A stretch of DNA of 64,000 bases from Butyrivibrio sp. VCB2006. Its GTDB lineage: Bacteria; Bacillota; Clostridia; Lachnospirales; Lachnospiraceae. This document shows positions 1 through 64,000 of the stretch, piece by piece; positions within the stretch are counted from its first letter, which is position 1; every line of letters starts with the position of its first letter. A program made the translations under genes and the position numbers. The stretch lies in contig NZ_ATVX01000001.1 in the NCBI RefSeq assembly GCF_000420945.1, positions 1 to 64,000 of the forward strand, in the 5' to 3' direction. The notes below the pieces were generated by a model that saw nothing but the letters and a program-made list of their open reading frames with translations, was not told the origin of the DNA and made no database searches.

Positions 1-116
1 CGGAATTCCTATAAGATAAAAAACGCTCCGCGAGGATGCGCACTCGCGCGATAGGAATATGTTGCATAAATGCAACCGCGCTCGGCGCGAGAATGCCGCA
101 AGCGGCATTCTTTCTT
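1..116. repeat. GC-rich cluster of four hairpins at the window edge
   Basis: Four inverted repeats lie side by side: 5-12 with 51-58 (ATTCCTAT/ATAGGAAT), enclosing 29-34 with 43-48 (CGCGAG/CTCGCG); 61-66 with 71-76 (GTTGCA/TGCAAC); 77-81 with 85-89 (CGCGC/GCGCG); and 91-99 with 102-110 (GAATGCCGC/GCGGCATTC). The last is followed by a T-rich stretch and could terminate a rightward gene outside the window. The G+C content is well above the flanking AT-rich DNA. No reading frame is evident. It may be one copy of a dispersed palindromic element, which cannot be judged from a single copy. Confidence 0.5.
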
Positions 117-185
117 GTGGCGTATTTTGCTAAACAATAGATATAACCGGGGGTTTTTCTCGATATAGAATATATATCAGATGAA

Positions 186-845
186 TTATGATAATTTGTT
201 CTTTCTAAGATAAATCATCAGAACAACATACACGAGCACAGCAAAAGAGCCACCGGCTATAAGTACGGCATAGTTCTTTTCAAGAATCATTGCTCCGCCA
301 AAGGTATAGATAAATATATGTGGGAATCTGCAGATGAACGTAAGTAAAATCCAGGTTCCCACTTTTTCTTTGGAATGATAACCAACCCAGGCGTAAGTGT
401 CCTTGGGAAGTGGGAGCAGCATAAAGAGCATGTGGACCAACATAGGCTCTTGGGTGCTTATTCTGCTTTCAACTTTCTTGATCTTTTCCTCTGAAAACAG
501 GAAGTAGAGTAGCTTTGATCCAAAGTGTCTTCCAATGACAAAGGCTATGGTATTTCCTATTGTTGCTCCAAGATCGCAGATAAGAGCTCCCTTGAAACCG
601 CCGAGAAGAAGACCTGCCGCCAGATAGAAAGGAGTGCCGGGAATGCAGGTTGAAAGTGTTTGAACGACTATCAGAAGACAGAACATTACCCATCCCAGGA
701 TTCCTCTTGATTCGATAAAAGACTGAAAAGAGTCCCTGTCATTAACAAAGGCTATCAGGGGTTGTCCGATGCAGAAGTAGATTGCAATAAGAAAAAGGAT
801 AATAAATATTACTATTAAGAAGCGCTTAATTAGTGACTTGGACAT
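186..845 (-). CDS. TVP38/TMEM64 (VTT domain) family membrane protein
   Basis: A 219-residue polytopic membrane protein. The centre carries the VTT signature: IPGTPF, then GGFKG, then a glycine-rich segment ending IGRHFG. A later loop has LPLPKDTYAW. Family members (DedA/VTT superfamily) are linked to lipid scrambling or lipid-carrier handling in the membrane; the substrate here is unknown. The ATG at 845 follows AAGGAA at suitable distance. It is transcribed leftward, alone, and away from the ECF transporter gene. Family assignment is firm, function is not. Confidence 0.85.
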   Translation of the reverse strand: MSKSLIKRFLIVIFIILFLIAIYFCIGQPLIAFVNDRDSFQSFIESRGILGWVMFCLLIVVQTLSTCIPGTPFYLAAGLLLGGFKGALICDLGATIGNTIAFVIGRHFGSKLLYFLFSEEKIKKVESRISTQEPMLVHMLFMLLPLPKDTYAWVGYHSKEKVGTWILLTFICRFPHIFIYTFGGAMILEKNYAVLIAGGSFAVLVYVVLMIYLRKNKLS

Positions 846-894
846 GTGTTTTTCCTTCTGGCGAAATAACGTTATAAATATGATATCACATATA

Positions 895-923
895 TTGACA
901 TATAATTAACGCATTGTTATATT
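895..923 (+). promoter_or_regulatory. Sigma-A type promoter for the ECF S-component gene
   Basis: TTGACA at 895-900 and TATATT at 918-923, separated by exactly 17 bases. Transcription would begin near 930, giving a leader of about 55 nt before the ATG at 987. I see no riboswitch fold in the leader. Confidence 0.65.
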
Positions 924-986
924 TATGGTGCACTGTATCAGAAATAGTTCTGAACGGTAGCTTTTTTATTCAAAGGAGAATTGAAT

Positions 987-1637
987 ATGGATAACATGAC
1001 AATGCTTGGCCGCAAGACTGAAGAGAAGTCAGCCGGACTTAGCAGCAAAACTCGTTACATGGTGGAGACTGCCCTCATGATCGCAATCGTACTGATTATG
1101 GGCAACACAGTACTTGGTACTATTCCTACACCATTTCTTAAGGTTTCTATCGTAACCGTTCCGGTTGCCCTTGCGGCAATGCTTATTGGACCTACAGCAG
1201 GAATCATCTGCGGTATCGTATTTGGTTTCAACAGCTTTGCAGGCGCTCTTACAGGAGCAAGCGGAATGCTTTCAACACTTTTCACAATCAGCCCAGCCGG
1301 CGTATTTTTTACAGCAGTAGTAGCAAGATTTCTTGACGCTACAGTAGTAAGCTTTATTTTCCAGGCTCTCAAGAAGACTAAGCTTAAACAGGCTTCATAC
1401 TACATCACAGGCGCTCTTATGCCACTTTTCAACACAGTATTTTTCATGAGCGCACTTTGCATTTTCTTCTATAACACAGACTATGTACAGGGACTTGTAG
1501 CTAAGTACAATGCAACTAATGCATTTTCATTTGTAATTGCTATGGTTGGCGTTCAGGCTACAGTAGAGGCTGTTATCGGATGCCTTCTTGCCGGAACTCT
1601 TGGAGTAGTTCTTTCTAAGGTTCTTCGTAGAGCGTGA
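987..1637 (+). CDS. ECF transporter S component, probably for pantothenate
   Basis: A 216-residue integral membrane protein with about six hydrophobic segments and small-residue-rich loops (LIGPTAG, GFNSFAGALTGASGM) typical of substrate-binding S components of energy-coupling-factor vitamin transporters. S components recruit a shared AAT energizing module encoded elsewhere. Substrate assignment is by context: the next genes are type III pantothenate kinase and coaBC, so pantothenate is the simplest choice, though another vitamin is possible. ATG at 987 sits 8 nt after AAAGGAG, so it is preferred over the upstream in-frame TTG at 981. Confidence 0.75.
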   Translation: MDNMTMLGRKTEEKSAGLSSKTRYMVETALMIAIVLIMGNTVLGTIPTPFLKVSIVTVPVALAAMLIGPTAGIICGIVFGFNSFAGALTGASGMLSTLFTISPAGVFFTAVVARFLDATVVSFIFQALKKTKLKQASYYITGALMPLFNTVFFMSALCIFFYNTDYVQGLVAKYNATNAFSFVIAMVGVQATVEAVIGCLLAGTLGVVLSKVLRRA

Positions 1638-1681
1638 CCTGCGGTTTAGAGGTTATTGACTAGAGGGAGAGTTTAACATTG

Positions 1682-1723
1682 AATCAAGTGTCAATTACAT
1701 ACTGGATTGACACTTGATTTTTT
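1682..1723 (+). terminator. Intrinsic terminator after the ECF S component
   Basis: A perfect 13-bp stem (1682-1694 with 1707-1719, AATCAAGTGTCAA and its complement), 12-nt loop, then a run of T to 1723. Confidence 0.85.
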
Positions 1724-1729
1724 GCATAT

Positions 1730-1758
1730 TTGAACTGACTATTAGTATAAATTATATA
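1730..1758 (+). promoter_or_regulatory. Candidate promoter for coaX
   Basis: TTGAAC at 1730-1735, 17-bp spacer, TATATA at 1753-1758. It lies just downstream of the previous terminator and about 65 bp before the coaX ATG. Confidence 0.45.
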
Positions 1759-1822
1759 AGCAGGTGACATAGCTTATAGATAATAAGAAATATTATTAGT
1801 TTTATTGTGCGCAAGGATATTA

Positions 1823-2839
1823 ATGAATAAGATAATTACGGTTGATATAGGAAATTCGAATATAGTTGTAGGTATCTGGGAAGGGCAGACACTGGAGTTT
1901 ACCGGAAGGCTTGAAACTAGGAGAGACTACACTGAGGATGAGCTCACTTCTGCATTCAAAGAACTGATTAGAAATAATTCTAATAATGGAATTTATAAAC
2001 AGACAGATAAACAAGTAGATATGCAAGTAGATATACATGTAGATAAGCAAATATCTGGATGCTGTGAGGATATCTATGATGGAGCAATCTTATCATCTGT
2101 TGTTCCTGAGATTACTGATCAGATGATGGCTGCCCTTAAGAATATTACTGGAAAAGAGCCGCTTCTGATGAGTTCTGGCCTTAAGACCGGCATTGATATT
2201 TCTTCTTATGCTACAGGCTCAATTGGAATGGATCGAATCGTAGATCTATCTGCAGCTGTAGCCATGTATGGTGCTCCGGTTATGACAGTTGATCTTGGGA
2301 CTTGCACTACCATTACAGTGGCAGGAATGGCAGATACAAAATTAGTTAAAGCCGAATACATCGATGTGGAAGATGATTGTGCTTCATCGGATGCAGAATA
2401 TAAAGGAAAGCTTGTTGGCGGCATGATCTGCCCCGGAATTCAGTTGTCCCTTGACGCTCAGGCACAGCGCGCTTCACAATTGCCTCAGCTAGAGGCTTGC
2501 GGCGTAGATTCGCTTCTTGGAACAGACACAGCCTCGAACATGATGTCAGGCGTTGTGGCAGGGTGCGGCCTTATGATATCTGAACTGGCGGATAGGCTGG
2601 TTAGTGGTGACATTCAGATTAGCGTGAATAAAGAATCTGTTAGTACTTCAGGTGATTCTACAAATGTTGATTTTTTTGCCAATGATATAGATATGTCTAA
2701 TCTTAAGGTTGTGATAACCGGAGGATTAGGAAAATTGGTTATTCCCTGGATTAATACCAAGGCTGATGTTTATTATGAACCTGATTTATTACTCAGAGGG
2801 CTATACGAAATTTATATTAACAATACTTTGGAAACATGA
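1823..2839 (+). CDS. coaX: Type III pantothenate kinase, with unusual insertions
   Basis: Phosphorylates pantothenate, the first step of coenzyme A synthesis, in the cytoplasm. Motifs of the ASKHA-fold type III enzyme are present: VDIGNSNIVVG at the N-terminus, GMDRIVDLSAA in the middle and VDLGTCTT after it. At 338 residues it is well above the usual 255-260. Extra sequence sits at about residues 51-84 (a QVDx repeat), 171-193 (acidic) and 263-292. ATG at 1823 is chosen because it places the phosphate-binding motif at residue 8; the ribosome site (AAGGAT) is close and weak, and an in-frame TTG lies at 1805. Catalytic motifs are intact, so it is probably active. Confidence 0.88.
   Translation: MNKIITVDIGNSNIVVGIWEGQTLEFTGRLETRRDYTEDELTSAFKELIRNNSNNGIYKQTDKQVDMQVDIHVDKQISGCCEDIYDGAILSSVVPEITDQMMAALKNITGKEPLLMSSGLKTGIDISSYATGSIGMDRIVDLSAAVAMYGAPVMTVDLGTCTTITVAGMADTKLVKAEYIDVEDDCASSDAEYKGKLVGGMICPGIQLSLDAQAQRASQLPQLEACGVDSLLGTDTASNMMSGVVAGCGLMISELADRLVSGDIQISVNKESVSTSGDSTNVDFFANDIDMSNLKVVITGGLGKLVIPWINTKADVYYEPDLLLRGLYEIYINNTLET
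2000..2047 (+). repeat. 12-bp tandem repeat inside coaX (four units)
   Basis: Four consecutive 12-bp units (2000-2011, 2012-2023, 2024-2035, 2036-2047) of the form CAAGTAGATATG, in frame, encoding QTDK, QVDM, QVDI and HVDK. They form the core of the first insertion in CoaX. Confidence 0.85.
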
Positions 2840-2849
2840 ATTAGTGTGA

Positions 2850-3115
2850 TGAATACCAAAGTAAGATATGAAATAAGATTGTTATTACTGAGAAGAAAAC
2901 CTGTAATACTATAAATAAATCAGAGTTGGTTTTGTTATTACAGGAAAATGATCAGGTAATACTAAAGACAAATTAAAATCAAGTTTGACATTACAGAAAA
3001 AGAAAATGGTAATAACAAAGACAAATCAGAACCCAAAATGACATTACAGGAATTAAGAATTCAGTAATATCAAAGAAAACAACAATACCAAAGAAATCAA
3101 TAATACCAATGCCAA
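2850..3115. repeat. 53-bp imperfect tandem repeat array between coaX and coaBC
   Basis: This 302-base gap holds no gene but a degenerate array. The marker GTAAT occurs at 2903, 2956, 3009 and 3064 (spacing 53, 53, 55). The marker TTACAG recurs at 2938, 2991 and 3044, exactly 53 apart, and an earlier copy is seen at 2850-2902 (GTTATTAC at 2881, matching 2934). Units are AT-rich and diverged. TTGACA at 2985-2990 with GGTAAT 17 bp later could serve coaBC as a promoter. There are no conserved spacers, so it is not a CRISPR array. Confidence 0.75.
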
Positions 3116-3141
3116 ATGATTACCAATAGGAGAAAAGAGCT

Positions 3142-4341
3142 ATGTTAGAAGGAAAAAACATATTACTGGGTGTAACAGGTGGAATAGCAGCCTACAAGAG
3201 TGCTGATCTGGCATCAAGACTCATCAAGCAGCATGCCAATGTGGATGTGATCATGACAGAGAATGCTACACAGTTTATTACACCACTTACATTTGAGGCT
3301 CTTACCCATAATAGATGTGTTACAGATACTTTTGACAGAAATCACCCATGGGAAGTCGAGCATATAGCTCTTGCAGACAAGGCAGATGTATTGGTAATTG
3401 CTCCGGCTACAGCTAACTGTATCGCAAAGCTAGCCTGTGGAATTGCAGACGATATGCTTACGACAACAGCACTTGCCTGCACATGTCCTAAAATCATTGC
3501 ACCGGCAATGAACACCAAGATGTATGAGAATCCTGTAACCCAGAGAAATCTCAAAACTTTGCAGGAACTTGGGTACGTTATAGTTACTCCGGGAGATGGC
3601 TATCTTGCCTGCGGAACAATAGGAAAGGGTAGAATGGAAGAGCCTGCAAATATTGTCGATGCGATAATTCATGAGATTTCCTGCCCCAAGGATATGGAAG
3701 GACTAAGCGTACTTGTAACAGCAGGGCCTACAAGGGAAGCAATTGATCCTGTAAGATACATTACGAATCATTCGACCGGAAAAATGGGAGTTGCCATTGC
3801 TAAGGCAGCAGCCTGTAGAGGCGCTAATGTTACTCTTGTAGCTGGCCCCATTGATATTGAAATTCCGTCCTATATAAGTGTTGTCAGAATAGCTTCTGCC
3901 CAGGAGATGTTTGATGAAGTGACAAAAAGAGCAGGAGAGCAGGACGTGATAGTTAAGGCAGCAGCTGTAGCTGACTATACGCCTGAGACAGTAGCAGATG
4001 ACAAGATAAAAAAATCTGATGACGGCTCCGATATGTCGATTAAGCTTAAGAGAACCCAGGATATTCTTGCGTGGCTTGGAGAACATAAAAAAGAAAATCA
4101 GATTCTATGCGGATTTTCAATGGAAACAAAGGATATGCTGAAAAACTCCAGAAAAAAGCTCTCCAAAAAGAATCTTGATATGATATGTGCTAACAATTTG
4201 AAGGTTGCCGGTGCCGGATTTGGTGTGGACACAAATGTTATAACACTAATTACAAAAGAATCTGAGACCGAACTTGAACTTATGAGCAAAGATAAAGCTT
4301 CTCATCGTATTCTTGATGAGATATTGAAAATAAGACAGTGA
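3142..4341 (+). CDS. coaBC: Bifunctional phosphopantothenoylcysteine decarboxylase / phosphopantothenate-cysteine ligase
   Basis: Catalyses two successive steps of coenzyme A synthesis: CTP-dependent joining of cysteine to 4'-phosphopantothenate (CoaB) and FMN-dependent decarboxylation (CoaC). Residues 1-180 are the CoaC flavoprotein domain (GVTGGIAAYK start, the ANCIAKLACGIADD segment, PAMNTKMY with the catalytic region). Residues 185-399 are CoaB (VTAGPTREAIDPVRYITNHSTG, then KAAAVADY and DKIKK). The 399-residue length is normal for the fusion. The ATG at 3142 has AGGAG 9 nt upstream. It follows coaX and the pantothenate-type transporter. Confidence 0.95.
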   Translation: MLEGKNILLGVTGGIAAYKSADLASRLIKQHANVDVIMTENATQFITPLTFEALTHNRCVTDTFDRNHPWEVEHIALADKADVLVIAPATANCIAKLACGIADDMLTTTALACTCPKIIAPAMNTKMYENPVTQRNLKTLQELGYVIVTPGDGYLACGTIGKGRMEEPANIVDAIIHEISCPKDMEGLSVLVTAGPTREAIDPVRYITNHSTGKMGVAIAKAAACRGANVTLVAGPIDIEIPSYISVVRIASAQEMFDEVTKRAGEQDVIVKAAAVADYTPETVADDKIKKSDDGSDMSIKLKRTQDILAWLGEHKKENQILCGFSMETKDMLKNSRKKLSKKNLDMICANNLKVAGAGFGVDTNVITLITKESETELELMSKDKASHRILDEILKIRQ

Positions 4342-4380
4342 AACTTATGTATGTAAATAAAATTGATTCATTAATCATAA

Positions 4381-4418
4381 AAACGGGAATACCTGTAATC
4401 AGGCATTCCCGTTTATTT
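4381..4418. terminator. Bidirectional terminator between coaBC and the xylanase gene
   Basis: A 15-bp stem with one mismatch (4381-4395 with 4400-4414; AAACGGGAAT...ATTCCCGTTT), TAAT loop, A-rich on the left and T-rich on the right. The flanking genes converge on it. Confidence 0.85.
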
Positions 4419-4435
4419 TATATGACTTATTTCAA

Positions 4436-7468
<3,033 letters not shown>

Positions 7469-7534
7469 TCATAATTGTTACGCAGACAAATGCGGTAAAT
7501 ACATTTCACATTGGCCGATTTGCCCACAGGTTAC

Positions 7535-7546
7535 GTGCTCGAGCAC
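7535..7546. promoter_or_regulatory. 12-bp perfect palindrome, possible operator of the xylanase gene
   Basis: GTGCTCGAGCAC is a perfect dyad placed about 10 bp downstream of the likely minus-strand -10 box, a usual repressor position. It is GC-rich in an AT-rich region. The regulator is unknown. Confidence 0.35.
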
Positions 7547-7788
7547 CATCATTCTAGCAATTATACTTTGTAATAACTTCTTAATAATTGCTTAACAATT
7601 TGCACAATTTGCTATAATTATCAAATATTTACATACAAATATCAGAGTTTCCTGTAAATATAACAACTATGCGAAAAATATTACGAAAAATCAGCATCAG
7701 TTTTTTGTAAATTTGTGCATATAATCCAATTACTATCCATTGAATTTTAGTCTTTTTGAATAAAAATATTAAAATGTGATTTACCATG

Positions 7789-7816
7789 TAATTGTTTGGA
7801 ATGTGCTGACCGATAT
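7789..7816 (+). promoter_or_regulatory. Possible sigma-D (flagellar) type promoter
   Basis: TAAT at 7789-7792 and ACCGATAT at 7809-7816, 16 bp apart, resembling the TAAA-N15-GCCGATAA pattern of the motility sigma factor. It lies about 43 bp before the ATG at 7859. The -35 match is imperfect. Confidence 0.25.
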
Positions 7817-7858
7817 ATCATGTGGAAAAAAAGAAAAGTTGCCAAGGAGGATCTGTAA

Positions 7859-8218
7859 ATGGATTTTGGATTCTTAGCTTCAGCAAACAGCATTACAAAT
7901 AAATATCTTAATCAGTTATCATCTGAGAAAGCTCTTTCTCAGGTGCAATCCATAGACGATGATACCAAGAAAAAGTTTGGAAAAGAGTTTGAGGAAGCCT
8001 ATGATTCCATGATGGCTACCCGAGCTCTTAATGAGAGCATGCGTAGCAGCTACGAATTTAATCATCAGGATTCACTTAAAGATCACGCAACCAGACTTGG
8101 TTATTCAATAGACAATAGAGTGATAGATATGCTGCATATCCAGCTATCAGACGACATGAATGCAAAAGTAAATTCCGCAATGAACAGTGCAATAAAAGAA
8201 CTTGGCGAATCAATGTGA
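7859..8218 (+). CDS. Uncharacterised 119-residue protein
   Basis: I do not recognise this protein. It is soluble, with no signal peptide or membrane segment, rich in Ser, Asn, Met and charged residues, and predicted mostly helical by composition. A strong ribosome site (AAGGAGG) precedes the ATG at 7859. It stands alone, divergent from the xylanase and convergent with a CheY-like gene, and has a possible sigma-D-type promoter. That hints at a motility or chemotaxis link, but nothing in the protein itself shows one. Confidence 0.75.
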   Translation: MDFGFLASANSITNKYLNQLSSEKALSQVQSIDDDTKKKFGKEFEEAYDSMMATRALNESMRSSYEFNHQDSLKDHATRLGYSIDNRVIDMLHIQLSDDMNAKVNSAMNSAIKELGESM

Positions 8219-8232
8219 CACACAAAAAAATT

Positions 8233-8266
8233 AAGGGAAGTCTCTTATAGAGGCTTCCCTTTTTTG
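8233..8266. terminator. Bidirectional terminator between the 7859 gene and the CheY-like gene
   Basis: AAGGGAAG (8233-8240) pairs with CTTCCCTT (8254-8261); the stem extends through TCTC/GAGG with one wobble, loop TTATA, then T-rich to 8265. Both flanking genes end here. Confidence 0.85.
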
Positions 8267-8281
8267 ACGCGTGGGTAATAA

Positions 8282-8644
8282 TTATCCAATAGCTTTTTTA
8301 ACCGCTTCAAGAACACGATCTGCCTGGAATGGCTTAACGATGAAGTCCTTAGCGCCAGCCTGAATAGATTCAATTACCATTGCCTGCTGACCCATAGCAG
8401 AGCACATAATGCAAACTGCATTAGGATCTGCAGCCTTGATTCCCTTCAAGGCTCCGATACCATCAAGCTCGGGCATTGTGATATCAAGAGTAACAAGGTC
8501 GGGCTTCAACTCATTATACTTTTCGATTGCGACTTTACCGTTCTCAGCTTCGCCAGCAATCTCATATCCATTCTTGGAGAGGATATCCTTAAGCATCATG
8601 CGCATGAAAGCGGCGTCATCAGTAATGAGTACTCTTTTTCCCAT
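8282..8644 (-). CDS. cheY: CheY-like single-domain response regulator
   Basis: A 120-residue stand-alone receiver domain. The acidic pocket (D9, D10), phosphoacceptor D54 in LVTLDITMPELDG, S82 and K104 in the KPF motif are all present, so phosphorylation is expected. Family members of this size bind the flagellar switch or act as phosphate sinks or relays. The ATG at 8644 follows TTGGAGG. A minus-strand promoter TTGAAA-N17-TATGTA may lie 100 bp upstream. No kinase is adjacent; a CheR-type methyltransferase is encoded at 35206. Confidence 0.9.
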   Translation of the reverse strand: MGKRVLITDDAAFMRMMLKDILSKNGYEIAGEAENGKVAIEKYNELKPDLVTLDITMPELDGIGALKGIKAADPNAVCIMCSAMGQQAMVIESIQAGAKDFIVKPFQADRVLEAVKKAIG

Positions 8645-8826
8645 ATTGAACCTCCAATAAGTATTTTTAGTTGCTAAGAAAATAAATGAAATTTCCTTTT
8701 TGGATTTTTTAATTTATATCTGCTATGTACATAATCTATTGTAACACGGATTTCAAATTATATGCGTTAAATCGTTATGCAAAAAATTAAAATTTGATAA
8801 AGTCTTAGGGAAATTGTTTTAAAGTT

Positions 8827-9240
8827 TTAGTCATCAAATTTGAACACGGGAAGTGTGTAATCATAGTCATTGGTGTCATGATTGACTATTTGCCACTGGG
8901 ATATTGTGTACATATTTGATGAATTGACGGAGTTGTTACTAATATTTGACATTAACGCAATATCAAGTGTTTGATTGTCGGTAATTGGTATACTTTTCTT
9001 TATTATACCATCCTCTAAAGGAGCTTCATAGCCTGAATTAACCGCAGCAATAAAGGCATTTCCACTATGACAGGCAGCGTAATATGCCATCTGTCTTTCT
9101 GCCAGATTCTGGCTCAGATTATAGTCTGCTTTTGAATTGACCAGTGTGAGGGTGGCGAATGAAACGAGGCTCAGTACCGTAAATATAAGCAGTAATGAGG
9201 CACTACCCACATTCATGCCACTTTGTCTTTTTACTTCCAT
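8827..9240 (-). CDS. PilX-like minor pilin or pseudopilin candidate
   Basis: A 137-residue protein with a short basic N-terminus (MEVKRQSG), one hydrophobic segment at about 11-35 and a polar extracytoplasmic part. The stretch GSASLLLIFTVLSL followed by AERQMAYYAACHSGNAF resembles the N-terminus of PilX-type minor pilins, although the classic prepilin cleavage residues are not clear. It is the last gene of the leftward pilus-like operon, 26 bp after the preceding gene, with AAAGG before its ATG. Assignment rests on shape and context. Confidence 0.6.
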   Translation of the reverse strand: MEVKRQSGMNVGSASLLLIFTVLSLVSFATLTLVNSKADYNLSQNLAERQMAYYAACHSGNAFIAAVNSGYEAPLEDGIIKKSIPITDNQTLDIALMSNISNNSVNSSNMYTISQWQIVNHDTNDYDYTLPVFKFDD

Positions 9241-9266
9241 GATCTGCCTTTCTCAAAATATTGGAA

Positions 9267-9809
9267 TTATTCTTTTCCGACGTACACATCTACGAAGTTG
9301 TTGAAAATAACGTCAGATTCATCATCGGGAATTGACATGTATTCTTCTGCACGATTTTTTATGTTTATAACTGCAATTCTGCCTGAAATAGCCTTACCGC
9401 TTAAGGTGACGTCGTAACTGTTTACGTCTGAGTAGATTTCGCTTGCAGAACCTTTTTTTATGGCTAGAATTGCTTCGTAAGAGGCGTCATAAAGGGAGTT
9501 GTCGATAGCTTCCCAATTGTCATCAAAGAAGATAATGATGGTTCCGTCGGTTTCATTATCACCCTGGGAAAAGAAAGCATCCGGATAGAGGTTTTTGATC
9601 ATCAAAAGGTTACCGTTACATCCGTAGAAACTCTCTGACAGGTTCTGAGACCATAAAAGCGCGTTGTTAAGATCTCTGTCATGCTCCGACAGGTTGTGGG
9701 CAGAGACAAAGAGCCTTAGACAGATAGCACTGGCCAGGGAAAAGAAAAATATGGCAATTATGATTTCCATAAGGAATAAACTTGTTTTTGAGTGGACATT
9801 GCTACTCAT
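9267..9809 (-). CDS. Prepilin-like protein (minor pilin candidate)
   Basis: 180 residues. The N-terminus MSSNVHSKTSLFLMEIII is a short polar leader followed by a hydrophobic helix with a Glu early in the helix, as in type IV prepilins (Glu at +5 after cleavage). The rest is a soluble domain of about 140 residues with no family I can name. It lies between a DUF4860-like gene and the PilX-like gene in the operon downstream of pilC. GAAGG precedes the ATG at 9809. Confidence 0.65.
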   Translation of the reverse strand: MSSNVHSKTSLFLMEIIIAIFFFSLASAICLRLFVSAHNLSEHDRDLNNALLWSQNLSESFYGCNGNLLMIKNLYPDAFFSQGDNETDGTIIIFFDDNWEAIDNSLYDASYEAILAIKKGSASEIYSDVNSYDVTLSGKAISGRIAVINIKNRAEEYMSIPDDESDVIFNNFVDVYVGKE

Positions 9810-9829
9810 AAGAGCCTTCTTTCTTGGTT

Positions 9830-10315
9830 TTAGTTGCTGTGGATGGAAATGAATACTGCTTCTTCAGAGCCGTCTTCCTCGGTTACTGTTGCTTTGAGAA
9901 GATTATCATTTGTTTTTTCTACATCAAAAGAGTGGATTTTTAATATCTTTTGCCCGGTCTGGGGGTAGAAGTTATTAAGATCATCTCTAGCAAAGAGTTC
10001 CATTAAATAGCCGTCATAGCTGTAAATAAAGGTGTTATAGAGATCACCCTTAACCTCTTGCTGAAATACAAGGACGTTTTGACCGAACAGTTCCTGGACA
10101 AAAACCTTGCCATCTTGGTCTGACTGGCGGACCTTCTCTGTAACATATGCAATTGAAACCCTTTGGGCATAGTTTTCACTGGTCTGAGCTACGTTCTTTT
10201 TGTAAATGCTGGCACCGATGGCGATAATGGTCAGCGCTGAAATAAGAAACAAAAGTAGCAGACAGATAACGAAAACAGTATCGATTACATGACGCTTATT
10301 TGAAGCTGGATTCAT
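9830..10315 (-). CDS. DUF4860-like membrane-anchored protein of the pilus cluster
   Basis: 161 residues: basic N-terminus, one transmembrane segment at about 11-35, then an extracytoplasmic domain. The layout and the pattern of short beta-rich sequence (FIYSYDGYLMELF) match the DUF4860 proteins found in Lachnospiraceae pilus clusters; I assign it from memory of that family and with caution. It begins 2 bp after the stop of the upstream gene, with AAGGAA as ribosome site, so the two are probably translated together. Confidence 0.6.
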   Translation of the reverse strand: MNPASNKRHVIDTVFVICLLLLFLISALTIIAIGASIYKKNVAQTSENYAQRVSIAYVTEKVRQSDQDGKVFVQELFGQNVLVFQQEVKGDLYNTFIYSYDGYLMELFARDDLNNFYPQTGQKILKIHSFDVEKTNDNLLKATVTEEDGSEEAVFISIHSN

Positions 10316-10316
10316 A

Positions 10317-10664
10317 TTAGTTGTTCCTTATCAAAATAACTGTTACATCCGGATAGAGATTGGCGGCTATAGGCATATAATCTACGAAAAAAGTGGACTT
10401 GTCATAGGTGAGGCCGTAGTGCTGCTCAAGGTATTCAAGGTTCGGGGGATATCTTCCCTCTATGGCGTAGCACTGAACAATATCCCTCGCCAGAGCACTC
10501 TCCAAGGACTCCTGCTCCTTACTGATGGAGCTTTTTCCTGTTGCATCAACGGCAAAGAAGAACAGTACCGCAATGCACAGGAAAATGGCAATGGATATCA
10601 GTCTGTAGGCCCTGTCAGATATTCTGAAAACTTGGTTGTTTTTCGACTCAAATCTGTTACTCAT
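10317..10664 (-). CDS. Small pseudopilin-like membrane protein
   Basis: 115 residues with a single transmembrane segment at about 22-42 and a short extracytoplasmic domain. The part CYAIEGRYPPNLEYLEQHYG recalls the YP..L..L region of GspG/PilE-type pseudopilins, but the canonical prepilin leader is absent. It follows pilC by 25 bp. The role as a pilus assembly accessory protein is inferred from position. Confidence 0.55.
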   Translation of the reverse strand: MSNRFESKNNQVFRISDRAYRLISIAIFLCIAVLFFFAVDATGKSSISKEQESLESALARDIVQCYAIEGRYPPNLEYLEQHYGLTYDKSTFFVDYMPIAANLYPDVTVILIRNN

Positions 10665-10689
10665 TCAAGTTACCCTTTTTGGATTTTGG

Positions 10690-11724
10690 TTATCCGATAG
10701 TTGTCATAATTCCCATAAGCGGCAGAATTACTGATAAAAGAATCATGCCGACAATAATGGATAGAACAATTACCAGAGTTGGTTCCAATATACCGATGAG
10801 AGAGTAGATTTTTCTCTCGGTTTCTTTTTCAAAACGATCTGCAATCTGCTGCATGGCACTGTCCATTGATCCTGACTTAAAGCCTACAGAGACCATCTGT
10901 GAATAGAAGGAGGAAAAGATATTTGACTTTTCCAGTGCTTCTGGGAAACTGTCCCCATCTATCAAAAGATTTCTGCAGTTCTCAATTTTTTCTTTCATGG
11001 CGTTACTTTCCACTAATTTATTTACAAGAGAGAGACCTTCATAGGTGTCCATTCCGCTTGATAAAGTCAAGACCATACCGCTGGCAAATCTGGCACTTTC
11101 CAGATCCTGCATGAGCTTTTTGGTGATGGCCATCTTTCCAAGAAGGGATTTAAACAGGTCTTTTCCCTTTGTTGTACTTGAGAAAAAGATAAATAACAGC
11201 GCCACGATAACCAAAAGGACTACCAGGACAATTGAATAGCGGTTCAGTAGGTTTCCGAAATCCAGAAGTGACTGAGAGAAGCCGCTCATGTTGGTTCCCA
11301 GCTGAGCAAATACCTGCTCGAAGATAGGAAGGACCTTGGTTACCAGAACTATCACAACGACCAGCATCATAAAGACCATGATAAGTGGGTAGCTCACGGC
11401 GCTTTTTATGCTGGAGTTTATGTTTTCTTCGCGCTCATAGTATTCGGCAAGGGAGTTCATTACGGTATCAAGACTTCCGGATTCCTCACCTATTGTCACC
11501 ATATGAATCATGTAGTCGGGAAAAGAGCCACTCATTTCCAGGGCGATATGGAATTTTTCTCCGCTGTGAAGGACCTGACTTATGGATTCAAGAAGCTTTC
11601 TTGCAGAGGAGTCGTGGGTGTCCTGAAGCAGGATTTCTATACCTTCCGCAGGAGATATTCCTGCCTTGATGAGAAGAGACATTTGTTTGCAAAAACTTGA
11701 TATCTCATAATTTGAAAGTCTCAC
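10690..11724 (-). CDS. pilC: Type IV pilus / type II secretion inner-membrane platform protein
   Basis: A 344-residue GspF/PilC family protein: two T2SSF domains (about 5-125 and 200-325) each followed by hydrophobic segments, ending with the typical VILPLMGIM tail. It anchors the pilus assembly ATPase at the cytoplasmic membrane. The start is placed at the GTG at 11724, 10 nt after AAGGAG; an upstream in-frame TTG at 11745 is less likely because that AAGGAG lies inside the extension. It is the only core machinery gene here; no PilB, PilA or prepilin peptidase gene is adjacent. A PilT gene lies 44 kb away. Confidence 0.9.
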   Translation of the reverse strand: MRLSNYEISSFCKQMSLLIKAGISPAEGIEILLQDTHDSSARKLLESISQVLHSGEKFHIALEMSGSFPDYMIHMVTIGEESGSLDTVMNSLAEYYEREENINSSIKSAVSYPLIMVFMMLVVVIVLVTKVLPIFEQVFAQLGTNMSGFSQSLLDFGNLLNRYSIVLVVLLVIVALLFIFFSSTTKGKDLFKSLLGKMAITKKLMQDLESARFASGMVLTLSSGMDTYEGLSLVNKLVESNAMKEKIENCRNLLIDGDSFPEALEKSNIFSSFYSQMVSVGFKSGSMDSAMQQIADRFEKETERKIYSLIGILEPTLVIVLSIIVGMILLSVILPLMGIMTTIG

Positions 11725-11749
11725 TACTTTGTTTCTCCTTTCCAAACAA

Positions 11750-12766
11750 TTAGTAGATGTATTTTACCGAATAGTTTTCGCCGTCTCCGATAAATTCCTG
11801 GAGAGATTTTTCTTCTGTGTTGGAAGCAAAGGTTGGATCCATTAAAGACCACTCTTTTCCGTCAAACTGGATCATTCCGTTAACCCAGCCAATATCTTCA
11901 ATGTAGGTACTGATCCAGGCATGGTAGGCAGTTCCGGCATATCCAATCTCCATTCTGGTTGGGATTCGCTGGCTCCTTAACATGCAGCACATAAGGGCTG
12001 AGTAGTCCAGACAGATTCCTGTTTTGGTTGAAAGAACTTCATCTACATCCGGAAGATAACCGCTTTGTACGGTCTCTGCCTCTTCGTAGTCGTATTTAAT
12101 ATTCTTGATCATGAAGTTATATATTTCCGAAACAACATCCAGATCGCTGTTACATGGGTACGCCAGGTCGGAAGCTTTTTTCACAGCGTTGCTGTCTTTG
12201 GAAAAGGTACAATACTGGTTCGGATAAAGAAAAGGACCAAACTCATTAGTCAGCTGTACATCCAGCATTTGAGAAAAAACAGTGGTGTACTGGGTCCCTT
12301 CAAGCTGCTCAAAAACATTGACCAGATATTCACCGTTTCCGCACTGAAGAGGGAAAACCTCAAAGGTGGGAGTACCTACAGTAAGATTGTAGGTGTAGGT
12401 AGTGCCCGTTGGGCCTGTTATCTGGAGCTTAACCTTTCCGGAGGAACCGATATATTTGATTACCAGATAGCCTTCGGTAATATTGGAGGCATCCAGAACT
12501 GCGTATTCATTTTCGTAAACTGTTGTTCCGGGAGTTTCTGGCACAAGACAAACAGAGGTGTTGTCACGGCTTCCTTTTTCTTTTGGGACGGTGCTTTCCT
12601 GAGTAGCCTCTTCTGGTTGAGTGGAAGAGGGGGCAGACTTTGTGGCGGCCACCGGGGTATCGGAGGATTGCTTCCCGCAAGCACACAGAGAAAGGGCGAT
12701 GACACCCGCTATTGTTAAAAGAGATATTCTTTTTTGAAAAGATATTGATTCGATTTTTCTATGCAT
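11750..12766 (-). CDS. Transglutaminase-like lipoprotein
   Basis: 338 residues from the ATG at 12766 (a TTG at 12784 is an alternative; neither has a clear ribosome site). The N-terminus is a lipoprotein signal with lipobox Cys30 (LCACGK), so it is anchored outside the cytoplasmic membrane. A Ser/Thr/Pro/Glu spacer follows, then a beta-rich region, then a transglutaminase-like core with the full triad C252 (GICLDYSA), H282 (AYHAWIS) and D310 (LMDPTF). Such domains act as cysteine proteases, crosslinkers or peptidoglycan-associated enzymes. It sits just upstream of pilC in the same operon, which suggests a role in surface assembly. Confidence 0.85.
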   Translation of the reverse strand: MHRKIESISFQKRISLLTIAGVIALSLCACGKQSSDTPVAATKSAPSSTQPEEATQESTVPKEKGSRDNTSVCLVPETPGTTVYENEYAVLDASNITEGYLVIKYIGSSGKVKLQITGPTGTTYTYNLTVGTPTFEVFPLQCGNGEYLVNVFEQLEGTQYTTVFSQMLDVQLTNEFGPFLYPNQYCTFSKDSNAVKKASDLAYPCNSDLDVVSEIYNFMIKNIKYDYEEAETVQSGYLPDVDEVLSTKTGICLDYSALMCCMLRSQRIPTRMEIGYAGTAYHAWISTYIEDIGWVNGMIQFDGKEWSLMDPTFASNTEEKSLQEFIGDGENYSVKYIY

Positions 12767-12810
12767 AGGTTTATTTGATCTCAAAGTGAGAAACTGTGCA
12801 TGGGTTTAGG

Positions 12811-13560
12811 TTATGAAAGGATCTGAGGCATTTCGTTTAGTCTTCTGTAGCCAAGAGATATCAGCTCGGAGATTTTTTCTTTATGCTCATCCTGATTGAG
12901 AGCTCTTGCGTAGGCAACTTCAAGAGGGTCGCCCACATTCATCTCGTTGTAGCCGCGAATTCTTTTTGTCAGGTCCATAAGAAACATCTCAAGCTTGGTA
13001 CTGTCGCAGTTTTCCATGATAACAACGAACTCGTTACCGCCATTTCTTCCGGCATATCCGTATTCCTGGCTTACGTCCTCAAGGATAGAGGAGAACTCTG
13101 AGATGAGGAAATTACCGTTATTGTGGCTCTTGTCATTGTTGATGGTAACAAGATTATTGATCTTTAAAATAAGGAAACCTGCACTGGGAAGCATCTGAGT
13201 ATTATTAAAGCTGTCAAATAAGAGGTCACAACTGTATCTGTTTGGGATACCTGTGAGCTTATCAATGTAAGCAAGGCGATTGAGATGCCTTCCGATAGAT
13301 ACTGTTCTATGCAGAATATAGAAATCTAACAGGATAGATATTAAGAACAGGATAATGCAGACTGCCATTATGTAGAAAACAGTCGGAGTTGGCGGAGCAT
13401 ATGAATCGTCGGATGCTCTCATTTTTGCTTTTTCCACAAAGAATGTTACAGCCATTGTTATTGTAAGGATTACAACCACAACCAGAGATATTATCTTATA
13501 GATATAAATTGAACCGTATATATTGGATCTTTTGCTCTTGTTGTATATTTCGGGTGTCAT
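12811..13560 (-). CDS. Membrane protein with a degenerate GGDEF domain
   Basis: 249 residues: two transmembrane segments (about 22-43 and 60-82) flanking a short outer loop, then a GGDEF domain at about 95-245. The signature reads GGNEF (174-178) instead of GGDEF, and the metal-binding DxDxF region reads KINNL, so two acidic positions needed for diguanylate cyclase activity are replaced. It is probably not an active cyclase and may act by binding nucleotide or by protein contact. It is the first gene of the leftward pilus operon, with AGGAGG-like GGAGGTT before its ATG. Confidence 0.85.
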   Translation of the reverse strand: MTPEIYNKSKRSNIYGSIYIYKIISLVVVVILTITMAVTFFVEKAKMRASDDSYAPPTPTVFYIMAVCIILFLISILLDFYILHRTVSIGRHLNRLAYIDKLTGIPNRYSCDLLFDSFNNTQMLPSAGFLILKINNLVTINNDKSHNNGNFLISEFSSILEDVSQEYGYAGRNGGNEFVVIMENCDSTKLEMFLMDLTKRIRGYNEMNVGDPLEVAYARALNQDEHKEKISELISLGYRRLNEMPQILS

Positions 13561-13661
13561 AAATAACCTCCAAAATCGGTATGATCAGATCTATCTTTAT
13601 AATATGAATGTGAATGGATATATACGAAACTATTATACTATATTTTGATAACTACATAAAG

Positions 13662-13703
13662 AAGGTCATGTTTCGATGAGAAGAATCGAAAACATGACCT
13701 TTT
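13662..13703 (-). terminator. Terminator of the PHP phosphatase gene
   Basis: AAGGTCATGTTTCGAT (13662-13677) pairs with 13685-13701 with a single bulged base; loop GAGAAGA. It lies directly after the stop codon of the leftward gene ending at 13710. Confidence 0.75.
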
Positions 13704-13709
13704 AGAATT

Positions 13710-14537
13710 TTAGTTTAATGTATTGGCGCATGGAACGCGCTTTGTGAAGGTGTAATAAGAGTCAAAACCGCATTTAAGAGCAATATCTTTGGCTTTATCA
13801 AAGCATCCAGCTACGCCATCAGGAACATGAGCGTCCGAGCCGAAGGTGATAATGCGTCCGCCAAGTTCGTGGTAGCGCTTTAGGATATCTATGCCGGGAT
13901 TAGGATTTTCATTTCCGGAAACCAAAGCCTTGGTATTAAGGTCAAGGCCTTTTTTCATTTCTATAAGAAGAGAGAGTATCTCATCGATGATATCCTTGTA
14001 TTTGAAATATGAATAATCAGCACCCTTGGAAGGAGTGTAGCGCACGATGTAGTCTAAATGTCCCAGTACGTCAAAGTCTGAAAAAAGCTTTATGTTTTCA
14101 AGGGTGGATTCGAAGTAGCGTCTTATTACGGAATCTTCGTCCTGAGCACTCCAGTAGTTTGAATAGTAATAAGGATCCTTGTGATCTAAAAGGTGAACAG
14201 AGCCAATGACAAAATCAAAACCATGATTTTGAATGATTGCTTTATTATCTGCTAAAATCTGGGGCTGGAGTCCAAGCTCAATGCCATATTTGATGGCAAT
14301 TCTGTCCTTGTATTCTTCTCTATATGAAAAGAGATCTTTTTCATAGGGAGGAATATCCAAAGTAAAAAGACCCTCCGGAACCTGCTCTGTGATAGGAAAA
14401 TCCAGATCCATATGTTCAGTAAAACACATTTCGGTAAGGCCTTTGGATATGGCACTTTCTACCATATCTTTCATAGGAGCTTCACTGTCTCCGGAATTAT
14501 GTGTATGAAGGTGATAATCGGCTGGTAAAAAAGACAT
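13710..14537 (-). CDS. PHP-domain phosphatase, histidinol-phosphatase (HisK/HisJ) family
   Basis: 275 residues. The metal-binding PHP signatures are visible: DYHLHTHNSGDS at the N-terminus, FTEHMD, a central GSVHLLD and ITFGSDAHVPDGV near the C-terminus. The family includes the histidinol-phosphatase of Gram-positive bacteria, and annotation as such is usual, but no other histidine gene is near, so another phosphoester substrate is possible. ATG at 14537 follows AAAGGA at 7 nt and is preferred over the ATG at 14552. Confidence 0.82.
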   Translation of the reverse strand: MSFLPADYHLHTHNSGDSEAPMKDMVESAISKGLTEMCFTEHMDLDFPITEQVPEGLFTLDIPPYEKDLFSYREEYKDRIAIKYGIELGLQPQILADNKAIIQNHGFDFVIGSVHLLDHKDPYYYSNYWSAQDEDSVIRRYFESTLENIKLFSDFDVLGHLDYIVRYTPSKGADYSYFKYKDIIDEILSLLIEMKKGLDLNTKALVSGNENPNPGIDILKRYHELGGRIITFGSDAHVPDGVAGCFDKAKDIALKCGFDSYYTFTKRVPCANTLN

Positions 14538-14749
14538 GTCTAATCCTTTCAAAAGATGATAAAAATAGTCGATTTATTGATGAATATTGTTATTTCAATT
14601 ATGGGATATGTTTATATTTTTTTAATAAAAATACGAAAAATGCCTTGACTACGCAATTTTATAAAATTAGGTTTTTGCACCCTATTATAATATCACGTTT
14701 TTTACGAAATCCGACTTGATTTATGGCGAAAAGTCTATTAGAATTGTAA

Positions 14750-14779
14750 TTGCTGATAAAAAATTGTCAATGAGATAAT
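14750..14779 (+). promoter_or_regulatory. Candidate promoter of the glycolytic cluster
   Basis: TTGCTG at 14750-14755, 18-bp spacer, GATAAT at 14774-14779, about 46 bp before the gapA ATG. The match is moderate; other AT-rich hexamers nearby could also serve. Confidence 0.3.
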
Positions 14780-14825
14780 ATGTAACAGCAATCATTATAA
14801 AATTTCATTTTAGGAGGAACTTAAA

Positions 14826-15857
14826 ATGGCAGTAAAAGTTGCAATTAATGGTTTTGGCCGTATTGGTCGTCTTGCATTCAGACAGATGTTTGGTGCGGAA
14901 GGTTACGAAGTAGTAGCTATCAATGATTTGACAAGCCCTAAGATGCTTGCTCACCTTCTTAAGTACGATTCTTCACAGGGACGTTACGTAGAAGTTGGTC
15001 ATGAAGATGACGTAACAGCTGATGACGAGGCTGGAACAATCACAGTAAAGGGCAAGACAATCAAGATTTACAAAGAGCCCGATGCTAACAACTGCCCATG
15101 GGGAGAGCTTGGCGTAGACGTAGTTCTTGAGTGCTCAGGCTTCTATACATCTAAGGAAAAGGCACAGGCACACATCAATGCTGGTGCTAAGAAGGTTGTT
15201 ATTTCAGCTCCTGCTGGAAACGATCTTCCTACAATCGTTTACAACGTAAACCACACAACACTTACAAAGGATGACAAGATCATTTCAGCTGCATCTTGCA
15301 CAACAAACTGCCTTGCACCTATGGCTAAGGCTCTTAATGATTACGCTCCAATCCAGTCAGGTATCATGTGCACAATCCACGCTTACACAGGTGACCAGAT
15401 GATCCTTGACGGACCACAGAGAAAGGGCGACCTCAGAAGATCACGTGCAGGTGCTGTTAATATCGTTCCTAACTCAACAGGTGCTGCAAAGGCTATCGGC
15501 CTTGTTATCCCTGAGCTTAACGGAAAGCTTATCGGCGCTGCTCAGCGTGTTCCTACACCTACAGGATCAACAACACTTCTTTTCGCTGTAGTTAAGAAGG
15601 CTGACGTTACTAAGGAAGCTATCAACGCAGCTATGAAGGCAGCAGCTACAGAGTCATTCGGATACAACACAGACGAGATCGTTTCATCTGATATCGTTGG
15701 TATGAGATTCGGTTCACTCTTCGATGCTACTCAGACACTTGTTAACAAGGTTGACGACGATACATACGAAGTACAGGTTGTTTCATGGTATGACAACGAG
15801 AACTCATACACATCACAGATGGTTAGAACAATCAAGTACTTTGCAGAGCTTGGCTAA
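14826..15857 (+). CDS. gapA: Glyceraldehyde-3-phosphate dehydrogenase (type I)
   Basis: Oxidises glyceraldehyde-3-phosphate to 1,3-bisphosphoglycerate with NAD+. The 343 residues show the Rossmann start NGFGRIGR, D34 in INDLT pointing to NAD+ preference, catalytic C158 in [10 protein letters not shown]185, and the C-terminal [14 protein letters not shown] precedes the ATG at 14826. Codon use is strongly biased, as expected for a very highly expressed gene. It heads the gapA-pgk-tpiA cluster but has its own strong terminator. Confidence 0.98.
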
Positions 15858-15888
15858 TTGATTCTAATATCTAAATAGACTTTTTTAG

Positions 15889-15921
15889 AGGGTCTGGCCC
15901 TAACGGACCAGACCCTTTTTT
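15889..15921 (+). terminator. Intrinsic terminator after gapA
   Basis: AGGGTCTGG (15889-15897) pairs with CCAGACCCT (15908-15916), followed by a T run to 15921. It may lower read-through into pgk. Confidence 0.88.
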
Positions 15922-15954
15922 CTTTTAAAACTATATCCCAGGAGGAAAAAGAAT

Positions 15955-17193
15955 ATGGCACTTAATAAAAAGTCCGTAGATGACATCAACGTAAAGGGCA
16001 GACGTGTACTAGTTCGTTGCGATTTCAACGTACCTCTTAAGAACGGTGAGATCACAGACGAGACAAGAATTGTTGCAGCTCTTCCTACAATCAAGAAGCT
16101 TGTTAAGGACGGCGGCAAGGTTATCCTTTGCTCACACCTTGGTAAGGTTAAGAATGGTCCTAACGAGGGAGAGTCACTTGGCCCTGTTGCTAAGAGACTT
16201 TCAGAGAAGCTTGGCAAGGACGTTAAGTTCATTGACGATTACAGCGTAACAGGCGCAGCAGCTACTGGTGCTGTAGAGGCTATGAAGGAAGGCGATGTTA
16301 TCCTTCTTCAGAATACTCGTTTCAGAGGCAAGGAAGAGACTAAGCCTGAAGAGGCTGGTGAGGCTTTTGCAAAAGAGCTTGCTGATCTTGCAGATGACTA
16401 TGTATGTGACGCTTTCGGTTCAGCTCACAGAGCACACGCTTCTGTAGCAGTTGTAACCAAGTATATCAAGGAAAAAGGCGGAAACAACGCTGTTGGATAC
16501 CTTATGCAGAAGGAAATCGACTTCCTTGGAAACGCAGTTGAGAATCCAGTAAGACCTTTCGTAGCTATTCTTGGTGGCGCTAAGGTTGCTGATAAGCTCA
16601 ACGTTATCAACACACTTCTTGATAAGTGCGACACTCTTATCATCGGTGGTGGTATGGCTTACACATTCCTTAAGGCTAAGGGATACGAAGTTGGTAAGTC
16701 ACTTCTTGATGAGACAAAGGTTGACTATTGTAAAGAGATGATGGAGAAGGCTGAGAAGTCAGGCAAGAAGCTTCTTCTTCCTGTTGACGCAGTTTGCATC
16801 GATGAGTTCCCTAACCCTATCGACAACCCATCAATCAAGACAATAGTTGTAGATGCTGATAAGATCCCTGCTGACAAAGAGGGCGCAGATATCGGACCTA
16901 ACACAATCGCTCTTTACTCAGAGGCTGTTAAGTCAGCTAAGACTGTAGTATGGAACGGACCTATGGGTGTATTCGAGAACCCTGTTCTTGCTAACGGTAC
17001 TAAGGAAGTTGCTAAGGCACTTTCAGAGACAGACGCTACAACAATCATCGGTGGTGGTGATAGTGCAGCAGCTGTTAACCAGCTTGGTTATGCTGACAAG
17101 ATGAGCCACATCTCAACAGGTGGTGGTGCTTCTCTTGAGTTCCTTGAGGGCAAGAAGCTTCCTGGTGTTTACGCAGCAGACGACAAGGACTGA
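15955..17193 (+). CDS. pgk: Phosphoglycerate kinase
   Basis: Transfers phosphate from 1,3-bisphosphoglycerate to ADP, the first ATP-yielding step of lower glycolysis. The 412-residue protein has the N-terminal [12 protein letters not shown] motif, SHLG, the basic patch FRGKEE, and the C-terminal GGGDSAAAV nucleotide-binding loop. The ATG at 15955 follows AGGAGG. It is codon-biased like gapA. Confidence 0.98.
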
Positions 17194-17207
17194 TATAAAT
17201 AAGAATT

Positions 17208-17233
17208 CCACTGGTCGGAGAACCGGTCAGTGG
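17208..17233 (+). other. Intergenic stem-loop between pgk and tpiA
   Basis: An 11-bp stem (17208-17218 with 17223-17233) with two G-U pairs and loop AGAA, just before the tpiA ribosome site. It lacks a T run, so an mRNA-processing or stabilising hairpin is more likely than a terminator. Confidence 0.5.
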
Positions 17234-17254
17234 TTTATAAAGGAGAATAATAAA

Positions 17255-18001
17255 ATGGCAAGAAGACGTATTATTGCCGGCAACTGGAAGATGAATAAGA
17301 CTCCCAGCGAGGCAGTAGCTCTTTGTGCAGAGCTTAAGGATTTAGTTAAGAACGATGCTGTAGACGTAGTATACTGCGTACCAGCTATCGATATCGTTCC
17401 TGTAGTAGAGGCTGTTAAGGGCACAAACGTACATGTTGGTGCTGAGAACTTCTACATCGAGGACAAGGGAGCATTTACAGGTGAAATTTCAGCTCCTATG
17501 CTTGTAGATGCAGGCGTTGAATATGTAATCATGGGACATTCCGAGAGAAGAGATATCTTCGGCGAGAATGATATCCTTATCAATGCAAAGGTTAAGAAGG
17601 CATTTGCAGCCGGTCTTACACCAATCCTTTGCTGCGGTGAGTCTCTTGCACTTCGTAAGGCTGGTACTTACAAGGAGTGGATTGAGAGACAGATCACTTG
17701 GGATCTTTTAGGCGTTACAGCTGATCAGGTTAAGAAGCTTGTTATCGCTTACGAGCCTATCTGGGCTATCGGAACAGGTGAGACAGCTACTGCTGATCAG
17801 GCTGAAGAGGTTTGCGCATTTATCCGTGAACTTATTGCTAAGCTTTATGATCAGGCTACAGCTGATGAAGTTCGTATCCAGTACGGCGGATCAATGAATG
17901 CCGGCAACGCTGCAGAGCTTCTTTCAAAGCCAAACATCGACGGTGGTCTTATCGGTGGCGCATCTCTTAAGCCAGATTTCGGCCAGATCGTTAACGCGTA
18001 A
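17255..18001 (+). CDS. tpiA: Triosephosphate isomerase
   Basis: Interconverts dihydroxyacetone phosphate and glyceraldehyde-3-phosphate. 248 residues with K12 in GNWKMN, H95 in GHSERR, catalytic Glu in [11 protein letters not shown] and the phosphate loop YGGSMN. ATG at 17255 follows AAAGGAG; the longer frame upstream overlaps pgk and is not used. It shares codon bias with gapA and pgk. Confidence 0.98.
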
Positions 18002-18017
18002 GTAGAAGTGTTTTTTA

Positions 18018-18045
18018 GCCCTCTGCGAAGGCAGAGGGCTTTTTT
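18018..18045 (+). terminator. Intrinsic terminator after tpiA
   Basis: A perfect 9-bp GC-rich stem (18018-18026 with 18031-18039), loop GAAG, then six T. It closes the glycolytic cluster just before the kinase gene's ribosome site. Confidence 0.92.
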
Positions 18046-18055
18046 AAGGAGTTTT

Positions 18056-18556
18056 ATGAAAAAGAACAACATTATATTGATCGGTATGCCTGCGTCAGGT
18101 AAAAGCACAGTAGGTGTAATCTTAGCCAAGATACTTGGTTACAATTTTGTTGATGCAGATATTGTGATTCAGGAAAAAGAGGGACGTAAGCTTTCTGAGA
18201 TTATTGAATCAGAGGGAATTGACGGCTTTATTGATATAGAAAACAAGGTTAATACGGAAATAGAAGTTGAAAAGACTGTTGTTTCTACAGGCGGTAGCGC
18301 AGTTTATGGCAAGGAAGCCATGGACCACTATAAGAATATCGGTAAGATTGTATATCTCAAAGTAAGCATGGGTGTTCTTACAAAAAGACTTAGTGATGTT
18401 AAGCAGAGAGGCGTTGTTATGAGAGAAGGTCAGTCACTGGTTTCTCTTTACAACGAGAGAACTCCTCTTTATGAAAAGTATGCCGACATCGTTATTGATG
18501 AAGGTGACAAGACCATGGAGGAAGTTGTGGCAGATCTTTTGGCTGCACTTAGCTAA
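18056..18556 (+). CDS. Shikimate-kinase-like P-loop kinase (atypical)
   Basis: 166 residues with the P-loop GMPASGKST (10-18), the VDAD pair (D33, D35) and NERTPLY near the C-terminus, all as in shikimate kinase. However, the FRxxE motif that binds shikimate through Arg reads FIDIE (58-62), and the GGG loop reads GGS (79-81). It may therefore use another small hydroxylated substrate, or be a weak or diverged AroK. ATG at 18056 follows AAGGAG; the longer frame runs back through the tpiA terminator. No other aromatic synthesis gene is adjacent. Confidence 0.75.
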   Translation: MKKNNIILIGMPASGKSTVGVILAKILGYNFVDADIVIQEKEGRKLSEIIESEGIDGFIDIENKVNTEIEVEKTVVSTGGSAVYGKEAMDHYKNIGKIVYLKVSMGVLTKRLSDVKQRGVVMREGQSLVSLYNERTPLYEKYADIVIDEGDKTMEEVVADLLAALS

Positions 18557-18568
18557 ATAGTGGATAGG

Positions 18569-18599
18569 ATACAGCCTGCTCTTATGAGGGGCTGTATTT
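18569..18599 (+). terminator. Weak terminator-like hairpin after the kinase gene
   Basis: ATACAGCC (18569-18576) pairs with GGCTGTAT (18590-18597), followed by only a short T stretch. Confidence 0.4.
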
Positions 18600-18606
18600 A
18601 AATTAA

Positions 18607-18615
18607 TGGTATAAT
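18607..18615 (+). promoter_or_regulatory. Extended -10 element before mgtC-like gene
   Basis: TGGTATAAT fits the TGnTATAAT extended -10 consensus. No good -35 is present. It lies 33 bp before the ATG at 18649. Confidence 0.4.
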
Positions 18616-18648
18616 TGAAGTACAACTTCGTATGGTCAGGAGGTGCTT

Positions 18649-19347
18649 ATGGGAGCACAATCATTAATAGAATTCTTAGAGGGCCCAACCGACATAGCAG
18701 TTGCTATCAGACTCGTTATAGCAACACTTTTTGGAAGCTTCATTGGATGGGAACGTGTTGTCAAAAGACATAGTGCCGGTATAAAAACCTTTGCCCTAGT
18801 TAGCCTTGGTTCTGCAATTGCTACTGCACTTAATATTTTCCTTGCTATGGAACCAGGTCTTAATGCCGATGTCAGTCGTATTCCTGCCGGAGTCGTAAGT
18901 GGTATTGGTTTCCTTGGAGCGGGTACAATTCTTGTTACCGGACGTCAGCAGATCAAGGGTTTAACAACAGCCGCTTCGCTTTGGGTTACGTCCTGCATGG
19001 GCATGGCTATAGGTGGTGGCTATCTTATTGTGGGAATTGCCTGCTTTGCTCTCATTATGCTTGCTAATGTAGTTCTTATGAATGTCAGCAGAGTAGTTGA
19101 AGAGTATAGCAAGTATATCAGTATCTTCATTGAGGTGGATAAAAGCGGTGGAGTTAAGAAACTGTCCAAATGGCTTAGTGAGCAGGGCTATAAGACAAGC
19201 AGCCTTGCCAAGTCAAAAGAGAAAACCCTTAACTCATCTGATGTAGCCCTTATAATAGACGTGGATTTTGATAAAAAGCGCTCTCACAGAGAATTCTTAA
19301 CAGAACTCAATGAACTCGATTTTGTGAGCTACGTTGAAGAAATCTAA
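18649..19347 (+). CDS. MgtC/SapB family membrane protein
   Basis: 232 residues. The N-terminal half is the MgtC transmembrane domain with GSFIGWER, KTFALVSLGSA, GIGFLGAGTI and GLTTAASLWVT signatures; the C-terminal part (about 155-232) is an ACT-like cytoplasmic domain. MgtC proteins modulate the F-ATPase and help growth at low magnesium in the species studied; the role here is unproven. ATG at 18649 lies 5 nt after AGGAGG, which overlaps an in-frame GTG at 18643. Confidence 0.9.
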   Translation: MGAQSLIEFLEGPTDIAVAIRLVIATLFGSFIGWERVVKRHSAGIKTFALVSLGSAIATALNIFLAMEPGLNADVSRIPAGVVSGIGFLGAGTILVTGRQQIKGLTTAASLWVTSCMGMAIGGGYLIVGIACFALIMLANVVLMNVSRVVEEYSKYISIFIEVDKSGGVKKLSKWLSEQGYKTSSLAKSKEKTLNSSDVALIIDVDFDKKRSHREFLTELNELDFVSYVEEI

Positions 19348-19350
19348 AAT

Positions 19351-19383
19351 AATACCCGACAAATTTTATTTGTCGGGTATTTT
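19351..19383. terminator. Bidirectional terminator between mgtC-like and SNF2 genes
   Basis: A 13-bp stem (19351-19363 with 19369-19381; AATACCCGACAAA), loop TTTTA, with A-rich and T-rich flanks. Convergent genes on both sides. Confidence 0.9.
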
Positions 19384-19387
19384 CATT

Positions 19388-22300
19388 TTATCCAAGTATC
19401 TCCAAAAGTTCTTTCTTCGATAGTGTAGGATTTTTGAGCGAATCCGTATTTAGGAGCTGGTCCGCCAGTTCTTTCTTTTTATTCTGCAAAAGAATTATGC
19501 GCTCCTCAATGGTGTTCTGCATTATTAGTCTATAAACAGTAACCACATTCTTTTGCCCGATTCTGTGGGCTCTGTCCGTGGCCTGATTCTCTACAGCGAT
19601 ATTCCACCAGTGATCATAGTGAATAACAATGTCAGCAGCGGTAAGGTTAAGGCCTGTGCCTCCGGCTTTTAGAGAGATGCAGAATACAGGGGTGTCATCC
19701 TCCTGGAAGGCATCGACCATCTGAATTCTGTCTTCTTTTTTGGTAGCCCCTGTTAGGAGGTAATGCTTGATACCTTCTTTTTTCAGCAGCGCAGTAAGTC
19801 TGTCCAGCATGGAAGTAAACTGTGAAAAGAGGAGTACCTTATGGCCACTTTCGGCGGCACTTTTTATCATTTCAAGGCACAGATCGGCTTTGGCACTGCC
19901 ACCTGAGTAGTTTTCGTAAATAAGCCCAGGATCGCAGCAAAGCTGTCGCAGTCTCGTGAGCTCCGATAAGATCATAATCCTGTCGCGTCTGAAATCTTCT
20001 TCATTTTTGGAATCTACCATGAGCTTTATCTGCTGTAGGTGTGCTTTATAAAGTTCTTCCTGCTCCTTGGCCATTGGAGCATAGATGTTTTCCTCCAGCT
20101 TATCAGGCAGGTCTTTTAACACATCCTTCTTGAGCCTTCTAAGGACGAAAGGAGAGATCATTCTTTTTAATCTCTTCATAGCTTCTTCATCTCCATCTAA
20201 AATGGCGGGAGATTCGATGGATTCTCTGAAGTGCTTGTAGGAAAAAAGGTATCCCGGCATGCAATAGTCAAAGATGCTCCAAAGCTCACTTAGCCTATTT
20301 TCGATAGGAGTACCTGTCAGAGCAATCTTAAAGGAGGCATTAAGGCTCTTAACAGCCTTGGCAACCTGAGTGGTGGGATTTTTGATGAACTGGGCTTCAT
20401 CTATTATCTGGCAGTCAAAGTCTATATACTTGTACAGATCAATGTCACGCCTTAGGAGATCGTAGGAAGTAATGATAACATCAGTATTCTCTTCGTCTAT
20501 TTCCGAGGTGACTCTTACTCTGTCAGGTTTTATTCCCACTGCAAGCTCGCAGTTAAGGGATGGAGTGAAGCGTTTGATTTCATGTTCCCAGTTATAAACA
20601 AGGGATGCAGGACACACTACAAGAGAGCAGCGGTTTTTCTTTTTGTTTCTTACAGACTCTTCCTTGATGCTAAGAAGAAGAGATAATACCTGCAATGTTT
20701 TGCCAAGACCCATATCATCTGCTAGGATGCCGCCAAAACCGTTGTGGCGAAGAGTGCGAAGCCAGATAAAACCATCTCTCTGATAATCACGAACAATTTT
20801 ATCAAGGGATTTGGGAACGGCAAACAACTTGTCGCTTGTTGTGGCAAAAGAACCTACAAGATCACTAAAGGCCTTTGTTCTTCCAATCGTAGCTCCACTG
20901 ATAAGTTCGCTGTTTTCTGCAAGTTCATTTAGGAAAAGAGCTCTGTATTTAGGTATTGATACGTGCCCTGATAAAATGTCCTTTGAACTAAGACCAAGAC
21001 CTTCATTAAGGCTGTAAAGGAGATCCAATTCTTTGGTTCGAAGGTCAATAATATCACCTGAATCCAAACGGAAATATTTCTTTTTCCTCTTGTATCTTCC
21101 CAAAATTTCATTGAGTTCCTTGGTTGAAATATCAGAAGGTGCTATAGATAGCTCAAGCAAATCAGAAACAACTGAAATTCCCATATTTACGATAGGAGTA
21201 GATGTTATGTTTACTGCTTTGATTGCTTCGGACAGATATACTTCGCCAATTTCAGAAAGGCGAGGGATACTTTCTGCTATAAAAGTGTATAGTTTGTCTT
21301 CACTATCCGGATCAGCCTGTAATATGAATAGCCCCTTCTGCATATCAAGGCTGTCGAAATTCTGGCTTACAAGCTGGGTAACAGTGCTTTCCTGATGGAA
21401 ATTCCTTTTGATGACGGTTTCGCTGCTTTCTTTAAGCGATAGATCCGCATTATCAATGGTTCCTTTTAGAAGACTTATGACTTGCTCCGTTCTTTTATCT
21501 GCATGATAAATAGCCTGTATATCACAAGTTATTGTGACGGAATCAGGCATATCAATATATATTCTAAATTTCGGAATATCCGGAGAAAACTTGGCAGGAT
21601 AGAAACCATCGCAGCTTACGTTGAAGTATTCTTCAAGTACCGGATAAAGACCTGAAGAGAAAAGAGGAAGATCCTTGTTGGATATGAACAATTCGTTTTC
21701 TGTTCTGCGGGCAGAGAGAAACTTAAGGAATGGGAAGACATCTTCGCAGTCCTTTCTGGATATCATGTGTATCTTTCTTCTGCGCTCGAAATAAATATTC
21801 GAATATCCTTCGAACATGGTAAAGGAACTGGCTTCAAAATTTACACCGTTGGCTGTTTTTTCAATGTGAAGGTCTATAGGCGGGAAAACCGGAACAATCT
21901 CCACCGGCCTTTCCTCGTGGTAACGAGCTCTGAAATCTGTATTTACAAAATAGATATCATGGACAGCCTTGAAAAACTCATCAATTTCATGTCCTGACAG
22001 TTCAAGTTCTTTGTTATGTCCTCTACCATAGGAGTAGGGGCTGTTTGAATAGGATGAAAACTCATCACCACGCTGCTTACCTCTGAAATAGTCCTTAAGA
22101 AAAGCGATTATTCGCTGGGACTGCTCTGAAAAAGCAGCCAGGTCATGAGTGAATTCCAAATGTTTTCCGTAGCTTACGATTTCTCTTTCATCAATTGCAG
22201 TCAGCAGAGCAGCGATGTCCTTGAGGACATAACTATGTCCGCTAATATCAGAGTATATGTTAAAACTAATGGATAATTTATCGCGATTTAGTGTAACGTG

Positions 22301-22492
22301 TGGTTCCAAGTTTACAGTGGAAGTCTTTTTGTAGAGCAGAGGGCCACTACTTCCGGGAGAGTATTCATTAAGCAGTTTTTTTGTTTCAAAGGATGTATAA
22401 TGAAACTCTTTTTGAACATCGGAAATAAACCGCCTGCCTGAGGCGGTTATAAATCCGTTTTTAGAATTGTCAATTGAATTATTAGCCATCAT
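19388..22492 (-). CDS. SNF2/RapA-type DEAD-box helicase
   Basis: 1034 residues. The C-terminal half is a complete SNF2 ATPase: DDMGLGKTLQ (Walker A), VVCPASLVYNWE, the DEAQ box, ALTGTPIENRLSELW, FSQFTSML and AHRIGQ. The N-terminal half (about 1-480) is the bacterial SNF2-associated region without motifs I can name. Such stand-alone proteins are chromatin-remodeller relatives that probably translocate on DNA to displace proteins; no restriction or methylase gene is adjacent, so a defence role has no support. It is the last gene of a leftward set, and the ATG at 22492 has no clear ribosome site. Confidence 0.92.
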   Translation of the reverse strand: MMANNSIDNSKNGFITASGRRFISDVQKEFHYTSFETKKLLNEYSPGSSGPLLYKKTSTVNLEPHVTLNRDKLSISFNIYSDISGHSYVLKDIAALLTAIDEREIVSYGKHLEFTHDLAAFSEQSQRIIAFLKDYFRGKQRGDEFSSYSNSPYSYGRGHNKELELSGHEIDEFFKAVHDIYFVNTDFRARYHEERPVEIVPVFPPIDLHIEKTANGVNFEASSFTMFEGYSNIYFERRRKIHMISRKDCEDVFPFLKFLSARRTENELFISNKDLPLFSSGLYPVLEEYFNVSCDGFYPAKFSPDIPKFRIYIDMPDSVTITCDIQAIYHADKRTEQVISLLKGTIDNADLSLKESSETVIKRNFHQESTVTQLVSQNFDSLDMQKGLFILQADPDSEDKLYTFIAESIPRLSEIGEVYLSEAIKAVNITSTPIVNMGISVVSDLLELSIAPSDISTKELNEILGRYKRKKKYFRLDSGDIIDLRTKELDLLYSLNEGLGLSSKDILSGHVSIPKYRALFLNELAENSELISGATIGRTKAFSDLVGSFATTSDKLFAVPKSLDKIVRDYQRDGFIWLRTLRHNGFGGILADDMGLGKTLQVLSLLLSIKEESVRNKKKNRCSLVVCPASLVYNWEHEIKRFTPSLNCELAVGIKPDRVRVTSEIDEENTDVIITSYDLLRRDIDLYKYIDFDCQIIDEAQFIKNPTTQVAKAVKSLNASFKIALTGTPIENRLSELWSIFDYCMPGYLFSYKHFRESIESPAILDGDEEAMKRLKRMISPFVLRRLKKDVLKDLPDKLEENIYAPMAKEQEELYKAHLQQIKLMVDSKNEEDFRRDRIMILSELTRLRQLCCDPGLIYENYSGGSAKADLCLEMIKSAAESGHKVLLFSQFTSMLDRLTALLKKEGIKHYLLTGATKKEDRIQMVDAFQEDDTPVFCISLKAGGTGLNLTAADIVIHYDHWWNIAVENQATDRAHRIGQKNVVTVYRLIMQNTIEERIILLQNKKKELADQLLNTDSLKNPTLSKKELLEILG

Positions 22493-22544
22493 TTAATTAT
22501 ACACAATATTCAGAAGAAAAATAAGATATTTCAGACTATTTAAA

Positions 22545-23516
22545 TCATAAATGGCTCTGGAGAACAGAAAGAACTTCTGTGTAATAACGCTTTCTGGAAA
22601 CTTCATCGGCATTAAAAATCTCGTGTCTTGATTCGCTAAAGGCGTGTATTTTGGTTTCTGGAAGTCTTTCTTTGAACATATCATAACCAATGGGATCAAT
22701 CAGATGATCCTGACCAGCGGTAAAGATATCTACCGGTATTTTTATGTTGTTTATGTGCCTGAAGATGTCTCTATGAACTTTAATGCTGGCAAGAGCCCAA
22801 CCAAAGGTGGCTCCTGTCATCTGATAATGCTCATCTTTTCTGCGAATCTGCAGCTGATAATCAAAGCGAGGTCTGCTCTTGGCACTACTTGTTTCAAAAG
22901 GCGTATCGGGATTGAAACGCTTCTGATTAGGTGCAATAGACTTCGTTTTCCTAAACAGCTTGGCATACAGTCTGAGGGCAAAAACAGCAAGTGGAGAAAG
23001 GTTTCCTGCCTTCATCTTAAGCATTGGTGAACTTAGGATTGCTGCCTTGTAGTACTGAGGATGCTTTTCCAGGAAAAGAGTTGCTATAGCACCGCCCATG
23101 GAATGAGCTATGAGCATCATCTCAAGGCCTTTGCTCTCAGGAACTACAACAGATTCCACAAAACATCGTAAATCCTCGGCATAAGTGGAGTAGTCATCAA
23201 CGTATATGAGCTGTGGATCCTTGACCTTGCCTTCAGAGTAGCCGTGGCCCCTGTTCTCCATGAAAAATACCTTGTAGCCTGCCTGATAAAGATACCAGGC
23301 ATATTCATGGTATTTGCCCCAAAATTCAGCCATACCGTGAACTATTGTAACGCTTCCTATGGGTTTATTGGGGGACGCAACGTAGTAGCTTAGCTTAGTG
23401 CCGTCAAAGCTACTTAGAGAACCCCTTGTAACACATTCATTGCGCCATTTTTTGTTTTCGTTTTCCATTGCGGAGAGGAAGTCATCCTCACCAAGAAGAG
23501 TAATTGTATTATTCAT
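22545..23516 (-). CDS. Alpha/beta hydrolase, lysophospholipase / monoacylglycerol lipase-like
   Basis: 323 residues of the serine aminopeptidase S33 / PldB-like group: oxyanion segment VHGMAEF, nucleophile S139 in AHSMGGA, Asp in TAGQDHLID and His in SRHEIFNAD. There is no signal peptide, so it acts inside the cell on lysophospholipids, acylglycerols or other esters. It lies 14 bp downstream of a glycerophosphodiester phosphodiesterase gene, which supports a lipid-breakdown role. GGAG precedes the ATG. Confidence 0.85.
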   Translation of the reverse strand: MNNTITLLGEDDFLSAMENENKKWRNECVTRGSLSSFDGTKLSYYVASPNKPIGSVTIVHGMAEFWGKYHEYAWYLYQAGYKVFFMENRGHGYSEGKVKDPQLIYVDDYSTYAEDLRCFVESVVVPESKGLEMMLIAHSMGGAIATLFLEKHPQYYKAAILSSPMLKMKAGNLSPLAVFALRLYAKLFRKTKSIAPNQKRFNPDTPFETSSAKSRPRFDYQLQIRRKDEHYQMTGATFGWALASIKVHRDIFRHINNIKIPVDIFTAGQDHLIDPIGYDMFKERLPETKIHAFSESRHEIFNADEVSRKRYYTEVLSVLQSHL

Positions 23517-23530
23517 GTGATCTCCGTTTT

Positions 23531-24259
23531 TTATTTGGAATATAACTCGATAGCCTTCTTTGGATAATTGGTTATTACTGCATTAACACCGTATTCCCTA
23601 CACTTTAGGAGGGCAGCATCGGTATTGACTGTCCAAACGTTTACATCGATATCAAACATGTTGCAGTCATCCATGTAGTCAGGATACTGAAGGTTATAGA
23701 ATGCTGGATGAAGAGCATCAACCTGGTTTTCGGCAGCGTAGCCCGGCATGTTAAGGGTTCCGTCCGCATAGAGAAAACCGGTCTTTGCTTCTGGCTCCAA
23801 TTCTTTTATTTTCATGATTGAATAGTGGTTAAAGGATGAAAAGATAACTCTGCCAAGCCATCCCTTTTTCCGGGTAAGGTCCACAATCTTTTCCTCAAGG
23901 CCGGGGTAGAAGTATTCTCCGGTCTTAAGCTCTATATTGATGGTTAATCCTGTAGGCTCAAGTAGGTCAAATACCTCCTCCATGGTTGGGATTTTAGTTC
24001 CTTCAAAAGCAATATTACCATTACAGAAGTCAAATTTACGAAGCTCTTCAAGAGTGTAATCTCTGATAAAACCTGCGCCATTGCTGGTTCTGTCGATTTT
24101 TTCATCGTGGCACACAACAATCTCGCCATCCTTGGTGAGCTGGACATCAAGTTCTACGCCATTAGCTCCCATATCAGCTGCCATTTTAAAGGCGGGAAGT
24201 GTGTTCTCCGGTGCATATCCGCTGGCTCCTCTATGAGCCCATACAAGTGGTGAATTCAT
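23531..24259 (-). CDS. Glycerophosphodiester phosphodiesterase
   Basis: Hydrolyses glycerophosphodiesters to glycerol-3-phosphate and an alcohol. The 242 residues form a TIM barrel with AHRGASGYAPENT, ELDVQLTKDGEIVVCHD, NIELKTG and the C-terminal NVWTVNT. No signal peptide, so it is of the cytoplasmic UgpQ type. AAGGAA precedes the ATG at 24259. It lies between the GPH symporter and the lysophospholipase-like gene in one leftward transcription unit. Confidence 0.93.
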   Translation of the reverse strand: MNSPLVWAHRGASGYAPENTLPAFKMAADMGANGVELDVQLTKDGEIVVCHDEKIDRTSNGAGFIRDYTLEELRKFDFCNGNIAFEGTKIPTMEEVFDLLEPTGLTINIELKTGEYFYPGLEEKIVDLTRKKGWLGRVIFSSFNHYSIMKIKELEPEAKTGFLYADGTLNMPGYAAENQVDALHPAFYNLQYPDYMDDCNMFDIDVNVWTVNTDAALLKCREYGVNAVITNYPKKAIELYSK

Positions 24260-24338
24260 ATGTTATTCCTTCTTTCTTTTGCAATAACAAAATTTATGTT
24301 TGCAGTATATAGAATATCAATTGATGACCTAAGACCAA

Positions 24339-25817
24339 TTACTTGTTGAGTGTGGCATTCTTTGGATTCCACAACTGGTCATAGGACAATCCTGTTACCT
24401 TTTCACAGATAGCTATTTCACTTTCTGTTGCTCTTGAATTATCCTCACCCTTACGTCTTGCAATTTCCTTCTGAACTACAGCAAATTCTTTTCCTGTAAG
24501 AGGGAAAAGAGCTCCCACAATGATGAGGCAGGAAATGAGAAGAGCAGGAACGAAGATATAAATAAGTGCGATTCCATGCTGAGTGTACAGTGACTGTCTT
24601 GCACCCTGGTTGGCCAAGACCTCGTCATAACCTACTGCAGATAACAGGAATCCGATGATGGCAGCGGAAAGACCTGAAGAGATCTTTCTTGCAAAGGTAG
24701 CCATTCCTGAAACAATACCCGGTCTATGGATTGAAGTGATGAGCTCATCAATTTCAGCCATATCCGCCATGATTGCAAAGATACTGGAAAGAGTGGCTGC
24801 ATTACCAAAACCGATAAGTGCTGTCATAACAAGGATGGGAATAATGTTTGCTCCTTCATAAGAGAAGAATAACAGCCCCAAAGTGCCGACCAGTCTTATG
24901 GGCGCACCCACAAGGATAGTGAATTTTTTTGAGGTGTGGCTCATTACCGGAGCAAACACCAACATTCCTGTGAGCTGAGATATGAGAAGAACAGCCATAA
25001 GGTAGGTGAAATACATGTTTCCGTAGCCATTAAGAACATCATCTACGTAGTAAACTGCCATTCCTGAAACAAAGTCCATTCCGCACTGTCCAAAGAGATA
25101 GAGCCCAATGAACAATCTGAAGGAATGACTCTTAAATACGCTTGCTGCCTGAGGGAAGCTCTCAGAAAGACTTGCTTTAACGGGCTCTTTCTGCTTTTCC
25201 CAGGTTCCCACAAAGGTAACCATTGTTGTTACAAAGAACAATACACCGAACAGTACAGCACACTGAAGATAAGATTTTTTATCAAGGTTGTCGCTGATGA
25301 TAAAGGTTGGTACAAGGCCGCAGACCATGGAACCGAGAGTGGACCAGATCATACGGACACTGGAGAATCTGGAGCGCATAGAATAGTCATCTATCATATC
25401 AGGAAGAAGACCATTGTATGGAACCATCAGAATAGTGAAGCCTGTTGAGAACAGGCAGTACATTAACAGGTAAAAGACATAAAGAAGAGCCATGGACTCA
25501 GTCTTTACGGATAACCACATAGTAACAAAGGTAAGTGAAGATACAATGCCTCCGATAAGTATGTAGAATCTTTTGGCGCCAAAGCGTGATTTGGTACGGT
25601 CTGTGATGTTGCCCATGATTGGGTCTGTAACCGCATCCCATATTTTACCTACAAGCGGAATAGTACCTGCCATTGCGGCCGGCATTCCCAGCGCTTTTGT
25701 TAAGAATACAGTGAAAAAAGTGTTGATGATGACGAAAGCACCGCCACCGTAGAATTCAGCCATGCCATACATAAGCCTGGAAATAATGCCATAGCTGTGC
25801 TTTTTGTTGTCTCCCAT
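24339..25817 (-). CDS. GPH-family sugar:cation symporter (MelB type)
   Basis: 492 residues with about twelve transmembrane segments. The N-terminal YGMAEFYGGGAF, the DAVTDPIMGNITDRT loop and RFGAKRFYIL are typical of the glycoside-pentoside-hexuronide:cation symporters. Substrate is not readable from sequence. The gene diverges from the galactanase gene across a shared 244-bp region with repeated TTGCGC sites, so uptake of galactosides or galacto-oligosaccharides is a reasonable inference. The downstream genes are lipid-related, so a glycerophosphodiester-like substrate is an alternative. Confidence 0.88.
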   Translation of the reverse strand: MGDNKKHSYGIISRLMYGMAEFYGGGAFVIINTFFTVFLTKALGMPAAMAGTIPLVGKIWDAVTDPIMGNITDRTKSRFGAKRFYILIGGIVSSLTFVTMWLSVKTESMALLYVFYLLMYCLFSTGFTILMVPYNGLLPDMIDDYSMRSRFSSVRMIWSTLGSMVCGLVPTFIISDNLDKKSYLQCAVLFGVLFFVTTMVTFVGTWEKQKEPVKASLSESFPQAASVFKSHSFRLFIGLYLFGQCGMDFVSGMAVYYVDDVLNGYGNMYFTYLMAVLLISQLTGMLVFAPVMSHTSKKFTILVGAPIRLVGTLGLLFFSYEGANIIPILVMTALIGFGNAATLSSIFAIMADMAEIDELITSIHRPGIVSGMATFARKISSGLSAAIIGFLLSAVGYDEVLANQGARQSLYTQHGIALIYIFVPALLISCLIIVGALFPLTGKEFAVVQKEIARRKGEDNSRATESEIAICEKVTGLSYDQLWNPKNATLNK

Positions 25818-25950
25818 AATTGTGATAACCCCCGAAATCTAAATAATAATGGAAACTATTTCCTTTGTATTAAGTTTACCACCTTCCACAACTTAAATGT
25901 TCACAACATGTTTGTGCATTTTTTTCGCAAATTTACTATATGATATGTTG

Positions 25951-26020
25951 TTGCGCTAAGTTGCGCATGAAAAATCGTGATTATTACATATGGCGTTGCG
26001 CAGAATTGCGCAATTATAAT
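25951..26020 (+). promoter_or_regulatory. Galactanase promoter with paired TTGCGC sites
   Basis: TTGCGC occurs at 25951, 25961, 25996 and 26006: two pairs, each with exact 10-bp spacing (one helical turn), the pairs 45 bp apart. The second pair (TTGCGCAGAATTGCGCAA) lies directly before TATAAT at 26015-26020, in the -35/-10 spacer. Binding there would block or remodel the promoter. The region is shared with the divergent symporter gene. Similar TTGCGC sites lie before the ABC importer at 59.6-59.8 kb. Confidence 0.6.
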
Positions 26021-26022
26021 GA

Positions 26023-29321
<3,299 letters not shown>

Positions 29322-29381
29322 TGTAAAATAATAACGCATGATTTTTAAATATCTGTTTATCTATTACATCGGGGAGGAAAT

Positions 29382-29936
29382 ATGTCTAGAAAAGCTACCA
29401 TCACACAAAAAGAAATTGTAAATGCAGCGTTTAAGATAACCAAGAAAGAGGGCTTCGAGCAGATTACATCCAGAAAGCTTGCAGCTGCAGCAGGATGCTC
29501 AACACAGCCTATTTTCCGTATATATGAGAATATGGACGGCCTCAAGAAGGACGTTTATGACAAGGCGGCAGCCTATTATGAGGATTATTACAATGACTTT
29601 AATAAGACTCATGAAGTTCCCTTCGTGGATCTGGGACTTGCATACATAGGATTTGCCCAGAAATATCCTCATCTTTTCAAGCTCCTTTTTGTTTCCGGTC
29701 AGGAATCTGAGGGAAGAAGCATGTATGATCTTGTAAACGGTTCTACTGAGAACGTGGTTAAAGAGATCAGTAAGGCTCAGGCGAATGGAGTCCGCAATGC
29801 CCAGCAGCTCTTTATGCAGATGTGGATCTTTATCCATGGTGCAGGCTGCATGGCTGTTACAGGAGACTATGACCTTGATGAGGATTCATCTGTTGCTATG
29901 CTTGAATCTGCTTACAAGGCATTTAGTCTTGGCTGA
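29382..29936 (+). CDS. TetR/AcrR family transcriptional regulator
   Basis: 184 residues: N-terminal helix-turn-helix at about 8-55 (ITSRKLAAAAGCSTQPIFRIYENMDGL) and a helical ligand domain of the WHG type (FAQKYPHLFKLLF). GGGGAGG precedes the ATG. It starts a rightward run of genes. Its targets are unknown; no efflux pump gene is adjacent. Confidence 0.9.
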   Translation: MSRKATITQKEIVNAAFKITKKEGFEQITSRKLAAAAGCSTQPIFRIYENMDGLKKDVYDKAAAYYEDYYNDFNKTHEVPFVDLGLAYIGFAQKYPHLFKLLFVSGQESEGRSMYDLVNGSTENVVKEISKAQANGVRNAQQLFMQMWIFIHGAGCMAVTGDYDLDEDSSVAMLESAYKAFSLG

Positions 29937-29959
29937 TAAGCTGGCATTGGGGGAATGGT

Positions 29960-30895
29960 ATGAAGTTTGAAGAGGGCGTTGATGTAATCACCAGGATAAA
30001 TGAATGCTACTCTCGTATGAGTAAGGGCAAGAAATCTATTGCTACATATATCTGTGATCACTATGAGCAGGCAGTATTCATGACAGCGGCGGAACTTGGC
30101 AAGATAGTTGGTATGAGTGAATCAACTGTTGTTCGTTTTGCCATGAGTCTTGGATATGACGGATATCCTGCTTTTCAGAAGGCACTTGCTGTATGGGTAA
30201 GTGATAAATTTGGCTCGGTTGAGAAGGTTGGCCGTAAATTTGGCAAGAGCAACGAAGGAGAAATATTATCAGCAATCCTTCAGTCTGACATATCCAATAT
30301 CGAGCATACAATCAATAACATAGACGTGGCCGCTTTTAAGACCGCGGTTGATATTATTTTGAAGGCCAGAACAGTGTATATTGTTGGCCTAAGATCCTGT
30401 GAACCCTTGGCAGATTTTTTACACTTCTATCTAAACATCATTAGGGGCAATAACGTACTAATTAAGACCACCAGTATCAGTGAGATGTTTGAGCAGATGA
30501 TCAGAATCGGAGACAGAGACTGCATCATCGGCATCAGCTTTCCAAGGTATTCCATGAGAACTCTTAAGTGTATGGAGTTTGCCAATGATAGAAATGCCAA
30601 AGTTATTACCATTACAGACTCGGTTCATTCACCGATGAATCTGTATTCTTCCTGTAATCTTTTGGCAAAGAGTGAGATGGCTTCAATTGTGGACTCACTG
30701 GTTGCGCCATTAAGTGTGATAAATGCACTTGTTGTGGCATTATGTATGAAGAGACCTGCGGAGGTACAGGCTGATCTCAAGATGCTTGAGGAAGCATGGA
30801 ATAATTATCAGGTGTATCTTAATGACGAGATTGACTTTGCGTCAGATGCACCAATGACCTATTATCCATCTACAAGAAATAAGGAAAAATCCTAA
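29960..30895 (+). CDS. MurR/RpiR family transcriptional regulator
   Basis: 311 residues: N-terminal RpiR helix-turn-helix (about 1-77, with MTAAELGKIVGMSESTVVRFAMSLGY) and a C-terminal SIS sugar-phosphate-binding domain (about 120-265, VYIVGLRSCEPLADF). Family members sense phosphosugars and control sugar catabolism. Its stop codon abuts the ATG of the next gene (TAAATG), so the two are translationally linked, an odd pairing with a flavoprotein. Confidence 0.9.
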   Translation: MKFEEGVDVITRINECYSRMSKGKKSIATYICDHYEQAVFMTAAELGKIVGMSESTVVRFAMSLGYDGYPAFQKALAVWVSDKFGSVEKVGRKFGKSNEGEILSAILQSDISNIEHTINNIDVAAFKTAVDIILKARTVYIVGLRSCEPLADFLHFYLNIIRGNNVLIKTTSISEMFEQMIRIGDRDCIIGISFPRYSMRTLKCMEFANDRNAKVITITDSVHSPMNLYSSCNLLAKSEMASIVDSLVAPLSVINALVVALCMKRPAEVQADLKMLEEAWNNYQVYLNDEIDFASDAPMTYYPSTRNKEKS

Positions 30896-32200
30896 ATGAA
30901 GAAAATTGCAGTTATCGGCTGCGGAGCAGCCGGAATGATGGCGGCGCTTGCTGCTGCAAATAGCAGCGGGAGCGTCACTATTTTTGAAAAGAATGAAAAA
31001 CCCGGAAAAAAGATATACATCACCGGTAAGGGAAGATGTAATGTGACTAATGCCTGTGATGTAGAGGACTACTTTGGATTTGTTAAGCGAAATCCAAGGT
31101 TTTTGTACAGTGCAATATATGATTTTGACAACAGAGCAGTCATGGACTTTTTTGAAAGCAATGGCTGCAAGCTTAAGGTAGAACGTGGCGACAGGGTATT
31201 CCCTGTTTCGGACCATTCCTCTGATATCATAAACACCTTATACAGAGCTGTGGTTAAGGCAGGTGTTAACGTTCAGTTTGGTACAGAAATTCTTTCCGTA
31301 GAGGAAGTAAACGGCTTAGTTTCTGCAGTGACTTACAGCAGTAAAGACGATCCCATAACAAGGGAAGAGTTTGACAGCGTAATTGTTTGTACCGGAGGTG
31401 TTTCTTATCCATCCACCGGATCAACGGGAGATGGTTATAAGTTTGCCAAGGACCTGGGACATTCAATTGTAACTCCGCTTCCTTCACTGGTTCCCTTTGA
31501 AATAAAAGAGGAATGGTGCAAGGAACTTCAGGGATTATCTCTTAGGAATGTGGGACTTAAGATGTATCTTGAGCCCAAGAAGGCAAAGGCTGAAGCATCA
31601 GGAGAAGAGAAAAAAACTGAGGGTGGAAAGAAAAAGAAAGAAAAGCCTGTATATGACGGCTTTGGAGAGATGCTCTTTACTCACTTTGGAGTTAGCGGCC
31701 CCCTTGTTCTTACAGCCAGCTGCCACTACGAAAAAGACAGACAGGCAAGACTTCTTCTGGATCTTAAGCCTGCTCTTACAGAAGAACAGCTTGATAAGAG
31801 AGTTCTAAGGGACTTTGAAGATGGACTTAATAAGTCCTTTAAGAATATTTTGGGAGGTCTTTTCCCAAGTAAGCTGATTCCTGTGATGATAAGCCTTTCC
31901 GGAATAGATCCGGATAAAAAAGTTAACGAAATTACCAAAGAAGAGAGAAGTTCTTTTGTTAAGCTTATCAAGAACCTGCCTATGACTGTTACAGGCACCA
32001 GAAACTTTAATGAAGCCATTATCACAAGGGGCGGTGTAAGTGTAAAAGAAATCAATCCTTCCACCATGGAGTCTAAGCTGGTAAAGGGACTTTACTTTGC
32101 TGGAGAAGTAATAGATGTAGATACGGAAACCGGAGGTTTCAATCTTCAGGTTGCCTGGTCTACAGGCCATCTTGCGGGAACTTGTGCGGCTATGGATTGA
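30896..32200 (+). CDS. BaiN/HI0933-type FAD-dependent oxidoreductase
   Basis: 434 residues of the YhiN/BaiN flavoprotein family: dinucleotide-binding GCGAAGMMAAL at the N-terminus, TGKGRCNVTNA, CTGGVSYPSTGSTGDGY and the C-terminal GLYFAGEVIDVDTETGGFN. A charged Lys/Glu-rich insertion lies at about residues 225-248. The family is widespread; BaiN members reduce bile-acid double bonds, but most have no known substrate. Located directly after an RpiR gene and before cmk. Confidence 0.88.
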   Translation: MKKIAVIGCGAAGMMAALAAANSSGSVTIFEKNEKPGKKIYITGKGRCNVTNACDVEDYFGFVKRNPRFLYSAIYDFDNRAVMDFFESNGCKLKVERGDRVFPVSDHSSDIINTLYRAVVKAGVNVQFGTEILSVEEVNGLVSAVTYSSKDDPITREEFDSVIVCTGGVSYPSTGSTGDGYKFAKDLGHSIVTPLPSLVPFEIKEEWCKELQGLSLRNVGLKMYLEPKKAKAEASGEEKKTEGGKKKKEKPVYDGFGEMLFTHFGVSGPLVLTASCHYEKDRQARLLLDLKPALTEEQLDKRVLRDFEDGLNKSFKNILGGLFPSKLIPVMISLSGIDPDKKVNEITKEERSSFVKLIKNLPMTVTGTRNFNEAIITRGGVSVKEINPSTMESKLVKGLYFAGEVIDVDTETGGFNLQVAWSTGHLAGTCAAMD

Positions 32201-32265
32201 CTAATTGGAATCCGTTAAATAAAATCAAATCTTTGAGTTATAAATTGAAATGAGGAGTAGTAATA

Positions 32266-32928
32266 ATGGGAAATATCGCAATTGATGGACCTGCAGGAGC
32301 AGGTAAAAGTACAATCGCCAAGATGGTAGCCAAGGAACTTGGATTTGTGTACGTTGATACAGGAGCTATGTACAGAGCAATGGCTCTTTATATGATCAAT
32401 AATAATGTAAGCGCTGATGATGCTGACAAGATCAGCGCAACCTGCCAGAGCGCTGACATCACAATTAAGTATGAGAATAATGAACAGATCGTTTATCTAA
32501 ACGGCGAGAATGTTAATGGCAAGATCAGAACCGAAGAGGTCGGCAAAATGGCATCTGCAAGCAGCGTAAATGGCGATGTGAGAAAGAAGCTTGTTGAGCT
32601 TCAGCAAAAGCTTGCAAAGACTACGGATGTTGTAATGGACGGAAGAGATATAGGAACAGTTGTACTTCCTGACGCACTTCTCAAGGTTTATCTTACAGCC
32701 AGCTCAAGAGTAAGAGCGGAGCGCCGCTATAAGGAGCTTATTGCAAAGGGAGAAAATTGCGATATCGATGTGATTGAGAAAGATATCATCGACAGAGACT
32801 ACAGAGATATGCACAGAGAAAATTCACCTCTTATGCAGGCTGATGATGCAGTTCTGGTTGACTCTTCCGATATGTCAATCAAGGAAGTAGCAGACAAGAT
32901 AATTGAGCTTTACAAAGAGCGAGCTTAA
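32266..32928 (+). CDS. cmk: Cytidylate kinase
   Basis: Phosphorylates CMP and dCMP. The 220 residues start with DGPAGAGKST (P-loop), followed by VDTGAMYRA, VMDGRDIGTVVLP and the lid RRYKEL. It begins the conserved cmk-ispH-rpsA order known from Firmicutes. GAGGAG precedes the ATG. Confidence 0.96.
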   Translation: MGNIAIDGPAGAGKSTIAKMVAKELGFVYVDTGAMYRAMALYMINNNVSADDADKISATCQSADITIKYENNEQIVYLNGENVNGKIRTEEVGKMASASSVNGDVRKKLVELQQKLAKTTDVVMDGRDIGTVVLPDALLKVYLTASSRVRAERRYKELIAKGENCDIDVIEKDIIDRDYRDMHRENSPLMQADDAVLVDSSDMSIKEVADKIIELYKERA

Positions 32929-32998
32929 AGCATATTATTGATTAATAAAAATCAATTTGTTACCATTTAATTTAGTTATATCTTATTGGGAGTATATT

Positions 32999-33889
32999 AT
33001 GGATGTAATAGTAGCTGAACACGCCGGATTTTGTTTCGGTGTAACCAAGGCTGTTGATACGGTTTATGAACAGATTGATAAGGGAACTGCCGGGAATATC
33101 TATACCTATGGTCCAATTATCCATAACGAGACTGTTGTTTCCGATTTGGAGAAAAAAGGCGTTAAAGTAATAGAGGGTATAGAAGAACTAAAAAAGCTTG
33201 TGGCTGACAAAAACAGTTCCGATAATGATAAAAAATCTCAAGGAACCATTGTCATCAGATCCCATGGTGTAACCAGAGAAGTTCAGGCTCTTATTGAAGA
33301 GACCGGGCTTGCGGTCATAGATGCTACATGTCCTTTTGTTAAAAGAATCCACAAGGTAGTAGGTGAGGAGAGCTCCAAGGGTAAGAGCATCATAGTTGTA
33401 GGTAGTGCCAATCATCCGGAAGTTGAAGGAATTGTAAGCTATGCAGATGGAGACGTTTATGTAATAGACGGCCCTGAAAGTGCAGCAAAATTCGACAAAA
33501 ACAGGGAACTGGATTACACACTTGTGGCCCAGACTACTTTTAACAAGAAGAAATTTCAAGAAACCGTTGAAATCTTCAAAAATAACAGTTACAATATTAA
33601 TATTGTGAATACTATATGCAATGCAACTGATGAACGTCAGACAGAAGCTGAGGAAATAGCATCTAAAGCGGACGCCATGATAGTAATTGGTGGTGCGCAC
33701 AGTTCCAATTCCAGGAAACTATATGAAATCTGTAAGGAAAAATGTGCGGATACATATTTTATTCAGACCCTTGAGGATTTGCATTTAAAAATTAAGGGAA
33801 ATGTTAAGCTCATAGGGATTACTGCCGGGGCATCGACCCCAAAGAACATTATCGAGGAGGTTCAGAATTATGTCAGAACAAACTTTTGA
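32999..33889 (+). CDS. ispH: 4-hydroxy-3-methylbut-2-enyl diphosphate reductase
   Basis: The last enzyme of the MEP isoprenoid pathway, making IPP and DMAPP with a [4Fe-4S] cluster. The 296 residues carry the three cluster cysteines in AGFCFG, ATCPFV and NTICNATDERQ. ATG at 32999 follows TTGGGAG; a longer frame from 32957 lacks family support. Its last 20 bases overlap the start of rpsA in another frame, whereas many clostridial relatives have IspH and S1 as one fused protein. Confidence 0.96.
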   Translation: MDVIVAEHAGFCFGVTKAVDTVYEQIDKGTAGNIYTYGPIIHNETVVSDLEKKGVKVIEGIEELKKLVADKNSSDNDKKSQGTIVIRSHGVTREVQALIEETGLAVIDATCPFVKRIHKVVGEESSKGKSIIVVGSANHPEVEGIVSYADGDVYVIDGPESAAKFDKNRELDYTLVAQTTFNKKKFQETVEIFKNNSYNINIVNTICNATDERQTEAEEIASKADAMIVIGGAHSSNSRKLYEICKEKCADTYFIQTLEDLHLKIKGNVKLIGITAGASTPKNIIEEVQNYVRTNF

Positions 33890-35012
33890 ACAGATGCTTA
33901 ACGAATCGTTCAAAACAATTCACACAGGGGAGGTTGTTGAGGGAACTGTTATTGACGTTAAGCCTGACGAGATAATCCTCAACATCGGATACAAGTCCGA
34001 TGGTGTTCTTACCAAGAACGAATACACCAACGACAACAGTATCGATCTTACAACCGCCGTTAAGGTTGGCGACACAATGGATGTTAAGGTCCTTAAGACC
34101 AACGACGCTGACGGACAGGTTATTCTTTCATACAAGAGACTTGCCATCGACAGAGGCAACAAGAGAATTGAAGAGGCCTTCAACAACAAGGAAGTTCTTA
34201 CAGCTAAGGTTGTACAGGTACTTGAGGGTGGCCTTACAGTAGTAGTTGATGAAGTTAGAATCTTCATCCCAGCTAGCCTTGTTTCTGATAGCTATGAGAA
34301 GGATCTTTCCAAGTATCAGGATCAGGAAATTCAGTTCGTAGTAACAGAGTACAATCCTAAGAGACGTAGATATATCGGTAACCGCAAGATGCTTGTTTCA
34401 GCTGAGAAGGCTGAGGCTGCTAAGAAGCTCTTTGATACAATCAAAGCCGGCGATGTAGTTGACGGTGTAGTCAAGAATGTTACAGATTTCGGTGCATTCA
34501 TTGATCTCGGTGGTGCTGATGGACTTCTTCACATCTCAGAGATGAGCTGGGGAAGAGTTGAGAGCCCTAAGAAGGTCTTCAAGATCGGTGACACAGTTAA
34601 GGTTCTTGTTAAGTCTATCGACGGCAGCAAGATTGCTCTTTCAAGAAAGTTCGATGATGAGAACCCTTGGAAGAATGCTACAGAGAAGTATGCAGTAGGC
34701 AACGTAGTTAAGGGTAAGGTTGCCAGAATGACAGACTTTGGTGCTTTCGTAGAGCTTGAGCCTGGTATCGATGCACTTCTTCATGTTTCTCAGATTGCTA
34801 AGGAACACGTTGAGAAGCCAGCTGATGTACTTAAGGTTGGTCAGGAAGTAGAAGCTAAGATCGTTGATTTCAACGAGGATGAGAAGAAGATTTCTCTTTC
34901 AATCAAGGCTATGTTCGCTCCTGAGAAGGAAGAGGAAGCTCCTGCAGAGGAAGGCGATGTAGTATCTGTTGATATCGACAAGGTTATCGCTGAGCAGAAC
35001 GAAGAGAACTAA
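33870..35012 (+). CDS. rpsA: S1 RNA-binding domain protein (ribosomal protein S1 type)
   Basis: 380 residues with four S1 domains, at about 17-90, 107-172, 190-262 and 275-347, the last two nearly identical in their VTDFGAFIDLGG-type cores. Four domains are typical of Firmicutes S1, which helps mRNA binding to the small ribosomal subunit. The C-terminal tail is acidic. The ribosome site GAGGAGG lies inside ispH, which implies translational coupling. Codon use is strongly biased. Confidence 0.94.
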   Translation: MSEQTFEQMLNESFKTIHTGEVVEGTVIDVKPDEIILNIGYKSDGVLTKNEYTNDNSIDLTTAVKVGDTMDVKVLKTNDADGQVILSYKRLAIDRGNKRIEEAFNNKEVLTAKVVQVLEGGLTVVVDEVRIFIPASLVSDSYEKDLSKYQDQEIQFVVTEYNPKRRRYIGNRKMLVSAEKAEAAKKLFDTIKAGDVVDGVVKNVTDFGAFIDLGGADGLLHISEMSWGRVESPKKVFKIGDTVKVLVKSIDGSKIALSRKFDDENPWKNATEKYAVGNVVKGKVARMTDFGAFVELEPGIDALLHVSQIAKEHVEKPADVLKVGQEVEAKIVDFNEDEKKISLSIKAMFAPEKEEEAPAEEGDVVSVDIDKVIAEQNEEN

Positions 35013-35029
35013 TTACGAATAATAATTAC

Positions 35030-35063
35030 AAAGAGCTGATGGCTTATGCTGTCAGCTCTTTTT
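35030..35063 (+). terminator. Intrinsic terminator after rpsA
   Basis: AAAGAGCTGA (35030-35039) pairs with TCAGCTCTTT (35052-35061), then T run. It closes the 29.4-35.0 kb run. Confidence 0.88.
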
Positions 35064-35205
35064 CTGTCTTCAGCTATTATCGAAATAATATTTATAATTA
35101 TTTAATTTTACATACAATACCACCTCCATTAAAATAGAAGTGTGGCATATTCGCTGATTTTTGTGTTTATTCTGGCTAAGTATAATGATAGGAGGAAAAG
35201 CTTGA

Positions 35206-35991
35206 ATGGAATACGATTACGAGTGGTTTAAAAAGGGTGTCTATGATTTAACCAAGATTGATCTTAATGCATACAAAGAAAAACAGATGAAAAGACGAAT
35301 CGATACCCTTATCGGTAAGTATGAAGTTAAGGGCTATGACGGATTTCTTGCACTTATTAAGAAAGACAGAGAGGCACTGGACTCTTTTGTAACATATCTG
35401 ACTATCAATGTTTCAGAGTTCTTTAGAAACATGGATCAGTGGAATCTTATGGATAAAGAGATGGTTCCTGAACTTATGAGTAAGTTCGGCAAGAACCTTA
35501 AGATTTGGAGTGCAGCCTGCTCTACAGGTGATGAGCCTTATACAATTGTTATGATGCTTAGCAAGCACTTGCCTCTTAATCAGATCAATGTCTATGCTAC
35601 TGACCTGGATGCAGTGGTTTTGGCCAAGGCTAAGGCTGCTATTTATGATAAAAAAGAGATCGCCAATACTCCCGAGGAGTTTAAGAAGAAATATTTCACA
35701 GAGACTCCTGACGGAAAAATGAAGGTTTCGAGCGAGATTACTTCCCGCGTTACCTTCAAACAGGCAGATCTGTTAAGAGACCCATATCCAAAGGATTGCC
35801 ATCTGATTGTATGTAGAAACGTTCTTATTTACTTTACTGAGGAAGCTAAGGACGACATTTTTAGAAAGTATTATGCAAATCTTGTTCCGGGCGGAATTCT
35901 CTTTATTGGAAGTACAGAGCAGATAGTAAACTACAAGGATATCGGTTTTGTTCGTAAGAATTCCTTCTACTACGAGAAGCCCAAGGCTTAA
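35206..35991 (+). CDS. cheR: CheR-type chemotaxis protein methyltransferase
   Basis: Methylates glutamates on chemoreceptors using S-adenosylmethionine. 261 residues: N-terminal all-helical domain (MKRRIDTL), the linker NVSEFFRN, the SAM-binding WSAACSTGDEPYT and NVLIYFTEE. AGGAGG-like GGAGGAAAAG precedes the ATG, with a TATAAT about 25 bp upstream. No other chemotaxis gene is adjacent; the CheY-like gene is 27 kb away. Confidence 0.94.
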   Translation: MEYDYEWFKKGVYDLTKIDLNAYKEKQMKRRIDTLIGKYEVKGYDGFLALIKKDREALDSFVTYLTINVSEFFRNMDQWNLMDKEMVPELMSKFGKNLKIWSAACSTGDEPYTIVMMLSKHLPLNQINVYATDLDAVVLAKAKAAIYDKKEIANTPEEFKKKYFTETPDGKMKVSSEITSRVTFKQADLLRDPYPKDCHLIVCRNVLIYFTEEAKDDIFRKYYANLVPGGILFIGSTEQIVNYKDIGFVRKNSFYYEKPKA

Positions 35992-35994
35992 AAA

Positions 35995-36170
35995 TGGCCA
36001 AAAGTTGAATTTGCTCACTTCTGGCTCGTACTAATTCATAGCACAAAAATAAAGAGAAGTTATTCTGTGGTTCAAAAAAGTGAACCATAACAGAATAACT
36101 TCTCTATATTTTTGCACTTATGAATTTACGTGCTCGTGCGAATGATTCGCAAATTCAACTTTCTTGGCCT
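35995..36170. repeat. 176-bp long imperfect palindrome between convergent genes
   Basis: Terminal arms GGCCA-AAAGTTGAATTTGC (35996-36014) and its complement (36149-36169, two extra bases) enclose diverged inner arms and a strong central hairpin. In the centre 36053-36067 pairs with 36091-36105 (15 bp perfect) and 36068-36074 with 36081-36087 (7 bp). The arms match over most of their length, including AATTCATA and GCA-AAAATA segments. It fills the gap between cheR and the nuclease gene and can act as a bidirectional terminator. The size and terminal repeats also resemble a miniature inverted-repeat element. Confidence 0.75.
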
Positions 36171-37353
36171 AAAGTTCAAGTATATGAGCAATTACGTGGG
36201 ATGCATAAAGACTCATGGCGAAGCGGCTTTTTTTCATGTTTTCATTGAGATCAAAGAAAAATCTCTTGTCTTTATAGTTTTCTTTGAAGAATGGTGAGAA
36301 TACCAGATCCCACTCAAGAAGGTACTGTCCTTCTTTTTTTGTGTAGCAGTTTTCGGCTGTGGCTTTTTCTCTATAGGCCTTGTCTACGAATTCAGCGATG
36401 GACTTGTGGATTGCCATATCTTCTTTGGGGAGATAATAGTAATCTTTGTAGTTTGAATAGTAGTATTTTAGCTCGGTTTCATAGAGTGGAACTCTAAGAG
36501 TAGCCTCTTTTCCCACAATCTTGAAATAGCAGTTGTCCAGATTGCCGCTGAGGGAGGAAGGGAGTTCAAAGGGAAGTGAAAGCTTCATGAACACTTCCTG
36601 TTTGGAAGAACCGTCATAGTCCTTGTAGTAGTTGGCTTGAACTTTTTTTGCTCTGACGGGAAGGATATAATCCATTCTGTCATCGTCTATTTCTTCATCA
36701 GTTCTTATGGAAACCTTGGGCATATTTGCAAAAAGATTAAAGAATTCCTGATATCTTAGCATAGGGAGAAGTCCAAACATTCCCTTTACGTCTTCTAAAT
36801 TGTGAAGAAGCAGAAGACGAAGCTTATCAGGATCCTTGGTCTCAACGAATTCTTTGTATACAGGAATAAGCTTTCCGCCGTCGTATTTATCCTCTCTATC
36901 AATTCCAAGATAGAGTTCTATTGTCTTTTGTTTGCAGTCAGGGAGCCCTAACTGCAATTTGTAGGGCAAAATCTGTTTATACAGATCAAAGGACTGTATC
37001 TTGGAAAAAGAATCAGGAAGCTCATATTTGCTTAATTTGTCCTGCAGAAATGGAATATCAAAGCGATTTCCATTGAAGGTTATCACGTACTTGAAGGACT
37101 TAATCAAATTTTGGAAATTAAGTAGGATTTCCTTCTCGTGTTCCAGAGATTCAGCCATGAACTGAACAATATGCCAGGTATTACCCTGAAAATAGGAAAC
37201 TCCGATAAGATATAAATCAGAGGTCTTGGCAGAAAGGCCGGTGGTCTCGATATCCATAAAAAGGATTTCCTCTTTTTGACAGCCCAGGCCCTGATTAAGT
37301 GAATTTGCAATTGAGTCTTCTGGCAGAATGAATTCTTCGGTTGTCTTGATCAT
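36169..37353 (-). CDS. YprB-like ribonuclease-H-fold exonuclease
   Basis: 394 residues. The N-terminal part (about 28-195) has the DEDD exonuclease pattern: D34 and E36 in FMDIETTGL, Asp in FNGNRFDIPFL and Asp in LLHNLEDVKGM. It matches the RNase_H_2 domain of B. subtilis YprB. The C-terminal 200 residues, which are family-specific, have no motif I can name. The likely role is 3'-5' exonuclease action on DNA or RNA; the substrate is unknown. Monocistronic and leftward. Confidence 0.85.
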   Translation of the reverse strand: MIKTTEEFILPEDSIANSLNQGLGCQKEEILFMDIETTGLSAKTSDLYLIGVSYFQGNTWHIVQFMAESLEHEKEILLNFQNLIKSFKYVITFNGNRFDIPFLQDKLSKYELPDSFSKIQSFDLYKQILPYKLQLGLPDCKQKTIELYLGIDREDKYDGGKLIPVYKEFVETKDPDKLRLLLLHNLEDVKGMFGLLPMLRYQEFFNLFANMPKVSIRTDEEIDDDRMDYILPVRAKKVQANYYKDYDGSSKQEVFMKLSLPFELPSSLSGNLDNCYFKIVGKEATLRVPLYETELKYYYSNYKDYYYLPKEDMAIHKSIAEFVDKAYREKATAENCYTKKEGQYLLEWDLVFSPFFKENYKDKRFFFDLNENMKKSRFAMSLYASHVIAHILEL

Positions 37354-37621
37354 GATGGATGCTCACTTTGCTGTTTAATATTTGATAAATGCCGCATAAA
37401 TTCGCACCGGCAAGTAAATATTGCATATCAAAATTATTATATCATTGCATTAATAAATTATCTTCAATTATATTCTGTGAATTATTACATTTTTATACAC
37501 AAAAAAACGTATAAATATGGAATTTTCTCACAAAAATAGATATACTAATTATGTTGGGGAAAATCTTCCCGGAAGTTCTTTTCGGGATATTTTCAAATAA
37601 TAATTGAAAGAAGGGTAGGAA

Positions 37622-38938
37622 ATGGCTAGAGGTACGTTCGCGGGCGGAATCCATCCATATGAAGGCAAAGAACTGTCTAAGGATAAGCCCATAAAATCAG
37701 TGCTACCAAAAGGGGATCTGGTATATCCTCTGTCTCAGCACATCGGTGCGCCAGCCAAGCCAATTGTGGCAGTTGGTGATCATGTTCTTACCGGTCAGAA
37801 GATTGCGGAAGCAGGCGGCTTTGTGTCTGCAAATATCTTCGCAACAGTTTCCGGAACGGTTAAGGCAATTGAAAAGAGACGACTTACTACAGGCGCAATG
37901 TGCGACAGTATCATCGTGGAGAACGATGGCAAGTATGAAGAGGTGGAGTTTAAGCCGCTTAAGCCGTACGAAGAAATGACACCGGAGGATAAGATCGCAG
38001 CAGTACGCGAGGCTGGAGTTGTTGGTATGGGCGGAGCAGGCTTCCCTACTGCGGTTAAGTTTGCACCAAAGGAGCCTGACAAGATCGATTACGTCATCGC
38101 TAACTGCTCAGAGTGCGAGCCATATCTTACTTCTGACTATAGACGTATGGTTGAAGAACCGGAGCTCCTTTTAGAGGGACTTAAGGTTGCTGTCAGCATA
38201 TTCCCTAATGCAAGGGGAATTCTTGCAATAGAAGACAACAAGCCTGATTGTATAGCCAAGTATAAAGAACTTACCAAGAACGAGGATAAGATCAGCGTTA
38301 AAGCGGTTAAGACCAAGTATCCGGAAGGCGCAGAGAGAATGCTTATCTATGCCTGCACAGGTAGAGAAATCAATTCTTCTATGCTTCCTGCAGATGCCGG
38401 ATGTATTGTCGACAACGTTGATACTCTTTGTGCTGTCTGCAGAGCAGTAAAAGAGGGTCGTCCTCTCATGGAGAGGATTGTAACTATTACTGGTGACTGC
38501 ATAGCTGATCCAAGAAACTACAAGGTTAGGATTGGTACAAACTACAAAGAGCTTATAGAAGAAGCCGGCGGTTTTGTAACTGAACCTGCCAAGATCATAT
38601 CCGGTGGTCCTATGATGGGATTTGCCATCTTTGATCTTGATGTTCCAACAACCAAGACTGCTTCTGCTATCACTGCGTTTTCCAAGGATGCGGTTTCCGA
38701 GATGGAACCAAGTGCCTGCATTAACTGTGCTCGCTGCGTAGAGGTTTGCCCGGAGCGACTTGTTCCCAAGAACCTTGCAGATGCGGTTGAACACAATGAC
38801 GAGCAGACCTTCCTGAATATGTACGGAATGGAATGTTGTGAGTGTGGATGCTGTAGCTATATCTGCCCAGCCAGACGTCAGCTTACACAGCTGATCAAGG
38901 GTATGAGGAAGATTCAGCTTGGCAAGAGGAAAAAGTGA
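37622..38938 (+). CDS. rnfC: Rnf complex subunit C
   Basis: NADH-side subunit of the ferredoxin:NAD+ oxidoreductase that pumps Na+ or H+. 438 residues: N-terminal barrel-sandwich part, the flavin/NADH-binding VGMGGAGFPTAVKF, a SLBB region, and two [4Fe-4S] motifs near the end (CINCARCVEVCP and CCECGCCSYICP). It is the first gene of the rnfCDGEAB operon, after a 268-bp AT-rich gap in which I see only a weak -10-like TATACT at 37541. Confidence 0.96.
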   Translation: MARGTFAGGIHPYEGKELSKDKPIKSVLPKGDLVYPLSQHIGAPAKPIVAVGDHVLTGQKIAEAGGFVSANIFATVSGTVKAIEKRRLTTGAMCDSIIVENDGKYEEVEFKPLKPYEEMTPEDKIAAVREAGVVGMGGAGFPTAVKFAPKEPDKIDYVIANCSECEPYLTSDYRRMVEEPELLLEGLKVAVSIFPNARGILAIEDNKPDCIAKYKELTKNEDKISVKAVKTKYPEGAERMLIYACTGREINSSMLPADAGCIVDNVDTLCAVCRAVKEGRPLMERIVTITGDCIADPRNYKVRIGTNYKELIEEAGGFVTEPAKIISGGPMMGFAIFDLDVPTTKTASAITAFSKDAVSEMEPSACINCARCVEVCPERLVPKNLADAVEHNDEQTFLNMYGMECCECGCCSYICPARRQLTQLIKGMRKIQLGKRKK

Positions 38939-38956
38939 GGGGAGGATTAACATAAG

Positions 38957-39910
38957 ATGAGTGATCTGCGTAGAGTGTCATCCAATCCGCATGTCAGATC
39001 CAAGACCACAACATCTAATATCATGATGTGGGTAGTAATAGCACTTCTGCCTGCTGCAGGTTTTGGTATCTACAATTTTGGAATTGATGCACTTATTATT
39101 CTTTTATTATCAGTGGCTTCCTGCGTGCTTTCCGAGTTTATTTATGAGAAAGCTCTGCATAAGCCTGTTACTGTTGGCGATTTATCAGCGGTTGTTACAG
39201 GTCTTTTACTGGGAATGAACCTTCCATCCACAGTGCCGTGGTGGATTCCGGTTCTTGGCGGTATTTTCGCCATTATAATGGTTAAGCAGCTTTTTGGCGG
39301 TCTTGGACAGAACTTCATGAATCCTGCCCTTGGCGGAAGATGCTTCCTTGTAATTTCTTTCCCAGCTCTAATGACCAACTTTGTAACAGATACTTACACC
39401 GGAGCAACACCTCTTGCCAACCTTAAAAACGGCGTTGAGGTTAACGTAATGGACATGCTCATTGGTAAAACTGCAGGTACTATCGGTGAGACATCAATGC
39501 TTTGTATAGCAATTGGTGCTATCATCCTTTTCGCAGTTGGAATCATTGATTATGTAATTCCATTTACCTATATTATTTCGTTTGCTCTTTTTGTAGCTCT
39601 TTTTGGTGGCTATGGATTTAACTGGTCATACATTTCCGCACACCTTGCAGGCGGCGGACTTATGCTTGGTGCATTCTTCATGGCAACTGACTATGTTACA
39701 TGTCCTATCACTCCTAAGGGAAGATTCATATACGGACTTATCCTTGGTATTTTGACGGGGATATTCAGAATCTTCGGAGCTAACGCAGAGGGTGTTTCTT
39801 TTGCAATTGTAATCACAAACCTTCTGGTTCCGCTTATTGAGAAGTTTACTATTCCGAGAGCTTTCGGAATTAAGAAGAAATCTGGCAAGAAGGAGGCGAA
39901 AAAAGCATGA
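38957..39910 (+). CDS. rnfD: Rnf complex subunit D
   Basis: Integral membrane subunit, 317 residues with about nine transmembrane helices. T151 in YTGATPLA is the expected site of covalent FMN attachment. The gene lies 18 bp after rnfC and overlaps rnfG by 4 bp (ATGA). Confidence 0.96.
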   Translation: MSDLRRVSSNPHVRSKTTTSNIMMWVVIALLPAAGFGIYNFGIDALIILLLSVASCVLSEFIYEKALHKPVTVGDLSAVVTGLLLGMNLPSTVPWWIPVLGGIFAIIMVKQLFGGLGQNFMNPALGGRCFLVISFPALMTNFVTDTYTGATPLANLKNGVEVNVMDMLIGKTAGTIGETSMLCIAIGAIILFAVGIIDYVIPFTYIISFALFVALFGGYGFNWSYISAHLAGGGLMLGAFFMATDYVTCPITPKGRFIYGLILGILTGIFRIFGANAEGVSFAIVITNLLVPLIEKFTIPRAFGIKKKSGKKEAKKA

Positions 39911-40512
39911 ACGATACTAAGAGCATGATTAAAAACGCCCTTATCCTTTTTGCAATTACTTTGGTAGCCGGTGTTCTTTTGGGCCTGGTTTATCAGGTTA
40001 CTAAGGAACCTATTGCTTACCAGGATAAGCTTGCACAGGACAAGGCTAATCAGTCAGTTTTTGCAAGTGCGCAGACCTTTGAGGACGTGGACCTGGACGA
40101 GGCAGCAGTAGCAGAAGTTACAGCAGCGCATCCCGGAGTAACAATTGAAAGTGTTAAAAAAGCTGTTGACGGAAGCGGCGCAGCCGGCTATGTAATTCAG
40201 GTTAAGTCCAAGGGATACGGCGATTTTATCGAGTACACCGTTGGTATCACAAATGATGGAAACATCAACGGCATATCAATTATCTCAATTGCTGAGACTC
40301 CAGGTCTTGGTATGAATGCTGACAAAGTGATCAGACCTCAGTTTGTAGACAAGGCAGCTACACAGTTTTCTGTTGTTAAGAATGGTCAGTTAACTGATTC
40401 TTCTACTCAGATTGAGGCTATATCCGGAGCCACAATTACATCAAGAGCAGTAACAGAAGGTGTAAACGGTGCGGTTTCATATTTTGAAAAAGTATTGAAA
40501 GGAGGAAACTGA
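39907..40512 (+). CDS. rnfG: Rnf complex subunit G
   Basis: 201 residues: an N-terminal transmembrane helix and an extracytoplasmic FMN-binding domain with T176 in SGATITSR, the covalent FMN site. Flavinylation needs an ApbE-type transferase, which is not encoded in this window. Confidence 0.96.
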   Translation: MNDTKSMIKNALILFAITLVAGVLLGLVYQVTKEPIAYQDKLAQDKANQSVFASAQTFEDVDLDEAAVAEVTAAHPGVTIESVKKAVDGSGAAGYVIQVKSKGYGDFIEYTVGITNDGNINGISIISIAETPGLGMNADKVIRPQFVDKAATQFSVVKNGQLTDSSTQIEAISGATITSRAVTEGVNGAVSYFEKVLKGGN

Positions 40513-40513
40513 T

Positions 40514-41374
40514 ATGAGTTCACAGGCTAAAAAAGGCGCGTTGGGCTTCAAACAGGATACTCCTGCAGAAAGATTTTTTAACGGACTGGTTGCAGAAAAC
40601 CCAACGCTGGTTTTGATGATCGGTATGTGTCCAACCCTTGCGGTTACATCTTCAGCCATTAACGGTCTTGGAATGGGACTTGCAACAACCTTCGTTTTGG
40701 CACTTAGTAATGCGGTTATTTCAGCGCTTCGTAAGACAATTCCTTCAACAGTTAGAATTCCGTCTTTCATCGTTGTTATTGCTTCATTCGTAACACTTGT
40801 TGAGCTTCTTATGAAAGCTTATGTACCTACACTTAACAAGGCTCTTGGCGTTTATATTCCGCTTATTGTTGTTAACTGTATCATCTTTGGTAGGGCCGAG
40901 GCATATGCTAGTAAGCATGGTATTGTTCCTTCATTCTTTGATGGAATTGGAATGGGAATCGGATTTACCTGTGCAATCACGGTAATCGGTCTTATACGTG
41001 AGTTCATTGGTGCAGGAACAGCCTTTGATGTTCAAATCCTCGGAGAAGGAACAGTTGTACCGGGCCCTGTAGGTGCATTACTTTCAGGCTATCAGCCGGT
41101 TAGTATTTTCATCCAGCAGGCCGGAGCGTTCTTTGTTTTGGCATTCCTTATTGCCATTATGAACAAGATCAAATCCAATATGGAGAAAAAGGGAAAAGAT
41201 ACTTCCAAGTTCGGACAGGGTTGCTGCTCATCAGCTGAGGAAGCTGCGGCAGATAAGATCGTAGCAGAGAAAAAAGAAAGGCTTGAAGAAAAGCCCGTGA
41301 TTGAAAAGGATCTTGGTGCAAAAGCACCTGAAAAAGAAGCAGTACCAAGTAATTCAGGAAAGGAGGCTGAATGA
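40514..41374 (+). CDS. rnfE: Rnf complex subunit E, with a C-terminal extension
   Basis: Integral membrane subunit. Residues 1-215 are the normal six-helix RnfE. Residues about 216-286 form an extra charged tail with a CC pair and a Glu/Lys/Pro-rich stretch that is not part of the core fold. The tail would be on the cytoplasmic side if topology is normal. The gene overlaps rnfA by 4 bp. Confidence 0.94.
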   Translation: MSSQAKKGALGFKQDTPAERFFNGLVAENPTLVLMIGMCPTLAVTSSAINGLGMGLATTFVLALSNAVISALRKTIPSTVRIPSFIVVIASFVTLVELLMKAYVPTLNKALGVYIPLIVVNCIIFGRAEAYASKHGIVPSFFDGIGMGIGFTCAITVIGLIREFIGAGTAFDVQILGEGTVVPGPVGALLSGYQPVSIFIQQAGAFFVLAFLIAIMNKIKSNMEKKGKDTSKFGQGCCSSAEEAAADKIVAEKKERLEEKPVIEKDLGAKAPEKEAVPSNSGKEAE

Positions 41375-41961
41375 TTATGGAAACAATCTTGAGTTTAGTT
41401 GGCCTTATGATATCAGCTTCACTTGTTAATAACGTAGTACTGAGCCAGTTCCTAGGACTGTGTCCATTCCTTGGAGTTTCCAAGAAGACTGACACTGCGC
41501 TTGGAATGGGAGGAGCCTGTATCTTCGTTATTACACTGGCATCTTTGGTATGTAGCATTATTTACAAGTTTATCTTGAATCCACTTGATCTGTCTTACCT
41601 TAAGACAATCGTATTCATTCTTGTAATTGCCATGCTGGTTCAGTTTGTTGAGATGATTCTTAAGAAATACATCGTATCCCTTTATCAGGCACTTGGTGTA
41701 TATCTTCCTCTTATCACAACTAACTGTGCAGTTCTTGGTGTAGCACTCAACAACGTTACAGATGGTTATACAATTCTTCAGAGCGTTGTTTGCGGTTTTG
41801 CTACTGCAGTTGGATTTACTATTGCAATAGTTATCCTGGCAGGACTTCGTGAGAAGATGGAATACAATGATATTCCGGCTCCTTTCAAGGGCATGCCACT
41901 GGTTCTTTTGACATCAGGACTTATGGCTATAGCGTTTACAGGATTTTCGGCACTCAAGTAA
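41371..41961 (+). CDS. rnfA: Rnf complex subunit A
   Basis: Integral membrane subunit, 196 residues, paralogous to RnfE, with the NNVVLSQFLGLCPFLGVS motif that carries a conserved Cys near the membrane iron-sulfur site. The start may be 41371 (4 nt after AGGAGG) or the in-frame ATG at 41377 (10 nt after); both fit. Confidence 0.96.
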   Translation: MIMETILSLVGLMISASLVNNVVLSQFLGLCPFLGVSKKTDTALGMGGACIFVITLASLVCSIIYKFILNPLDLSYLKTIVFILVIAMLVQFVEMILKKYIVSLYQALGVYLPLITTNCAVLGVALNNVTDGYTILQSVVCGFATAVGFTIAIVILAGLREKMEYNDIPAPFKGMPLVLLTSGLMAIAFTGFSALK

Positions 41962-41989
41962 GTGATTAAACTTTCAAGGAGATAAGACT

Positions 41990-42784
41990 ATGATTGGTGG
42001 AATACTTATTGCAACCTGTGTTGTTGCTGGTGTCGGAATTGTAATTGGTATAATCCTTGGCATAGCAGACATGAAGTTGCATGTAGATGTAGATGAAAAG
42101 GAAGCGGCTATTTTGGAAGTCCTTCCAGGTAATAACTGTGGTGGTTGTGGATATCCCGGATGTTCAGGATGTGCAGCAGCCATTGCAAAGGGTGAAGCAG
42201 CAGTTAATCAGTGCCCTGTTGGCGGAGCACCTGTAGCAAGTGCAATCTCAGAAATCATGGGAGTAGAGGCTGGAGATTCTAAGAGAATGGTAGCCTTCGT
42301 ACACTGTGGCGGTGATTGTGAGAAAGCTCAGCAGCAGTATGAGTACAACGGAGTAGCTGATTGTAGACTCCAGATGCAGGCTCCCGGTGCGGGATCTAAG
42401 ACCTGCGCATTCGGATGTCTTGGAGGCGGAAGCTGCGTATCTGTTTGTCAGTTCGACGCTATCCATGTTGTAAATGGCATCGCCGTTGTAGACAAGGAAG
42501 AGTGTAAGGCCTGCGGCAAGTGTATTGATATCTGCCCTCGCCATCTTATTGACCTTATACCTTACGATGCAAAAGAGTCTGTTGCCTGCAAATCTCAGGA
42601 TATGGGTAAGCTTGTTAACGGCTACTGTAAGGTTGGCTGTATCGCCTGCCATATCTGTGAAAAGAATTGCCCTGCTGGTGCTATCACTGTAGAGAACAAT
42701 GTGGCACATATCGATCAGGATAAATGCACACACTGCGGCACCTGCGTAGAGAAGTGCCCAAAGAAGGCTATTAAGGCTGTTTGA
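41990..42784 (+). CDS. rnfB: Rnf complex subunit B
   Basis: Ferredoxin-side subunit, 264 residues: N-terminal membrane helix, the four-Cys domain CGGCGYPGCSGC, a Cys-rich middle, and ferredoxin-type [4Fe-4S] motifs CKACGKCIDICP, CIACHICEKNCP and CTHCGTCVEKCP. Electrons from reduced ferredoxin enter here. Last gene of the operon, followed by a strong terminator. Confidence 0.96.
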   Translation: MIGGILIATCVVAGVGIVIGIILGIADMKLHVDVDEKEAAILEVLPGNNCGGCGYPGCSGCAAAIAKGEAAVNQCPVGGAPVASAISEIMGVEAGDSKRMVAFVHCGGDCEKAQQQYEYNGVADCRLQMQAPGAGSKTCAFGCLGGGSCVSVCQFDAIHVVNGIAVVDKEECKACGKCIDICPRHLIDLIPYDAKESVACKSQDMGKLVNGYCKVGCIACHICEKNCPAGAITVENNVAHIDQDKCTHCGTCVEKCPKKAIKAV

Positions 42785-42811
42785 TTCATACAATACTGAA
42801 AAAGATAATTT

Positions 42812-42850
42812 GAGAGATAATGCATATTAAATGTGCATTATCTCTCTTTT
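42812..42850 (+). terminator. Terminator of the rnf operon
   Basis: A perfect 13-bp stem (42812-42824 with 42834-42846; GAGAGATAATGCA) followed by TTTTT. Confidence 0.92.
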
Positions 42851-43009
42851 TGTAAAAGGTGATTTAAGGGGAATATAGCGCGGTAAAGATGTATTTTACG
42901 AACTTCTGGATACATGTAATTTTATGTACATTCAAAAAATCTTGTATATAATCTCGTCTTGTAGTTGAATATTATATGTGATACCTAAAATAATTTGAGG
43001 TGATACAGA

Positions 43010-43393
43010 TTGAATAAAAGTTTGTTTGGGAAAAATGATGTTAAACTGGTCGTGGGACTTTCTGTGGTTGCTCTGGTTATATGTGCAGTTCTGATGCTGT
43101 TTAAACAGGATGGAAAACAAGTAGTTGTTTCTGTTGATGGTGTTGTTGTGTCTACGTATTCCCTAAATGATAACGGAACTTATGAGATAGAAGGCTATAA
43201 CAAAGGCCTGAATACCCTTGTAATAGAAAATGGCGTAGCTTATATGTCAGATGCGTCATGCCCGGATCACTTATGTATGCATATGGGCAAAATTAGTAAG
43301 GTGGGACAGTCTATTATTTGTCTGCCTAACAGAGTTGTTGTTGAAATCAGGGGTAGCAAGGATGTGGAACCTGAGTATGATACTGTATCATAA
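43010..43393 (+). CDS. NusG domain II-containing membrane protein
   Basis: 127 residues: one N-terminal transmembrane helix (about 12-32) and an extracytoplasmic NusG-II-type beta domain with a CPDHLCMHMG motif whose two Cys may bind metal or form a disulfide. Such proteins are commonly encoded next to rnf or flavin-transfer genes. The start is the TTG at 43010, which follows GAGGTGA; there is no better ATG. Confidence 0.85.
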   Translation: MNKSLFGKNDVKLVVGLSVVALVICAVLMLFKQDGKQVVVSVDGVVVSTYSLNDNGTYEIEGYNKGLNTLVIENGVAYMSDASCPDHLCMHMGKISKVGQSIICLPNRVVVEIRGSKDVEPEYDTVS

Positions 43394-43459
43394 GCAGATT
43401 TAAATTATTAGAAAGCAGTACGTGCATGATTTTGGAATTTGAGACGTTGGAGAATAGAT

Positions 43460-43963
43460 TTGAATACTAAGAAAATATCTTTATATGGAGTTCTAATAGC
43501 ATTAGCACTAATACTTAGCTATGTCGAGACCCAGATTCCTGCCTTTGTGGCAATTCCGGGAATGAAACTGGGTTTAACCAATATTGTTGTTTTGGTCACA
43601 CTTTATTATCTTGATGAAAAAAGTGCTATGGCAATTAATGTTCTTAGAATAATCATAGTTTCAGTTTTGTTTGGAACAGCTATGAGCTTTGCGTTTTCTC
43701 TGGTAGGTGGAATGCTTAGCACAGTTATGATGATCGTACTAAAAAGAATCGGCAAGTTCAGGATTATCGGTGTCAGTGCTGTTGGCGGCGTTACCCATAA
43801 TATCGGACAGATTATCACTGCTATGGTGTTACTGGGGACAAAGGCAATTGCCTGGTATCTTCCGGTGCTATGGATTACGGGGGTTTTCAGTGGCATCCTG
43901 ATTGGCGTTATCGGCGGGATGGTATATGAGAGGCTCTCAAAAATAAATATTGATGAAAAATAA
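43460..43963 (+). CDS. Gx transporter family membrane protein (heptaprenyl synthase component I type)
   Basis: 167 residues, five to six hydrophobic segments, with IPGMKLGLTNIVVL and FSLVGGMLS motifs of the family long labelled heptaprenyl diphosphate synthase component I, now seen as an ECF-like S component of unknown substrate. The TTG at 43460 follows TTGGAG at a good distance, better than the upstream TTG at 43439. The gene follows the NusG-II gene by 66 bp, an arrangement common in this family's neighbourhoods. Confidence 0.85.
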   Translation: MNTKKISLYGVLIALALILSYVETQIPAFVAIPGMKLGLTNIVVLVTLYYLDEKSAMAINVLRIIIVSVLFGTAMSFAFSLVGGMLSTVMMIVLKRIGKFRIIGVSAVGGVTHNIGQIITAMVLLGTKAIAWYLPVLWITGVFSGILIGVIGGMVYERLSKINIDEK

Positions 43964-44028
43964 TGATCTGTGGAGCTAGTGTTTACCTGCAATTTTTATG
44001 CTTCACAGATTATTCACAAAAAAGTATC

Positions 44029-44056
44029 TTGCTTTTTCATTCTCTTTCTGTATAAT
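44029..44056 (+). promoter_or_regulatory. Promoter of the coiled-coil/CobW locus
   Basis: TTGCTT at 44029-44034, 16-bp spacer, TATAAT at 44051-44056. It predicts a leader of about 150 nt before the ATG at 44216. Confidence 0.55.
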
Positions 44057-44063
44057 GAATTTT

Positions 44064-44201
44064 CGTCGGCATTCTGCTGACAAATAGTCACGAGAAATCT
44101 CTCGATGACGATTCCACATTTAATTATTTATAGTATGCGTCAAAGGGCTACTATTGGGATATCATTTCGTCTCTTTTTGTGCTCTTTTGTGCGCAAAAGA
44201 G
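44064..44201 (+). promoter_or_regulatory. Structured 5' leader with three hairpins
   Basis: The leader before the 44216 gene can form GTCGGC/GCTGAC, CGAGA/TCTCG and, directly before the ribosome site, a perfect CTCTTTTG-TGCG-CAAAAGAG stem (44182-44189 with 44194-44201). The AAGGGAG ribosome site follows at once. No known riboswitch class is recognised. Control of translation by this fold is only a possibility. Confidence 0.4.
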
Positions 44202-44215
44202 AAAGGGAGAAAGAA

Positions 44216-45934
44216 ATGAAGCTGTTTATGAAGAAAGAAAAAGGAACTAATTCTGTAAAAGATCTGCTTAAAAAGCTTAAGAGGCATGACACAAAGGTTG
44301 TGGCTATTGCTGTAATTATTGCTCTTGTTTTAAGCGGAGGACTGATCTACATCAGTACACCTATTGTTGCAGAAAATGCGACAGAAGGACTGGCTGAGAG
44401 TGAGAGACTTGCTAACCAGGATACTGTAGATAAGCTTGGCGAAATCGGTGAGTACTTAAGTGAACTTGATAAAGTTGTTACAAGTAATCAGGAGAGCCTT
44501 AATTCAATAAATGAGAGGTCTGATTCCGAAAACTCTGAGGCAACAAGTGCTATTAGTGAGAAGGTAATCGGCATTGACAGTAAACTTAAGGAAGTACACA
44601 CAAACATCGATGGAACTACCACTAAGATTGAGAATCTGAAAACTATTATTGAAAAAGGTGATTCAGATAATAAAGAACAGATTGAAAAGGAATTCACTGT
44701 AATTAATGCTGATCTTGACAGCATCAAGTCAGATTACGACAGTGCACAGAGCCAGATCAAGGAGCTTATGGATAAGCTTCAGAAAGAAATTGACTCAGGA
44801 AATAAGCAGCTTGATGAGAAGGCTGCCGACAATCATAAGGCTCTTTTGAATGAGCTTTCTTCTATGAACAAAAGCATGGATGAAAAGAGCTCCAAGTCCA
44901 TCGCTACTTTTCAGGAAGATATTTCTGCTCTCGGCATGAGCGTTACTAAAAAACTTGATGATTACCAGAACACAATGAACAACAATATTGAAGAAGTTAA
45001 CAATAATGTGAATAACAACTTTAACAATATCAACAAGTCTGTTGGCGATGGCTTTGGCGATTTGAAGAGCTATATAGATTCCTCAGCTAAGAACATCAAT
45101 GATAAACTTGACCTGGTTTTTCAGCGTGTGAGTGACGGTAAAAAGAAATTAGTATCCACGTTACTCACTTACGGAATTTCCGTTAAAGAGGATGCTAAAT
45201 TTGATGACATTAATAATGGAATCATAGAACTTGGAGACAAAATGCGTGATGCTGAAAGAAAAATAGAAGATAGCGAGCATTCCGTAACTCCTGAAAAGAT
45301 ACTTGCCGGACAGACAGTCACAGTAAATGACCAGACTATTACCGGTACAGCAACCAGTGATGCGTCATGCCTTTCTGATCACATTTTATCCGGACAGACC
45401 GCCTATGTTAATGGCGCAATGGTAATAGGAACAATGGCAAATCATGGATCTGTTAATATAGCGTTATCAAAAGACAATCGTTCACAGTCACTGGAAGCCG
45501 GATACTATGATTCCATTACAGTAACTGCAGATATTTCCAGTCTGCCTGCAAATATTACATATACTCATCATGTCCACAGTAATTCTGCCACAGATAAGAC
45601 TGTTGTTGATACTTCTTTTTCATCCGGAAAGGCTTATGGCGGAGATACCAGTTCATCTAAGGGAGGCTGCTTTAATGAACCTATTTATGGTCCTTGCGGT
45701 GGAAGCGGAGAAGCACTTTATGAAGATTATGGTGGATACTACTATGATTATGATGGGGATGGTCAGCTTGATCAAAATGTATTTCATTATGGCTTTTGTA
45801 CTACCTGCGGCGGAAGAGTAGATGCGGGTGGCTATGGACAAATCGGAAGATGCGATAATCAGCGAGTAATTGGATATAAAGCATCCTGCGGAAAGGTTTC
45901 GGGACAGGTTATTGCAGCAGAAGTTACGTACTAA
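44216..45934 (+). CDS. Membrane-anchored coiled-coil protein with phage-tail-like repeats
   Basis: I do not know this gene's function. From ATG 44216 (after AAGGGAG), 572 residues: basic N-terminus, one transmembrane helix (about 27-48), a long coiled coil (about 60-300, rich in Asp, Lys, Ser and Asn), then a module like those in phage tail fibres. Residues 310-340 (STLLTYGISVKEDAKFDDI) match the 'GV..ADATF..MA' pattern, and 361-408 hold two repeats of ILxGQTxxVNxxxIxGT. The C-terminal 95 residues are Gly/Tyr-rich with C485, C494, C528, C531, C546 and C558 (CTTCGGR) and a DYDGDGQLD acidic loop. Probably a surface stalk. It heads the CobW locus. Confidence 0.8.
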   Translation: MKLFMKKEKGTNSVKDLLKKLKRHDTKVVAIAVIIALVLSGGLIYISTPIVAENATEGLAESERLANQDTVDKLGEIGEYLSELDKVVTSNQESLNSINERSDSENSEATSAISEKVIGIDSKLKEVHTNIDGTTTKIENLKTIIEKGDSDNKEQIEKEFTVINADLDSIKSDYDSAQSQIKELMDKLQKEIDSGNKQLDEKAADNHKALLNELSSMNKSMDEKSSKSIATFQEDISALGMSVTKKLDDYQNTMNNNIEEVNNNVNNNFNNINKSVGDGFGDLKSYIDSSAKNINDKLDLVFQRVSDGKKKLVSTLLTYGISVKEDAKFDDINNGIIELGDKMRDAERKIEDSEHSVTPEKILAGQTVTVNDQTITGTATSDASCLSDHILSGQTAYVNGAMVIGTMANHGSVNIALSKDNRSQSLEAGYYDSITVTADISSLPANITYTHHVHSNSATDKTVVDTSFSSGKAYGGDTSSSKGGCFNEPIYGPCGGSGEALYEDYGGYYYDYDGDGQLDQNVFHYGFCTTCGGRVDAGGYGQIGRCDNQRVIGYKASCGKVSGQVIAAEVTY

Positions 45935-45937
45935 TGC

Positions 45938-46033
45938 ATGAAAGCGGCATTCTTGACATTATGTTTGTCTGTGCTTACAATGATGGTTGTTGTAGTGTAT
46001 ATAGCACAGATATGTGCAGAATGGAGCGAATAA
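45938..46033 (+). CDS. Candidate 31-residue membrane peptide, translationally coupled
   Basis: ATG at 45938 lies 3 bp after the stop of the coiled-coil gene and its own stop (46031-46033) abuts the ATG of the CobW gene (TAAATG). The peptide starts MKAAFLTLCLSVLTMM, continues with a Val-rich hydrophobic core and ends AEWSE, so it would be a single transmembrane helix. There is no ribosome site of its own, so translation would depend on re-initiation from the upstream gene. The CobW ribosome site (GGAG, 46023-46026) lies inside it. It may be only a spacer; the exact fit favours a real gene. Confidence 0.5.
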   Translation: MKAAFLTLCLSVLTMMVVVVYIAQICAEWSE

Positions 46034-47314
46034 ATGACCAAGATTGATATTATTTCAGGCTTCTTGGGAGCTGGTAAGACAACTCTTATCAAGAAGCTTT
46101 TAAAAGAAGCATTAAATGGAACAAAGGTGGTTCTTATTGAAAATGAGTTCGGAGAGATTGGTATTGACGGAGGTTTCCTTAAGGAAGCCGGAATCGAAAT
46201 CACAGAGATGAATTCAGGTTGTATTTGCTGCTCACTTGTTGGAGATTTCGAGACATCTCTTCAGCAGGTTATGGATCAGTATGAACCTGAGCGTATTCTT
46301 ATCGAGCCATCAGGTGTAGGTAAGCTTTCTGATGTTATGAGAGCCATCCAGAATATTGCAGAAGGTTCAGCAAATATGGAACTTAACAGCGCTGTAACTG
46401 TTGTTGATGTTTCCAAGGCAAAGGTATATATCAAGAACTTTGGTGAGTTCTTTATTAATCAGATTGAGAATGCCGGAACTGTTATTCTTACAAGAACAGA
46501 CAAGGCTGATCAGAAGAAGATTGAGGATGCCGTAGAGCTTATTCGTCAGCACAATGCGAAGGCTACTATTATCACAACTCCTCTTGATCAGATTACAGGT
46601 AAAGAGATCCTGGATACTTTCGAGGGTAACAATGACCTTGAGGCAGAGCTTCTTAAGCAGGTAATGGAAGAGGAAGAACATCATCACCATCATCATCACG
46701 ATCATGGCAGCCACAAGGTTGTTAACGAAGATGGTTCAGTAGTATACAAGGCACATCACGATGAAGATGAGTGCGATGACGAGGAGTGCAGCTGTCATCA
46801 CCACCATCATGACCATGACGACGATGACCACGACGAGCACGAGCATCATCATCACCACCATGATCATGACGACGATGATCACGATGAGCATGAGCATCAT
46901 CACCACCATCATGACCACGACGACGATGATCACGATGAGCATGAGCACCACCATCATCATGACCATGACGAGGACGACCATGATGAACATGAACATCATC
47001 ATCACCATCATGATCACGACCATGATCACGCAGCTCACGATGTATTTGTTAGCTGGGGTATGGAGACACCTCTTAAGTACACCAAGGAAGAAATCGAGAA
47101 GATGCTTGGACAGCTTGAGGACGAGGAGAGATTCGGTATCGTTCTTCGTACAAAGGGTGTTGTTCCTACAGCAGATGGTCAGTGGATTGAATTCGACTAT
47201 GTTCCCGGAGAAGCAGATGTAAGAAATGGCGCCGCAGATGTAACAGGTAAGTTCTGCGTAATCGGGTCACAGCTTAAGGAAGAGAATCTAGAGAAGCTTT
47301 TCAGAAGACTGTAA
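46034..47314 (+). CDS. CobW/COG0523 GTPase with a giant His-rich insert
   Basis: 426 residues. N-terminal G3E GTPase domain: Walker A GFLGAGKTT (9-17), ENEFGEIGID, the metal-binding CICC (63-66), and IEPSGVG. Residues about 216-335 are a low-complexity His/Asp/Glu insert with more than 50 His, mostly in five repeats of about 17 residues (HHHHHHDHDDDDHDEHE), with a CDDEECSC segment before them. The C-terminal CobW domain (about 340-426) follows. COG0523 GTPases deliver Zn, Ni or cobalt to client proteins; the insert should store or buffer metal. Which metal cannot be read from the sequence. Confidence 0.92.
   Translation: MTKIDIISGFLGAGKTTLIKKLLKEALNGTKVVLIENEFGEIGIDGGFLKEAGIEITEMNSGCICCSLVGDFETSLQQVMDQYEPERILIEPSGVGKLSDVMRAIQNIAEGSANMELNSAVTVVDVSKAKVYIKNFGEFFINQIENAGTVILTRTDKADQKKIEDAVELIRQHNAKATIITTPLDQITGKEILDTFEGNNDLEAELLKQVMEEEEHHHHHHHDHGSHKVVNEDGSVVYKAHHDEDECDDEECSCHHHHHDHDDDDHDEHEHHHHHHDHDDDDHDEHEHHHHHHDHDDDDHDEHEHHHHHDHDEDDHDEHEHHHHHHDHDHDHAAHDVFVSWGMETPLKYTKEEIEKMLGQLEDEERFGIVLRTKGVVPTADGQWIEFDYVPGEADVRNGAADVTGKFCVIGSQLKEENLEKLFRRL
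46793..47037 (+). repeat. 51-bp in-frame tandem repeat encoding the His-rich insert
   Basis: Five successive units, of which three are full-length or nearly so, 17 codons (51 bp) each and two a codon shorter, built almost only of CAT/CAC, GAT/GAC and GAG codons. Synonymous CAT/CAC changes between units show that the protein repeat is kept while the DNA drifts. Such repeats can change unit number by slippage or recombination. Confidence 0.85.
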
Positions 47315-47335
47315 TAAATAATTAGCAGGTAAATT

Positions 47336-47369
47336 ATACCGTCATGTCTTTAACCGGATGTGACGGTAT
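47336..47369 (+). terminator. Stem-loop between the two GTPase genes
   Basis: ATACCGTCA (47336-47344) pairs with TGACGGTAT (47361-47369). The T stretch after it is weak (TCGGTGTTTTAT), so partial termination or mRNA processing is more likely than full termination. Confidence 0.45.
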
Positions 47370-47399
47370 TCGGTGTTTTATATGATTAGGAGAGTCAAA

Positions 47400-48341
47400 T
47401 TGAAACCAGTATATATAATTAACGGATTTCTTGACAGCGGCAAGACAGATTTCTTCCGCTACACAATTGCACAGCAATATTTCAGAACAAAGGGCAAGAC
47501 ACTTCTCATTGTTTGTGAGGATGGCGAAAATGATTACGAGGAGAAGCTCCTTAAGTCAACTAATACAGTAGTAGAGAGAATCGAGGATGAAGAGGACTTT
47601 AATCCTGATGCTCTTGTAGCTCTTGATTCCAAGCACAATCCAGAGCGTATTCTTGTTGAGTACAACGGTATGTGGAACTTCAAGAACATGAGACTTCCAG
47701 TAATGTGGAATCTTGAGCAGCAGATTACAGTTATTGATGCTTCCAGCTTTGAGCTGTATTTCAATAATATGAAGTCACTTCTTGCTGAGCAGATTCGTAA
47801 TTCAGATCTGATTCTTTTCAACAGATGTGATGGAATTGAGGACCTTGCTTCTTATAAGAGAAATGTTAAGGCTATTAACCAGAAGGCTGATATTATCTTT
47901 GAGGACAAGAATGGTGAGGTTGATGTAACTCTTGATGAGGATCTTCCATTTGATCTTAATGCTAACCCTATAGATCTTAACAACTACGGTTATGGAATGT
48001 TCTACCTTGATGCTCTAGACCATGTTGAGAGATATGAGGGCAAGACAGTTAGATTTAAGGGTATGGTGCTCAAGCCTGAAGAATTCCCTGAGAACAGATT
48101 TGTTCCGGGAAGAATGGCTATGACTTGCTGCGCACAGGATATGCAGTTTCTTGGCTTTGCTTGTGAATACGAAGACACTAAGTCTTTAGTAGAAAAAGAC
48201 TGGGTTCTTGTAACTGCCAAGGTTGTAAAAGAGTATGTGGCTGAATATCAGGGTGAGGGCCCTGTTCTTAAGGCTATTTCTGTAGAGAAGACAAACGCAC
48301 CTGACAATCAGGTTATAGATTTCTCTAATCCGGAACAGTAA
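47400..48341 (+). CDS. CobW-like GTPase with a DUF1980-like C-terminal domain
   Basis: 313 residues from the TTG at 47400, 8 nt after AGGAG. The Walker A GFLDSGKTD (9-17) and guanine-specificity-like NRCD place it in the G3E/CobW group, but the CxCC metal motif is missing. From about residue 205 the sequence reads RFKGMVLKPEEFPENRF and RMAMTCCAQDMQFLGFACE, like the C-terminal part of TIGR03943/DUF1980 proteins, which usually act with a separate permease. The two appear fused here. It follows the His-rich CobW gene and precedes a membrane protein gene, suggesting one pathway. Confidence 0.8.
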   Translation: MKPVYIINGFLDSGKTDFFRYTIAQQYFRTKGKTLLIVCEDGENDYEEKLLKSTNTVVERIEDEEDFNPDALVALDSKHNPERILVEYNGMWNFKNMRLPVMWNLEQQITVIDASSFELYFNNMKSLLAEQIRNSDLILFNRCDGIEDLASYKRNVKAINQKADIIFEDKNGEVDVTLDEDLPFDLNANPIDLNNYGYGMFYLDALDHVERYEGKTVRFKGMVLKPEEFPENRFVPGRMAMTCCAQDMQFLGFACEYEDTKSLVEKDWVLVTAKVVKEYVAEYQGEGPVLKAISVEKTNAPDNQVIDFSNPEQ

Positions 48342-48362
48342 TTCTTTATTCAGGGGGGAGCA

Positions 48363-49421
48363 ATGTTTAACTATAATCCACCACAGTGGCTTTTTCTTTT
48401 CTTTTTCTACAGTTTTTGTGGATGGTGTTGGGAAACAGCTTATGTATCGATTTTAGAAAAACGATTTGTAAACAGGGGCTTTATGAGAGGCCCCTTTTTG
48501 CCTTTGTATGGATGCGGCGGAACAATGATGCTGATCGTATCTAAACCATTCTATGATAATCTTTTGCTGGTCTATATCGCAGGATGTATCGGAGCAACTG
48601 TACTTGAATATCTTACCGGAGTTCTCATGGAGACTCTTTTCAAAGTGAGATATTGGACCTATGATCACAAGAAGTTTAACTATAAAGGCTATGTATGTCT
48701 TGAATCTTCTTTGTTCTGGGGAGTATGCACGGTTGTCTTTTCACATTTCCTGCAGCTTCCTATAGAAAAAGTTCTTTTGATGCTTCCAATGAGATTTGTA
48801 TCCACTGCGACGATAGTGCTAACAGCTCTTGTCAGCTGCGATTTCATGATTGCCTTTAAGACAGCTCTGGAACTTCGCGATATCCTTGCTTATATGGATA
48901 AGGCTAAAGAAGAAATGAAAAAGATGCAAAAACGTCTTGATGCCTTGGTAGCATTTAAAGGAGAGAATGTTAAAGAAGGTATAGGTAGTACTGTTGAGGG
49001 CATCGGCAATAGGATCGAAGGAATCGGAGCCGGTATAAGTAACAGGGTTGAAGGTATAAGTAACAGAGTTGAAGGTATAAGCAATGGTATCAGTAATAGA
49101 GTAGAAGGCATTGGCGCAGGCATTAGTAGTAGAATGGATGTGCTGAGTTCATCCCTGGAGAAATCATTTTCTGCTATCAGGGAAAAGATAATGCTCAATC
49201 CTTCAGACTATGTAATGGGCGTAAGAGAAGAGGTATCTGAACTTTATGCCAAGTATAGGATAATAATGGACAGAGTAACTCCAAGCCCGGTTAAGAACTT
49301 TTTTGAGTGGTATAAAGAGCGTACCATTATGGGTAACCCTACCATGTCTTCTGAGAGATTCAAGTTCAGCCTTGAGGAAGTAAAAGAGAGAGTACTTAGA
49401 AGAAACAAAAATGAAGAATGA
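48363..49421 (+). CDS. CmpB-type (PF06541) membrane protein with repeat tail
   Basis: 352 residues. The N-terminal 190 residues have about five transmembrane helices and motifs of the putative ABC permease CmpB family (YSFCGWCWET, NRGFMRGPFLPLYG, LEYLTGVLME). Then a short coiled coil (about 180-203) and a low-complexity stretch (about 206-258) of seven-residue units like ISNRVEG, and a basic C-terminus. Its transported substrate is unknown. Twenty-one base pairs separate it from the GTPase gene. The family has no proven transport activity that I know of. Confidence 0.8.
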   Translation: MFNYNPPQWLFLFFFYSFCGWCWETAYVSILEKRFVNRGFMRGPFLPLYGCGGTMMLIVSKPFYDNLLLVYIAGCIGATVLEYLTGVLMETLFKVRYWTYDHKKFNYKGYVCLESSLFWGVCTVVFSHFLQLPIEKVLLMLPMRFVSTATIVLTALVSCDFMIAFKTALELRDILAYMDKAKEEMKKMQKRLDALVAFKGENVKEGIGSTVEGIGNRIEGIGAGISNRVEGISNRVEGISNGISNRVEGIGAGISSRMDVLSSSLEKSFSAIREKIMLNPSDYVMGVREEVSELYAKYRIIMDRVTPSPVKNFFEWYKERTIMGNPTMSSERFKFSLEEVKERVLRRNKNEE

Positions 49422-49444
49422 TCTTATAAAAGATTAAGATAATA

Positions 49445-49478
49445 AAAAACCTCGCATCGGTGAGAAGATGCGAGGTTT
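49445..49478. terminator. Bidirectional terminator between CmpB-like and rpsT genes
   Basis: A perfect 13-bp stem (49445-49457 with 49466-49478; AAAACCTCGCATC), loop GGTGAGAA, A-rich left and T-rich right. Convergent genes. Confidence 0.9.
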
Positions 49479-49506
49479 TATAATATACATATTTATATTC
49501 TGAAAG

Positions 49507-49770
49507 TTAAGCCATCTTGTTAACAGCCTGAGCAAGACGAGAAACTTTTCTAGAAGCTGTGTTCTTCTTGAAAACACCCTTTGATTCAGCCTTGTCGATA
49601 GCTGATGTAGCTGCAAGAAGTGCCTTAGCAGCCTCTTCCTTGTTGCCTGCCTCGATAGCAGCGCGAACCTTTTTAACCTCAGTCTTAACAGCAGACTTGA
49701 TCATCTGGTTTCTAGCAGCCTTCTTCTCGTTAACTAAAATTCTCTTCTTGGCGGATTTAATATTAGCCAT
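49507..49770 (-). CDS. rpsT: Ribosomal protein S20
   Basis: 87 residues beginning [10 protein letters not shown], Lys/Ala-rich and helical, the usual S20 composition; it binds 16S rRNA in the small subunit. ATG at 49770 follows GGAGG on the minus strand; the longer frame upstream is not used. It diverges from lepA. Confidence 0.95.
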
Positions 49771-49957
49771 AATTACCTCCGATATACTTGCAAATTGTTT
49801 ATAATTCATGTTCGTGTGCGCATTAAGCCGGACACGGACAGTTAATGCCACATACGGATTATATTTTAGAATAAAATCTATATACTGTCAATAGATTTTT
49901 GGTTTCTTACATGGTATTATAAGGATGCTGACTAAAAAAATAAATGAGGTATTTTAA

Positions 49958-51766
49958 GTGAACCAGGAGAATATTAGAAATTTTTGTATAGTTGCACATA
50001 TAGATCACGGTAAGTCTACTCTGGCCGACAGAATGATTGAGAAGACCGGTGTACTTACACTTAGAGAAATGCAGAATCAGGTCCTTGATAATATGGACAT
50101 CGAGCGTGAGAGGGGAATTACAATTAAATCTCAGGCTGTTCGAATGATCTATAAGGCTAAGGATGGTCAGGAATACACATTTAACATGATTGATACTCCA
50201 GGCCATGTTGACTTTGGATATGAGGTTTCAAGGTCCCTTGCTGCCTGCGACGGAGCTATTTTGGTAGTTGATGCTACTCAGGGTGTTGAGGCACAGACAC
50301 TGGCCAACGTGTATATGGCTCTTGATCATGATCTGGATGTTTTCCCTGTTATCAACAAGATTGACCTTCCGAGCGCGCAGCCTCAGGAAGTTAAGGATGA
50401 AATTGAGGATGTGATCGGGATTGAGGCTCAGGACGCACCACTTATTTCCGCTAAAAACGGCATTGGAATAGAAGATGTCCTTGAGGCAGTTGTTCATAAG
50501 ATTCCTGCTCCCACAGGGGATCCTAATGCCGCTCTTAAGGCTCTTATTTTTGACAGTATTTACGATTCATACAGAGGTGTTATCGTATTTGTTCGTGTCC
50601 GTGATGGTGTTATCAAAAAGGGCATGAAAGTTAAATTTATGGCTACTGATGCTGAGGCAGAAGTTGTTGAGGTTGGTTTCTTTGGCCCCGGAAGATTTAT
50701 TGCGAGTGATGAATTATCAGCCGGCGAAGTTGGCTATTTTACCGCTTCTATCAAGAATATTCAGGATACCAGAGTTGGTGATACTGTAACTGATATTGCA
50801 AATCCATGTACTGAGGCACTTCCGGGTTACAAGAAGGTAATGCCAATGGTTTATTGCGGTCTTTACCCTGCAGACTCTGCGCATTATTCAGATCTTAGAG
50901 ATGCTCTTGAAAAGCTCCAGCTTAATGATGCTTCTCTGTTCTATGAGCCGGAGACTTCACAGGCTCTTGGCTTTGGATTCAGAGCAGGATTCCTTGGGCT
51001 TCTCCATTTGGAAGTTATTCAGGAGAGACTTGAAAGAGAGTATGATCTTAATCTTGTTACAACTGCGCCTTCTGTTGTTTACAAGGTTCACAAGACAGAT
51101 GGTACATGCTTTGACCTGACGAACCCAACAAACCTTCCTGATCCATCAGAAATTGAGTTTATGGAAGAGCCTATTGTTAATGGTGAAATCATGGTTACAA
51201 CCGATTATGTCGGCGCGATCATGCAGCTTTGTCAGGAGAGACGCGGCAAGTACCTTAGTACTGATTATATAGAGCAGAACAGAGCAATTCTCAAATACGA
51301 GCTTCCTCTTAACGAAATTATTTACGACTTCTTTGATGCACTCAAGTCAAGATCAAGAGGCTATGCTTCCTTTGACTATGAGCTTAAGGGTTACGAGAAG
51401 TCTGACCTTGTTAAGCTTGATATTCTCATCAACAGAGAAGAGGTTGATGCTCTTTCATTTATTGTGCATAAAGAAGGCGCCTATGAGAGAGGACGTAAGA
51501 TGTGTGAAAAGCTCAAGGATGAGATTCCAAGGCACATGTTCGAGATTCCTATTCAGGCGGCTGTCGGTGGCAAGGTAATTGCCAGAGAGACAGTTAAGGC
51601 ATACAGAAAAGACGTATTGGCTAAGTGCTATGGTGGTGATATTTCCCGTAAGAAGAAGCTTCTTGAGAAGCAGAAAGAGGGTAAAAAGAAGATGCGCCAG
51701 ATTGGTAATGTAGAAGTACCACAGGCAGCATTCCTTAGTGTACTTAAGCTGGATAATACGGACTAA
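49958..51766 (+). CDS. lepA: Elongation factor 4
   Basis: 602-residue GTPase that acts on stalled or mistranslocated ribosomes. Motifs: AHIDHGKST (G1), RGITI (G2), DTPGH (G3), NKIDL (G4), then the EF-G-like domains and the LepA-specific C-terminal end. The start is the GTG at 49958, after GAGGT. Confidence 0.97.
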
Positions 51767-51793
51767 TTCGTTATTACGTGAGGATGAAGGTTT

Positions 51794-52924
51794 ATGCAGG
51801 AAAGGGATACAAATTTATCATTATATGTTCATATTCCTTTCTGCGTAAGAAAGTGTCTTTATTGTGACTTCTTATCTTTTTGTCCCGGTGGTGATAATGA
51901 GAAGGAGTATTTTAAAGCACTTGAGCATGAAATTGAATGCTGCTCCGAAGCAAATTCCGAATTTGAGGTAAAGAGTATCTTTTTTGGTGGGGGAACACCC
52001 TCTTTCCCTGATTCAAGTTATATTTGCAAGACTCTTGAAAAGATTCGCGAAAGCTTCCACGTCAGCCCGGATGCTGAAATTAGCATCGAAGCTAATCCTG
52101 CATCGGCCATGTCTGATAAACTGAAGGCTTTCAAGGCAGCCGGCATTAACAGAATTAGCATTGGAGCCCAGTCACTTAACGATGAGGAGCTTAGGTGCCT
52201 TGGAAGAGTTCATGACAGCAAGATGTTTTTTGACACCTTTGATAATGCAAGAAAAGCGGGATTTGCGAATATCAATGTTGATGTGATGAGCGCCCTCCCA
52301 GGGCAGAGCTTTGACTCTTATATGGAGACGCTGAAAAAGGTGCTTTCTCTTGGGCCGGAGCATATATCTGCCTACAGTCTTATTGTTGAAGAGGGAACAC
52401 CATTTTATGATATGGACCTTGATCTTCCTGATGAAGATACTGACAGGCGGATGTATCATGAGACCAAGAGAATTCTTTTGGAAAATGGGTACCACAGGTA
52501 CGAGATTTCTAACTATGCACAGGAAAAGCATGAATGCTACCATAACAAGGTGTACTGGACCAGAGGAAATTACCTGGGACTTGGACTTGGGGCATCCAGT
52601 ATGGTGGACAATGTCAGGTGGAAGAATACCTCTGATTTTGGCGAGTATCTGAAAAAAGATGACATAAGGCGCGATGAGCAAAAACTGTCGCTACAGGATC
52701 AGATGGAAGAGTATATGTTCCTCGGCCTTCGTCTTGTGAAGGGTGTTAGTATCAGCGCTTTTAAAGAGAACTTTTCTCAGGATATTTACCGGGTTTATGG
52801 TACAATTATTGAGAAGTATGTGTCCGAGAAATTGCTTCAGATAAACGAAGATTATTTGTCTTTGACAGATATTGGACTTGATGTAAGCAACACGGTTATG
52901 GCAGATTTTTTGCTGGATAAGTGA
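51794..52924 (+). CDS. hemW: HemW-type radical SAM heme chaperone
   Basis: 376 residues: radical SAM core with C17, C21 and C24 in HIPFCVRKCLYCDF, GGGTPS, and the HemN_C-like end. HemW proteins bind heme and hand it to client proteins; older annotation as coproporphyrinogen III dehydrogenase is usually wrong for this short form. It follows lepA by 27 bp, a pairing conserved in Firmicutes. Confidence 0.93.
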   Translation: MQERDTNLSLYVHIPFCVRKCLYCDFLSFCPGGDNEKEYFKALEHEIECCSEANSEFEVKSIFFGGGTPSFPDSSYICKTLEKIRESFHVSPDAEISIEANPASAMSDKLKAFKAAGINRISIGAQSLNDEELRCLGRVHDSKMFFDTFDNARKAGFANINVDVMSALPGQSFDSYMETLKKVLSLGPEHISAYSLIVEEGTPFYDMDLDLPDEDTDRRMYHETKRILLENGYHRYEISNYAQEKHECYHNKVYWTRGNYLGLGLGASSMVDNVRWKNTSDFGEYLKKDDIRRDEQKLSLQDQMEEYMFLGLRLVKGVSISAFKENFSQDIYRVYGTIIEKYVSEKLLQINEDYLSLTDIGLDVSNTVMADFLLDK

Positions 52925-52983
52925 CCTACGCGCATCGAGACAAGCCATGTGACATGGCTTTATATGGATTTTAAAGTGTAATG

Positions 52984-53012
52984 AATGGGCTTAGCGAGAC
53001 TAAGCCTATTTG
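52984..53012 (+). terminator. Terminator-like hairpins after hemW
   Basis: AATGGGCTTAG (52984-52994) pairs with CTAAGCCTATT (53000-53010) with one wobble, then TTT. An additional hairpin, AAGCCATG (52942-52949) with CATGGCTT (53053 minus 100, that is 52953-52960), lies just upstream. Confidence 0.6.
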
Positions 53013-53038
53013 TATCTAAAAGTATTGGAGGAAAAAAG

Positions 53039-54838
53039 GTGGCAGAAACACTTAAAAAGAGAAACGAAGTTCCGGAAGAATTAAAGTGGGATACTTCACG
53101 TATTTATAAGACAAATGAGGACTGCATGGAGGCTCTTCATGAGTGCACCAAAATCAGTTTCGAGATTGAGGAAAAATATAAGGGTAAGCTGACAAATGGT
53201 AAGGCTATAAATGATTGCCTTGCGGAGTACGAGAAGTTCCTGATCCTGGTGGATTATGTTTCAAACTATACATCCCTTAACGTATCTGTGGATTTCACAG
53301 ATGCTGAGCTTCAGAGAATCGACTCTATTGCTACCAACGAATACATGGAAGCTTTCAGCAGACTTTCTTTCATAGAAAGTGAGATCTCTGATGCTCCCAA
53401 GGAAGTGCTTGAACAGGCGCTTGAAACAGCAACTATAGCCAAGAATTATCTTAAGGATATTCTCAGGGCAAAGCCTCATAGACAGAGTGCTGAGACAGAG
53501 GCAGCGCTTGTTGCTCTTAATGAGGTTTTCAGAGCACCTTATAGAATGTATGAGCAGACCAAGCTTGCAGATATGAAATTCCCTGACTTTGAAGTGAAGG
53601 GAGAAAAGCACCCTCTGGGCTATTCTCTTTTTGAGGATAACTATGAATACGAAAAAGATACAGATGTGCGCAGAGCAGCGTTTACAGCATTCTCCAGTAA
53701 ATTAAGAGACTATATGTACACAACAGCTGCTGAGTATGGCGCAACAGTCCGCACAGAAAAGATATTATCCAAGCTTGGAAAATATGACAGCGTTTTTGAT
53801 TATCTTTTATTTGACCAGAAGGTCACCAGAGGAATGTATGATCGCCAGATAGATCTTATCATGGAGAAACTTGCTCCTCATATGAGAAAGTATGCAAGGC
53901 TTCTCAAAAAGGCAAATGGTCTTGATAAGATGACTTATGCGGATCTTAAGATTGCTTTGGATCCGGAATATGATCCGAAGGTTACAATAGAAGAGTCCAA
54001 GAAATATATTCTTGATGGCCTTTCAATTATGGGCGCTGATTATCAGGATATGTTAAAAGAGGCCTATGAAAAGAGATGGATTGACTTTGCACAGAATGTC
54101 GGTAAATCCACAGGTGGCTTCTGCGCCAGCCCTTACAGAAAGGGTTCATTTATTCTTTTGTCCTGGAATGAAAGAATGAGCGATGTCTTTACACTGGCTC
54201 ATGAGCTCGGACATGCAGGACACTTTAAAGCCTGTGGAGATGCTCAGAACTATTACAACAATAATGTTTCAACATATGTGGTTGAAGCTCCGTCTACAAT
54301 TAACGAACTTCTTATGGCTGAATATCTCAAGGAAACCAATAAGGATGACAAGAGATTCAGAAGATGGGTTCTTTCAGCTCAGATTGCTAATACTTACTAC
54401 CACAACTTTGTAACACACCTTCTTGAAGCAGCTTATCAGAGGGAAGTATACAAACTTGTGGATCAGGGAGAGGCCGTTCCTGCCGAGAAGCTTAATGAAA
54501 TCTTCAGAGGGGTACTTGAAAAATTCTGGGGCGAGGATGTTGAACTTACAGAAGGATGCGAACTTACCTGGATGAGACAGCCTCACTACTACATGGGACT
54601 TTACTCTTACTGTTACAGTGCCAGCCTTACTATCGCAACGCAGGTAATGAAGAGAATCAGAAGCCTTGGTGCACCTGCAGTTGAAGATTGGAAAAAGACT
54701 CTTGCAGCCGGCAGTACTGTAGATCCAATCGAGTTTGCCAAGATGGCAGGCGTTGACATTACAACTGATGCAGCGCTTATTGATACCATCGAGTATATCG
54801 GCGGAATCATAGATGAAATAGAATCACTTATGGACTGA
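53039..54838 (+). CDS. pepF: Oligoendopeptidase F
   Basis: M3B zinc metallopeptidase that cuts cytoplasmic peptides of about 7-17 residues. 599 residues with the zinc motif HELGH (H388, E389, H392) followed by the third ligand Glu in the downstream helix. The start is the GTG at 53039, 8 nt after TTGGAGG; the longer frame from 52985 would run through the terminator hairpin. Confidence 0.96.
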   Translation: MAETLKKRNEVPEELKWDTSRIYKTNEDCMEALHECTKISFEIEEKYKGKLTNGKAINDCLAEYEKFLILVDYVSNYTSLNVSVDFTDAELQRIDSIATNEYMEAFSRLSFIESEISDAPKEVLEQALETATIAKNYLKDILRAKPHRQSAETEAALVALNEVFRAPYRMYEQTKLADMKFPDFEVKGEKHPLGYSLFEDNYEYEKDTDVRRAAFTAFSSKLRDYMYTTAAEYGATVRTEKILSKLGKYDSVFDYLLFDQKVTRGMYDRQIDLIMEKLAPHMRKYARLLKKANGLDKMTYADLKIALDPEYDPKVTIEESKKYILDGLSIMGADYQDMLKEAYEKRWIDFAQNVGKSTGGFCASPYRKGSFILLSWNERMSDVFTLAHELGHAGHFKACGDAQNYYNNNVSTYVVEAPSTINELLMAEYLKETNKDDKRFRRWVLSAQIANTYYHNFVTHLLEAAYQREVYKLVDQGEAVPAEKLNEIFRGVLEKFWGEDVELTEGCELTWMRQPHYYMGLYSYCYSASLTIATQVMKRIRSLGAPAVEDWKKTLAAGSTVDPIEFAKMAGVDITTDAALIDTIEYIGGIIDEIESLMD

Positions 54839-54857
54839 TGTTAAAGGGGAGTATAGC

Positions 54858-55451
54858 ATGAACTACAACTTTTTTGCCCTGATATCCAGGATGAAATACA
54901 TCGATAGATGGGCTCTTATGCGAAATACAAGACAGGAGAATCTGTGTGAGCATTCCATGGAGGTTGCAATGATTGCCCATGCGCTCTGCACAATCGGCAA
55001 TATCAGATACGGCAAGAAGCTTGACGCTAACAGAGCAGCTCTTATAGGGCTTTATCATGATGCATCTGAGATTATTACCGGAGATATGCCTACTCCGGTT
55101 AAGTATTTTAATTCTGACTTAAAGCACGCCTATAAAGAAGTTGAAGCACTGGCTGACAGTAAGCTTCTTGAAAAGCTTCCTGATGATATGAGGCCTGTTT
55201 ATGAGGATATTTTTGTGCCTTCTGATACTGAGGAGGATCAGTATATCAGAAAGCTTGTGAAGGCAGCAGATAAGATTTCTGCCCTTATTAAGTGCATCAA
55301 TGAGGTTAATGTTGGCAATACAGAGTTTAGAACAGCCAAGGAGAGTACTGGAAAGTCAATTAGAAGTCTTTATCAGGAACTGCCGGAAGTTCTGGATTTT
55401 GTAAATGAATTTTTGTCTTCCTACGGCAATACTTTGGATGAACTTACATGA
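54858..55451 (+). CDS. YfbR-like 5'-deoxynucleotidase (HD domain)
   Basis: 197 residues: the HD metal motifs ENLCEHSMEVA and GLYHDASEIITGDMPTP are those of YfbR, which dephosphorylates deoxynucleoside 5'-monophosphates. The C-terminal helices follow the family. It starts 20 bp after pepF. Confidence 0.88.
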   Translation: MNYNFFALISRMKYIDRWALMRNTRQENLCEHSMEVAMIAHALCTIGNIRYGKKLDANRAALIGLYHDASEIITGDMPTPVKYFNSDLKHAYKEVEALADSKLLEKLPDDMRPVYEDIFVPSDTEEDQYIRKLVKAADKISALIKCINEVNVGNTEFRTAKESTGKSIRSLYQELPEVLDFVNEFLSSYGNTLDELT

Positions 55452-55527
55452 TTTGATTTTTTTTGCAATAGGTCTCATAATTAATGTAATACCGTCATAA
55501 AATTTACTGTTATGAAGGAGACATAGC

Positions 55528-56589
55528 ATGTCAATTATTGAAGATATCCTTAGAGAAGCAAAAGATAAGGGGGCGTCCGACGTACATGTTACTGTAGGTC
55601 TGCCACCCAAAATGAGACTTAACGGCAAGCTTATTGCTATGGACAGTTTTCAGAAAATGTTGCCTCCGGACACCTGGGCTATTGCACAGGATATAATGTC
55701 TGACAAACAGCTTGAAAAGCTGGAAGAAAACGGACAACACGATATGTCTTTTGCTATTCCCGGAGTCGGAAGATACAGGCTGAATGTATTCAAACAAAGA
55801 GGTTCTGTGGCTATGGCTTTCAGAGTTGTAGCTTCGGATATTCCTTCGGCTGAAAGTCTTGGTATTCCCGGAGAGGTCTGCGATCTTTACAAAAAGAAAC
55901 GTGGACTGGTGCTTGTTACCGGACCCACAGGAAGTGGTAAGTCCACAACACTGGCATCAATAATTGATATGATCAACAATAACAGGGAAGCCCATGTTAT
56001 TACCCTGGAAGATCCTATTGAGTTTACCTATCAGCATAGGATGTCTATTGTAAACCAGAGAGAGATAGGCACTGACTCAAATTCTTATGCCAATGCATTA
56101 AGAGCAGCACTTCGTGAAGACCCGGATGTTATCCTGGTTGGAGAAATGAGAGACCTGGAAACCATCAGTACTGCCATAACCGCAGCTGAGACAGGACACC
56201 TGGTTCTTTCAACGGTTCATACTATCGGAGCCAGCAATACTGTGGACAGACTTATTGATGTATTTCCTTCACATCAGCAGCAACAGATCAGAATCCAGCT
56301 GGCCAGTGTTTTGGAAGCAGTTATTTCTCAGCAGCTTATTCCTGCCAGTGATGGTGTATCCAGAATTGCAGCCTTTGAGGTTCTTCATGTTAACAGTGCA
56401 GTACGTAATCTTATCAGAGAAGGTAAATCTCATCAGCTGTTGACTGTAATGCAGACTAACAGAAAACTTGGAATGATCTCCATGGACGATGCTATCCTTG
56501 AGCTATACAGGGCTCAGAAGATATCAAGGGAAATGGCAATTCAGTTTGCACAGGATCCTGATACTATGCAGATGAAGATGTTAAGGTGA
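55528..56589 (+). CDS. pilT: PilT-type twitching motility ATPase
   Basis: 353-residue hexameric ATPase that retracts type IV pili. It has GPTGSGKST (Walker A), the Asp box LEDPIEF, VGEMRDLETI (Walker B), the His box and the C-terminal AIRNLIREGK-like sequence. AAGGAG precedes the ATG. Its presence, with pilC at 10.7 kb, shows a retractable pilus; comM and dprA follow. Confidence 0.95.
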   Translation: MSIIEDILREAKDKGASDVHVTVGLPPKMRLNGKLIAMDSFQKMLPPDTWAIAQDIMSDKQLEKLEENGQHDMSFAIPGVGRYRLNVFKQRGSVAMAFRVVASDIPSAESLGIPGEVCDLYKKKRGLVLVTGPTGSGKSTTLASIIDMINNNREAHVITLEDPIEFTYQHRMSIVNQREIGTDSNSYANALRAALREDPDVILVGEMRDLETISTAITAAETGHLVLSTVHTIGASNTVDRLIDVFPSHQQQQIRIQLASVLEAVISQQLIPASDGVSRIAAFEVLHVNSAVRNLIREGKSHQLLTVMQTNRKLGMISMDDAILELYRAQKISREMAIQFAQDPDTMQMKMLR

Positions 56590-56701
56590 GTTGGTAAGGA
56601 AAAATATATAGCTGATTTATGATAATACAGCAAAAGAATAACAATAAAACGACATACATAAAATCTTAAAGAAATCTTAAGAAAATCGCAAAGACTTTTT
56701 G

Positions 56702-56738
56702 AATCGACCTGTTATATGATTGGCAGGTCGATTTTTTT
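56702..56738 (+). terminator. Terminator after pilT
   Basis: AATCGACCTG (56702-56711) pairs with CAGGTCGATT (56724-56733), then a T run to 56738. Confidence 0.9.
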
Positions 56739-56785
56739 GCGCAAATTGTCTATGCGAAATATTAGGAATTAAGAAAGAGGTTTTT

Positions 56786-58354
56786 ATGTTCAGTTCAATT
56801 GTTTCGGGAGCTGTCCATGGCATTTCTTCCTACCTGATGCAGGTGGAAGTTGACGTGTCGGATGGACTTCCCGGATTTAATATGGTTGGCTTTATGAGCG
56901 GCGAAGTCAGGGAGGCCGGAGAACGAGTTCGAGTAGCTCTGAAAAACATGGGCTATAAGATCCCGGCATCCAAGATTACAATAAATCTTTCCCCGGCAGA
57001 TATCAAAAAAGAAGGCGTCATAGTTGACCTTCCGGTAGCAATCGGAATACTGACGGCCATGGGAGAGATAGATGAAAAAAGACTTGATAAGGTCATGGTG
57101 CTGGGAGAACTGGGGCTTGACGGAGAAGTTAAGCGGGTTAACGGAATTCTGCCCATTGTAATAAAAGCCAGGGAAACAGGCTTTGAGACAGTTCTTTTGC
57201 CAAAAGAATGTGCAAGAGAAGGGGCAGTAATTGATGGCATAAAGGTCATCGGAGTTTCGTCTTTACAGGAAGCGGTTGCTTATCTGTGCGCATCAGACGA
57301 AGAACGGGATAAACTTATTAGTCCTACAACGGTTGATATTCAGGAACTTTTCAGAAAGAGCGAGTACGATGAAACAAATCTGGATTTTGCTGATATCAAC
57401 GGACAGGCAGCAGTTAAAAGAGCTGTAGAAATAGCGGCAGCAGGCTTTCATCACATTTTGATCGTGGGACCGCCGGGAGCAGGAAAGAGTATGGTGGCTA
57501 AGCGAATTCCTACAATTCTGCCGCCCTTATCCTTAAAAGAAAGTCTGGAAGTATCAACCATATATTCAGTAGCAGGAATGCTTGGAGAAAATGATGCACT
57601 CATAACAAGAAGACCATTTATGAGTCCTCATCATCTAATTACCGAAACTGCCCTTACAGGGGGAGGCAATATTCCTCATCCCGGAGTCATATCCATGGCT
57701 CACAGAGGAGTTCTTTTTCTGGATGAAATGCCGGAATTTCCAAGAGCAAAGTTAGATCTTTTGCGACAACCCATAGAGGATAGAAAAGTAAATATTGTCA
57801 GGACCAAAGGGAAATTTACGTATCCTTCCGATTTCCAATTGGTAGGAGCTTTAAATCCTTGCCCCTGCGGGTATTATCCGGACAGGAACAGGTGCAAATG
57901 TACGCCAAATGAGATAAGACGCTATCTGGGACATATCTCCGGACCTATTCTGGATAGAATAGATATTTGCGTTGAGGCTCCGAGAGTAGATATAGCTGAT
58001 CTTACGGAGAAAACAAAGAGAATAAATGAATCCAGCAGGACTATAAGAGAGAGGGTAATGAAGGCAAGGAGAGCACAGGAGGAGCGCTTTAAAGGTACTG
58101 AAATTCGCTTTAATTCCGAGATGACACCGTCGGATATCAAGAAGTACTGCCGCCTTGGTATCAGAGAAGAAAGTTTTCTTGAAAATGCTTTTTGTACTAT
58201 GGAGCTAAGTGCAAGAGCCTACCATAAGATTTTGCGCGTGGCAAGGACTATAGCGGATATAGATGAGTCACCGGATATAAAAGAAATTCATCTTATGGAG
58301 GCTGTTGGATACAGAATGACTGATGGCAAATACTGGAATCAGAATGAGGAATGA
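56786..58354 (+). CDS. comM: ComM/YifB family AAA+ ATPase
   Basis: 522 residues: N-terminal ChlI/S5-like domain (MFSSIVSGAVHG, GLPGFNMVG), AAA+ core with GPPGAGKSM, LDEMPEF, and the zinc-binding CPCGYYPDRNRCKC, then the C-terminal helical domain. ComM is a helicase that promotes branch migration in natural transformation. ATG at 56786 gives the family start; the longer frame is not needed. The stop is 15 bp before dprA. Confidence 0.93.
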   Translation: MFSSIVSGAVHGISSYLMQVEVDVSDGLPGFNMVGFMSGEVREAGERVRVALKNMGYKIPASKITINLSPADIKKEGVIVDLPVAIGILTAMGEIDEKRLDKVMVLGELGLDGEVKRVNGILPIVIKARETGFETVLLPKECAREGAVIDGIKVIGVSSLQEAVAYLCASDEERDKLISPTTVDIQELFRKSEYDETNLDFADINGQAAVKRAVEIAAAGFHHILIVGPPGAGKSMVAKRIPTILPPLSLKESLEVSTIYSVAGMLGENDALITRRPFMSPHHLITETALTGGGNIPHPGVISMAHRGVLFLDEMPEFPRAKLDLLRQPIEDRKVNIVRTKGKFTYPSDFQLVGALNPCPCGYYPDRNRCKCTPNEIRRYLGHISGPILDRIDICVEAPRVDIADLTEKTKRINESSRTIRERVMKARRAQEERFKGTEIRFNSEMTPSDIKKYCRLGIREESFLENAFCTMELSARAYHKILRVARTIADIDESPDIKEIHLMEAVGYRMTDGKYWNQNEE

Positions 58355-58369
58355 TCGAAAGGATTTTAA

Positions 58370-59518
58370 ATGACAGATATTAATAATATTACTGAGAATG
58401 AATATGCCCACTGGCTGTTTAGTATTCCGGGACTTGGCAATAGGAGCATTGATAAGCTTCTTTGTAATGGAATGACCTGTAGGGAAATCTATGAGGCTAA
58501 TTCGAAAGAATTCAAAGGAATTCTGACTGAAAAGCAGATAAAAAGCCTGGAGCAGTACCGAAGATGCTGGGATTTTGAAAAGGAAGCAGCAAAATTAGCC
58601 AAAAAGAATATTTCTTTTATCTCAAGAATAGATGAAAGATTTCCGGAAAAGCTTAAGAATATTCCGGATCCGCCCTTTGCACTGTATGTAAAAGGACAGC
58701 TCCCGGACCCGGAAAAGCCGTCTGTTGCAATAATTGGAGCGAGAATGTGTTCTGAGTACGGAAGATATATGGCGAGGAGCTTTGGTAGAGGTTTGGCCCT
58801 TGCTGGAGTTCAGGTTATAAGCGGAATGGCAAGAGGTGTTGATGGAATCAGCCAGAAGGCAGCCCTTGCAGCAGGAGGGAGATCTTTTGGAATCGTTGGT
58901 AGCGGCGTTGACGTCTGCTATCCCGAGGAAAATCTCGATGTTTATAATGATCTTTGCGCCTGTGGTGGTGTTATTTCTGAGTTTCCGCCGGGAACTTTTC
59001 CCAAAGCAGCGTTCTTTCCAATGAGAAATCGCATTATCAGTGGACTAGCGGATGTTGTTCTTGTTATCGAGGCAAGAGAAAAGTCGGGTACGCAGATTAC
59101 AGTGGATACAGCGCTGGAACAGGGCAGAGAAGTACTGGCTGTTCCGGGAAGAGTGACAGACAGACTAAGTGATGGTTGCAATCTTCTGATCAGTCAGGGG
59201 GCAGGCGTCGCAATCGGTGTTGAGGATGTACTGGAGAGAATATGGGATGTTAAGAAACAGAAAACAGCAGATAAAGCTGTGAATAAAGCTGATTGTCTGT
59301 CAGAGTGCGACAAACAGGGCCGAGAGGAAGAAAAGAGCATGGATGAAAGGATACTGGAATGCATAGATATAATACCGATTTCCTCCTCTCAGATCATGGA
59401 ACAGCTCCAAAGAGATGAAATTGATATTTCATTTCCACAACTCCTTGGGAAACTTATGGACTTTATTCATCAGGGATTTGTGATTCAGGAGGGAAGCTAT
59501 TTTCGTAAGAAATGCTAG
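58370..59518 (+). CDS. dprA: DNA processing protein DprA
   Basis: 382 residues: N-terminal helix-hairpin-helix/SAM-like part, Rossmann-type core with GARMCSEYGR, VISGMARGVDGISQ and GVDVCYPEEN, and a C-terminal winged helix (about 315-382). DprA loads RecA on incoming single-stranded DNA during transformation. It is next to comM and pilT, a competence grouping. Confidence 0.94.
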   Translation: MTDINNITENEYAHWLFSIPGLGNRSIDKLLCNGMTCREIYEANSKEFKGILTEKQIKSLEQYRRCWDFEKEAAKLAKKNISFISRIDERFPEKLKNIPDPPFALYVKGQLPDPEKPSVAIIGARMCSEYGRYMARSFGRGLALAGVQVISGMARGVDGISQKAALAAGGRSFGIVGSGVDVCYPEENLDVYNDLCACGGVISEFPPGTFPKAAFFPMRNRIISGLADVVLVIEAREKSGTQITVDTALEQGREVLAVPGRVTDRLSDGCNLLISQGAGVAIGVEDVLERIWDVKKQKTADKAVNKADCLSECDKQGREEEKSMDERILECIDIIPISSSQIMEQLQRDEIDISFPQLLGKLMDFIHQGFVIQEGSYFRKKC

Positions 59519-59613
59519 ATTTTCCTTGTTGCGCAGAAATTATAAACATGGAAACTAATCGCTATGAAGATAAGGCAAATGCGCTATATTGAATGTGACA
59601 CCGATTGCGCAAA

Positions 59614-59646
59614 ACGTTACCGGAAACGTAACCGTAAACGTTTCCG
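59614..59646. promoter_or_regulatory. LacI/CcpA-like operator cluster
   Basis: Three ACGT cores at 59614, 59626 and 59638 with 12-bp period. GGAAACGT (59622-59629) and ACGTTTCC (59638-59645) form an inverted repeat; each core is of the AAACGTT type bound by LacI-family regulators and CcpA. The LacI gene at 63606 is a candidate binder. Confidence 0.55.
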
Positions 59647-59662
59647 AAAGAAAAGTCAATGT

Positions 59663-59704
59663 GCACTTTGTATAAAAACATATATGTTTTATCATACAAA
59701 GTGC
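59663..59704. promoter_or_regulatory. 42-bp palindrome just upstream of the -35 box
   Basis: GCACTTTGTAT (59663-59673) pairs with ATACAAAGTGC (59694-59704), and AAAACATA/TATGTTTT (59675-59690) is perfect within it. It ends 4 bp before the -35 hexamer, an activator position. Its role as RNA hairpin is less likely, as it is upstream of the start site. Confidence 0.6.
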
Positions 59705-59708
59705 TTTA

Positions 59709-59737
59709 TTGACAAAAAAATGCACAAAGCATAAACT
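59709..59737 (+). promoter_or_regulatory. Promoter of the sugar ABC importer operon
   Basis: Perfect TTGACA at 59709-59714, 17-bp spacer, TAAACT at 59732-59737. Transcription would begin near 59744. Confidence 0.6.
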
Positions 59738-59750
59738 TTTTTATAGAGCA

Positions 59751-59798
59751 ACCGATTGCGCGATGCGCAACGGAAAAAATGGCTTCGGAAAACGTTTT
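59751..59798. promoter_or_regulatory. Operator-like sites downstream of the promoter
   Basis: TTGCGCGATGCGCAA (59756-59770) is a dyad with a 3-bp centre; AAAACGTTTT (59789-59798) is a perfect 10-bp palindrome of LacI type. Both lie in the transcribed leader, where repressors commonly block elongation or initiation. Confidence 0.5.
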
Positions 59799-59837
59799 TT
59801 GGGCCATGTAAACATTTTACTTATTGGAGGAAGAAAA

Positions 59838-61175
59838 ATGAAAAAGAAATTGGTATCTGTTTTATTAACAGCTGCTATGGGCGCTTCACTTTTAGTTGGA
59901 TGCGGCTCAGACGCAGCAGAGACTGTAACAGACACAGCTGAGACAGTATCAGAGACAGCTGCAGATGCAGCATCAGCAGTTCAGGAAGTTGCTGAGACTG
60001 TTGCAGAGGAAGCAGCTAACGTTGATCCAGCAGCTTATGATGGTAAGGAAGTTAAGGTTTGGGTTGCTGAGAACGTTGTAGACTTCACAAACGAGCAGAT
60101 TGAGAACTTTAAGACAGCATATCCTCAGTACGCTGGTGTTAACTTCACAGTTGAGCCAGTAGGTGAGGGCGATGCAGCTGGTAACATGATCACAGACGTA
60201 ACAGCAGGTGCTGATGTATTCGGGTTCGCACAGGATCAGCTTACAAGACTTGTAACAGCAGGCGCTCTTGAGGAAGTTAATCCAGATTTCCTTGCAGACG
60301 TTGAGGCTGCTAACTCAGCAGGTGTTGTTGAGGCCGGTAAGGTTGGCGGAACACTTTACGCTTATCCTATGACAGCTGATAACGGATATTTCCTTTACTA
60401 TGATAAGAGCGTTGTAACAGATCCTTCTACTCTTGAGGGTATCCTTGAGCAGTGCGAAGCAGCTGGCAAGAACTTCTACATTGATATGACAGGTTGGTAT
60501 CAGGTAGCATTCTTCTTTGGAACAGGCTGTGAGCTTACATACGACACAGATCCAGATGGTAACTTCACAAAGTGTAACGTAGACTATGCTTCAGATAAGG
60601 GTCTTGTAGCTCTTAAGGAGATGATCGAGGTTGCTTCTTCTTCAGCTTACCAGGCTGGTTCATCAGCTGGCGATGCTGTTAACTATGCAGCTATCATCGA
60701 TGGAACATGGGATGCTGGTACAGTTAAAGAAGTTCTTGGCGACAACTACGCTTGCGCTAAGCTTCCTACATTCACAGGTTCTGACGGACAGACATATCAG
60801 ATGAGCGGATTCAACGGATGCAAGCTCCTTGGTGTTAAGCCTCAGGAAGACGAAGATAAGCTTCAGATCTGTGATGACCTTGCATACTACCTCACAAGCG
60901 AGGAAGTACAGCTTGCAAGATTCAAGGCTGTTGAGTGGGGCCCATCTAACTTAAATGCACAGGCATCAAGCGAAGTTAAGGCTAACGAAGCTCTTTCAGC
61001 TCTTGCAGAGCAGTTCGCATACACAATCCCACAGGGCAACTATCCTGGAGATTACTGGTCACGTGCTGAGTCACTTGCAGGCGACGTTAAGGATGCATTC
61101 CAGAAGGCTTCTGATGATGATCTTAAAGCAGCTCTTGAAGCATATCAGGCTGACCTTGAGTCATATGCAAAATAA
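59838..61175 (+). CDS. Sugar ABC transporter substrate-binding lipoprotein
   Basis: 445 residues from ATG 59838 (GGAGG upstream). Lipoprotein signal with lipobox LLVGC, then an acidic Ala/Thr/Glu spacer (about 23-58), then an extracellular solute-binding fold of the MalE group with the WVAENVVDFTNEQIENF start. Strong codon bias implies very high expression. The ligand is not readable; the neighbouring permeases and LacI gene indicate an oligosaccharide such as malto-, xylo- or galacto-oligosaccharide. Confidence 0.92.
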   Translation: MKKKLVSVLLTAAMGASLLVGCGSDAAETVTDTAETVSETAADAASAVQEVAETVAEEAANVDPAAYDGKEVKVWVAENVVDFTNEQIENFKTAYPQYAGVNFTVEPVGEGDAAGNMITDVTAGADVFGFAQDQLTRLVTAGALEEVNPDFLADVEAANSAGVVEAGKVGGTLYAYPMTADNGYFLYYDKSVVTDPSTLEGILEQCEAAGKNFYIDMTGWYQVAFFFGTGCELTYDTDPDGNFTKCNVDYASDKGLVALKEMIEVASSSAYQAGSSAGDAVNYAAIIDGTWDAGTVKEVLGDNYACAKLPTFTGSDGQTYQMSGFNGCKLLGVKPQEDEDKLQICDDLAYYLTSEEVQLARFKAVEWGPSNLNAQASSEVKANEALSALAEQFAYTIPQGNYPGDYWSRAESLAGDVKDAFQKASDDDLKAALEAYQADLESYAK

Positions 61176-61218
61176 TTATTTATAAGTGATATCAGTATCA
61201 TTTATTTAGTACCTTGTG

Positions 61219-61253
61219 TTCTTCCGGCAGAGATAGAGTCTTTGCCGGAAGAA
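61219..61253 (+). other. Stem-loop between the binding-protein and permease genes
   Basis: TTCTTCCGGCA (61219-61229) pairs perfectly with TGCCGGAAGAA (61243-61253). No T run follows. Such intercistronic hairpins protect the upstream message and give more binding protein than permease. Confidence 0.6.
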
Positions 61254-61283
61254 TTAATGTAAAGAAAACTTGGAGGAAGCGGT

Positions 61284-62684
61284 ATGGCTAAAACTAATAA
61301 AGGCCAGAAAAGGAAAAATGCGTTAGCACAGTTCTTTAGCGTCCTGGGGAATGACCTGAAGGAAATAGGACTGACATTTAAAGAGGGAGATTTTAAGACA
61401 AGAATCTCATTTATGATTTTTGGTTTTGGTTCTCTGCTTCGTGGATTGTGGCTTAGAGGATTGACACTTCTTGCCGTAGAAGCAGGACTTTTATATTTTA
61501 TCTTTTCATTTGGATGGACTTACCTGTCCAAGCTTGGAACTCTCGGCACGATAGCTACAACCAAGCAGGGCAGAAAAACAGTTTATGGTGACAACAGCTT
61601 TTTGATCTTGCTTTTCGGACTTCTTGCACTTTTTGCTGTAGTTGCGTTTATAGCTGTTTGGAGAATAAATGTCAGAGTCAGCCGTACTGAACAGATTATT
61701 CTGAGGGATGGAAGAAAGCTTCCTACAAATGGTGATGACTTTAAGTCTCTTTTTGATTCAAATTTTGACAAGACGCTGCTTGCGCTTCCTGTTACAGGAG
61801 TATTTGTATTTACAGTACTTCCGATTGTATTTATGATCTGCGTGGCATTTACCAATTATGATGCCAACCATCAGCCACCATCAAATCTGTTTACCTGGGT
61901 GGGAGTAGAAAACTTCCATGATCTGTTCTCATTTGGAACAGCAGGCTTTGGTGGAACTTTCGTTACTGTCCTTACCTGGACATTGGTATGGGCATTTTTT
62001 GCTACATTCATTGACTATTTCCTTGGTATTGCAGTTGCAATGCTTATTAACAAAAAGGGAATCAAGTTTAAAAAGCTGTGGAGAACAATCCTTGTTGTAA
62101 CAATTGCTGTACCACAGTTTGTATCACTCCTTTATGTATCTAAACTCTTTGCAAATGATGGACTTATCAATGGATATCTTTTGAAATGGGGATTGATTGA
62201 TCAGGCAATTCAGTTCTGGGTTAATCCTACTCTTGCAAAGATTACAATTATTGTAGTAAACATCTGGATCGGTATTCCTTACATGATGCTTATTGCAACA
62301 GGACTTCTTATGAATATTCCGGAAGATCTCTACGAGAGTGCACGTATTGACGGTGCAACTTCATGGCAGATGTTCCTTCACATTACATTACCTTACATGC
62401 TGTTTGTAACAGGACCATTCCTTCTTACACAGTACACAGGTAACCTTAATAACTTTAACGTAATATTCCTTCTTACACAGGGACAGCCTAAGACAGGAAA
62501 CCTTGTTGGAGGAGCAGGACGTACGGACCTTCTTATCACATGGCTATATAAGATGACAATTAACGATACCAACTATCGTATGGCTGCTGTAATAGGTATC
62601 ATGGTATTCATTGTTACAGCCGGCATAAGCCTTGTGGTTTATAACTTATTACCTTCAGTAAAAGATGAGGAGGGCTTCCAATAA
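61284..62684 (+). CDS. Sugar ABC transporter permease (MalF type)
   Basis: 466 residues. About 140 N-terminal residues hold extra transmembrane helices and a cytoplasmic loop before the permease core, as in long MalF proteins. The ATPase-contact EAA motif is EDLYESARIDGATSW. It overlaps the next gene by one base (TAATG). TTGGAGG precedes the ATG. Confidence 0.93.
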   Translation: MAKTNKGQKRKNALAQFFSVLGNDLKEIGLTFKEGDFKTRISFMIFGFGSLLRGLWLRGLTLLAVEAGLLYFIFSFGWTYLSKLGTLGTIATTKQGRKTVYGDNSFLILLFGLLALFAVVAFIAVWRINVRVSRTEQIILRDGRKLPTNGDDFKSLFDSNFDKTLLALPVTGVFVFTVLPIVFMICVAFTNYDANHQPPSNLFTWVGVENFHDLFSFGTAGFGGTFVTVLTWTLVWAFFATFIDYFLGIAVAMLINKKGIKFKKLWRTILVVTIAVPQFVSLLYVSKLFANDGLINGYLLKWGLIDQAIQFWVNPTLAKITIIVVNIWIGIPYMMLIATGLLMNIPEDLYESARIDGATSWQMFLHITLPYMLFVTGPFLLTQYTGNLNNFNVIFLLTQGQPKTGNLVGGAGRTDLLITWLYKMTINDTNYRMAAVIGIMVFIVTAGISLVVYNLLPSVKDEEGFQ

Positions 62685-63568
62685 TGGCTAATAATACAAA
62701 TCCAGGTTCTATGAAAAGAAAAAGAGCTATCGGAAATGCTATTACATATGTGCTACTCATTATTATAAGCATTATCTGGTTGTTCCCATATTTTGGACTT
62801 CTTATGGCGAGCTTTAGGTCTTTTGACCCAGCTATAGAATACGGCGGAGTAGTAGATTATATTATTCCCCATACATTCTCACTTGATAACTACAAGTTCC
62901 TGTTTAATGGTGAGAACAACTATCCAAAATGGTATCTTAATACACTGATCATTTCATTTGCGGCATCATTCATTAACACATGTATCGTATTATGTGTAAG
63001 CTATGCTCTTTCACGTATGCGCTTTACAGGAAGAACCTTCCTCATGAGATTCTGGCTGGTTCTTGGAATGTTCCCTGGATTCCTTACAATGATCTGCTTG
63101 TACTTCCTGCTCAAACAGCTTGGGCTTACTCAGGCAGGTGCTGTACCTGGACTTATCCTTGTGTATATTGCAAGCTCAGGTATGGGTTACTACGTATGCA
63201 AGGGATATTTTGATACTATTCCAAAGGCTCTTGACGAAGCAGCAAGAATTGATGGCGCTTCCAGAGCAAGAGTATTTTTCCAGATGATCATTCCTATGGC
63301 TAAGCCAATTATCATCTACACAGCCCTTGTTGCGTTCATGGGACCTTGGTGTGATTACGTATTTGCTTCTTATATCGCTTTTGGTCACGATGCAAGCTAC
63401 AACGTAGCTGTTGCCATGCAGAGATGGATGGTTGTTGGAGACTATCAGGGATATTTCACAAGATTCTGCGCTGGCGGAATTGTAGTTGCTGTTCCTATTA
63501 CACTTCTGTTCATGTTCCTTCAGAAGTACTATGTAGAAGGTGTTACAGGTGGTGCTGTAAAGGGCTGA
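62684..63568 (+). CDS. Sugar ABC transporter permease (MalG type)
   Basis: 294 residues, six transmembrane helices, EAA motif ALDEAARIDGASRARV. It partners the MalF-type permease. No ATPase gene follows; in Firmicutes a shared MsmK-type ATPase encoded elsewhere usually powers such importers. Confidence 0.94.
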   Translation: MANNTNPGSMKRKRAIGNAITYVLLIIISIIWLFPYFGLLMASFRSFDPAIEYGGVVDYIIPHTFSLDNYKFLFNGENNYPKWYLNTLIISFAASFINTCIVLCVSYALSRMRFTGRTFLMRFWLVLGMFPGFLTMICLYFLLKQLGLTQAGAVPGLILVYIASSGMGYYVCKGYFDTIPKALDEAARIDGASRARVFFQMIIPMAKPIIIYTALVAFMGPWCDYVFASYIAFGHDASYNVAVAMQRWMVVGDYQGYFTRFCAGGIVVAVPITLLFMFLQKYYVEGVTGGAVKG

Positions 63569-63605
63569 TGTTCGGTATAACAATTTGTTGATTGGGGTTA
63601 CGGTA

Positions 63606-64000
63606 ATGGCTGACGAGAAAATTACCATAGACGATGTGGCCAAAGCATTGGGTATTTCCAAGACTACTGTTTCCAGAGCTATTTCGGGAAAAGGCAGGGT
63701 AGGAAATGAAACCAAAGCCAAGGTCATGGAGTTTATAGAAAAGCATAATTACAGGCCGAATGTTATGGCGAGAGCTCTTGCGCAGCAGAGAACGTTCAAT
63801 ATCGGGGTTGTCTGGCCTGACGATTACAACGCAGTGGATCTTCCTTTTTTTCAAAGGTGCATGATCGGTATGAGTGAGATCACATCCAGTTTTGGATATG
63901 ACATCGTTGTTTCTCTTATTGCAGGAGGCGATTTATCCGGTCTGAAAAGAATAATCGAAAACCATAAGGTTGACGGAGTCATTCTTACAAGGACTATGGT
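63606..64000 (+). CDS. LacI family regulator, cut by the window end
   Basis: 131 codons are visible; the rest lies beyond 64000. The N-terminal helix-turn-helix reads ITIDDVAKALGISKTTVSRAI, followed by the hinge helix NVMARALAQQ and the start of the periplasmic-binding-like sensor domain (NIGVVWPDD). It lies 37 bp after the permease gene and is the likely regulator of the importer, through AAACGTTT-type operators upstream of 59838. GGGGTT is a weak ribosome site. Confidence 0.9.
   Translation, partial: MADEKITIDDVAKALGISKTTVSRAISGKGRVGNETKAKVMEFIEKHNYRPNVMARALAQQRTFNIGVVWPDDYNAVDLPFFQRCMIGMSEITSSFGYDIVVSLIAGGDLSGLKRIIENHKVDGVILTRTM

Follow-up and report, generated by a model that had tools for sequence, protein, structure and literature searches.

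A membrane-anchored stalk protein with phage-tail-like pieces, a conserved His/Cys tip and a covarying two-hairpin RNA leader in Butyrivibrio

The stretch of DNA analysed here (the window) is 64,000 nucleotides long and comes from Butyrivibrio sp. VCB2006; its ORF at 44216-45934 (+) translates into a 572-amino-acid membrane-anchored stalk protein with homologues throughout much of the genus. The ORF finder places the start of this gene at 44105; ATG 44216 is taken as the start because alignments with homologues begin there and because 44105 lies within an RNA leader. Reading the translation from its Lys/Arg-rich N-terminus, one finds a single hydrophobic helix (44297-44359, +; approximately residues 28-48), for which an N-in, C-out orientation is expected. 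There follows a coiled-coil-like stalk (44378-45100, +) whose length is highly variable across species, and which draws many weak, unspecific matches to coiled-coil families (Pfam and NCBIfam yield for the whole protein only coiled-coil-type noise below their cut-offs). Beyond it lie a tail-fibre-like segment, VFQRVSDGK..DAKFDDI (45101-45235, +; residues 296-340), which aligns with members of the genus and with tail proteins, two phage-tail-like ILxGQTxxVNxxxIxGT repeats (45281-45517, +), which contain one Cys, and a tip domain (45551-45931, +) with six further Cys and a DYDGDG loop. These parts, and the membrane-anchored stalk that they compose, had been read from the DNA in a first-pass annotation, and all of them are present in the 572-residue translation.

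The window protein is an atypical member of its family. In the usual layout a conserved basic N-terminus and transmembrane helix are followed by the coiled coil of highly variable length, by a segment of the form VSNGKKLLASALLTKGV..EDATF..I..AI, by the tip and, in most members, by a long acidic tail; most relatives have that tail and lack the ILxGQT repeats, which are confined to a few members (the window, G080 and G063, with a similar element in L166). The nearest relatives of the window protein, L165 (on the same contig as L202) and the G063 homologue (L203), share with it the placement of the repeats between segment and tip and the loss of the second HxH motif of the tip. The window and L165 proteins stop directly after the tip; the L203 ORF (7622-9436) ends early within it, after a DVDGDG loop.

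Matches to the stalk protein are found in 34 of 36 same-genus genomes and in one of 24 other genomes of the order, there only over residues 374-469; the N-terminal 61 residues are matched in 58 of 79 genus genomes, the source genome counted. The gene is thus present in most of the genomes searched of Butyrivibrio, a major rumen genus. Directly downstream in the window lies CobW1 (46034-47314, +), a CobW/COG0523-like GTPase with a GCICC motif and a long His-rich stretch (NCBIfam CobW-type models match at E 1e-22 to 1e-26 without reaching their cut-offs), and then CobW2 (47373-48341, +), which joins a CobW-like N-terminus to a C-terminus resembling TIGR03943 permease subunits (87.6 bits against a cut-off of 88.8). 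The association with CobW genes, to which the first-pass annotation had pointed, recurs among the homologues: in 30 of 32 loci examined (from the 34 matching genomes, less G002 and G003) the stalk gene stands directly upstream of the pair and on the same strand as CobW1. The two exceptions are L051, with CobW1 elsewhere, and L057, at a contig end. Alignment A1 comprises 27 of these 32 stalk loci, L037 (missed by the pattern), L044 (N-masked), L052 and L056 (divergent) and L057 (no tip) being left out; A2 also omits the near-duplicates L035, L040 and L042. A close CobW1 orthologue, 70-77% identical in the best piece, is found in eight of nine genomes that lack a stalk match. Seven of these eight neighbourhoods (all except G091) were viewed by eye: in G094 and G097 CobW1 is adjacent or close to a diverged stalk or tip gene, and in G025, G061 and G062 no stalk gene is seen beside the close CobW1, which counts against the interpretation favoured below. 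In G081 and G086 (L199 2993-4633, L200 1828-3426) another protein, which resembles the stalk in its basic N-terminus and transmembrane helix, is encoded upstream of CobW1.

Between the stalk gene and cobW1 lies a promoter-like site, TTGACA-17-TACAAT, with a conserved 5' block, TTGTAGTGNNTATAGCACAG (together 45953-46009, +; found by promoter scan and comparison of the gaps). That cobW1 has a promoter-like site of its own likewise counts against the interpretation favoured below. Between the TTGTAGTGNNTATAGCACAG block, noted at 45990-46009, and the ribosome site lies a small hairpin. Each of the six genomes searched has a single copy of the block at 0-1 mismatch; the notion that it marks a regulon was dropped, with 33 matches at up to 3 mismatches against 27 for a reversed-pattern control. 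A small ORF in the same gap (45938-46033) was likewise rejected as a gene, its peptide not being conserved in 25 gaps compared.

The most constant features of the family are the presumptive ligands of its tip, which has the near-invariant signature HxH...GGC...HxH...C...CxxC...C...C. Among 42 aligned members (alignment A7, drawn from 70 loci; L138 was left out for an in-frame stop, others for brevity or partial match), H62, H64, C85, C98 and C188 are found in all 42, H92, H94 and C174 in 41, C132 in 39, C135 in 37 and H146 in 33. Such a conserved His/Cys set is what a zinc-binding domain would be expected to have, and weak zinc-ribbon and zinc-finger profile matches fall around the CxxC. The window tip is a reduced variant, keeping HVH, GGC, CTTC, GRC and ASC, with the second HxH lost; which of its cysteines corresponds to C98 varies with the alignment used. 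AlphaFold2 models the usual form of the tip confidently (block mean pLDDT 93-97 over residues 61-190; overall pTM 0.54), and Foldseek finds for this canonical model no PDB or BFVD match at E <= 0.001, the best five BFVD rows lying at E 0.0055 to 0.09 with rmsd 22-30 and TM-scores near 0.2. The window's own tip, besides lacking the second HxH, is modelled poorly (pLDDT 64.4); both points, like the absence of a homologue from the PDB and BFVD searches, count against the interpretation favoured below. The metal-type tip surmised in the first-pass annotation has the near-invariant ligands on its side, and a confident predicted structure for the usual form of the tip. From its sequence the tip is predicted to bind metal, probably zinc, which is preferred on account of the His/Cys ligands and the CobW neighbours. 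The cysteines could form disulfides instead of holding metal; the host is a strict anaerobe, so they may stay reduced.

The middle of the protein has a different affinity. The window repeats match PHROG 13589 (E 5e-11) and PHROG 38337 (E 2.6e-6) and are thus not a chance resemblance; they also match three phage records, one of the matches having tail, holin and endolysin genes within a few genes of it. Conservation of the helical segment extends across the genus and to tail proteins, and the sequence match to tail-fibre families is limited to approximately residues 296-434. Of the 70 stalk loci, 33 lie outside the Butyrivibrio-type group, in Eisenbergiella, Kineothrix, other Lachnospiraceae and Clostridia; two of these, L168 and L169, share with the family only the segment (L169 the repeats too). 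L169 stands among tail sheath, tail and baseplate genes (five neighbours, best PHROG matches E 4e-36 to 1e-89); it matches PHROG 38337 (E 4e-22), PHROG 13589 (E 5e-20) and tail fibre PHROG 26419 (E 1.4e-7), and its segment and repeats align with the window protein at E 5e-10. The family segment also aligns with L168 (52% over 42 aa), which has a tail-type gene some kilobases away. The tip behaves otherwise. It was not found in the phage records searched (tblastn with the tips of L039, L166, L141 and L109), the C-terminal part of the window protein has no match in viral contigs (phage records giving repeat matches only, in the three cases mentioned), and the canonical model has no match in BFVD at E <= 0.001. 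A tail origin of the tip was therefore rejected. The one exception came from a scan of viral contigs with the tip alignment: L170, in which an ORF (6171-8564) joins a tape-measure N-terminus to stalk segment and tip, on a contig that also carries a tail sheath gene. As a single contig of 9,881 bases, this may be a real fusion or an assembly chimera.

A phage tail module recruited to a cell-surface stalk, as the first-pass annotation had it, is thus supported by these sequence comparisons for the middle of the protein and not for the tip. The same annotation had seen no other phage gene nearby, which holds for the ORFs read at about 38-53 kb of the window (the neighbours being genes that we take to be Rnf, rpsT, lepA and hemN), and homologues are not confined to prophages: with the exception of L170, the Butyrivibrio-type copies occupy a syntenic locus that keeps the window's non-phage neighbours. 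A tail-fibre fold was not recognised. Both models give the segment two helices (pLDDT 58-68 in the canonical model, 86-91 in the window model), and the repeats stand at a low pLDDT of 37-62 in the window model.

What is new here is the RNA leader at the start of the stalk mRNA, which has two covarying hairpins and no counterpart in Rfam. A probable sigma-A-type promoter, TTGCTT, 16 nt, TATAAT (44029-44056, +), was recognised by eye; the promoter scan does not list it, which we attribute to its weak first hexamer, and a TATAAT-like box is kept at its position in stalk homologues. Directly after the box come a GUCGG-type hairpin 1, a hairpin 2 and UUCCAC in the homologues. In the window the leader spans 44063-44119 (+), with hairpin 1, GUCGGC-AUUCU-GCUGAC, at 44065-44081 (+) and hairpin 2, with a bulged A, at 44088-44108 (+), each delineated by folding and covariation. 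Its predicted fold has a z score of -4.62; three other full leaders range from -1.9 to -3.8, and the diverged L049 leader stands at -2.0. In the 20 leaders of alignment A4, from which model R1 was built (out of 32 in A3, diverged ones and one near-duplicate being left out), 96.1% of the cells are paired, with changes on both sides in 8 of the 14 pairs, against at most 62.4% and 3 pairs in slid controls, the structure itself having been derived from such sequences. In 22 further leaders, outside model building and aligned to the model, 95.6% pair and 13 of 14 pairs change on both sides, against at most 55.2% and 4 pairs in slid controls. The number of further pair types is no higher than in shuffles, 190 and 222 out of 500 of which attain it; the shuffles ignore relatedness. 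Comparison with Rfam gave no match reaching a curated or plausible score; the matches that appeared are far below gathering scores and were taken as chance.

The leader keeps company with the stalk gene. Of 58 stalk genomes, 56 have it on the strand of the gene and no more than 400 nt upstream (36 of 38 without the 20 that trained the model), and the two misses, G027 and G028, carry a diverged leader by eye. The stalk leader is the only strong R1 match in its own genome (the window being among the model's 20 sequences), the others there (E 0.09 or worse) having been rejected as chance by their context, and 64 of 79 genus genomes have some R1 match at E <= 0.05. At the non-Butyrivibrio stalks the leader was not found. 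Among 295 order-level genomes 16 have an R1 match, 8 of them outside the genus; these eight places look like chance, and although they exceed the roughly one expected, the E-values are rough. The convincing matches of this wider set are all within the genus. With a conserved, structured and covarying leader, the stalk mRNA has one hallmark of riboswitch-bearing mRNAs; no expression platform was identified in it. The leader probably sets stalk expression; alternatively, it would be a simple mRNA-stabilising 5' structure.

From these facts about the stalk locus we draw a composite interpretation, to which we give about an even chance: a type II membrane-anchored surface stalk, with a tip that folds around a metal, most likely Zn(II), and serves as an adhesin, and with a leader that probably sets its expression. 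The Lys/Arg-rich N-terminus would stay inside and the one helix would cross the membrane; an oligomeric coiled coil of variable length would reach through the cell wall, bearing the tail-fibre-like collar and a compact tip; and the tip, folded around its metal by way of the conserved HxH/Cys ligands, would make the cell adhere to another cell or to a surface. The dedicated two-hairpin leader with which the mRNA begins would set the level of expression, and the adjacent pair of CobW proteins, cytoplasmic metal GTPases, would tie the locus to zinc status (PMC2770081 and PMC7895991 link members of COG0523 to zinc). Adhesion is suggested by the architecture, by the variable length of the stalk and by relatives in conjugative elements, Gram-positive examples of which often rely on surface adhesins (PMC10588982). 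That the genus keeps the architecture while stalk length varies speaks for a surface stalk; that some members (L162, L163, L057) have no recognisable tip speaks against a zinc-tip adhesin.

The strong synteny with two CobW-like genes, the near-invariance of the tip ligands and the permease-subunit-like domain of CobW2 could instead be read as the marks of a surface zinc scavenger, store or sensor that feeds the CobW pair, with adhesion secondary. We consider this unlikely. CobW proteins are expected in the cytoplasm, no zinc transporter gene was identified by eye beside the pair in the window, and the window variant makes do with fewer ligands; a long variable stalk and a tail-like collar are unnecessary for scavenging. 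Moreover, members in other genera have no CobW gene within up to 9 kb, except for a CobW2 fragment approximately 8 kb away in L159.

The stalk might also descend from a conjugation surface protein, a mating-pair adhesin of integrative elements, and have kept a role in cell-cell contact, which we judge rather improbable. Two or more of 13 conjugative-element markers (among them what we take to be DUF5688, ArdC and PrimPol) are matched at seven of the 33 outside loci (L134, L137, L141, L162-L164, L166), and Pfam identifies TraG/VirB4, CD1107-like, topoisomerase, MobL and MobA-type relaxase neighbours in the four loci tested. Against this, the marker queries came from L134, L137, L141 and L166, whose matches are therefore partly self-matches; 26 of the 33 fall below two markers, though some loci are short (single markers were left uncounted: TopB in L135, L139, L142 and L148, DUF5688 in L146); one of the 37 Butyrivibrio-type loci, L133, has a marker match, to one marker; and L162 and L163 stand beside relaxase genes but lack the tip. 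The window stalk is not within a conjugative element, judging from the neighbouring ORFs, and plasmid records searched with L137 gave no match. Least probable is that the stalk belongs to a phage-tail-like machine or is what remains of a prophage. The tail-like segments and the L170 contig, with its sheath gene and tape-measure/stalk/tip ORF, would suit such an origin; the reading is largely disfavoured by the 30 of 32 Butyrivibrio-type loci that share identical non-phage neighbours and by the conservation of membrane anchor and leader, and L170 itself is the possible chimera noted above.

The surface stalk that we favour has partial likenesses among known systems. Clostridial phage tail-fibre-type proteins (PHROG 26419, 17334 and 35286; repeats 13589 and 38337) share a VFQSVSDGK...DATF segment and ILxGxT repeats with it; unlike the stalk they have no transmembrane anchor, do not lie beside CobW genes and, in the phage records searched, have no His/Cys tip. 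PblA/PblB-type proteins, which are of prophage tail origin, are by description alike in placing a tail-type protein on the cell surface, and differ in being phage-encoded; PMC4508584 and PMC2920869 present them as streptococcal surface adhesins. PrgB-type conjugation adhesins, as PMC10588982 describes them, are likewise surface proteins, in their case of Gram-positive conjugative elements. COG0523/CobW zinc-linked loci have a CobW protein with a His stretch and a metal link in common with the locus analysed here; a surface stalk as CobW neighbour goes unmentioned in the passages of PMC2770081 that were consulted. Among the matches listed in a literature search, titles and the beginnings of abstracts contain nothing on the stalk protein or its leader. 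What emerges is an apparently unstudied surface system, present in most of the genus, in which a stalk of the cell membrane bears phage-tail-like pieces and has relatives that conjugative elements carry as well. It is now open to experiment: the tip is a confidently predicted domain for which the searched libraries gave no fold match, the covarying leader offers an RNA absent from Rfam, and cultured Butyrivibrio species such as B. hungatei DSM 14810 (locus L109) allow both to be tested.

A bolder proposal is a long shot: that the leader is a regulatory RNA, so far unrecognised, which senses a metal or a protein and switches on a stalk with a new zinc-binding tip fold, so that stalk and CobW pair form one surface-to-cytoplasm zinc system. 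If that were true, a small regulon would result, since three PD-(D/E)XK (Rpn-like) genes have a leader of this type upstream; a shared regulator of stalk and PD-(D/E)XK genes acting via the leader is possible. Away from stalk N-termini lie 32 of the at least 88 leader matches listed, and 17 of these were read in context: two stand upstream of diverged stalks (G008, G090), three upstream of PD-(D/E)XK family genes (G001, G084, G093), one, at the end of a contig, has the G093 sequence again, and 11 are apparent chance. Three of 22 PF12784 loci (8 genomes) have a leader match at E <= 0.001. Stalk-like leaders stand directly upstream of PD-(D/E)XK genes at L208 263-330, L209 301-368 and L218 1780-1830, and a few other genes of this family (L222, L236, L237) have, by eye, tandem hairpins with UC-containing loops.
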